Shown piece after piece: positions 1-32,954 of a DNA stretch of 32,954 nucleotides. The translations under genes were made by a program, and so were the position numbers. Positions within the stretch are counted from its first letter, which is position 1. Every line of letters starts with the position of its first letter. The stretch comes from Fidelibacterota bacterium (lineage in GTDB: Bacteria; Pseudomonadota; Alphaproteobacteria; Rhodospirillales; Rhodospirillaceae): NCBI GenBank assembly GCA_947476065.1, contig CANJPG010000035.1:1-32954 (forward strand). Direction: 5' to 3'. The notes beneath the pieces were generated by a model. It ran no database searches and was not told the DNA's origin. It was given only the letters and a program-made list of their open reading frames with translations.

Positions 1-2880
1 GACACCCAGATCAGCGGCCTCTCGGCCACGCAGTTGAACAGCCTGGGTGCAGACTCTTTCAGCGCGCTGACGTCCACGCAATTGGCGGGCTTCTCGACCA
101 CCCAGGTGAAGGCCATCTCGGCAGCCAACATCGCCCAGCTGACCACCGTGCAGTTCGGCGGGTTCTCCTCGACCCAGGTAGGCGTGCTCACGACAACCCA
201 GGTGAAAGCCCTATCGCCTACGGTCGTCAACGCACTCACCGCCATTCAGCTCAGCGGCATTAGCGCTACGGTCGTGGGCGTGCTCGACGCCAACCAGCTT
301 AACGCGCTCACCACCACCAATATCGCTGGCCTAGCGCAGACGCAGATCGGCGGCCTCAGCTCAACGCAGTTGGGCGCGTTCGACGCAACGCACTTCGGCG
401 CGCTCACATCCGACCAGTTGGGCGGCATGACGGCAACGCAAGTCAAAGGCTTCTCGGTCGATGAGTTGGCGGCACTTTCCACCCATCAGGTCGGCGGCCT
501 CACGTCCACGCAGATGGCTGCCTTCAGCGCGGTCCAGCTGAGTGCGCTGACGCCGACGGTGGTTGCAGCCTTGGCCGATACCCAGATCGACGGCCTCACT
601 GCCACGCAAATCGGCGGTCTCGACAGCGACACCTTCGCCGGCTTCGCCTCCACGCAGCTGACGGGCTTCACCAGCACCCAGGTTAAGGGGTTCTCGGTCG
701 CCGAGATCGATGCGCTGACCGTGGGGCAGGTGAGCGGCTTCGACTCAACCCAACTTGCCGCACTGGCGACGACCCAGGTCGCGGCCCTGACGCTCCCCGC
801 CATTACGTCGCTCACCGCGGGCCAGCTGAGTGGCCTGTTGTCCACGCAAGTTGGTGCGCTGACGCCCGATCAGGTCAACGCGCTGACCACGGCCAACGTC
901 GGCACGCTGACATCCACACAGCTCGACGGTCTGACCTCGACGCAGGTCGCCCAACTCGATGCCACGCATTTCGCCTCGCTGACCTCGGACCAGCTCAACA
1001 GCCTGTCCGTGACCCAGGTCAAGGCGATCACCGCTGCAGACCTCGGCATCATCACGACTGTCCAAGTTGCCGGCCTGCTGTCGACCCAGCTGGCGGCGCT
1101 GTCCACGGCGCAGCTGGAAGCCTTCAGCGCGACCGCCGTGGCTGCGCTCACCGATACCCAGATCAGCGGCCTTTCGGCCACGCAGCTGAGCAGCCTGGGT
1201 GCGGATTCCTTCAGCGCGCTGACGTCCACGCAATTGGCGGGCTTCTCGACCACGCAGATCAAGTCCATTTCCGCCGCCAATATCGCGCAACTGACCACCG
1301 TGCAGTTCGGCGGTTTCTCTTCGACCCAGCTGGGCGTGCTGACGACGACGCAGGTCAAGGCGCTGTCGCCGCCGGTCGTCGAAGCCATGACGGCGGTCCA
1401 GCTCAGCGGTCTGGGCGCAGCCGCTCTGGGTGTGCTCGATCCGGGCCAACTGAATTCGTTGACCACAACCAATATCGCTGCCTTGGCCGCGACCCAGATC
1501 GCCGGCCTCACCTCTACACAGCTGGGTGCGTTCGATACTGTCCGCTTCGGGGCCCTGACCTCCGATCAGCTGGGCGGCATGAACTCCACTCAGATCAAAG
1601 GGTTCTCGGTCGATGAACTGACCTTGCTCTCGACGCGCCAGGTCGGCGGGCTGACCTCGACCCAACTGGGCGTGCTCACCACGGTCCAGCTCAGCGCGCT
1701 GACGCCCACAGTGGTATCGGCCTTGGCCGACACGCAGATCGATGGGCTGACCGCTGCGCAATTGGGCGGCATTGATACCGACAGCTTCGCCGGCTTTACC
1801 TCGAGCCAGCTGACCGGATTTACGACGACCCAGGTCAAGGGCCTGTCCACTGCGTCCGTTGATGCCCTGACGGCGGGCCAGCTGAGCGGCCTCGACTCAA
1901 CCCAACTGGGCGCACTGGCCAGCACGCAGGTCGCTGCCATTACCGCCGCCGTTGTCGCAACGCTGACCGCTGCCCAGGTAAGCGGCTTTGCCTCGACCCA
2001 GGTCGGCGCCCTGACTACGGGGCAGGTGAACGCCCTGACCACCACCAATATCGGCCAGCTGACCTCGGTGCAGCTCGACGGCCTGACGTCTACCCAGGTG
2101 GCCCAACTCGACGCCACGCATTTTGCGGCGCTGACGTCGGACCAGCTCAATAGCTTCTCAAACGTCCAGGTCCAGGCGCTATCCGTCGGCGATCTTTCGG
2201 TACTCACCACCGTGCAGGCGGGCGGCCTGACATCGACCCAGCTCGCCGTCCTCTCGACCGTCCAACTTGGCGCGTTCACGGCTACGGTCTTCAACGCGCT
2301 GACCGACACCCAAATCAGCGGCCTGTCCGCCACGCAGTTCGGCAACCTGAGCCCCGATGTATTCGCCGGCTTCACCTCGACCCAGATGGCGGCCTTCAGC
2401 ACCACCCAGGTCAAGGCGCTCTCGGCGGCCAACCTCGCGGCGTTGACGACAGCTCAGTTCAGCGGCTTCACGTCCACCCAGATCGGCGTGCTGAGCACGA
2501 CTCAAGTCAAAGCCCTGTCGTCGGTAGTTGTTGGATCCCTGACGGCCGCACAGCTCAGCGGCCTTGGCTCCACGGCCGTTGGTGCGCTCGATCCCACGCA
2601 GCTGAATGCCCTGACCACCACCAACATCACGGCGCTCACATACGCTCAGCTCGACGGCCTAACGGCGACGCAGCTGACGGGCCTCGACTCCGGCCAGTTT
2701 GCCGTCATGACCTCCGATCAGCTGGGCAGCTTCACGACGACCCAGGTGAAGGGTCTTTCCGTAGATGCCCTGTCGGTGCTGACGACCGTGCAGCTGGGCG
2801 GCATTACCTCCACGCAGCTAGGGGTGCTGGCCGGCACGCAGCTCAACGCGCTGTCGCCAACCCTGATCGCCAATCTGACC
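1..2880 (+). repeat. Five consecutive 576-bp units (24 octads each) inside the giant gene
   Basis: Units start at 1, 577, 1153, 1729 and 2305, each opening with a DTQIxGL octad; a further DAQIDGF opens at 2881. Each unit divides into 14 octads (336 bp) and 10 octads (240 bp): secondary starts at 337, 913, 1489, 2065 and 2641 also carry a TQI/TQL-xGL octad, and most are soon followed by a D-x-x-[HR]-F-type octad. After 2881 the order changes: starts at 3217, 3553, 3793 and 4033 are spaced 336, 336, 240 and 240 bp. Units 1 and 3 are more alike than 1 and 2, suggesting an additional 1152-bp duplication; 58-101 and 1210-1253 are identical. Confidence 0.85.
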
Positions 2881-4542
2881 GATGCCCAGATCGACGGCTT
2901 CACCTCGGCCCAGATCGGCGCGATCGACCTGGTACCCTTCAGCGGTTTCACCTCGTCACAGCTGACGGGTCTGACGACGACGCAGGTCAAGGGCCTCACC
3001 GGACTGCAGATCGACGGCCTCACGGCCCAGCAGTTCTCGGGCCTGTCCTCGACCCAGCTGGGCGCTTTCTCGGCGACACAGATCAAGGCCCTGGCCGGCG
3101 GCAGCATCGACGCGCTGACCACCACGCAGCTGTCCGGTCTGACCACCACCCAGGTTGCGGCACTGACCTCGATGCAGCTGAACGAGCTGTCGGTCACCAA
3201 CGTCGCCAACCTCAGCGACCCGCAGATCGACGGCCTAACGGTCACCCAGATCGCCAGCCTCGACACCGGGCCGTTCGCCGGATTCACGTCGACCCAGCTC
3301 ACCGGCTTCACGACGACGCAGGTCAAGGCGCTGAACGTCTTCCAGCTCGACGTCATGACCACGGCGCAGTTCAGCGGCCTGACGTCGACGCAGCTCGGCG
3401 TGCTGTCCACCACCCAGGTTAAGGCGCTGACCCCGGCGCTCCTGGAATCGCTGACCGTGACGCAGCTGGGCGGCCTGACGTCGCTGCAAGTAGGGGCCCT
3501 GGCCACGACCCAGGTAAACGCGCTGACCACCACCAGCATCGCGGCACTCACCGATCCGCAAATCGACGGCCTGGCGGCCGCGCAACTTGGCGGCCTCGAC
3601 GGCCTGCCCTTCAAGGGCTTTACCTCGACGCAGCTCACCGGCTTTACGACGACTCAAGTCAAGGCGCTGTCCACCAGCGCACTGGCCGAACTCACGGCGG
3701 CCCAGGTCACCGGCCTCAGCTCCACGGCCATCGGCGTGCTGACCACGACACAGCTCAATGTGCTCACCGCCACCGCCATGGCCGCGCTCAGCGACACGCA
3801 GATCGATGCCATGTCGTCGGGCCAGCTCGGCGGCCTCGATACCACGCGCTTCGGCTCGTTCACCTCGTCGCAGTTCACGGGTCTGACCACCACGCAGCTC
3901 AATGGCTTGACGACCACCCAGTTCGGCGTGCTGTCGGCGGCTCAACTCAGCGGGTTCAGCGCCGACGAAATGGCCGTGCTGGCCCAGACCCAGCTCAATG
4001 CCTTCACACCGGCGATCATCTCGACCCTGGCGGCGACGCAGCTGGGCGGCATGTCCTCGACGCAGCTTGGCCAGCTCGATACCACACACTTCCTCGCGCT
4101 GACCTCGTCCCAGCTCAGCGGCCTGACGAGTACGCAGGTCCAGGGCTTTGCCGCGACTGAACTGGTCCTCATGACCCCGGCGCAATTCTCGGGGCTGACT
4201 TCGACTCAGATGACGGCTTTGACCTCACCGCAGATATCCAGCCTCAACACCACGGATATCGCGGCCATGACTTCGTTCCAGCTGAGCGGGCTGACCTCGA
4301 CGCAAATCGGCGCCCTGACCATGACCCAGGTGGTAGCGCTCACCACGTCGTCCATCGTCGATCTGTCCACCACGCAGATGACGGGCCTCGAGCCGCAGGA
4401 CATCTCGCAGTTCACGCTGACTCAGATCCCGGCTTTCGAGACCACCGATCTGTCCGTGCTCAACAGCACGCAGATCGCCGCCTTCACATCGACCCAGCTG
4501 GGCGTGATGTCCTCGACTCAGCTCAACGCGATTGGGATGTAG
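1..4542 (+). CDS. Giant octapeptide-repeat protein (3' part; start lies outside the window)
   Basis: The frame is open from base 1 to a TAG at 4540-4542, giving 1513 visible residues. They read as 189 consecutive octads with no insertion or deletion. In the phase that starts at base 1 the consensus is [STDA]-T-Q-[LIV]-x-[GA]-[LF]-[ST], for example STQLGAFD or TTQVKALS. The sequence is rich in T, S, Q, A, L and G. Lysine is found mostly in QVKAL or QVKGF octads, and I see no Cys or Trp. The phase at the end (STQLNAIG then a last Met) matches the phase at the start. Similar TTxQIAAL-type repeats occur in large, probably exported proteins of Proteobacteria, usually without known function. No signal peptide, anchor or catalytic domain is visible, and the C-terminus is still repeat. 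A surface or secreted structural role is a guess. The stop overlaps the convergent transporter gene by 20 bases. Confidence 0.9.
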   Translation, partial: DTQISGLSATQLNSLGADSFSALTSTQLAGFSTTQVKAISAANIAQLTTVQFGGFSSTQVGVLTTTQVKALSPTVVNALTAIQLSGISATVVGVLDANQLNALTTTNIAGLAQTQIGGLSSTQLGAFDATHFGALTSDQLGGMTATQVKGFSVDELAALSTHQVGGLTSTQMAAFSAVQLSALTPTVVAALADTQIDGLTATQIGGLDSDTFAGFASTQLTGFTSTQVKGFSVAEIDALTVGQVSGFDSTQLAALATTQVAALTLPAITSLTAGQLSGLLSTQVGALTPDQVNALTTANVGTLTSTQLDGLTSTQVAQLDATHFASLTSDQLNSLSVTQVKAITAADLGIITTVQVAGLLSTQLAALSTAQLEAFSATAVAALTDTQISGLSATQLSSLGADSFSALTSTQLAGFSTTQIKSISAANIAQLTTVQFGGFSSTQLGVLTTTQVKALSPPVVEAMTAVQLSGLGAAALGVLDPGQLNSLTTTNIAALAATQIAGLTSTQLGAFDTVRFGALTSDQLGGMNSTQIKGFSVDELTLLSTRQVGGLTSTQLGVLTTVQLSALTPTVVSALADTQIDGLTAAQLGGIDTDSFAGFTSSQLTGFTTTQVKGLSTASVDALTAGQLSGLDSTQLGALASTQVAAITAAVVATLTAAQVSGFASTQVGALTTGQVNALTTTNIGQLTSVQLDGLTSTQVAQLDATHFAALTSDQLNSFSNVQVQALSVGDLSVLTTVQAGGLTSTQLAVLSTVQLGAFTATVFNALTDTQISGLSATQFGNLSPDVFAGFTSTQMAAFSTTQVKALSAANLAALTTAQFSGFTSTQIGVLSTTQVKALSSVVVGSLTAAQLSGLGSTAVGALDPTQLNALTTTNITALTYAQLDGLTATQLTGLDSGQFAVMTSDQLGSFTTTQVKGLSVDALSVLTTVQLGGITSTQLGVLAGTQLNALSPTLIANLTDAQIDGFTSAQIGAIDLVPFSGFTSSQLTGLTTTQVKGLTGLQIDGLTAQQFSGLSSTQLGAFSATQIKALAGGSIDALTTTQLSGLTTTQVAALTSMQLNELSVTNVANLSDPQIDGLTVTQIASLDTGPFAGFTSTQLTGFTTTQVKALNVFQLDVMTTAQFSGLTSTQLGVLSTTQVKALTPALLESLTVTQLGGLTSLQVGALATTQVNALTTTSIAALTDPQIDGLAAAQLGGLDGLPFKGFTSTQLTGFTTTQVKALSTSALAELTAAQVTGLSSTAIGVLTTTQLNVLTATAMAALSDTQIDAMSSGQLGGLDTTRFGSFTSSQFTGLTTTQLNGLTTTQFGVLSAAQLSGFSADEMAVLAQTQLNAFTPAIISTLAATQLGGMSSTQLGQLDTTHFLALTSSQLSGLTSTQVQGFAATELVLMTPAQFSGLTSTQMTALTSPQISSLNTTDIAAMTSFQLSGLTSTQIGALTMTQVVALTTSSIVDLSTTQMTGLEPQDISQFTLTQIPAFETTDLSVLNSTQIAAFTSTQLGVMSSTQLNAIGM

Positions 4543-5458
4543 GGCTTCGGGACTTCAGCGCCCGCAAGGGCCTGCCGTCGATGAACGCCAATCCGATGCC
4601 GATCACCGCCATGCCGGCAATATGCGCCGGTTGCAGCTGTTCGCCGAGGAACACGGCGCCCAGGATGATGGCGGTAATGGGGTTGAGGAAGGTCACCAAG
4701 CCGACGTTGGTCGCACCGGCCGTGGCCAGGATATGGAAATACAGCACGTAGGCCACGCCCGAGCAGAACACCACCAGCACCGCCATGGCGGCGAGCACGT
4801 CGTTTGATGGCATCGCCAGCGCCCACGGGCGGTCAGTCGCCAGCATTATGGGCACCAGGATGATGCTGGCCGTGGTCAATTGCGCGGTAGCCGCTGCCAG
4901 GGGCGGTACGCCCGCGAAGCGCCGGCCGTAGACCGCGGCAAAGGCATAGGACAGGGAGGCCACGAGACAGGCCAGCTGTGCCAAAACATTCCCGCTGAAG
5001 ACCGAGTCAAATTCGCTGCCGATCATCGCGGCGACGCCAAGCAGGCCAATCGCGGCGCCGGCGATATGGCCCGGCGTCATTTTCTCATCGCGGGTCAGCA
5101 CATGGGCCACGACCACCGTGAACAGCGGCGTCGTGGCGTTGAGGATCGAAGCCAGCCCGCCAGTGATATGCGTCTGACTCCAAGCAAACAGGCAGAAAGG
5201 GATGACGTTGTTGAGCACGCCCAGCCAGGCGAATCCCAGCCATGCGCGTCCGCGCGGCATGTCAACACCGCGCGCCCGCGCGAATGCATATAAGAGAATA
5301 GCCGCCAGATTCAACCGCACGGTAACCAGCGTAATCGGCGGCAGTTCCTTGATCGCAACGCCGATAAAGAAAAACGAGCCGCCCCACAAGACGCCTAGCG
5401 CCAACAGCGCTGCCCATTGTAGCGGCGTCATGGATTGATTGATTTGCGGCGGCATCAT
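4523..5458 (-). CDS. EamA/DMT-family transporter
   Basis: This 311-residue integral membrane protein has about ten hydrophobic segments in two EamA halves, the usual size and layout of drug/metabolite-transporter superfamily permeases. The segment near residues 15-33 (ALLALGVLWGGSFFFIGVA) is a typical first EamA helix. A second-half signature (TNVGLVTFLNPITAIILG) appears near residues 245-262. The substrate cannot be read from sequence; family members export amino acids or other small metabolites across the inner membrane. The ATG at 5458 has a GGAG ribosome site about eight bases upstream. The gene ends inside the 3' end of the convergent repeat gene. The EF-G-like gene lies 46 bases upstream on the same strand, so co-transcription is possible. 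Confidence 0.88.
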   Translation of the reverse strand: MMPPQINQSMTPLQWAALLALGVLWGGSFFFIGVAIKELPPITLVTVRLNLAAILLYAFARARGVDMPRGRAWLGFAWLGVLNNVIPFCLFAWSQTHITGGLASILNATTPLFTVVVAHVLTRDEKMTPGHIAGAAIGLLGVAAMIGSEFDSVFSGNVLAQLACLVASLSYAFAAVYGRRFAGVPPLAAATAQLTTASIILVPIMLATDRPWALAMPSNDVLAAMAVLVVFCSGVAYVLYFHILATAGATNVGLVTFLNPITAIILGAVFLGEQLQPAHIAGMAVIGIGLAFIDGRPLRALKSRSPTSQSR

Positions 5459-5504
5459 CGGCTCCGGGTGAGGGCTCAGCCTACCCGAAGCCGCGATTAT
5501 TGTC

Positions 5505-7541
5505 CTAGTGGGCCAGCGCCTGCTTTCTCTGCTGGGTGACTTTTTCGGCGTCGCGGCCGATCAGCTCCTGATAATGGCTGAACTTGTGATCGAAAGTGCC
5601 GATGCCTTGCGAGATCGAGCGGATCTCGGTGATCAGGGTCTGCATCTCGCTCTCAGGCATGTTGACCTGGATGACCTCCCAGCCGTCCCAGCCTTCGCGG
5701 GCATTGAAGCCCAGGATTTGGGCGCGGTGCTGGGTGACGGCGCGCTGCACCTTCGATGTGAACTCGGTGGGCACATAAATGTTTACCTCGCAGATCGGCT
5801 CCAGCAGCACCGGCTCGCACTGTGGCAGACCCTCGGTGAGCGCCTGGCGGGCGGCGGTCCTGAAGGCCTGGTCCGAGCTGTCGACGCTGTGATATTGGCC
5901 GTCGAACAGTTTCACGTTCAAGTCCACCACCGGGAATCCCAGGGGTCCCTGGGCGATGTTGTCGCGCAGGCCGGCTTCGACGCCGGGGATGAAGTTGCGC
6001 GGCACCACACCGCCGACGATGGCGTCAGTGAAGGTGAATCCCTGGCCGCGGGGCAGGGGATTGATCTCCACCTTGATGTCGGCGAACTGCCCGTGCCCGC
6101 CCGACTGCCTCTTATGCCGCGCGTGCTGGATGACGGCCTTGCGGATGGTCTCGCGGTAAGGCACCTGCGGCGTTCGGGTGTCGATCACCAGATCGAACTT
6201 GCGCTTCACCCGGTCCAGCGCGATTTGCAACTGGATATCGCCCTGGCCGCGCAGCAGCATCTCGGCGGTCTCGGCCACATGCTGCAGCGACAGGGACGGG
6301 TCCTCTTCACAGATTTTACGCAAGGATTCACCCAGCTTGACGTCGTCCTTGCGGTCCTTGGCCATGACCGCGACGGTGTACAGCGCCGTGGGACCCGTGG
6401 GCCATGTTTGCGGCTCCACGACACCGTCGGCGGTGAGGATGCTGCCCGCGTGTCCGGCCTCGAGTTTTGTCACGGCGACAACGTTGCCGGCGCTGACGTT
6501 GTGTACTTTGGCTTTGCCGAGTTTCGGCTCGGCGCCGTCCTGCATATTGCTGATGCGCACACCGGCCAGCGTATCGCCGTCCTTCAGCGCGCCGCGCCAC
6601 ACCCTGATCAGCGACAGCTTGCCGATATGTGGGGCGTAATCGACCTTGTAGATCTGCGCCGCCAAAGGAACATCGGGAATGCCCAGCCGCTCGGCGGTTT
6701 TGGCGGCGCTCGGCACCTCGTGGCGCAGCAGCTTCATCAGCCGGCGCACGCCATGTTCATGCTCGGCCGCGCCGATCAGCACCGGCACGATCAAATCCTC
6801 TTGCAGATCCTTGGTCAGCTGCCGGTAAACCTCGTTTTTGTCCGGCACGATGTCTTCCAGCAACTTTTCCAGGAGGGCGTCATCGAAGTCCGACAGCTTC
6901 TCGATCAGTTCGCGGCGCGAGTCCGGAACACTTTCGTCGGAGAACTTGTCGATGGGAATGCGTTCGGACGGCTTGTCGAGTTCGTAGTGATAGGCGCGCT
7001 CGGCCACCAGATCGACATAGCCGGTGATCTTGGCGCCCCGCACCAGCGGGATGTGCCGCAACACCAGGGGCCGCGCCGATTGACGCTGGGCCGATGTTAG
7101 CAGATCACGCACCGGACCGCTGGTGGTGTCCATTTTGTTGATGAACAGAATGTGGGGAATCTTGTGGTCATCAAGAAAGCGGAAGATGGGCCCGAGCGCA
7201 AGCATGCGGTCGGCGTCGGGATCGGTGACGACGATGACGGTATCGGCGGTCATCATGCCTTGGCGCGCTTCCTGGCTGAGATCAACCGCGCCCGGGCAAT
7301 CCAGCGCCACCCACTCGTCACCCAGATAGGAGAACCGCGCCGGCGTCAGCTGCGTCGACATTTGCCGCGCGCGGGCTTCCGGACTGGCGTCGCCCACCGT
7401 CGTACCGTTGCTGATGCGGCCCTTCTTGGACATGGCGCCCGCCGCCAGCATCATACTTTCCAGCAGCGTCGTTTTGCCGCTCGACTGCGGGCCGACCAGG
7501 GCGATACATCTTGTACCCTTCGCGCTCTTTGCCTCTGTCAT
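5505..7541 (-). CDS. Elongation factor G-like GTPase (FusA2-type)
   Basis: The 678-residue protein has the EF-G domain order: GTPase domain, beta-barrel domain II, domains III and IV (with GGHGQFADIKVEI and GVVPRNFIPGVEAG) and a C-terminal EF-G domain V. The P-loop is GPQSSGKTT near residues 17-25, G3 is DCPGAVD and G4 is NKMD. The catalytic His of ordinary EF-G (DxPGH) is replaced by Ala. Together with the non-standard P-loop, this places it in the EF-G-like branch found beside true FusA in many alphaproteobacteria, whose cellular role is not well defined. It is therefore probably not the housekeeping translocase. The ATG at 7541 has a very strong GGGAGGAG site. A terminator-like hairpin ends about 25 bases upstream of the start. 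Confidence 0.9.
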   Translation of the reverse strand: MTEAKSAKGTRCIALVGPQSSGKTTLLESMMLAAGAMSKKGRISNGTTVGDASPEARARQMSTQLTPARFSYLGDEWVALDCPGAVDLSQEARQGMMTADTVIVVTDPDADRMLALGPIFRFLDDHKIPHILFINKMDTTSGPVRDLLTSAQRQSARPLVLRHIPLVRGAKITGYVDLVAERAYHYELDKPSERIPIDKFSDESVPDSRRELIEKLSDFDDALLEKLLEDIVPDKNEVYRQLTKDLQEDLIVPVLIGAAEHEHGVRRLMKLLRHEVPSAAKTAERLGIPDVPLAAQIYKVDYAPHIGKLSLIRVWRGALKDGDTLAGVRISNMQDGAEPKLGKAKVHNVSAGNVVAVTKLEAGHAGSILTADGVVEPQTWPTGPTALYTVAVMAKDRKDDVKLGESLRKICEEDPSLSLQHVAETAEMLLRGQGDIQLQIALDRVKRKFDLVIDTRTPQVPYRETIRKAVIQHARHKRQSGGHGQFADIKVEINPLPRGQGFTFTDAIVGGVVPRNFIPGVEAGLRDNIAQGPLGFPVVDLNVKLFDGQYHSVDSSDQAFRTAARQALTEGLPQCEPVLLEPICEVNIYVPTEFTSKVQRAVTQHRAQILGFNAREGWDGWEVIQVNMPESEMQTLITEIRSISQGIGTFDHKFSHYQELIGRDAEKVTQQRKQALAH

Positions 7542-7564
7542 GGGGTCTCCTCCCTCTTATTTTG

Positions 7565-7594
7565 AAAACAAAAAAGGAGCCCTAAGGGCTCCTT
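7565..7594 (-). terminator. Intrinsic terminator or attenuator ahead of the EF-G-like gene
   Basis: On the minus strand a nine-base perfect stem (7594-7586 pairing with 7582-7574) has a TTA loop and runs straight into TTTTTG and more T's. On the plus strand the hairpin is preceded by A's and is not followed by a T run, so it acts on minus-strand transcripts. It lies between a short minus-strand reading frame and the EF-G-like start at 7541. Confidence 0.8.
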
Positions 7595-7722
7595 GCATCT
7601 CCTCGGTCTACTGTTTCGCCGGTGACGGCGGCAGCGGCATTGTCGGCGATAACGGGTGCGCTGAGGGGCGTCCGGGTCTGTGCCGGGCGAGGCGGTTTTT
7701 GGAACATCTCGACTTGCGTCAT
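7582..7722 (-). CDS. Possible 46-residue small or leader protein upstream of the EF-G-like gene
   Basis: The minus-strand frame from the ATG at 7722 encodes MTQVEMFQKPPRPAQTRTPL and continues to GDARSP. It is preceded by AGGGA three bases from the ATG, which is rather close. A GTG at 7767 would extend it to 61 residues. The stop TAG (7584-7582) falls in the loop and first stem base of the terminator. I recognise no family; the product is hydrophilic and Ala/Pro-rich, without a signal peptide or membrane segment. It could be a real small protein, a leader peptide controlling termination, or chance coding inside a small RNA. Confidence 0.35.
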   Translation of the reverse strand: MTQVEMFQKPPRPAQTRTPLSAPVIADNAAAAVTGETVDRGDARSP

Positions 7723-7770
7723 CTGTCCCTGCCGATTGCGGGCCGCTGCAGCAGCGGCGTGCGTCACGAC

Positions 7771-7798
7771 ATCTTAGCAAATGGCGGCTGCCGGTCCA
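7771..7798 (-). promoter_or_regulatory. Possible promoter for the leader transcript
   Basis: Read on the minus strand, TGGACC (7798-7793) and TAAGAT (7776-7771) are separated by 16 bases. Each matches four of six sigma-70 consensus positions. Transcription would begin near 7764 and give a leader of about 190 bases ending at the hairpin at 7594-7574. The match is only moderate. Confidence 0.3.
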
Positions 7799-7919
7799 GT
7801 TACGTCGGGGTGCAGCGTGTTTTATTGCACCGCGAAATCTCTTTTGATTTCAATGCCTCTGTAACCCGAAGTTTTGCTACACTCGCTCTGCACCTGGGGA
7901 ATTGGGAGTCACCGCCGCC

Positions 7920-8330
7920 ATGATACGACTTTTGCGCACAGCCACCTTGTTGCTGGTGCTCGGCGTTACAGGGCCAGCCTCTTCCGGACAGGCGGTCATC
8001 AAGCCCTACGGCATGCCGATCCCGTCGTTCTTTTTCCCGGCCGCCGAGCAGCGCGCCCGCGAGGCTTGCGCGCAAGAGCGGCCCGAGTGCCGTGCAAGCG
8101 TGCGCGCCGACATGGAACAGGAGATGGCGATCTCGTTGGTGATCCCTTGGGTGATATTGGGGGTCGGCATTCTCATTGTGCTGCTCTACCTTCGCAAACA
8201 GGAGAAGGCCAAGCAGAAGGCCCGCATGGCCGCCCGTCAGCACCACGACCCCGCCGCGTTCCGCAAGCTCGACCGCGAAAAGGAAGAGCGCAAACGCGGC
8301 GATGATGACGACGACGATCAGCTGGATTAG
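7920..8330 (+). CDS. Small single-pass membrane protein of unknown function
   Basis: This 136-residue protein begins with a signal-like segment (MIRLLRTATLLLVLGVTG, probable cleavage near residue 23). It then has a short domain with two Cys (ACAQERPEC), a transmembrane helix near residues 71-92 (ISLVIPWVILGVGILIVLLY), a basic stretch rich in K, R, A and Q, and an acidic tail of six Asp. The two cysteines in the putative periplasmic loop could form a disulfide. I recognise no family. The ATG at 7920 has GGGAG eleven bases upstream and is preferred to an in-frame TTG at 7902. The stop overlaps the convergent esterase stop by four bases. Confidence 0.75.
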   Translation: MIRLLRTATLLLVLGVTGPASSGQAVIKPYGMPIPSFFFPAAEQRAREACAQERPECRASVRADMEQEMAISLVIPWVILGVGILIVLLYLRKQEKAKQKARMAARQHHDPAAFRKLDREKEERKRGDDDDDDQLD

Positions 8331-9034
8331 CTGAGCACTCTATTCAGGAACGCGGCCCCGAACTGGGCCCCTTCGCCGTCGATGCCGTGCTGCAGGCCGC
8401 GCACAGTGTGGGTCTCCACCTTTACTCCCGCGGCGGTCATGGTCTTCTCCGCCGCCGCCATGGCCTGGAACGGCACGACCGGGTCGGCATCACCGTGCAC
8501 CAGGGCCACCGGGGGCTTGGACTTGATCTCGCCGGCCAGCATGTCGGGCCCGGTGAGGGCGCCAGAATATCCCAAAATCCCAGCGATCTGCTTCTCGCGC
8601 CGTAAGCCGACATGCAGTGACATCATCGTGCCCTGCGAGAATCCCAGCAGCGCAAGCCGGCTTGCCTCCAGCCCATGATGAGCCAGGACCTGGTCGAGAT
8701 AGGTGTTCAGTACCGCCGCCGCTGCTTCGGTGCCCGGACGCAGGGCCTTGAACGTATCGGTCAGGCGCTGGGGATCACGAATCATCGCCTGGGGTTCATA
8801 GCCGCCGAGGCCGAACCATTGATAGCCGCCCATGAATCCGCCCTCGATCGGTGACGGTGCGTTGGGCGAATAAAATGCCGTGTCGGGCAGCAGGCGCGCG
8901 AAAAACGGCACCAGACCCATCAGGTCGTCGCCATTGGAGCCATAGCCGTGCAGCAGCACCACCACGGATGTGGGCGCCTTGGCGCCGGCGGGCATCATCG
9001 GGGCGGGGCCCTTCAGGGCATCGATCGTCGCCAT
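8327..9034 (-). CDS. Phospholipase/carboxylesterase-family alpha/beta hydrolase
   Basis: This 235-residue protein matches the COG0400 carboxylesterase/phospholipase family. It has an oxyanion-hole HGYGSNGDD, nucleophile elbow GFSQG, acid residue in HGDADPVVP and catalytic His in LQHGID. Family members hydrolyse short acyl esters or lysophospholipids in the cytoplasm, and no signal peptide is present. The ATG at 9034 has GGAGAAG six bases upstream; an in-frame ATG at 9112 would add 26 poorly conserved-looking residues and reach to within eight bases of the divergent gene. The stop overlaps the neighbouring plus-strand gene by four bases. Confidence 0.9.
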   Translation of the reverse strand: MATIDALKGPAPMMPAGAKAPTSVVVLLHGYGSNGDDLMGLVPFFARLLPDTAFYSPNAPSPIEGGFMGGYQWFGLGGYEPQAMIRDPQRLTDTFKALRPGTEAAAAVLNTYLDQVLAHHGLEASRLALLGFSQGTMMSLHVGLRREKQIAGILGYSGALTGPDMLAGEIKSKPPVALVHGDADPVVPFQAMAAAEKTMTAAGVKVETHTVRGLQHGIDGEGAQFGAAFLNRVLS

Positions 9035-9120
9035 ATTCTTCTCCGGCTTAGGCTGTTTCTGACGCTGGATTTTGGATACAAGTATTTCCCCGACATGACC
9101 AGTCACCAGCACAGATAAAT

Positions 9121-9543
9121 ATGTCCGAGCACAACGCCGTCCTGTTCGCCAACACCGCCTGTTACGCCGCCTTTGCCGGGCGCGATGTCAAGGCCATGGA
9201 ACAGGTGTGGTCTAGGGAAAAGCCCATCAGCTGCACCCACCCGGGCTGGCAGCCCCTGGTGGGCCGCGATGAGGTGATGGAAAGCTGGCGCTCGATACTG
9301 GGCAATACGTCGGCCCCCAATATAACCAGCCGTCAGGAACGCCCGGTCGTCTATGGCGACTTCGCCATTGTCACTTGCCTCGAGCAGATCACCGACGAGC
9401 ACGGCAATTCGGAATTCCTGACCGCGACCAACATCTTTACGCGTACCGGCAGCATCTGGACTATGGTGCATCACCAGGCCGGTCCGGTGAACGTCGATCC
9501 CCAGGGGCTGGAAGACGAAGACGAAACGCCGGCGTTGAACTAG
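9121..9543 (+). CDS. SnoaL-like/NTF2-fold protein
   Basis: The 140-residue protein has the layout of a SnoaL-like (NTF2-superfamily, DUF4440-like) domain. An N-terminal helix (NTACYAAFAGRDVKAMEQVW) is followed by strands containing SCTHPGW, GRDEVMESW and a C-terminal sheet ending WTMVHHQAGPV. Such cone-shaped domains act as small enzymes or ligand binders, and the substrate cannot be inferred. Asp, His and Trp residues in HPGW and MVHHQ are plausible pocket residues. The glycosyltransferase gene starts four bases after the stop, so the two probably share a transcript. Confidence 0.8.
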   Translation: MSEHNAVLFANTACYAAFAGRDVKAMEQVWSREKPISCTHPGWQPLVGRDEVMESWRSILGNTSAPNITSRQERPVVYGDFAIVTCLEQITDEHGNSEFLTATNIFTRTGSIWTMVHHQAGPVNVDPQGLEDEDETPALN

Positions 9544-9547
9544 CGCC

Positions 9548-10366
9548 ATGCACTGCTTCTACATCAACCTCGAGAGTGCCACCCAGCGGCGCAGCGCCAT
9601 CGAGGCCAACTTTGCCGAATCCCGCAAACAAGGCTGGAGCCTTGAACGCATTGCGGCCATCGATACGGCCTATGTCGCGCGGGCCGAGATTCCAGGTTCC
9701 ATCCGGCCGGCCGAGAAGGCCTGCTTCCTTAGTCATAGGAACGCTGTCTTCCATAGTCTCGGCAACGACGACCATGCCTTCATCCTCGAAGACGATTCCG
9801 TCTTCAGTCCCAAAACCTGCGCGGCCGTCGATGCGCTCATGGCCACGCCGCCGTCGCCCAACTGGGACATTCTTTTCACCGACATTGGGCTCTCTGATAT
9901 CGCCACGATGGTCGAACTCATTTTGCTACGAAATCAGATCGACCCGACGCGCGCTGTCAAAACCCTGAACCTGAAGTCGATCGGATTTTTCGGGGCCACG
10001 GCCTATGTCATCAACAAGGCATCAAAGGCAAAGGTCTTTGCGCTTCTCAATGCCGCGCCTAATTTCGACGTGGCTTACGATCTGTACCTTCGCAATCTGG
10101 TGGCCCAGTCCAGAGTGCAAGCCCACGCGGTGTTCCCCTTCGTCACCACCAGTAGCGACTTGGGCGATACATCCACGGTGCAGCCTGGCAGCGACAAGAC
10201 CACCGATCTGATCATGAGCCTGTTTCGCAAGGTGATCTGGATTGACGGCGGCGTGGCCGCTCACCGCGATGTTCTCAGCCAGATCGATCAATCCCTCGGC
10301 GAAGATGCGCGCGCGCTCGGCACGCTTTGGGCCGCGATGGTGGACAAGAACTTTAAGCGGAAATGA
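9548..10366 (+). CDS. Glycosyltransferase family 25 protein
   Basis: The 272-residue protein opens with FYINLESATQRRSAI, the GT25 start pattern INL-x-R-R. It continues with ACFLSHRNA near residues 58-66 and the acidic motif FILEDD near 77-82, which in this family binds the metal and nucleotide sugar. GT25 enzymes add galactose or related sugars in lipopolysaccharide or lipooligosaccharide synthesis at the inner-membrane face. No other surface-polysaccharide genes are in the window, so the acceptor is unknown. The C-terminal third is divergent. It follows the SnoaL-like gene by four bases and ends 26 bases before a convergent gene. Confidence 0.85.
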   Translation: MHCFYINLESATQRRSAIEANFAESRKQGWSLERIAAIDTAYVARAEIPGSIRPAEKACFLSHRNAVFHSLGNDDHAFILEDDSVFSPKTCAAVDALMATPPSPNWDILFTDIGLSDIATMVELILLRNQIDPTRAVKTLNLKSIGFFGATAYVINKASKAKVFALLNAAPNFDVAYDLYLRNLVAQSRVQAHAVFPFVTTSSDLGDTSTVQPGSDKTTDLIMSLFRKVIWIDGGVAAHRDVLSQIDQSLGEDARALGTLWAAMVDKNFKRK

Positions 10367-10392
10367 GTCCGCGCCTGCACGCGAAGGCCTAG

Positions 10393-10935
10393 TTAATCCA
10401 GGCGGAGTGCTGCCGCGTTTGGCATTAGCCGCATCGTCGCCAGGGCGCGCACGTCGGCGAAGTTCGCTAAGCGCGTAGAATCATAGAACACATAAACAAG
10501 CTGACCTGCGATGGCGCAATCACCCAGATTGAGGGGGCCTCCGCGATAGCCGGCTTCGCGGGCGCGGGCGTCCAGCGTATGCAGGACGTCGGCGATCGGT
10601 AGGTCATGTTTGCGGCAGTGCTCCAGAATTTCCAGACCATCTACTGTATCGATCAACATGCCGACCTCAAGCAGCCGTCCTGCGACATGCAGATAGAAGT
10701 CGTCGCCGCGGCCCAACTTGGCATGATGCAAGCGCCAGGCACTTTCGATCGCCGCCAAAACAGAATCTGCGGCATTGCAATGAAGGATGCGGCCCGGACT
10801 TTCGATGGGTTTGGATGTCACGTTCAAACTCGATTTAAAGGGACTTTCTCGGCTGTTTATCAGAGCACCGTGCCAAGTCGAGCGCTTTTCGTTTTGCCTT
10901 CCGGATACGACAGGCTGCAGTTGTACGCGGCACAT
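10393..10935 (-). CDS. Hypothetical protein, no recognised family
   Basis: A 180-residue frame read from an ATG at 10935, with a weak AAGG site about nine bases upstream. The N-terminal 50 residues are basic and of low complexity. The rest looks like a folded, mostly helical protein (SVLAAIESAWRLHHAKLGRG, LHVAGRLLEVGMLIDTVDGL), ending with a strand-like LVYVFYDSTRLANFADVRAL. There is no signal peptide or membrane helix. The true start may be later, for example near residue 40. The reading frame is better balanced than the overlapping plus-strand frames, but evidence for expression is limited to coding appearance. The gene is convergent with the glycosyltransferase gene. Confidence 0.55.
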   Translation of the reverse strand: MCRVQLQPVVSGRQNEKRSTWHGALINSRESPFKSSLNVTSKPIESPGRILHCNAADSVLAAIESAWRLHHAKLGRGDDFYLHVAGRLLEVGMLIDTVDGLEILEHCRKHDLPIADVLHTLDARAREAGYRGGPLNLGDCAIAGQLVYVFYDSTRLANFADVRALATMRLMPNAAALRLD

Positions 10936-11011
10936 TAGTTGCGGCCTTGCCAGTCGTGGTTGCGTTTATTCTGAGCCCTTTGCCACTGAGTCGCGTGGGG
11001 CGGAATATGGC

Positions 11012-11036
11012 GGAACCAACCAGCTGGGATATCGTT
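11012..11036 (+). promoter_or_regulatory. EcfG-type general-stress promoter
   Basis: GGAAC (11012-11016) and CGTT (11033-11036) are separated by exactly 16 bases. This is the established consensus for the alphaproteobacterial general stress sigma factor EcfG (also called SigT or RpoE2). It lies about 40 bases before the ATG of the 54-codon gene at 11077, the expected distance. Confidence 0.75.
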
Positions 11037-11076
11037 TGGACTCTGCGCCCCCCTGTAACATCCGGCGGAGCAGACC

Positions 11077-11241
11077 ATGACCACCAAGAATCACCCAGAA
11101 CTGAAACCCAAAGCCTCCAAAGACAAAGACGAAAACGCCGGCGAATACACCAAGCGTCAGGCGACTGCGATTGCCATGGACAAGAAGCGCCAGCCGGAAG
11201 GCCCGCGCCGTGCCGCCATGGGCCGCACCTCCTCGAACTGA
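11077..11241 (+). CDS. 54-residue hydrophilic stress-associated small protein
   Basis: An ATG at 11077 with a GGAG site seven bases upstream opens a 54-codon frame ending in TGA at 11239-11241. The product starts MTTKNHPELKPKASKDKDEN and ends RAAMGRTSSN. It is highly charged and Lys-rich, with no hydrophobic core, so it is probably disordered or nucleic-acid associated. I do not recognise a named family. Three things make it a convincing gene despite its length: a perfect EcfG-type promoter upstream, a good ribosome site, and an intrinsic terminator 14 bases after the stop. Expression under general stress is inferred from the promoter. Confidence 0.75.
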   Translation: MTTKNHPELKPKASKDKDENAGEYTKRQATAIAMDKKRQPEGPRRAAMGRTSSN

Positions 11242-11254
11242 AGCCGGCAAAGCG

Positions 11255-11295
11255 AAGGGCGCTGCCAGCAGATTGCGGACAGCGCCCTTTCTTTG
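11255..11295 (+). terminator. Intrinsic terminator after the 54-codon gene
   Basis: A ten-base perfect stem (11255-11264 with 11280-11289) and a 15-base loop are followed by TTTCTTTG. It sits between convergent genes and may also stop minus-strand transcription from the stress protein ending at 11307, though the T run favours the plus strand. Confidence 0.8.
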
Positions 11296-11306
11296 TGTGT
11301 AGATCT

Positions 11307-11903
11307 CTAGCGGTATTGCGCGCGCTCGGTCTCGATCTGCGCCGGCGTGTAGTGCGGGGCCTTCGGATCGAAGGTTGCCCACTCGCTGGCCTTGTAAGCT
11401 GAGCGCCGCGCGGCGACATCGATGGCACTGTGGTCCATGATATCTTCGACTTGCCGGCGATGCTCGTCGTCGGTCTTCACGGATACAAGTGCTCCGCCGC
11501 GGCGAATGGTTTCCATGTAGAGATCGACGTCTTCCTTGCTGACCTCGTACTCGGTCAGCTTGCCGATGACACCACCCGCGGCCGCACCCGTTCCGGCGCC
11601 GGCAGCAGCACCCGCCGCTGCGGCAATCAGCCAGCCCGCCGCAACCACCGGTCCTACGCCCGGAATGGCCAGCATGCCAAGACCGGCCAGCAAACCTGCG
11701 CCGCCGCCCAAAACGGCACCTGTAGCGGCGCCTGTACCCGCGCCTTTGGCGGCCGCGTTTTTGTGAGTGGGGTCGTGGCGCTTGTCGGCATCGTTGGCGA
11801 CAATGCTGATGTCGTTATGTGAGATGTCCGCGGCTTCGAGCGCGTTGATGACAGCCACAGCCTCATCATAAGTGTTGTAAATCCGGTTCACGATTTTCGA
11901 CAT
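11307..11903 (-). CDS. General stress protein 17M-like protein with glycine zipper
   Basis: The 198-residue protein begins with a compact alpha/beta domain (IVNRIYNTYDEAVAVINALE, then ISHNDISIVAND) resembling the general stress protein 17M/YflT-like domain. The middle, residues about 50-118, is a glycine-zipper region (GAGTGAATGAVLGGGAGLLA, VVAAGWLIAAAAGAAAGAG) that could insert in or associate with membranes. A second alpha/beta part follows (YEVSKEDVDLYMETIRRGGA, LVSVKTDD). The ATG at 11903 has CAGGAG about six bases upstream. It lies 43 bases downstream of the PepSY-like gene on the same strand. The nearby EcfG-type promoter supports a stress role. Confidence 0.8.
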   Translation of the reverse strand: MSKIVNRIYNTYDEAVAVINALEAADISHNDISIVANDADKRHDPTHKNAAAKGAGTGAATGAVLGGGAGLLAGLGMLAIPGVGPVVAAGWLIAAAAGAAAGAGTGAAAGGVIGKLTEYEVSKEDVDLYMETIRRGGALVSVKTDDEHRRQVEDIMDHSAIDVAARRSAYKASEWATFDPKAPHYTPAQIETERAQYR

Positions 11904-11946
11904 GATTAATCTCCTGTTGGTTTTGGATGGGCGATCAGGCGCAGTG

Positions 11947-12297
11947 TTACTGCGCGGTGACGTTGCCCTGGTAATCGACGGCGACAGTGACGGCCTTGCC
12001 GTCCTTCATCGCCTTGCCGTCCTTCATCGCCTTGCCGTGCCAAACCGATTCTTTGTCTTTCATCAGCCCGCTAACGGTGGAATAGCCGTTGTCTTCCAGC
12101 CGCTTCACCACCTGGCCTTCGGTGAAGCTGTTCTTGCCGGCGACGGGTGCTGCTGTGGTTTTGTTGATGTCGCTCGGATTTGCGACCGCGGGCGGTTTCG
12201 TCGTGGTGCGCGATGCGTCAGTGGTTGCATTCTGCGCGAATGCCGGTGTGGCGATCAGCATCAATATGCCTGCGCCCCGCGCGAGTGTGTTCCGCAT
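11947..12297 (-). CDS. Small exported PepSY-like protein
   Basis: Starting at the ATG at 12297 (AAGGAG seven bases upstream), the product is 116 residues. It has a signal peptide (MRNTLARGAGILMLIATPAFAQ), a T/A/P-rich linker and a C-terminal region (SFTEGQVVKRLEDNGYSTVS, then VTVAVDYQGNVTAQ) that resembles a PepSY/YpeB-type fold. An in-frame ATG at 12327 is less likely because it would put ten residues before the signal peptide. The string KAMKDGKAMKDGKA is encoded by an 18-base tandem duplication. It precedes the 17M-like gene and probably forms an operon with it. Periplasmic location is inferred. Confidence 0.75.
   Translation of the reverse strand: MRNTLARGAGILMLIATPAFAQNATTDASRTTTKPPAVANPSDINKTTAAPVAGKNSFTEGQVVKRLEDNGYSTVSGLMKDKESVWHGKAMKDGKAMKDGKAVTVAVDYQGNVTAQ
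11993..12038. repeat. 18-bp in-frame tandem repeat
   Basis: Two identical 18-base units (11993-12010 and 12011-12028) are followed by the first ten bases of a third. They encode KDGKAM-type hexapeptides in the PepSY-like protein and can change copy number in frame. Confidence 0.9.
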
Positions 12298-12348
12298 GAG
12301 TGGTCTCCTTGTATGTGGCGCCTCCACACAACGCGGGAGGCGTTATGC

Positions 12349-12373
12349 AACGACCCCCTGCGGCTTTTGTTGC
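12349..12373 (-). promoter_or_regulatory. Possible EcfG-type promoter with one mismatch
   Basis: On the minus strand GCAAC (12373-12369) and CGTT (12352-12349) are 16 bases apart, one change from the EcfG consensus GGAAC-N16-CGTT. It is about 50 bases before the PepSY-like start at 12297, where a stress promoter would be expected. Confidence 0.4.
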
Positions 12374-12464
12374 CGAGAAATAAAGTGCAGTTATGCGCGC
12401 GCGTGTTGTATGCCGCGGCTTCGCGTACCGCGTGCAAGCGAGCGACATGAGAGGCGGGGAGGCC

Positions 12465-14216
12465 TTAGCCTTCGGCGGAGGTCTGTTCCGGCGCTGACTC
12501 GGCAGCGTGTGGCGCGGCGTCTGCTTCGGGCGCGGCGTCGTCTTCGTCCGTCAATTCGCCTTCGTCTTCGATGGCGCGGGGCGGCGGCGCGCCCTTGCCG
12601 CCGTAGGGATCAACCAGTAGGAAAGCCGGCGTAAATCCGCCGAAGGCGACGACGTTGTCGGCGATATCCATTTCGGCGATGCCGTGCGGATTGCGGCGAG
12701 TCTTGCGGGCTTTGTCTTCGGCGCCGCGGGCATCGCTATTGCGGTCCTGGCGCGTGCGGTCGCCGCGCGGCGCGCGGGCTTTGCGTTCACGCGGGGCGCG
12801 CGTTTCGACGGCGTCGTCGTCCGGCGCGGCCGCGTCTTCCGACGGCGCGGTATAAGAAACTTCAGGCTCGGCGAAGGCGGGTTCGGCTGCCGGTGCGAAA
12901 ACCGGTTCAATAACGGCGGGCTCCGGCGCGGCAACGGCGGCAACAGGTGCCTCGGAGTCACTGCGCGCGGGCTTGCGGTCACGGCCGCCGCGCGGGCTGC
13001 GCTCGCGCCCACCGCGTTCAGGACGGCCACGCGCGCCGCCGCGTCCGCGGCTGGTGTCGCCTTCGTCGGCGGAATCGGCGGCAACGGTCATGTCGGCGAG
13101 TTCGGGGATCACCAGCGCGGGGATCGGACCCTTCAGCATCTTTTCAACCGCGCCCAGCAGGCGTGCGTCGCCCGGGGTCGCGATGGTGTAGGCGTGTCCG
13201 CTCAATCCTGCGCGGCCGGTGCGGCCGATGCGGTGGATATAGTCTTCAGCATTCACCGGCACGTCGAAATTGATCACGTGGCTGACCGCGGAGATATCCA
13301 GGCCGCGCGCGGCGACGTCGGAACAGACCAGCAGCTCGGCTTCATTGGCCTTGAACTTGGCCAGCATCTCGTTGCGCTTGGACTGCGGCATGTCGCCGTG
13401 CAGGGCGACGACGCTGAAGCCGTGCTTCTCGAGCGATTTGAACAGGATATCTACGTCCTTCTTGCGATTGCAGAAGATGAAGGCGTTGTGAATGGCTTTC
13501 GCGCGCAGGATGCGGCGCAACACTTCGCGCTTATCCAAGGTGCGCACGGTGACCAGGCCTTGCTCGATGGTGGTAGCGGCGGTGGCCGAGGCGGTGACGG
13601 CGATCTCTTTCGGGTTCATCAGGAACTGGTCCGCCAGCTTGCGGATGGCCTTGTCCATGGTGGCCGAGAAAAACAGCGTCTGACGCATCTTGGGCAAGAG
13701 GCTGACGATGCGCTCGACGTCGGGGATGAAACCCATATCAAGCATGCGGTCGGCTTCGTCGATCACCAGGATCTTGGCGTCGTTGAGCAGGATGCGGCCA
13801 CGCTCGTACAGATCGAGCAGGCGGCCGGGCGTCGCGATGAGCACGTCGACGCCGCGGTCGAGGGCGTTCTGCTGGTCAGTAAAGGATTCGCCGCCGATCA
13901 GCAGGGCCATGGAAAGCGGGTGGTACTTGCCGTACTTGATGAAGCTTTCCGAAATCTGCGCGGCCAGTTCGCGGGTCGGCGCCAGGATCAATGAGCGCGG
14001 CATGCGCGCCTTCGAGCGTCCATCGGCAAGGATGTCGATCATCGGTACGGTGAAGGCGGCGGTTTTGCCGGTGCCGGTTTGGGCCACGCCCAAAACGTCA
14101 CGGCCCATCAGCACAACCGGGATAGCCTGCGCCTGAATGGGCGTGGGCGTGATGTAGCCGGCGTCTGTTACCGCTTTAAGGGTGTCCGGCGATAGGCCGA
14201 GGTCTGCAAATTCCAT
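12465..14216 (-). CDS. DEAD-box ATP-dependent RNA helicase (RhlE-like)
   Basis: The 583-residue protein carries the full DEAD-box set: Q motif region (FADLGLS...TPIQAQAIP), AQTGTGKTA, PTRELA, TPGR, DEAD, SAT, then CSDVAARGLDI and HRIGRTGRAG in the second RecA domain, ending near residue 380. The remaining 200 residues are low complexity: an Arg/Gly-rich segment (RGRGGARGRPERGGRERSPR), an acidic/Ala part, a basic part and an acidic tail. Such tails tether helicases to RNA. Members unwind RNA in ribosome assembly, mRNA decay or cold adaptation. The ATG at 14216 has only a weak GAG site. An RhlE assignment rests on motif style, not on a phylogeny. Confidence 0.92.
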   Translation of the reverse strand: MEFADLGLSPDTLKAVTDAGYITPTPIQAQAIPVVLMGRDVLGVAQTGTGKTAAFTVPMIDILADGRSKARMPRSLILAPTRELAAQISESFIKYGKYHPLSMALLIGGESFTDQQNALDRGVDVLIATPGRLLDLYERGRILLNDAKILVIDEADRMLDMGFIPDVERIVSLLPKMRQTLFFSATMDKAIRKLADQFLMNPKEIAVTASATAATTIEQGLVTVRTLDKREVLRRILRAKAIHNAFIFCNRKKDVDILFKSLEKHGFSVVALHGDMPQSKRNEMLAKFKANEAELLVCSDVAARGLDISAVSHVINFDVPVNAEDYIHRIGRTGRAGLSGHAYTIATPGDARLLGAVEKMLKGPIPALVIPELADMTVAADSADEGDTSRGRGGARGRPERGGRERSPRGGRDRKPARSDSEAPVAAVAAPEPAVIEPVFAPAAEPAFAEPEVSYTAPSEDAAAPDDDAVETRAPRERKARAPRGDRTRQDRNSDARGAEDKARKTRRNPHGIAEMDIADNVVAFGGFTPAFLLVDPYGGKGAPPPRAIEDEGELTDEDDAAPEADAAPHAAESAPEQTSAEG

Positions 14217-14407
14217 TGGGCTCGGAAATTCTTCCGTCGCTGTACGATTGTTGGGCTGCGATTAAATCCGCCAAATGGCGGGCAGCGCGTGCGACAGGTT
14301 CACGGCGCGGCATAATAGGTGTTAGTTTGCGCCTGTCAACGCCGGAAACTGCCGGCAAAACGTTGAAATCCCAGGATTCCCGCCACTTTAACCCCGGTTT
14401 TTAGCCT

Positions 14408-15106
14408 ATGAGCCGCCCCCGCCACCTTATTCTCCTGCCCGGCCTGCTGTGCGATGCCGCCCTCTGGCGCCATCAGACCGAGCATTTAAAGGACACTGTC
14501 GACGTCCAGGTGATCGACCTGACCCGCGACAACAGCATCCCAGCCATGGCCGAGCGCGTGCTGGCCGAAGCCCCGCCGACCTTCGCCCTGGCCGGCTTGT
14601 CCCTGGGCGGCTACGTCGCCCACGAGATCATGCGCCAGGCGCCCGAGCGGGTGGAGCGTCTCGCCCTGGTCAATACGAACGCTCGCGCCGACACCGAGGA
14701 ACAGCGCAAGGTCCGCGGCGAACTGATCAAGCTGGCCGAGATCGGCAAGTTCAAAGGCGTGACGCCGCGCCTCCTGCCCAACCTCGTGCATCCCTCGCGC
14801 CTCGAGGACCCCAGCGTTGCCGGCGTGGTGATGGAAATGGCCGAGCGCGTCGGCCAGCAGGCCTTCAAGCGCCAGCAGGAAGCCGTCATGGGCCGCAAAG
14901 ACAGCCGCCCGGATTTAGACGTCATCCGCATCCCCACGCTCATCCTGGCGGGCCGTCAGGACGCCCTCTGTCCGCCCAAGGTCCAGGACGAAATGGCCGA
15001 GCACATGCCCCAGGCGAAGGTGGTGCTGGTGGAAGACTGCGGACACCTGGCGCCGCTGGAGCGCCCCGAGGCGACGACCGCCGTGTTCAGATATTGGTTG
15101 GGGTAG
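14408..15106 (+). CDS. Alpha/beta-fold hydrolase
   Basis: The 232-residue protein starts with LILLPGLLCDAALW (strand and oxyanion loop). It has the nucleophile elbow GLSLGGYVA near residues 63-71, the acid in ILAGRQDALCP and the catalytic His in VEDCGHLAPLERP. This is a classical single-domain alpha/beta hydrolase, similar to esterases or MenH-like enzymes, and the substrate is unknown. It has no signal peptide. The TerB-like gene starts five bases after its stop, so the two are probably co-transcribed. The divergent helicase gene is 191 bases away. Confidence 0.88.
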   Translation: MSRPRHLILLPGLLCDAALWRHQTEHLKDTVDVQVIDLTRDNSIPAMAERVLAEAPPTFALAGLSLGGYVAHEIMRQAPERVERLALVNTNARADTEEQRKVRGELIKLAEIGKFKGVTPRLLPNLVHPSRLEDPSVAGVVMEMAERVGQQAFKRQQEAVMGRKDSRPDLDVIRIPTLILAGRQDALCPPKVQDEMAEHMPQAKVVLVEDCGHLAPLERPEATTAVFRYWLG

Positions 15107-15111
15107 GGGAT

Positions 15112-15567
15112 ATGTTCGACCGTATTTTTTCCGCGCTGCGCGGTGAAGCCGCCCCGGCGCAATCCAGACCCGACGATCTGCAAATCGCCGTCGGTGCCCT
15201 CCTCGTTGAAGCCGCCACGCGCGACGACGTCTTCGATGCCGCCGAAAGCACGGCTATCACGCGGCTGCTTGCGGAACGTTTCGATCTCTCGGCTGAAGCG
15301 ACCACCGACTTGCTGAAGGCCTCCGAGGCCGCCAAACAAGGTTCATTGGAGCTATTCGGTTTCGTGCGCCGTCTGATGCGCGAGATGGACGAGGCTCAGC
15401 GGATCGAAGTCATCGAGATGCTGTGGGAAGTGGCCTATGCCGATGGCGTGCTCGACGCCCACGAGGATGCGATGATCCGCAAGGTGGCGGGCTTACTCTA
15501 CGTGTCGGACTTCGACCGGGGCGCCGCGCGCCGGCGGGTGCGCGAGAAACTCGGTCTCGCGGGGTAG
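15112..15567 (+). CDS. TerB-like helical protein
   Basis: The 151-residue protein has the TerB/tellurite-resistance-like pattern: a helix with LQIAVGALLVEAATRDDVFD, an acidic turn (DDVFDAAESTAI), and a symmetrical second half with VIEMLWEVAYADGVLDAHED. The paired acidic motifs (AATRDDVFDAAE and AYADGVLDAHED) are where family members may bind metal. Proteins of this kind often sit at the membrane or in stress modules, and no tellurite function is implied. The ATG at 15112 follows GGGG at a short distance and the upstream hydrolase stop by five bases. Confidence 0.82.
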   Translation: MFDRIFSALRGEAAPAQSRPDDLQIAVGALLVEAATRDDVFDAAESTAITRLLAERFDLSAEATTDLLKASEAAKQGSLELFGFVRRLMREMDEAQRIEVIEMLWEVAYADGVLDAHEDAMIRKVAGLLYVSDFDRGAARRRVREKLGLAG

Positions 15568-15618
15568 CTAGCCCGCGCGCCTACCCGGTACGAGCGGGCG
15601 GCACGCGGGCATTGTCGC

Positions 15619-16179
15619 TTACTTCTTTTCGGCAGCCGGTGCGGCCGGCGCGGGGGCTGCTTCCGGCGCGGCCTGAGCGACCCACAACAAGCGCACTTTG
15701 AACAACAGGACCGAGCCGGCCGGGATCGGGCCGCCGCTTTCATTGCCGTAGGCGAGATCGGCGGGAATGGCGAACTCCCAGGTCTCGCCTTCGCGCATCA
15801 TCGGCACGCCTTCCTGCCAGCCGGGAATGACGTTGGCGAGCTGGAACGTGGCCGGCTCCTGGCGGTCATAGGAGCTGTCGAATTTCTTGCCGTCGATGAA
15901 GGTGCCGTCGTAGTGCACGGTGACGATGCTGCCCGGGGCAGGCTTCGGCGCCGCGACGCCCGCCGGCAGGCCCTTGATCACGTGATACTGCAGGCCGGTC
16001 TTGGTGGCCTTCCAGCCGGGCTTCTTCAGATTGGCAACGAGGTATTGGGCTTGCGGCGACACGGCAGGAGCTCCTTTTGCGGCCGGAGCATCGGCGGCAA
16101 AGGCCGCGCCGGCGTAAACTGTGGTGAGGGCCGCGGCTGCAAAGGCCAGCGCGGCAGCGAAAGAACGAGTGGACGACAT
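15619..16179 (-). CDS. Exported FKBP-type peptidyl-prolyl isomerase
   Basis: From the ATG at 16179 (AGGGAG six bases upstream) the product is 186 residues. It has a signal peptide (MSSTRSFAAALAFAAAALTT, cleavage near AFA-AD), a short helical linker and an FKBP domain. Visible FKBP landmarks are VTVHYDGTFIDGKKFDSS, VIPGWQEGVPMMREGE, IPADLAYGNE and IPAGSVLLFKVRLL, so the active-site Tyr, Asp, Phe, Trp and Tyr positions are kept. Such proteins catalyse prolyl isomerisation in the periplasm and help fold exported proteins. The C-terminal tail is Ala/Pro-rich. It is divergent from rpmJ. Confidence 0.92.
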   Translation of the reverse strand: MSSTRSFAAALAFAAAALTTVYAGAAFAADAPAAKGAPAVSPQAQYLVANLKKPGWKATKTGLQYHVIKGLPAGVAAPKPAPGSIVTVHYDGTFIDGKKFDSSYDRQEPATFQLANVIPGWQEGVPMMREGETWEFAIPADLAYGNESGGPIPAGSVLLFKVRLLWVAQAAPEAAPAPAAPAAEKK

Positions 16180-16280
16180 GTAAGGCTCCCTGCCTGATTG
16201 GTCGAATTGGCGATTGGTTAGAGTCATATCTGAAAACCAAGGCAACTCAATGCCTGGGTTTGGAGCTGGGCGCAATTGTC

Positions 16281-16312
16281 CCATTGATTAAAAAACGTAT
16301 ATTTATCAATGG
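16281..16312. repeat. Inverted repeat in the fkp/rpmJ intergenic region
   Basis: CCATTGAT (16281-16288) and ATCAATGG (16305-16312) form a perfect eight-base inverted repeat with a 16-base AT-rich spacer. It lies between two divergent genes, so it may be an operator. There is no T run to make it a terminator. Confidence 0.6.
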
Positions 16313-16337
16313 ATTGGTTTATTATGCGGTTGGTGGG

Positions 16338-16366
16338 TTGCGCCCCCTGGGGCAATTGAGTATAGA
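16338..16366 (+). promoter_or_regulatory. Possible rpmJ promoter
   Basis: TTGCGC (16338-16343) and TATAGA (16361-16366) are 17 bases apart, a fair sigma-70-type match. The predicted start is about 55 bases before the rpmJ ATG. Confidence 0.45.
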
Positions 16367-16428
16367 ACGGCCTCCTTATTCCAGGCCCCGCCGGTGGCGA
16401 GGCTGCTTCGACACCAAGGATACCGGCT

Positions 16429-16554
16429 ATGAAAGTGCGTAATTCTCTGAAGTCTGCCAAGCTGCGCGACAAGAACTGCCAGATCGTCCGCCGCAAAGGC
16501 CGCGTCTATCTCATCAATAAGAAAAATCCGCGCTTCAAGGCGCGTCAGGGCTGA
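16429..16554 (+). CDS. rpmJ: 50S ribosomal protein L36
   Basis: A 41-codon gene encoding [20 protein letters not shown] and ending [12 protein letters not shown]. This is the alphaproteobacterial L36 form. It keeps a single Cys and lacks the full zinc ribbon of the four-ligand form, so it should not need zinc. L36 is a small basic protein of the large ribosomal subunit. As is usual for this form, the gene stands alone rather than in the spc operon. It has its own candidate promoter and a strong terminator 37 bases after the stop. Confidence 0.95.
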
Positions 16555-16590
16555 CCGTAATATCAGTCCCTGTGTAAGGGAGAGACTTCG

Positions 16591-16622
16591 AACCGCGGGC
16601 TAGCATTTCCCGCGGTTTTTTA
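16591..16622 (+). terminator. Intrinsic terminator of rpmJ
   Basis: A nine-base perfect stem (16591-16599 with 16609-16617), a nine-base loop and a T run at 16616-16620. The T run is on the plus strand only. Confidence 0.9.
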
Positions 16623-16646
16623 TTGCCCGGATTTTGGGGGCAAGCC

Positions 16647-17249
16647 CTAACCCACAATGTTCATCGCGATGAGCATACCCATCGGGACCGTGCCGGCATT
16701 GTGCCAGGCGTGATTGGCGTTGCGCATGACCATCAAATCACCGGCCCGCATCGTCACCTGACCTTCGTCCAGCACCACCGTCACTTCGCCGCTGGTGAAC
16801 AGCACGTAACTGAGCGCGGCCGTCCGGTGCAGTTCGATGGTGGCGCGGTCGAGGGGGCCTTTGGCCGGCGGAATGGCCGAATAGAACCAGCGCGAGTTGG
16901 TCTGCTGGCCCGGCGTTAAATCACGCGTCGGCGTGATGACGATATTGGGATCGCCGGGACCGCCCGCGCCCAAAAGCTCGGCATTGCTGGAACGCCAGAC
17001 TTCGCCGAACTTAATTTTCTCGTCTTTCATGACGTAGGATTTGCCGGCCGCATTGTTGCCGGTGACCACGCGGCGGAAGCCTTCATCTTTCGGGTCCAGC
17101 AACGTGCGCATGCCGTCGGCGGCGGCCGCCGATTCCGTCATGCCCAAGGTACTGACTGCGATGGCGGCGCCACCCCACAACGACCGGCGCAAAAGCGCTC
17201 GGCGTCCAAACGAAACGGCGTTCGAGAAAGTCTCTGCGAATTTCGGCAT
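16647..17249 (-). CDS. Exported cupin-domain protein
   Basis: From the ATG at 17249 (GGAGG about six bases upstream) the product is 200 residues. The N-terminus has paired arginines and a hydrophobic stretch (FGRRALLRRSLWGGAAIAVS, ending ESAAAADG), which looks like a Tat-type signal. The C-terminal 80 residues form a cupin barrel (LSYVLFTSGEVTVVLDEGQV, AGDLMVMRNANHAWHN, then MGMLIAMN). The usual metal-binding His set is incomplete, so an enzymatic role is uncertain. It starts 29 bases after the pyruvate kinase stop on the same strand and may be co-transcribed with it. Confidence 0.82.
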   Translation of the reverse strand: MPKFAETFSNAVSFGRRALLRRSLWGGAAIAVSTLGMTESAAAADGMRTLLDPKDEGFRRVVTGNNAAGKSYVMKDEKIKFGEVWRSSNAELLGAGGPGDPNIVITPTRDLTPGQQTNSRWFYSAIPPAKGPLDRATIELHRTAALSYVLFTSGEVTVVLDEGQVTMRAGDLMVMRNANHAWHNAGTVPMGMLIAMNIVG

Positions 17250-17278
17250 GTGTCCCTCCCAGGAAATGACGACGAAGC

Positions 17279-18730
17279 TCAGGTAGCTTGGGTCTCGCCT
17301 CCGATCCACACAACGCGCACCATGTTGGTCGAGCCGACCTTGCCGAAGGGCATGCCGGCGGTAATGACTAAGGCCTGTCCATCTTTGCCGATGCCGCAGC
17401 GCTGGGCACCTTTGACGGCGACATCACCAATGTCGTCGACCGAATGGATGAAATCGCCGACCAGGGCGTGCACGCCCCAAACCAGGCCCAAGCGGCGTCC
17501 GGCGGCGAGGCTGGGTGTGATGCACAGGATGGGCACGTCGGGGCGCTCTTGGGCTGCGCGAAGCGTGGTCGAGCCCGACGAGGTAAAGGTAACGATGGCC
17601 GCCGCTTTCAACGTATGTGCGATCTGCCCGGCGGCGGCGGTGATGGCGGCGGGTGAGGAATGCTCGGTCTCGGCATGGCCGGCCTGCATCAGGGCGAGGT
17701 AATGCTCGTCGCTTTCCACCTGCACGATGATGCGGTGCATGGTGGCCACGGCGCGCACCGGGAACAATCCGGCGGCGGTTTCAGCCGAGAGCATCACGGC
17801 ATCGACGCCGTCGTAGATCGCCGTGGCGACATCCGAGGCTTCGGCGCGGGTCGGCACCGGCGACTTGATCATGCTTTCCAGCATCTGTGTCGCGACGACC
17901 ACCGGTTTGCCGTATTTGCGGCAGGCGCGCACGATGCGCTTTTGCAAGACCGGCACCTGCTCCAGGGGCATCTCGACGCCCAGGTCGCCGCGGGCGACCA
18001 TCACCGAGTCAGAAAGCTGCACGATTGTGTCCAGCTGATCGAGGGCCGAAGGTTTTTCCAGCTTCGACAGAATGCCGGCACGGCCCGCAACAGCGGCGCG
18101 CACTTCGGCAACATCCTCGGCGCGTTGCACGAACGACAGGCCAACCCAATCTACGCCTTGCGATAATCCGAACTGCAGATCGGCACGGTCCTTTTCCGTC
18201 AGCGCCGGAATCGGCAGCGTGACGTCGGGCACGTTGACGCCTTTGCGGTCGGAGATGACGCCGCCGATAATCACTTCGGTCTCGGCGAAATCCTTGCCGC
18301 AGCTTTTGACCTTCAAACGCAGGTGGCCGTCATCGACCAGCAACGTCGAGCCGGGCTTGAGGGCCGCGAAGATTTCCGGGTGAGGCAGACAGGTGCGCTT
18401 GTCGCTGCCGAGCGCCGTATCGAGGTCCAGGCGGAAGGTGGCGCCCACCTGCAGCAAGACCTTGCCTCCCTCGAAGGGGCCGACCCGCAGCTTCGGGCCT
18501 TGCAGATCCATAAGGATGGTGATCGGCCGTCCGGTTTCCTTCTCCAGGGCCCGGATCGCAGCCACCGAGGCCGCATGATCGGCGTGTGAGCCGTGGCTGA
18601 AGTTGAGCCGAAAGACATCGGCGCCGGCTTCATGCAGCGCAGCGATGGTGTCGGGGTCGCGACTGGCGGGGCCAAGGGTGGCAATGATTTTCGCGCGGCG
18701 GCCACGGTGCAGGGATTTGATTTCATTCAT
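17279..18730 (-). CDS. pyk: Pyruvate kinase
   Basis: The 483-residue protein has the standard order: AKIIATLGPAS at the N-terminus, FRLNFSHGSH, MDLQGPKLRVG, the B domain, MVARGDLGVEMP, VVATQMLESM (the pyruvate kinase signature lies just upstream) and VMLSAETAAGLFP, followed by the C-terminal allosteric domain. It converts phosphoenolpyruvate and ADP to pyruvate and ATP in the last step of glycolysis, with K+ and Mg2+. Length and motifs are normal. The ATG at 18730 lacks a clear ribosome site. The cupin gene follows closely downstream. Confidence 0.96.
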   Translation of the reverse strand: MNEIKSLHRGRRAKIIATLGPASRDPDTIAALHEAGADVFRLNFSHGSHADHAASVAAIRALEKETGRPITILMDLQGPKLRVGPFEGGKVLLQVGATFRLDLDTALGSDKRTCLPHPEIFAALKPGSTLLVDDGHLRLKVKSCGKDFAETEVIIGGVISDRKGVNVPDVTLPIPALTEKDRADLQFGLSQGVDWVGLSFVQRAEDVAEVRAAVAGRAGILSKLEKPSALDQLDTIVQLSDSVMVARGDLGVEMPLEQVPVLQKRIVRACRKYGKPVVVATQMLESMIKSPVPTRAEASDVATAIYDGVDAVMLSAETAAGLFPVRAVATMHRIIVQVESDEHYLALMQAGHAETEHSSPAAITAAAGQIAHTLKAAAIVTFTSSGSTTLRAAQERPDVPILCITPSLAAGRRLGLVWGVHALVGDFIHSVDDIGDVAVKGAQRCGIGKDGQALVITAGMPFGKVGSTNMVRVVWIGGETQAT

Positions 18731-18984
18731 AAAGCGACTTTACACGGGAGCGTTGAAATAGGCGAGGGGTGCTCTGCAGACTCCTGCCACTGCGGGACTC
18801 CACGGGGCTGGATTCGTCCAGCACGTGTCCGGAAAGTTGACGCCGAACGTGCACAGTGTCTCCGATTTCTTACACTGAGATTGCAGTCTACCCGCAATAA
18901 CATAGTAAAATCGCAATTCCGGTTGTGGCCCGGCGCTTGCATTGGAATGAGGTACCGTTAACCGCCAGCGCTGAAGGAATTGTT

Positions 18985-19458
18985 ATGGAAACCGCCCACC
19001 GCGATACCACCGTCGCCGCGCCGGGGCGCACCACGCGTGGCCGCCTGTCATCAGGCGAGCCCAATCCGGTCGACGTGCACGTTGGCCAACGCGTGCGTAT
19101 GCGCCGCACCCTGCTCGGCATGAGCCAGGAGAAACTGGGTGAGGCCGTCGGCCTGACTTTTCAGCAGATTCAAAAATATGAGCGCGGCGCCAACCGAATC
19201 GGCGCCAGCCGGCTCTGGGACTTAAGCCGGGTTCTGGACTGTCCGATGTCGTTCTTCTTCGAAGACATGGACGAGCAGACCGACAAGCACAGCCCCCGCA
19301 ATCTCGGCGGCGAAATGCCTGAGCTTGAAACCCATGAGGATGTCGAGGAAGGCCGCCAGGCGCTCGAGTTGATGCGCGCCTTCTACAAAATCCCCGAGCG
19401 TGCCGTGCGCGGACGCATCTGCGACCTCGCGAAATCGCTGGCTTCGCCGACGCAGTAG
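18985..19458 (+). CDS. XRE-family helix-turn-helix regulator
   Basis: The 157-residue protein has a Cro/CI-type helix-turn-helix near residues 32-88 (VGQRVRMRRTLLGMSQEKLG, then LTFQQIQKYERGANRIGASR, then FFFEDMDE). This sequence type is strongly conserved across alphaproteobacteria, where relatives act as transcriptional regulators of envelope or developmental genes. The C-terminal helical part (EGRQALELMRAFYKIPERAV) probably dimerises or senses a signal. The ATG at 18985 follows GAAGGA seven bases upstream and is preferred to an upstream in-frame start at 18925. It is divergent from pyk with a 254-base gap that likely holds both promoters. Confidence 0.92.
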   Translation: METAHRDTTVAAPGRTTRGRLSSGEPNPVDVHVGQRVRMRRTLLGMSQEKLGEAVGLTFQQIQKYERGANRIGASRLWDLSRVLDCPMSFFFEDMDEQTDKHSPRNLGGEMPELETHEDVEEGRQALELMRAFYKIPERAVRGRICDLAKSLASPTQ

Positions 19459-19490
19459 CGCGGCGAAGCCTAACGATCGGCTATTTTTTA
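19441..19490 (+). terminator. Possible terminator at the end of the XRE gene
   Basis: A nine-base perfect stem (19441-19449 with 19461-19469) overlaps the stop codon. A run of six T's (19484-19489) follows only after 14 bases, so it is an imperfect intrinsic terminator between convergent genes. Confidence 0.4.
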
Positions 19491-19918
19491 TTGCGGTAGA
19501 CGTCGTGGCAGCCCTTGCAGGAAAGGGCGTCCACGACTTCCGTCATCATGGCATCCTGACCTTTTGTGCGCGCCGTCACCGCTAGGGCTTCGGTCTTCTT
19601 TGCAAAGCTGTTCATGCGCTCGGAGAAGTCCGCCCACTGCTCCCAGACGAGCGGTTTGGACTCGCCGCCTTGCACCTTCGGCTCAAAGCTTTTCAGGGCC
19701 TGTTTGGCGGTGAGAGCGATGGCTTCGGCATGGGCGGCTAGGTTATCGGGCGGTATTTGCGTCGCCATGAGCATTCCCAGGGCCGCGGTCTGTTCATCTA
19801 ATGTCACCATAATGTGTTCGCGATAGTCGATGATATCCTTGTCCTCGAAGGCGCTGGCGGTGCTGCCGGCGCCAAGAAGCACCAGCATGGACATGACGAC
19901 TAATCTGGCAGGCTGCAT
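19481..19918 (-). CDS. Cytochrome c' (cytochrome c prime)
   Basis: The 145-residue product has a signal peptide (MQPARLVVMSMLVLLGAGST, cleavage near ASA-FE), a four-helix body and a C-terminal haem motif CKGCH in LSCKGCHDVYRNKK. A haem site near the end of a helical bundle is characteristic of cytochrome c'. These periplasmic proteins bind haem covalently and often NO or CO. Gas binding, NO protection and electron transfer are all possible here. The ATG at 19918 has GGGGAG seven bases upstream. The gene stands alone between the XRE gene (convergent) and the second EamA transporter. Confidence 0.88.
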   Translation of the reverse strand: MQPARLVVMSMLVLLGAGSTASAFEDKDIIDYREHIMVTLDEQTAALGMLMATQIPPDNLAAHAEAIALTAKQALKSFEPKVQGGESKPLVWEQWADFSERMNSFAKKTEALAVTARTKGQDAMMTEVVDALSCKGCHDVYRNKK

Positions 19919-20013
19919 TGCGGACTCCCCAAACTCCGTGTGAGCGTTCACATTGAACGCCGCGACATTTTCGGGCGGGCAGAAATCGGCTGCCTTGATC
20001 GGTGTCAATAGTT

Positions 20014-20946
20014 CTAACGGCTGGAGGCGCGCCGGGAGACTTCCAAGCCTAGGAGGAGGGCCAGCGCGCCGGCTACCTGCGTCCACGTCACGGCTTCGCC
20101 GAACATCAGCCAGGCCACCGCGCCGGGGATGGCTGGCTGCAGCAGGAACATCATCGCGACCAATCCCGCCGAGACGTGGGCGAGCGACATGGCGATGAAC
20201 ATCTGGCCGCCGATTTGCACAAACAGCACCATGCCGGCGGCCGCCAGCCAGCCCCGCGTGGTATGCGGCCAGAGCAGGTCCTCGGTCAGCGCGGCCAAGG
20301 CGAACAGGATGATCGCTGACACCACACACCCGATAGCCATGGTCGGCACGATCGACACGCGCTTGCGTACGCGGGAGAGCGTCAGCACGTAGCCCGCGTA
20401 AAACGCCGCCGCGCACATCGCCAGCACATCGCCGGCAACCGAGCGCCCGGCGACGCTCAAGCTCTCGCGCATCATCAGGGCCGAGCCGAGCAGCGCTACA
20501 GCCATGCCGACGATAAAAACGCCGCGCGGCTTTTCCTTGAATAGCAGCCAACTTCCGAGCACCACATAGACAGGCGTGATATTGGCCAGCACGGCGGCAT
20601 TGGTCACCGTCGTCATCATGATCGCGGAATTCCACAGCACCATGTCGCCGGCGAAAAACACCCCGCTCAGCACCACCAGCCAGAAGTCTCGCTTGCCTGT
20701 CGCCGTTCCCAGCGGAATGCGCTCCGCGGGGCGAAGCCACAGGACGGCGAAGAACAGGGGCAAGGGTAGTGTCAGGCGGTTCATGCCGGTCGCAATGGGT
20801 CCCACCTCCGACAGGCGCACAAAGATCGGCGAAAAGGCGGTGGAGAGCAGGCCCAGCAACAGAATGGGAAAGGCATGACGCGCGATAAAGCCCGGCGGCT
20901 GGGCCTCGACAGGTGCTAATGCAAGGGCGTCGGGATCGGTGGCCAT
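20014..20946 (-). CDS. EamA/DMT-family transporter (second copy type)
   Basis: This 310-residue protein has about ten membrane segments in two EamA repeats. Early helix one is ILLLGLLSTAFSPIFVRLSE; the first EamA half has AAVLANITPVYVVLGSWLL and the second LVAMMFLLQPAIPGAVAWLM. The N-terminal 25 residues are cytoplasmic. The two EamA proteins in this window are only broadly alike and do not look like a recent duplication. Its transport substrate is unknown. The ATG at 20946 has no strong ribosome site. It is divergent from the exported protein at 21079. Confidence 0.88.
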   Translation of the reverse strand: MATDPDALALAPVEAQPPGFIARHAFPILLLGLLSTAFSPIFVRLSEVGPIATGMNRLTLPLPLFFAVLWLRPAERIPLGTATGKRDFWLVVLSGVFFAGDMVLWNSAIMMTTVTNAAVLANITPVYVVLGSWLLFKEKPRGVFIVGMAVALLGSALMMRESLSVAGRSVAGDVLAMCAAAFYAGYVLTLSRVRKRVSIVPTMAIGCVVSAIILFALAALTEDLLWPHTTRGWLAAAGMVLFVQIGGQMFIAMSLAHVSAGLVAMMFLLQPAIPGAVAWLMFGEAVTWTQVAGALALLLGLEVSRRASSR

Positions 20947-21028
20947 GGCGTCGTGAAGTCCAGCGAAGAAGGCCTAGAGCCCCACATTCCTACACGTTCC
21001 AGCGCCTGGAGCGGACGGAATTATTCTA

Positions 21029-21034
21029 TATAAT
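21029..21034 (+). promoter_or_regulatory. Possible -10 element for the gene at 21079
   Basis: A perfect TATAAT lies about 45 bases before the ATG at 21079. No good -35 is visible at 17 bases. Transcription would start near 21041, at the palindrome. Confidence 0.45.
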
Positions 21035-21041
21035 GCTTTAG

Positions 21042-21063
21042 CCCAGTTGGGGCCCCAATTGGG
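21042..21063. repeat. 22-bp near-perfect palindrome in the 5' leader
   Basis: CCCAGTTGGGG (21042-21052) pairs with CCCCAATTGGG (21053-21063) with one G-T pair and no loop. It lies just after the TATAAT and ends six bases before the ribosome site CAGGAG. It could be a dimeric-protein operator or a leader structure. Confidence 0.65.
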
Positions 21064-21078
21064 AGACAGGAGATATCC

Positions 21079-21489
21079 ATGCGTATTCTGACTTTGTGTG
21101 CCGCCATGTTCGGCCTGTTCATGCTGAGCCACCAGGCCATCGCTGCCGCCCCGCGCGGCGGTGACTCCGAGCCGGTCATCGGCTCGTGGCTCGACAAACT
21201 GCCAGACGGCTCGGCGATGATGATCTCCTTCACGCCCTATGCCGTCACCTTCAACACCATCGACAGCCGCGGCATGGGCAGCGGCCCGCCGACGACCATC
21301 CAGGTGGAATATAAAAAGCAGGCCAATGGCTCCTTGATGCTGACTCCCACGGGAACCGTCGGCGAGCCAATGGCCGTGCGCGTCAACGGTCCCGACGTCA
21401 TGGTCATTCAGTTCCAGGGCCTGCAGCCGCGCACACTGGTCCGGCAAAAAGAAGACGCCGGCCCGGCCAATCCCCACGCCGCGCACTGA
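21079..21489 (+). CDS. Small exported protein of unknown function
   Basis: The 136-residue product has a clear signal peptide (MRILTLCAAMFGLFMLSHQA, then IAA-AP). The mature part (about 113 residues) looks like a small beta-sheet domain (VIGSWLDKLPDGSAMMISFT, then TTIQVEYKKQANGSLMLTPT, VMVIQFQGLQPRTLVRQ). I do not recognise a family; a lipocalin-like barrel is possible. The ATG has CAGGAG about seven bases upstream. The DUF1244 gene starts ten bases after the stop, suggesting coupled translation. Confidence 0.75.
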   Translation: MRILTLCAAMFGLFMLSHQAIAAAPRGGDSEPVIGSWLDKLPDGSAMMISFTPYAVTFNTIDSRGMGSGPPTTIQVEYKKQANGSLMLTPTGTVGEPMAVRVNGPDVMVIQFQGLQPRTLVRQKEDAGPANPHAAH

Positions 21490-21498
21490 GCTTTGTTC

Positions 21499-21816
21499 AT
21501 GGACGAGTTGACCCGCCTCAAAGCCGAAGCCGCCGCCTTCCGCGGCCTCGTGCAGCACCTGCAGAAGCGCACCGATGTCCAGAACATGGACATCATGAAC
21601 ACGGCTGGCTTCTGCCGGAACTGCCTCTACAAATGGTACAAAGCCGCCGCCGACCACTACGGCGCGCCGATCACCGTGGAAGAGGCCCAGGAGACCATCT
21701 ACGGCATGCCGGTCTCCGAATGGAAAACCAAATTCCAGAAACCCTCCACCCCCCAGCAGGAACAGGCCTATGAGGCCAGCAAACCCCTGCATGCCAAGAT
21801 CACGGTGGTGGAGTAG
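21499..21816 (+). CDS. DUF1244 family protein
   Basis: The 105-residue protein contains the conserved core of DUF1244 (FRGLVQHLQKRTDVQNMDIM, then NTAGFCRNCLYKWYKAAADH and YGMPVSEWK). The FCRNC pair of cysteines is conserved in the family and could bind metal. The biochemical function is not established. The ATG at 21499 is chosen over a TTG two codons earlier. It closely follows the exported protein gene and precedes gapR by about 100 bases. Confidence 0.9.
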   Translation: MDELTRLKAEAAAFRGLVQHLQKRTDVQNMDIMNTAGFCRNCLYKWYKAAADHYGAPITVEEAQETIYGMPVSEWKTKFQKPSTPQQEQAYEASKPLHAKITVVE

Positions 21817-21845
21817 CTGAGGCTGAATAGTCCCCGTTATCCCCG

Positions 21846-21854
21846 TTATCCACA
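21846..21854 (+). promoter_or_regulatory. Perfect DnaA box upstream of gapR
   Basis: TTATCCACA matches the DnaA-box consensus exactly. A degenerate copy (TTATCCCCG, 21837-21845) is directly in front of it in the same orientation, making a nine-base tandem array. Confidence 0.6.
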
Positions 21855-21884
21855 ACTTGTGGCGCGCGCCTGCGCTGCTATGGT
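21850..21884 (+). promoter_or_regulatory. Possible gapR promoter with palindrome on its -35
   Basis: TTGTGG (21857-21862) and TATGGT (21879-21884) are 16 bases apart, a moderate sigma-70 match. The -35 is the right arm of a perfect 13-base palindrome, CCACAA-C-TTGTGG (21850-21862), which also overlaps the DnaA box. Confidence 0.4.
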
Positions 21885-21920
21885 CCGCTTCTGTTTTCAT
21901 GATCATCAGGAGAGCGACCC

Positions 21921-22172
21921 ATGCCCGACGGCCAGGCAGATAAAGGCGTTTCGGCCCAACGGCTGAAAAGCTTCATCACGCGCATCGAGCGCCTGGAAGA
22001 AGAGAAGAAGGCCATGGGCGCCGACATCCGCGAGGTCTACTCCGAAGCCAAGTCCTCGGGCTTCGACGTCAAGATCATGCGCAAGGTCATCGCACTCCGC
22101 CGCATGGAGCCCAACGAGCGCCAGGAGCAGGAAGCCCTGATGCAGGTCTATATCGACGCCATTGGGTTTTAA
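21921..22172 (+). CDS. gapR: GapR-family nucleoid-associated protein (DUF2312)
   Basis: The 83-residue protein has the characteristic DUF2312/GapR sequence: SAQRLKSFITRIERLEEEKK, then IREVYSEAKSSGFDVKIMRK and VIALRRME. In Caulobacter GapR binds overtwisted AT-rich DNA ahead of moving polymerases and replication forks, stimulates gyrase and topoisomerase IV, and is essential. The first 50 residues form a long coiled-coil helix with many charges. The ATG has AGGAG eight bases upstream. Length is normal. The stop overlaps the convergent ligase gene by four bases. Confidence 0.95.
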   Translation: MPDGQADKGVSAQRLKSFITRIERLEEEKKAMGADIREVYSEAKSSGFDVKIMRKVIALRRMEPNERQEQEALMQVYIDAIGF

Positions 22173-24007
22173 ACGTAGAGCGCATCCAGCGCCGCGCGAT
22201 ACTCTCTCAATACCGCATGCCGGCGCACCTTTAGCGTCGGCGTCATCTGCCCGTTTTCCACCGTAAAGGCTTGAGTCGCCAGGGCGAACTTGCGCACCTT
22301 TTCGATGGCGCTCAGCTGCTTGTTGGCGTTCTCGACGGCTTTGGCTATGACGGCCTTGAACTCGGCATTGTGGGCAAGCGTCGCGAGATCTTCAGACACG
22401 GCATGGGCCTTGGCCCAATTGGCGGCAAAATCCGCATCGGGCACGATCAGCGCGGTGATGTAGGGTTTCTTGTCGCCGTAGGCCATGGACTGGGCAATGG
22501 ATTCCTCAAGGCCCAGCACACCTTGAATCCGCTGCGGCGAAACGTTGTCGCCGCCCGAGTTGACGATGATGTCCTTCTTGCGGTCGGTGATCTCGATGTA
22601 GTTGTCCTCATCGAGCCGCCCGATGTCCCCGGTGTGCAGCCATCCATCAGTGTCGATCGCGGCAATCGTGCCATCGGGGTCATTCCAGTAGCCCTTCATC
22701 ACCAGCTCGCCGCGGATCAGGATCTCGCCGTCGTCGGCGATCTTGACCTCTACGCCTTTCATCGGCGGGCCGACGGTGTTCAGTTTGATCTTGGTGGCGA
22801 GGTTGGCGCTGATCACAGGACCCGCTTCGGTCTGGCCGTAGCCTTGCAGCAGACGAACCCCCAGCGCGATGAAAAACACTCCGACGTCATAATTGAGCGG
22901 CGCGCCGCCCGAGATCATCGCCTTCAAGCGCCCGCCGAAACGGTCTTTCACCTTCGAGCGCACCAAGATGTCGCAAACCTTGTCGCGGGCCTTGTCCCAA
23001 AGCGTCATTGTCTCCGGCGCTTCGCAGCGCTTCTGGCCCAGCTCCAGGGCCAAGTGGAACAGATTGCGCTTCACCGCCGACTGCGCCTTCAGCCCCTGCA
23101 GGATGCGCGCGCGCATGCTTTCGTAAAGCCGCGGTACGGCGGTCATGATGGTCGGGCGCGCTTCGCCGAGGTTGGTGGTCAGCGTCTCGACGCGCTCGGC
23201 GTAGTAAATCTCCGCGCCCAGGGACATCGGAAAGAACTGCCCGCCCGAATGTTCGTAGGAGTGGGAGAGGGGCAGGAACGATAGGAACACTTCTGCGCCG
23301 ATGCCCAAGGGCCGAAGCACCTCGCGCGCACCGGCGCAATTGCACAGGATATTGCCGTGGGTCAGCATGACGCCGCGCGGCAATCCTCCGGTGCCCGAGG
23401 TGTAGATGATGCAGCACACATCATCGCGCTTCAGCATCACGACGTCGGGCGGCGGCGAGGCCTGGTTGGCGCCGGCGGTCATGAGGTCGGACCAGGCGCG
23501 CACGTCGGTCTGCGCCTTCATGGTCTTTTCCGGCTCGTCCATCACATAGAGCACAACCTTGCGGTCGGCTTCGGCGGCGGCCTGAATCACCGGCCGCGCC
23601 AGCTGCGGCGTCGAGACGATGATCACCTGGGCACCGGAGTCATTGATGATGTGCAGGTGGTTGATGGCCGTATTGGTGGTGTAGGCCGGCACGGCGATGG
23701 CGCCCAAGCTCATGATCGCCAAGTCCGCGATCAGCCATTCGGGCCGGTTCTCGGAGACGAGCATCACCCGGTCTCCGGCCCGCACCCCTGCGGCTTTCAG
23801 CCCATGGGCTGCCGCGGTCACGCGTTCGGCGACTTCATTCCAGCTGTGGGGGCGGTAGATAGTGTCCACCTTGGCCCACAGGAACGGGCGCTCGCCCAGG
23901 CGCTTGGCCTGGTCGAACAACATCCCGGGCAGGCTGGTCACAGCCGCGATATCAATGGCATAAGCACTATCGGCCACGCCGTTCTCCCAAAAGCGGTCGT
24001 CCCACAT
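22169..24007 (-). CDS. Long-chain acyl-CoA synthetase (AMP-forming)
   Basis: This 612-residue protein belongs to the AMP-dependent synthetase family. Motifs in order: IIYTSGTGGLPRGVMLTHG (P-loop, with G and R at two positions that are usually T and K), GYGQTEAGP, GWLHTGDIGRLD, ITDRKKDIIVNSGGDNVSPQ and the C-terminal TPTLKVRR with the likely catalytic Lys. It would activate a fatty acid as acyl-AMP and transfer it to CoA for lipid synthesis or beta-oxidation. Chain length is inferred from overall similarity to FadD15/ACSL-type enzymes. The ATG at 24007 has no clear ribosome site. Confidence 0.92.
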   Translation of the reverse strand: MWDDRFWENGVADSAYAIDIAAVTSLPGMLFDQAKRLGERPFLWAKVDTIYRPHSWNEVAERVTAAAHGLKAAGVRAGDRVMLVSENRPEWLIADLAIMSLGAIAVPAYTTNTAINHLHIINDSGAQVIIVSTPQLARPVIQAAAEADRKVVLYVMDEPEKTMKAQTDVRAWSDLMTAGANQASPPPDVVMLKRDDVCCIIYTSGTGGLPRGVMLTHGNILCNCAGAREVLRPLGIGAEVFLSFLPLSHSYEHSGGQFFPMSLGAEIYYAERVETLTTNLGEARPTIMTAVPRLYESMRARILQGLKAQSAVKRNLFHLALELGQKRCEAPETMTLWDKARDKVCDILVRSKVKDRFGGRLKAMISGGAPLNYDVGVFFIALGVRLLQGYGQTEAGPVISANLATKIKLNTVGPPMKGVEVKIADDGEILIRGELVMKGYWNDPDGTIAAIDTDGWLHTGDIGRLDEDNYIEITDRKKDIIVNSGGDNVSPQRIQGVLGLEESIAQSMAYGDKKPYITALIVPDADFAANWAKAHAVSEDLATLAHNAEFKAVIAKAVENANKQLSAIEKVRKFALATQAFTVENGQMTPTLKVRRHAVLREYRAALDALYV

Positions 24008-24121
24008 TTATATCAGGCTTTGGGGGAAGCGAAGCAAGGCCGGGATTGGCGCCGCTCGCGGGAAGTATTTACTGTTGGCGTGCGCGGTTCGGCGGCCTAT
24101 ATGGGCAAAAAGAGGTTCAGC

Positions 24122-25939
24122 ATGCTTCATATTCAAAATGTCACAAGTCCTAAGGATGACCCCGCCGGCAGCGGGGCTGATTTAGGCCCTTTGCCCGAAT
24201 GGAACCTGCGCGACCTTTATAGTGCGCCCGACGGCGCAGACCTCAAAGCCGACTTCACCGCGGTCGAGAAACGCGCGACGGCCTTTGAAGCCCATCGCGG
24301 CAAGGTTGCGGCCCTGTCCAGCGCGGACTTCGGTGCGGCCATCGCCGAGTTCGAGGCCATCAACGAAACTTTGGGCAAGATCGGCAGCTACGCCCAGCTC
24401 TATCAATCGGGCGACGTCTCTAGCCCCGAGCGCGGACGCTATTATCAGGACGTTGTCGAACGTCTGACGGTGATCGGCGGCCAGCTGTTGTTCTTCACCC
24501 TCGAGATCAACCGCCTGGACGATGCCGTCCTCGCCGCCAAGATGACCGACCCGAAGGCGGCCTACTACGCGCCGTGGATTCGCGATCTGCGCGTGATGCG
24601 CCAGCACGAACTCAGCGACGATTTGGAAAAGCTGTTCCTCGACAAGTCCACCACCGGCCGTACGGCCTGGGTGCGCCTGTTCGACGAAAAACTCGCCGGC
24701 TTGCGCTGCGGCATCGACAACGAACAGCTGACTCTGACCGCCGCCCTCAACCGCCTGTCCGATCCCAAGCCCGAGCGCCGCAAGGCTGCCGGCAAAGCCA
24801 TTGGTGCCGCCTTGGGCAACGAGATGTCGCTGTTCACGCTGATTACCAACGTCCTGGCCAAGGACAAAGCCGTCGAAGACGACTGGCGCAAGTTTGCCCG
24901 CCCCGTGTCATCGCGCAACCTAGCTAACCTCGTCGAAGATGAAGTCGTCGATGCGCTGGTGGCCGCCGCCAAAGGCGCCTACGCCGACACCGCCCATCGC
25001 TATTACAAGTTGAAGGCCAAGTGGCTGGGCAAGGACAAGCTGGAATACTGGGACCGCAACGCGCCGCTGCCGACCGTCGAGCATCGTGACATTCCCTGGG
25101 CTGAAGCCCAGAAGACTGTGCAGGGCGCTTATGCCGGCTTCTCGCCGAAGCTTGCCAGTATCGTTGACGACTTCTTCGCAAAAGGCTGGATCGACGCGCC
25201 GGCGCGGCCCGGCAAGGCCTCGGGGGCCTTCTCCCACAGCACCGTGCCCTCGGCGCATCCCTATATTCTGCTCAACTACCTCGGCAGCCCCCGCGACGTA
25301 CAGACCCTGGCCCATGAACTCGGTCACGGCGTGCATCAGGTGCTGGCCGCACCGCAGGGTGCGCTGATCTGCGGCACACCGCTGACGCTCGCCGAAACCG
25401 CCTCGGTCTTCGGCGAGATGTTGACCTTCCAGGCGTTGCTGGCCCAGGAGCAAGACCCCGCGCGGCGCCGCGCGCTGCTCGCGGGAAAAGTTGAGGATAT
25501 GCTCAACACCGTCGTGCGCCAGATTGCTTTCCACGACTTCGAGCGACAGGTCCACGACGGCCGCAAAAACGGCGAATTGTCGCAGGAGCAGATCTGCGAG
25601 ATCTGGCTCACGGTGCAGAAGGAAAGCCTCGGACCCGCCTTCCACTTCGACGACGAATACAAATACTACTGGGCCTATGTCAGCCACTTCCTGCATGTGC
25701 CGTTCTACGTCTACGCCTACGCTTTCGGGGATTGCCTGGTGAACGCGCTCTACAACGTTTACGCCACCAAGGCCGTACCGGACTTCGAGGCCAAGTATCT
25801 CGACATGCTCTCGGCCGGCGGCAAGCTGCGGCACAAGGAGCTGCTGGCACCCTTCGGTCTGGATGCCAGCGACCCGGACTTCTGGCGCCGGGGCATGAAA
25901 ACAATCGAGGGCTTCATCGACGAGCTGGAGAAGGCGTAG
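24122..25939 (+). CDS. pepF: M3-family oligoendopeptidase F
   Basis: From the ATG at 24122 (AGAGG six bases upstream) the product is 605 residues, the normal length for PepF/M3 oligoendopeptidases. The zinc motif HELGH is in LAHELGHGVHQVLA near residues 395-410, followed by the third-ligand region TLAETASVFGEMLTFQALL. The N-terminal half is helical with the oligopeptidase F domain. These cytosolic zinc peptidases cut short peptides of about 7-17 residues. An open frame extends upstream opposite the ligase gene, but it is antisense and lacks a ribosome site. The kinase-like gene starts at the next base after its stop. Confidence 0.93.
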   Translation: MLHIQNVTSPKDDPAGSGADLGPLPEWNLRDLYSAPDGADLKADFTAVEKRATAFEAHRGKVAALSSADFGAAIAEFEAINETLGKIGSYAQLYQSGDVSSPERGRYYQDVVERLTVIGGQLLFFTLEINRLDDAVLAAKMTDPKAAYYAPWIRDLRVMRQHELSDDLEKLFLDKSTTGRTAWVRLFDEKLAGLRCGIDNEQLTLTAALNRLSDPKPERRKAAGKAIGAALGNEMSLFTLITNVLAKDKAVEDDWRKFARPVSSRNLANLVEDEVVDALVAAAKGAYADTAHRYYKLKAKWLGKDKLEYWDRNAPLPTVEHRDIPWAEAQKTVQGAYAGFSPKLASIVDDFFAKGWIDAPARPGKASGAFSHSTVPSAHPYILLNYLGSPRDVQTLAHELGHGVHQVLAAPQGALICGTPLTLAETASVFGEMLTFQALLAQEQDPARRRALLAGKVEDMLNTVVRQIAFHDFERQVHDGRKNGELSQEQICEIWLTVQKESLGPAFHFDDEYKYYWAYVSHFLHVPFYVYAYAFGDCLVNALYNVYATKAVPDFEAKYLDMLSAGGKLRHKELLAPFGLDASDPDFWRRGMKTIEGFIDELEKA

Positions 25940-27295
25940 TTGCCGCCTAAAAAGTCCTCCGACGAAAACACCCTCACAGGCCGCGTCAAACGCTATGCCC
26001 AGGTCGGCAGCGCCATCGGCGGCTTTGCCGCGCGTGTCGCGGGCGAGCGGGTGCTGGGGCGCAAAGCCGATCCTGCCAAGAACGCGGAAGGCTTGAAGCT
26101 GGCCCTCGGCGGTCTCAAAGGCCCGCTGATGAAAGTGGCGCAGATCCTGTCCACCATCCCCGAGGCGCTGCCGCCGGAATACGCCCAGGAGCTGTCGCAG
26201 CTCCAGGCCAACGCGCCCCACATGGGCTGGCCCTTCGTCAACCGCCGCATGACTGCCGAGCTGGGCGCGGACTGGAAAGAGCGCTTCACATCCTTCAGCC
26301 GCGAGGCCGCGCGCGCCGCGTCGCTGGGGCAGGTCCATAAGGCCGTGTCGCTCGACGGGCGCGCCTTGGCGTGCAAGCTACAGTACCCGGATATGGACTC
26401 GATCGTCGAAGCCGACCTGCGCCAGCTGAAGATGGTCTTTGCCGCTTATCGCCGCATGGACCCGTCCATCGATCCCAGCGACATCCACGCCGAAATTACC
26501 GCGCGTCTGAAAGAAGAGCTCGACTACGAAAACGAGGCCTGCAACCTCGCGCTTTACCGCCACATGCTGGCCAAGGAGCCTAGCGTGCATGTGCCCGAGG
26601 TGCTGGATGATCTCTCGACCAAGCGCCTCTTGACCATGACCTGGGTAGAAGGCGAGCCGATCAAGGACGTCGCTGCCCGCGCCGACCAGACAACCCGCGA
26701 CGCCATCGCCGTCAATATGTTCCGTGCCTGGTATCTGCCGTTCTACAAATTCGGCGTCATCCATGGCGACCCGCACCTGGGCAACTACACGGTGCGCGAG
26801 GACACGACCATCAACCTCATGGACTTCGGTGCCATCCGCGTCTTCGCGCCCAGCTTCGTCAAAGGGGTGATCGACTTGTTCATTGCGCTGCAGAAGGGCG
26901 ACCGCGCGCTCGCGGTTTCGGCCTACGAAACCTGGGGCTTCACCGGCCTGTCCAATGAGATGATCGACACACTCAATATCTGGGCGGCCTTTGTGTATGC
27001 GCCGCTGATGGAAGACCGCCCGCGCCTGATCGAGGAAACCAATGCCGCCGATGCAGGCCGCGACACCGTCGCCAAGGTCCACAAGGAATTGCGGCGTCTA
27101 GGCGGGGTCAAACCGCCGCGCGAATTTGTGCTGATGGATCGTGCAGCGATTGGTTTGGGCTCGGTGTTCATGCACCTGCGCGCCGAAGTGAACTGGCACC
27201 GCCTGTTCCACGACACCATCGCCGGCTTTGACGTGAATGTGCTGGCCAAGGCGCAAAGCACGGCGCTGAAGAAAGCCGGGCTTACTCACTCCTGA
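25940..27295 (+). CDS. ABC1/AarF/UbiB-family atypical kinase
   Basis: This 451-residue protein has the UbiB/ADCK kinase-like fold: an Ala-rich nucleotide loop (EAARAASLGQVHKA), catalytic Lys in ALACKLQYP, HGDPHLGNY and metal-binding DFG in LMDFGAIR. The family-specific KxGQ motif reads KVAQ (GPLMKVAQILS), an uncommon Gly to Ala change. There are no C-terminal membrane helices. Relatives use ATP in ubiquinone synthesis or lipid-related processes. The TTG at 25940 directly follows the pepF stop and is preceded by GGAGAAGG, so translation is coupled. The stop region overlaps the convergent gene by 14 bases. Confidence 0.9.
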   Translation: MPPKKSSDENTLTGRVKRYAQVGSAIGGFAARVAGERVLGRKADPAKNAEGLKLALGGLKGPLMKVAQILSTIPEALPPEYAQELSQLQANAPHMGWPFVNRRMTAELGADWKERFTSFSREAARAASLGQVHKAVSLDGRALACKLQYPDMDSIVEADLRQLKMVFAAYRRMDPSIDPSDIHAEITARLKEELDYENEACNLALYRHMLAKEPSVHVPEVLDDLSTKRLLTMTWVEGEPIKDVAARADQTTRDAIAVNMFRAWYLPFYKFGVIHGDPHLGNYTVREDTTINLMDFGAIRVFAPSFVKGVIDLFIALQKGDRALAVSAYETWGFTGLSNEMIDTLNIWAAFVYAPLMEDRPRLIEETNAADAGRDTVAKVHKELRRLGGVKPPREFVLMDRAAIGLGSVFMHLRAEVNWHRLFHDTIAGFDVNVLAKAQSTALKKAGLTHS

Positions 27296-27863
27296 AGGTA
27301 AACACACCCTGCGCCAGGTCGTAGCGCAGCAGGTAGTGAAACTCCTTGCCGGCGTAGTCTATATGGCCGTCGACAACCACATCGATGCCGTCATCCTTGT
27401 CCCACTTCTCGCAGCTCAAATAGAAGTGCGTGTCCTTGGCCATCTTCGACGGCCTGATCCAATCGGCGTCAGCCGGAACGTTCTTGGGGTTGTCGAGGGC
27501 CGCACTTAGGCTCTCCAACGTCATCTTGCCGTCGCCGGCTTTCATCACCATGCAGTCGGCGACGTTGCTGCCGAGGCGGTTGTTGACGAACAGGCTGTCG
27601 CCTTGGGACCAGTCGCCGTCGACGCTGCGCATGAAATTAAGCCCGGCCACTTCGCCGCCGTGGGCGTCCTGCACCGAAAACCGGAAGGGGTAGCTAGTGT
27701 CGGGGGCGACCTGATTATAGGTCGCGATCCAGGCGCCCGATGGCGACGGGGCTGCCGGAGAGCCGGGAAAATCGAAGGCTGGTTCAGCCGCGCTGGCCGG
27801 GACGGCAGCCAGCAAAAGGACAAAAAAGACGGTATGCATATGGCGCGCACCATACCGCGGCAT
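27282..27863 (-). CDS. Exported protein of unknown function
   Basis: The 193-residue product has a signal peptide (MPRYGARHMHTVFFVLLLAA, cleavage near ASA-AE). The ATG at 27863 is preferred because it gives a positively charged n-region; an ATG at 27839 is possible. The mature part contains about ten strand-like segments (WIATYNQVAPDTSYPFRFSV, then FHYLLRYDLAQGVFTF) and two Cys (DCMVMK and LSCEKW), which may pair. I recognise no family. It starts eight bases after the DUF3108 stop and probably forms an operon with it. Confidence 0.72.
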   Translation of the reverse strand: MPRYGARHMHTVFFVLLLAAVPASAAEPAFDFPGSPAAPSPSGAWIATYNQVAPDTSYPFRFSVQDAHGGEVAGLNFMRSVDGDWSQGDSLFVNNRLGSNVADCMVMKAGDGKMTLESLSAALDNPKNVPADADWIRPSKMAKDTHFYLSCEKWDKDDGIDVVVDGHIDYAGKEFHYLLRYDLAQGVFTFRSE

Positions 27864-27871
27864 GTAACGAT

Positions 27872-28777
27872 TTACTCGTCTTTTTCTTGACCAAAAGTCT
27901 CACAGGCTGCGGCGTTCTGGCTGCAGTCGGCGGTCAGGTTCATCACGCCGCTCAGCAGGTCGTTACTCACCACCAGTTGCAGCGGAATGAACCGGGCGTC
28001 GTTGCTGAACAGGAATTTGCCCTCTGAGTCCTTCATGCGCTCCTCGGACTTGCGGCTGAAGCCGAACACCGGTTCAAGTTTGGCCGTCACGGGGATCACC
28101 GCCTGGGCGACGCCATTGATAGTGGAACTGCGCGGCGCTTCGGCCTTGCCGATGATGTCGTAGCGGCGGCGGCCATCGTAGATCGGCACGCGGAAGGTTT
28201 GGGACGCGCCCGCGACACCGCCTAGGGCGAGGCTGGTCATGATTTGGGCGCGCGCGGCGACAAAGGCTGCCATGGGATCGAGCACGTTGGTGCGCATGTC
28301 GGCGGGCACCGGCTTATCTTTGTCGCGCTTGTCGGCCCAGGGGAGGTCTTCGGGGGCTATGGCCGCTGCGGTCGCCGGGTTGAAGTAGCGTTCTTCCGAC
28401 ACCGCCAAGCCCGCCGCGTCGAACTTCATGGTCATGTCCGAGGCGACCTCGTCCGTGGACCACTGGCGGCTGTAGGCCGCCGGCAGGGGCTTGGCGCCAG
28501 CCTCGGCGAAACGGCCTTCGCCCCGCATATCGGAGTGGAAGTTCTTGACCATTTTGGCTACGCCGCGGGCGGTCACCTTCATGTCGGTGGAATAGCCGGC
28601 GCTGGTTTGGTTGAGGCCGATCATGGCGTCGCCCAGATGCAAACCGCCGACCATGATGCTGTAGACGAGGCGCTCCGACTGCATGGCCGGTGCCGGCAGG
28701 GCTGTCCCCCAGCATATGAACGGACTTGAGATGGTTACCAAACCCGCAAGGCTCGCCGCTCTACGCCACATTCGCAT
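27872..28777 (-). CDS. DUF3108 domain-containing exported protein
   Basis: From the ATG at 28777 (GGAGAG upstream) the product is 301 residues. It has a signal peptide (MRMWRRAASLAGLVTISSPF, cleavage near APA). The N-terminal part, SERLVYSIMVGGLHLGDAMI, fits the DUF3108 start pattern, followed by long beta-strands up to SDMTMKFDAAGLAVSEERYF and a C-terminal region with two Cys (TADCSQNAAACETF). DUF3108 proteins are exported and of unknown function. An ATG at 28789 is possible but has no ribosome site. Expected to be co-transcribed with the next gene. Confidence 0.82.
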   Translation of the reverse strand: MRMWRRAASLAGLVTISSPFICWGTALPAPAMQSERLVYSIMVGGLHLGDAMIGLNQTSAGYSTDMKVTARGVAKMVKNFHSDMRGEGRFAEAGAKPLPAAYSRQWSTDEVASDMTMKFDAAGLAVSEERYFNPATAAAIAPEDLPWADKRDKDKPVPADMRTNVLDPMAAFVAARAQIMTSLALGGVAGASQTFRVPIYDGRRRYDIIGKAEAPRSSTINGVAQAVIPVTAKLEPVFGFSRKSEERMKDSEGKFLFSNDARFIPLQLVVSNDLLSGVMNLTADCSQNAAACETFGQEKDE

Positions 28778-29073
28778 CGGACTCTCCATTGTGCCGCGCC
28801 TCAGACTCTAATGTATCTCTGATGCGCAATTCCATCAGGTAAAGACGCCCGATTCGGGGCAGAAGTTCCCCTACTGCTGCAAGTGCTAAGCGGGGCTAGG
28901 CTTTTGCAACGCGGGTGAAAGTTTGGTCTATGGCGGCGGGGGGATTAAGGCTACAAATAAGGGACGAGAACGCCGAACGACCAGAACGTGAACGACGAGA
29001 CCATGCAGCAGGGGAGGGCCGCTCAGGTCCCCGCCGCTGTAAGGCGAAGCGCGTACATTTAGGGGACGTTTCA
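28778..29073. other. Divergent intergenic region before pntAA
   Basis: About 296 bases with no convincing gene on either strand. It should hold the promoters of the DUF3108 gene (minus) and the transhydrogenase operon (plus). I see four irregularly spaced GAACG copies (28968-28994) and a GGGGA/TCCCC hairpin candidate near 29013-29034. No small aa3-oxidase subunit IV gene, sometimes found in this position in alphaproteobacteria, is present. Confidence 0.6.
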
Positions 29074-30222
29074 ATGCAGATTGCCGTTCTAAAGGAGCGA
29101 CGTCCGGGCGAGACCCGCGTCGCAGCCTCACCCGATACTGTCAAAAAATTCATAGCCCTTGGCGCCCAGGTCGCGGTTGAAACCGGGGCTGGCGCCGCGT
29201 CGTCGTTCAACGACGCCGTCTTCCAGGAGGCTGGCGCCACCATCGCGCCCTCTGCCGCGGCCGCGGCCGGCGGCGCCGACATGGTATTCAAAATCCAAAA
29301 GCCCATGACCGCCGCCGAGGGCAGCGACGAGGTGAGCTACCTCAAGTCGGGCTCCATCCTCATCGCGCATTTGAACGCGCTCACCGACAAGCCGCTGATG
29401 GGGGCGTTGGCCGCGCAAGGGGTGACCAGCTTCGCCCTCGAGATGATGCCCCGCATCAGCCGCGCCCAGGCCATGGATATTCTATCATCGCAATCGAACC
29501 TGGCCGGCTACAAGGCCGTGGTCGATGCCGCCGCCACCTTCGGTAAGGCCATGCCGATGATGATGACCGCCGCCGGCACCATCGCGCCGGCCCGCGTACT
29601 GATCTTCGGCGCCGGTGTGGCCGGCCTCCAGGCCATCGCCACCGCCAAGCGCATGGGCGCCGTGGTCTATGCCACCGACGTGCGCTACGCCACCAAGGAG
29701 CAGGTGGAATCCCTTGGCGGCCGGTTCATCGTCGTCGACGAAGAGAAGATGAAGGCCGCGCAGACGGCAGGCGGCTACGCCAAGGAAATGGACGATGACT
29801 TCAAGAAGAAGCAGGCCGAGGCCGTGCACGCCGAAGTGCTGAAGGCCGACATCGTCATCACCACCGCGCTGATCCCGGGACGCCTGGCGCCCAAGCTGGT
29901 GACCGCCGAGATGGTTGCCGGCATGAAAAACGGCTCGGTGATTGTCGACCTGGCCGCTGAAGCCGGCGGCAACGTCGCGGGCACGGTGAAGGACCAAGCC
30001 ACCATCACCGCCAACGGCGTAACAATCTTGGGCCACACCAATATGGCCGCGCGGCTGGGGCGTGACGCCAGCGCGCTGTTCGCCAAGAACATCCTCAACT
30101 TCGTCACCCCGATGCTCGAGAAGGGCACCGGCAATCTGAAGATCAATTGGGACGACGAGTTGATCAAAGGCACGCTGGTCACCAAGGACGGCGCCGTCGT
30201 TCATGCTTCGCTCGCGGGTTAG
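29074..30222 (+). CDS. pntAA: NAD(P) transhydrogenase subunit alpha part 1 (NAD-binding)
   Basis: The 382-residue protein is the soluble domain I of proton-translocating transhydrogenase. It starts MQIAVLKERRPGETRVAASP and has the NAD-binding GxGxxG-type motif in IFGAGVAGLQAIATAKRMGA. The conserved segment SNLAGYKAVVDAA is also present. It binds NAD(H) and passes hydride to NADP(H) on domain III while protons cross the inner membrane, supplying NADPH. The ATG at 29074 has GGGGA eight bases upstream. An upstream in-frame start at 28915 lies in the intergenic region and is rejected. It is the first of three genes, as in Rhodospirillum rubrum. Confidence 0.95.
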   Translation: MQIAVLKERRPGETRVAASPDTVKKFIALGAQVAVETGAGAASSFNDAVFQEAGATIAPSAAAAAGGADMVFKIQKPMTAAEGSDEVSYLKSGSILIAHLNALTDKPLMGALAAQGVTSFALEMMPRISRAQAMDILSSQSNLAGYKAVVDAAATFGKAMPMMMTAAGTIAPARVLIFGAGVAGLQAIATAKRMGAVVYATDVRYATKEQVESLGGRFIVVDEEKMKAAQTAGGYAKEMDDDFKKKQAEAVHAEVLKADIVITTALIPGRLAPKLVTAEMVAGMKNGSVIVDLAAEAGGNVAGTVKDQATITANGVTILGHTNMAARLGRDASALFAKNILNFVTPMLEKGTGNLKINWDDELIKGTLVTKDGAVVHASLAG

Positions 30223-30234
30223 GGGGGTACCATC

Positions 30235-30561
30235 ATGGAACATGCAACTGAACTCGCAGGCCTTGCGGCCCACGGCCCCAACGACTTCTGGTATCTGCTG
30301 ACGGTCTTCGTGCTGGCGGTCTTCGTCGGCTTCTACGTGGTTTGGAGCGTCACACCCGCGCTGCACTCGCCCTTAATGGCGGTCACCAACGCGGTGTCGT
30401 CGGTGATCATCGTCGGCGCCATCCTCGCTGCCGGCCCCGACATCGTGGGCCCGGCGAAAATCCTCGGCTTCGTCGCCGTGGCCTTGGCTTCGGTCAACAT
30501 CTTCGGCGGCTTCCTGGTCACCCAGCGCATGCTCTCGATGTTCAAGAAGAAGGCCAAGTAG
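30235..30561 (+). CDS. pntAB: NAD(P) transhydrogenase subunit alpha part 2 (membrane)
   Basis: The 108-residue protein has three hydrophobic helices ([60 protein letters not shown]) and a basic C-terminus. It is the small membrane part of the alpha subunit, which forms part of the proton channel with PntB. It starts 12 bases after pntAA and ends one base before the pntB ATG. Confidence 0.94.
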
Positions 30562-30562
30562 C

Positions 30563-31960
30563 ATGACCGTCGCAAGTGCAACCCTTCTGGCCTACATCAT
30601 CGCCGGCGTCTTTTTCATCCTGACGCTACGCGGCCTGTCCAATCCCGAGAGTGCGCGGCGCGGCAACCAGATGGGCGTGCTCGGCATGGGCATCGCCGTC
30701 GCCACTACGCTGACCTCGCCGGTCGTGCAGGACTACACCTGGATTTTCGGCGGCCTGTTGGTGGGCGGCGTCATCGGCTATGTCATCGCCAAGAAGATCG
30801 AGATGACGGCATTGCCGCAGCTCGTCGCCGCCTTCCATAGCCTCGTCGGCATGGCCGCCGTGCTGGTGGCCACCAGCGCCATGCTGGCGCCGCAGAACTA
30901 CGGCATCGGCACCGTCGGCGAAATCGAAGCCGGCAGCCTGGTGGAGATGTCTCTCGGTCTGGCCATCGGCGCCATCACCTTTTCCGGCTCGATCATTGCC
31001 TTTGCCAAGCTACAAGGCCTCATGAGCGGCAATCCGCTGGTCTTCAAGGGCCAGCATTTCCTGAACGCGGCGCTGGGTATCGCCATCGTCGTGCTGATCG
31101 TGATGTTCTGCCAAAGCGAAAGCCACATGCAGTTCTTCGCCGTCATGGGAATTAGTTTTCTTTTGGGTTTCCTGCTCATCCTGCCCATCGGCGGCGCTGA
31201 CATGCCCGTGGTGGTCTCGATGCTCAACAGCTACTCCGGCTGGGCGGCCGCGGGCATCGGCTTTACCTTGCACAACAGCCTCCTGATCATCGTCGGCGCG
31301 CTGGTTGGCTCCTCTGGCGCCATCCTCAGCTACATCATGTGCAAAGGCATGAACCGCTCGATCTTCAACGTGATCCTCGGCGGCTTCGGTGGTGATGCGG
31401 TTGCCGCTGCGGGCGGTGCCAAGAAAGAGGCCCGCCCCCACAAGTCGGGCTCAGCCGACGATGCGGCTTTCATCATGAAGAACGCGAGCAAGGTGATCAT
31501 CGTGCCCGGCTACGGCATGGCCGTCGCGCAAGCCCAGCACGCCTTGCGTGAAATGGCCGACAAGCTCAAGGCCGAGGGCGTCGAAGTGAAATACGCCATC
31601 CACCCCGTGGCGGGACGCATGCCCGGCCACATGAACGTGCTGCTGGCCGAAGCCAACGTGCCTTACGACGAAGTGTTCGAGCTTGAGGAGATCAACCACG
31701 AATTCTCCACCGCCGATGCCGTCTACGTCATTGGCGCCAACGACGTCACCAACCCCGTCGCCAAGACCGATCCCACCAGTCCCATCTACGGCATGCCGAT
31801 CCTCGATGTGGAAAAGGCCAAAACCGTGCTGTTCGTGAAACGCTCCATGGCCGCGGGCTATGCCGGCGTCGACAACGAACTCTTCTACCGCGATAACACC
31901 ATGATGCTGTTCGGCGACGCGAAGAAAATGACCGAAGAGATCGTGGGCGGGTTGGGGTAG
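30563..31960 (+). CDS. pntB: NAD(P) transhydrogenase subunit beta
   Basis: The 465-residue protein has about nine membrane helices (domain II) in the first 280 residues, then a short linker, then the NADP-binding domain III. Domain III landmarks are [40 protein letters not shown] and [16 protein letters not shown], and the end has [16 protein letters not shown] near [15 protein letters not shown]. It completes the enzyme with PntAA and PntAB. The ATG at 30563 follows the pntAB stop directly. The operon ends at strong hairpins 31974-32047. Confidence 0.95.
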
Positions 31961-31969
31961 GCCCCAAAG

Positions 31970-31994
31970 AAAAATCCCGGAGCTTGTCCGGGGT
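31970..31994 (-). terminator. Orphan minus-strand terminator after pntB
   Basis: On the minus strand a stem (31994-31987 with 31981-31974, one G-T pair) is followed by TTTTTC. On the plus strand there is no T run. No minus-strand gene is seen upstream of it, apart from weak frames near the right edge. Confidence 0.55.
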
Positions 31995-32018
31995 ATCGTG
32001 AATCCGACTTAAATAGTG

Positions 32019-32053
32019 CGACCCCATCTCGAAGATGGGGTCGTTTTCAGTTT
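32019..32053 (+). terminator. Strong intrinsic terminator of the pnt operon
   Basis: An 11-base perfect stem (32019-32029 with 32033-32043) with loop CGA is followed by TTTTCAGTTTT. It is suitably placed 58 bases after the pntB stop. Confidence 0.9.
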
Positions 32054-32096
32054 TGTAAGGTTGAATAACAGTGAGAGGGGCCCCATTGTGGGCCTA

Positions 32097-32747
32097 ATGG
32101 CGGAAATATGCGCGGTGAGACTATTGGCTGTTAACCCCCCTAAATCCAGGAAGCTACGCCCCCCAAGCAACGCAAAGCGACGGTTGGACGATACCTCATA
32201 TGAGTTGTTCTCCGCGAAGGGGGTCAATGCTGTGGGTATCGATGAGCTGGTTACTCAGTCGGGCGTTGCGCGAATGACGCTCTATAGAAACTATAAGTCG
32301 AAGGACGACCTTATCCTCGCGTTTCTCGATCTCCACGAAAAGCGGTGGACGGTCGAGTGGTTAGCTACGGAAGTCGAGCGCCGAACGTCTGACCCGCTCA
32401 AACGTCTACTTATGATATTCGCATTGTTCGATGAATGGTTCCAGGAAAGCGGTTTTAGGGGATGTGCCCTCATAAATACGCTAGTCGGATCAGAATTCGG
32501 TGGGTCTGGGAACCGTGCCGCAACTCAGAAACTAAGCAACATTCGGTTGTTAGTCGAGAGATGGGCCAAAGAAGCCAATCTTGCTAGCGTCCGTGATTTT
32601 GCGAAGATGTGGAAACTTCTGATGCGAGGCTCAATCATTGCCGCACATGAGGGCGATCTCAATTCAGGCGTCAATGCGAAGCGGGCAGCTACGATAATAC
32701 TGAAAAGTTGGCCACGTAAGCAGCCCGCACGAAAAAAGAAAATATAA
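32097..32747 (+). CDS. TetR/AcrR-family transcriptional regulator
   Basis: The N-terminal helix-turn-helix (TSYELFSAKGVNAVGIDELV, then TQSGVARMTLYRNYKSKDDL) is the TetR pattern. The remaining 120 residues form the ligand-binding helical domain. From the ATG at 32097 the product is 216 residues; GTG at 32115 is possible, and the 5' end is unsure because no ribosome site is clear. It lies just after the pnt terminator. Its sequence is notably AT-richer than neighbours, suggesting acquisition. The target and ligand are unknown. Confidence 0.78.
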   Translation: MAEICAVRLLAVNPPKSRKLRPPSNAKRRLDDTSYELFSAKGVNAVGIDELVTQSGVARMTLYRNYKSKDDLILAFLDLHEKRWTVEWLATEVERRTSDPLKRLLMIFALFDEWFQESGFRGCALINTLVGSEFGGSGNRAATQKLSNIRLLVERWAKEANLASVRDFAKMWKLLMRGSIIAAHEGDLNSGVNAKRAATIILKSWPRKQPARKKKI

Positions 32748-32908
32748 GCCCGCTCGGCCAAGTCTTCGGCCAAAGCTTTTGACACCGACGACACGCGGGC
32801 GGCCCCATCCATAATCTCTCTTGCGCTGCTGTTGCGGCGCATTCTCAAAACGCCTGCGTTCAAGCGTTTTGGCCATTTGAAGATAGTTGGGCGGCATGTG
32901 CGGAACAT
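32748..32908 (-). pseudogene. Possible truncated minus-strand gene
   Basis: A minus-strand frame starting at 32908 reads NSSAREIMDGAARVSSVSKA followed by LAEDLAERA and then runs into residues antisense to the TetR gene. The part up to about 32750 looks like protein sequence and the continuation does not, as though the gene were cut by the TetR segment. An overlapping frame (32664-32897) is less convincing. I cannot name a family. It could also be chance coding. Confidence 0.3.
32846..32871. repeat. Short inverted repeat near the right edge
   Basis: CAAAACGC (32846-32853) and GCGTTTTG (32864-32871) form a perfect eight-base inverted repeat with a ten-base spacer inside the possible pseudogene. 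Function unknown. Confidence 0.4.
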
Positions 32909-32954
32909 TGCATGTGCTCTAATGGCAATATCAGGTGAAAGTGCCGAGCGCGAC

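Follow-up and report, generated by a model that had tools for sequence, protein, structure and literature searches.

The window analysed here is a stretch of 32,954 nucleotides that makes up the whole of one contig (C35) in a source genome of 158 contigs. The contig start falls inside a giant gene of ALTTAQ repeats, and because the window spans the entire contig, this gene is cut by the assembly and has its 5′ end beyond the contig. Frame 1 is open over 1-4542 and encodes 189 octads, a final Met and a stop; a profile parser found 0 phase breaks, in agreement with the 189 in-phase octads of a preliminary description made from the sequence. The octad consensus is [ST]TQ[LVI]x[GA]L[TS]. The fragment is 28% Ser+Thr, Cys and Trp are absent, and it has 21 Lys+Arg vs 73 Asp+Glu, a charge balance for which DNA/RNA binding was judged unlikely. 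The features at the locus are as follows.

1..4542, plus strand: C-terminal part (1513 aa) of a giant ALTTAQ-repeat protein, based on the open frame, the Pfam family PF20080 and an ortholog in genome G001
1..2880, plus strand: five 24-octad units, each a 14-octad and then a 10-octad module, with a higher unit of 48 octads (1152 bp)
2881..4368, plus strand: modules of 14, 14, 10, 10 and 14 octads, starting at 2881, 3217, 3553, 3793 and 4033 (module parse)
4369..4539, plus strand: 7-octad C-terminal tail plus Met, with low AF2 confidence; the tail likewise lies outside the modules in both orthologs
4523..5458, minus strand: EamA-family exporter, the downstream neighbour (PF00892), 60% identical to a homolog at the same place in G001
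5505..7541, minus strand: EF-G-like translation factor, a conserved neighbour (NCBIfam PRK12740.1-3, 922 bits)

The EF-G-like factor is outside the ALTTAQ system, and the EamA-family exporter is not thought to be part of it.

Module architecture and the complete gene

The five 576-bp units in register, each of 14 plus 10 octads, were verified at starts 1, 577, 1153, 1729 and 2305. The order described previously from 2881 (14, 14, 10, 10) also stands, and is followed by a further 14-octad module and the 7-octad tail, both of which had been missed. The module parse scored 994 vs 53 ± 15 in 20 shuffled orders, using profiles that derive from the window protein itself with boundaries set by eye. 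A 14-octad module corresponds to a 10-octad module plus four octads resembling the preceding four, and the two can be rendered as 2+4+4+4 and 2+4+4, respectively. Octad self-identity was 0.593 at lag 48 and 0.495 at lag 24 (maximum of 200 octad shuffles, 0.372), and since lag 48 exceeds lag 24, it is a 48-octad unit of 1152 bp that repeats most strongly, rather than the 24-octad one. Comparison of its first two copies (1-1152 and 1153-2304) gave a pS of 0.573 and a pN of 0.142, and the units are therefore maintained by selection on the protein. The 24-by-24 hierarchy (24 octads of 24 bases) that had been proposed is a coincidence and was rejected, because 24 bases are just 8 codons and relatives use units of 14, 17, 27, 34 and 44 octads. 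The architecture itself is real and regular, and its module lengths are no random spread; the interpretation first given to it is partly supported.

Two orthologs give an idea of the complete gene. In G001, a genome of the same genus, an ORF of 4332 aa has a similar C-terminal end and is followed by EamA (60%) and EF-G (87%) homologs; its modules alternate between 10 and 14 octads over most of the array. In G007 the ortholog has ~2113 aa and is followed by an EF-G homolog (83% identity), and no EamA homolog was found in the stretch beside it. The 7-octad tail terminates both.

On another contig of the source genome (C65), an ALTTAQ ORF extends past the contig edge. Its first 120 residues are 46% identical to the start of the G007 ortholog and 43% to that of G001, but also 43% to the start of the gene upstream of it, so that the N-terminal match is non-specific. 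This upstream gene matches the genes that precede the two orthologs (58% and 69%), and on this ground the C65 ORF is probably the N-terminal portion of the window gene, part of which would be missing from the assembly between the two contigs; the contigs were kept separate. Upstream of the C65 ORF sits a 606-aa ALTTAQ protein (L033, 2325-4145, minus strand) in which two proline-rich linkers separate the repeat blocks, and relatives occupy the same place in G001 and G007.

Repeat phase, predicted fold and the proposed turn

The window protein belongs to Pfam PF20080 (ALTTAQ_rpt), which it matches with 543.3 bits vs a curated cut-off of 26.4. The two are alike in repeat sequence and 8-residue phase, whereas the Pfam model is a 38-residue repeat. 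We found no paper on the ALTTAQ family in the literature searched, most subscription papers lying outside its coverage, and in the same literature no account of whole-turn modules or of secretion or GT41 neighbours for PF20080; the repeat itself is a described family, and a description of the module architecture was not found there. With a 48-octad query at E 1e-20, relatives were detected in 20 of 61 genomes, the source genome included. Of 398 genomes from the phylum, 21 contain ALTTAQ relatives (again counting the source genome), as do 58 of 72,556 plasmid records, 41 of these from Rhizobium, Shinella or Cereibacter. Cereibacter sphaeroides has an ALTTAQ gene, and a match to the family was likewise seen in Caulobacter vibrioides. 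The closest plasmid relatives of the window protein are alphaproteobacterial. A genome-contig scan added one locus, on a Magnetococcales contig.

Exact phase is family-wide and not special to the window gene. Across 38 ORFs, with 7899 octads in all, 20 phase breaks were counted, near copies (L075/L164 and L162/L165) and genes split over frames (L156 and L166) being retained; a held-out set had 42 in 5282 octads. With so few breaks, strict phase is a trait of the ALTTAQ family. Phase breaks are rare but tolerated, contrary to what had been suggested: a single one occurs close to the N-terminus of the G001 ortholog. In two plasmids, from Pseudoroseomonas (L156, 6098-10587) and Pseudomonas asturiensis (L166, 5765-13209), the ALTTAQ region is broken into several ORFs.

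The long regular solenoid proposed previously agrees with the AF2 models, in which each octad is predicted to form one short alpha-helix; the helices would wind into a continuous screw-like solenoid. A 4-row alignment of window units gave 48 helices for 48 octads (pLDDT 93.1) and no strands. Modelled as a single sequence, 2881-4539 gave about one short helix per octad, again with no strands (pLDDT 83.2), and confidence dropped to 51-68 over the last ~70 residues. Among solved chains, 9zem_A ('HeliScrew4', 120 residues) aligned without gaps over 106 residues (E 3e-12), a likeness by sequence only; its name suggests a designed protein, and no paper on it was found in the literature searched. The chain was absent among the best 50 Foldseek matches of either search. 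Mesothelin (PDB 8cx3, 7ued) was the top match in one search (E 5.1e-6) and second in the other (E 4.5e-5); TM-scores of Foldseek matches with E up to 0.001 were at most 0.36. The solved mesothelin solenoid is right-handed, its 24 short helices form nine layers, and each of its repeats, of 27-37 residues, completes a circle (PMC10035497), which makes a turn of 27 residues plausible. Mesothelin repeats are irregular and sequence identity is 14-18%; the likeness is one of layout and is no evidence of kinship. Foldseek matches to viral models were set aside for their low TM-scores (0.17 at the best listed E, 1.7e-8).

Fourier and lag analyses were carried out on 32 of the 38 ORFs, arrays of <55 consecutive octads being excluded. 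A band of 0.283-0.299 cycles per octad contained the strongest peak of 28 arrays out of 32, the other four (L077 and three pieces of L166) peaking elsewhere; in the held-out set 10 of 15 arrays peaked in the band and five outside. From these periods we infer a solenoid with ~3.4 octads (27 residues) per turn, in which one long face of the screw would differ in sequence from the others. In three held-out arrays of a distant family (L169-L171), a 2-octad alternation dominates over the 3.4-octad period. Phases of sequence features along the screw agreed between lineages for F at position 4 (R 0.90) and, at position 1, for both T (R 0.87) and S (R 0.81); they disagreed for non-Q at position 3 (R 0.34) and for T at position 2 (R 0.38). 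Because the features of a single octad are coupled, these phases were dropped as proof of a shared geometry.

The same spectra could arise if the true turn had 4 octads and the modules carried a 2-octad half block, the peaks at 0.292 and 0.208 then being sidebands of 1/4. Both sidebands are present, and octads inside modules resemble those 4 later (e.g., identity 0.60, 0.56). Helix lengths in the first AF2 model, taken as a check on the 3.4-octad turn, gave peaks of 4.03 (p 0.017) and 4.67 octads (p 0.14) instead of 3.4, and were counted against it. However, L031 and L071, with little tandem structure, have the 0.292 peak and a weak peak near 0.21, and the 17- and 27-octad units of other lineages, being odd, are impossible from fours and twos and fit a turn of 3.415. 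We consider a 4-octad turn unlikely, though the likeliest of the alternatives. With ~3.4 octads per turn, 10 octads would make 3 turns, 14 would make 4, 17 would make 5 and 24 would make 7; the window fragment would have ~55 turns and the G001 ortholog ~159. Helical solenoids rise about 1 nm per turn, at which the G001 ortholog would form a fibre ~150 nm long.

Type I secretion and GT41 genes near ALTTAQ arrays

Another ALTTAQ locus of the source genome, on contig C45, has the gene order TPR protein, HlyB-like ABC transporter, HlyD adaptor and an ALTTAQ ORF reaching the end of the contig. The ABC transporter scored 588 bits, under the cut-off of 726 for the HlyB-like subfamily model, and the HlyD adaptor 323 bits, over its cut-off of 209. 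The ALTTAQ ORF (L032) changes frame at ~7684, within ~7600-7690, which may be an assembly slip or a genuine frameshift. The genome G003 shares this order and has in addition a GT41 glycosyltransferase (PF13844, E 2.5e-81).

This linkage recurs in relatives. Close homologs of the C45 ABC transporter (>1100 bits) were found in 11 of the 61 genomes, and an ALTTAQ array lies downstream in 10 of the 11 (eight of nine by script, the source genome and G003 from their ORFs); the contig of the eleventh (G006) stops 635 bases past the ABC gene. At distant ABC loci ALTTAQ was found in none of the nine fetched, out of 14 distant matches, two of which G031 contributed on one contig. Flanks of 1.5 kb contained ALTTAQ at 0/11 close and 0/14 distant loci; because HlyD lies between the ABC gene and the array, wider stretches were used for 9/11 close and 9/14 distant loci. 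For GT41 (PF13844), 8 of 13 close homologs were within 1.5 kb of ALTTAQ, compared with 0 of 14 distant ones. Across the 61 genomes, close ABC homologs occurred in 10/20 with ALTTAQ vs 1/41 others (p 1.9e-5) and close GT41 homologs in 12/20 vs 1/41 (p 8e-7), with the bit-score limits for 'close' chosen after the matches were seen. In 15 plasmid loci, tblastn showed a GT41 homolog at 10 and the annotation named one at an eleventh, six had a T1SS ABC gene, those of Pseudomonas being of a different subfamily, and four had neither (L159, L161, L163, L167). Among 15 held-out stretches, GT41 was present in two, ABC + HlyD in three, and neither in 10. The source genome also has 18 GT41/TPR matches, with a close GT41 fragment on C93 and several distant ones on C14 and C20.

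The link of ALTTAQ to type I secretion and GT41 glycosylation is new here. ALTTAQ proteins would leave the cell through the matching type I system, with no N-terminal signal being cleaved off; both orthologs start with repeats almost immediately as judged by eye, the window gene itself being without a start. Based on the gene linkage, the GT41 enzyme probably O-glycosylates them on Ser/Thr. The preliminary description had suggested a search for secretion genes, and these were found for the family (on C45 and in relatives) and not beside the window gene. As the whole window is without a T1SS or GT41 gene, export of its protein would be in trans, and the one point that helps this reading is a C-terminal motif also seen in T1SS-linked proteins. 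This motif, F[TS]..Q...M[TS]..Q.., is in the window tail and shared with relatives; it was drawn by eye from the ORF ends in which it was then counted, and was present at 19 of 34 ORF ends vs 45 occurrences in ORF interiors (ORFs of 7899 octads in all). It also occurs in the T1SS-linked L070, L136, L138, L075, L156, L157 and L164. A short non-repeat segment that differs from the alphaproteobacterial motif terminates two Pseudomonas ALTTAQ ORFs (L158 and L166, 10429-13206), and a third ORF (L168), with an adjacent GT41 gene, has a similar end.

Were ALTTAQ proteins instead cytoplasmic scaffolds, with T1SS and GT41 genes near some paralogs for another reason, a window without either gene would be expected, as would the five of 20 ALTTAQ genomes without a close homolog of either. 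The linkage of close homologs, set against controls of 0/9 (ABC) and 0/14 (GT41), and its recurrence on Pseudomonas and Cereibacter plasmids make this improbable. The window protein is most likely an exported, O-glycosylated alpha-screw fibre with a putative role at the surface.

Known systems offer partial parallels. The Haemophilus adhesin HMW1 is a large secreted protein paired with a GT41 enzyme, HMW1C, and its own exporter, a combination that ALTTAQ resembles; HMW1 differs in its beta-helix fold and its two-partner export, whereas ALTTAQ has a type I secretion partner and a predicted helical repeat. RTX and LapA-type adhesins are giant repetitive proteins that use type I secretion, and ALTTAQ proteins are also giant, repetitive and T1SS-linked, but a Pfam scan of the window protein (1-4539, E ≤ 1) listed no RTX calcium-binding nonapeptide repeat (HemolysinCabind).

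Quantised unit lengths across lineages

The super-repeat length varies by lineage, with units of 10, 14, 17, 24, 27, 34, 44, 48 and other numbers of octads. In the genus of the window the leading lag is most commonly 24 or 48; it is 14 in G054 and 34 in Cereibacter. Rhodovastum and two Rhizobium arrays have 17, another two Rhizobium arrays have 27, and Pseudomonas arrays have 17, 27 or 44. Rayleigh tests were run on the distinct top lags, 14 in the main set. These agree with multiples of 3.415 octads (R 0.83), and 0 of 3000 random sets equalled this over all periods; they are near whole multiples and not the random spread that would have spoken against the architecture. The top lag was within the shuffle maximum in three of the 32 arrays (L031, L033, L161) and one of the 15 held-out ones (L173). 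Without the two lags resting solely on such arrays, R was 0.885 at 3.40 (0/3000), and with eight lags of which none is a multiple of another, R was 0.884 (p 0.0001). The held-out set comprised 15 newly fetched stretches, which gave 15 arrays (one stretch none, another two). With 3.415 fixed, their eight distinct lags gave R 0.829 (p 0.00045), and a rerun with the 14 arrays above shuffle gave p 0.001. Lags 5 and 22, which are misfits to 3.415, rank in the top five of pieces of L166.

The near-whole-turn rule for module lengths is also new here. If one face of the screw is distinct, duplicated blocks would fit best near whole numbers of turns. Unequal crossing-over could alternatively have passed on founder blocks with no structural rule, and many lags are indeed multiples of each other (24/48, 17/34/68), with 24 dominant in the genus of the window and also at three loci of f70, a distant family. 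The lags 10, 14, 17, 24, 27 and 44 have no common divisor, yet one turn value fits them, and the eight mutually non-multiple lags and the held-out lags fit the same turn; inheritance of founder blocks by itself is thus quite improbable.

We regard it as rather probable that ALTTAQ proteins are extracellular screw fibres with ~3.4 octads per turn, built from near-whole-turn blocks, exported by T1SS and probably O-glycosylated. For the fuller statement, that they are exported O-glycosylated alpha-screw fibres whose length changes mostly by near-whole turns (~3.415 octads), which would keep a distinct stripe straight along >150 turns, the chances seem about even. If true, sequence statistics alone would reveal the pitch of a natural helical fibre whose structure is unsolved, and the family would be a clean natural case of structure restricting the lengths of gene duplications. 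Proteins called 'hypothetical', 'heme utilization' or 'ICE nucleation' in the plasmid records examined would gain testable predictions of their fold, helical pitch, exporter and modifying enzyme, and the modular helical fibre could possibly be useful in design.

Two further readings are very improbable. A leucine-rich-repeat-like solenoid, with 3 octads as a 24-residue LRR unit, is suggested by PF23952 (LRR_EndoS, 52.6 bits vs a cut-off of 27.9) and by many LRR chains listed by phmmer (best E 3.5e-4), but that match is far weaker than the one to PF20080, the AF2 models show none of the strands that an LRR has in each repeat, no Fourier peak at 3.0 leads, and spaced leucines are probably what matched. 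An ice-nucleation-like or haem-uptake exoprotein is what the plasmid records of Cereibacter and Pseudomonas relatives name ('ICE nucleation protein' or 'heme utilization protein'), but ice-nucleation proteins are beta-solenoids, the AF2 models are helical without strands, and no such family was listed in the Pfam scan of the window protein. The above-cut-off Pfam matches to CAAP1 and LRR_EndoS were taken as composition matches.
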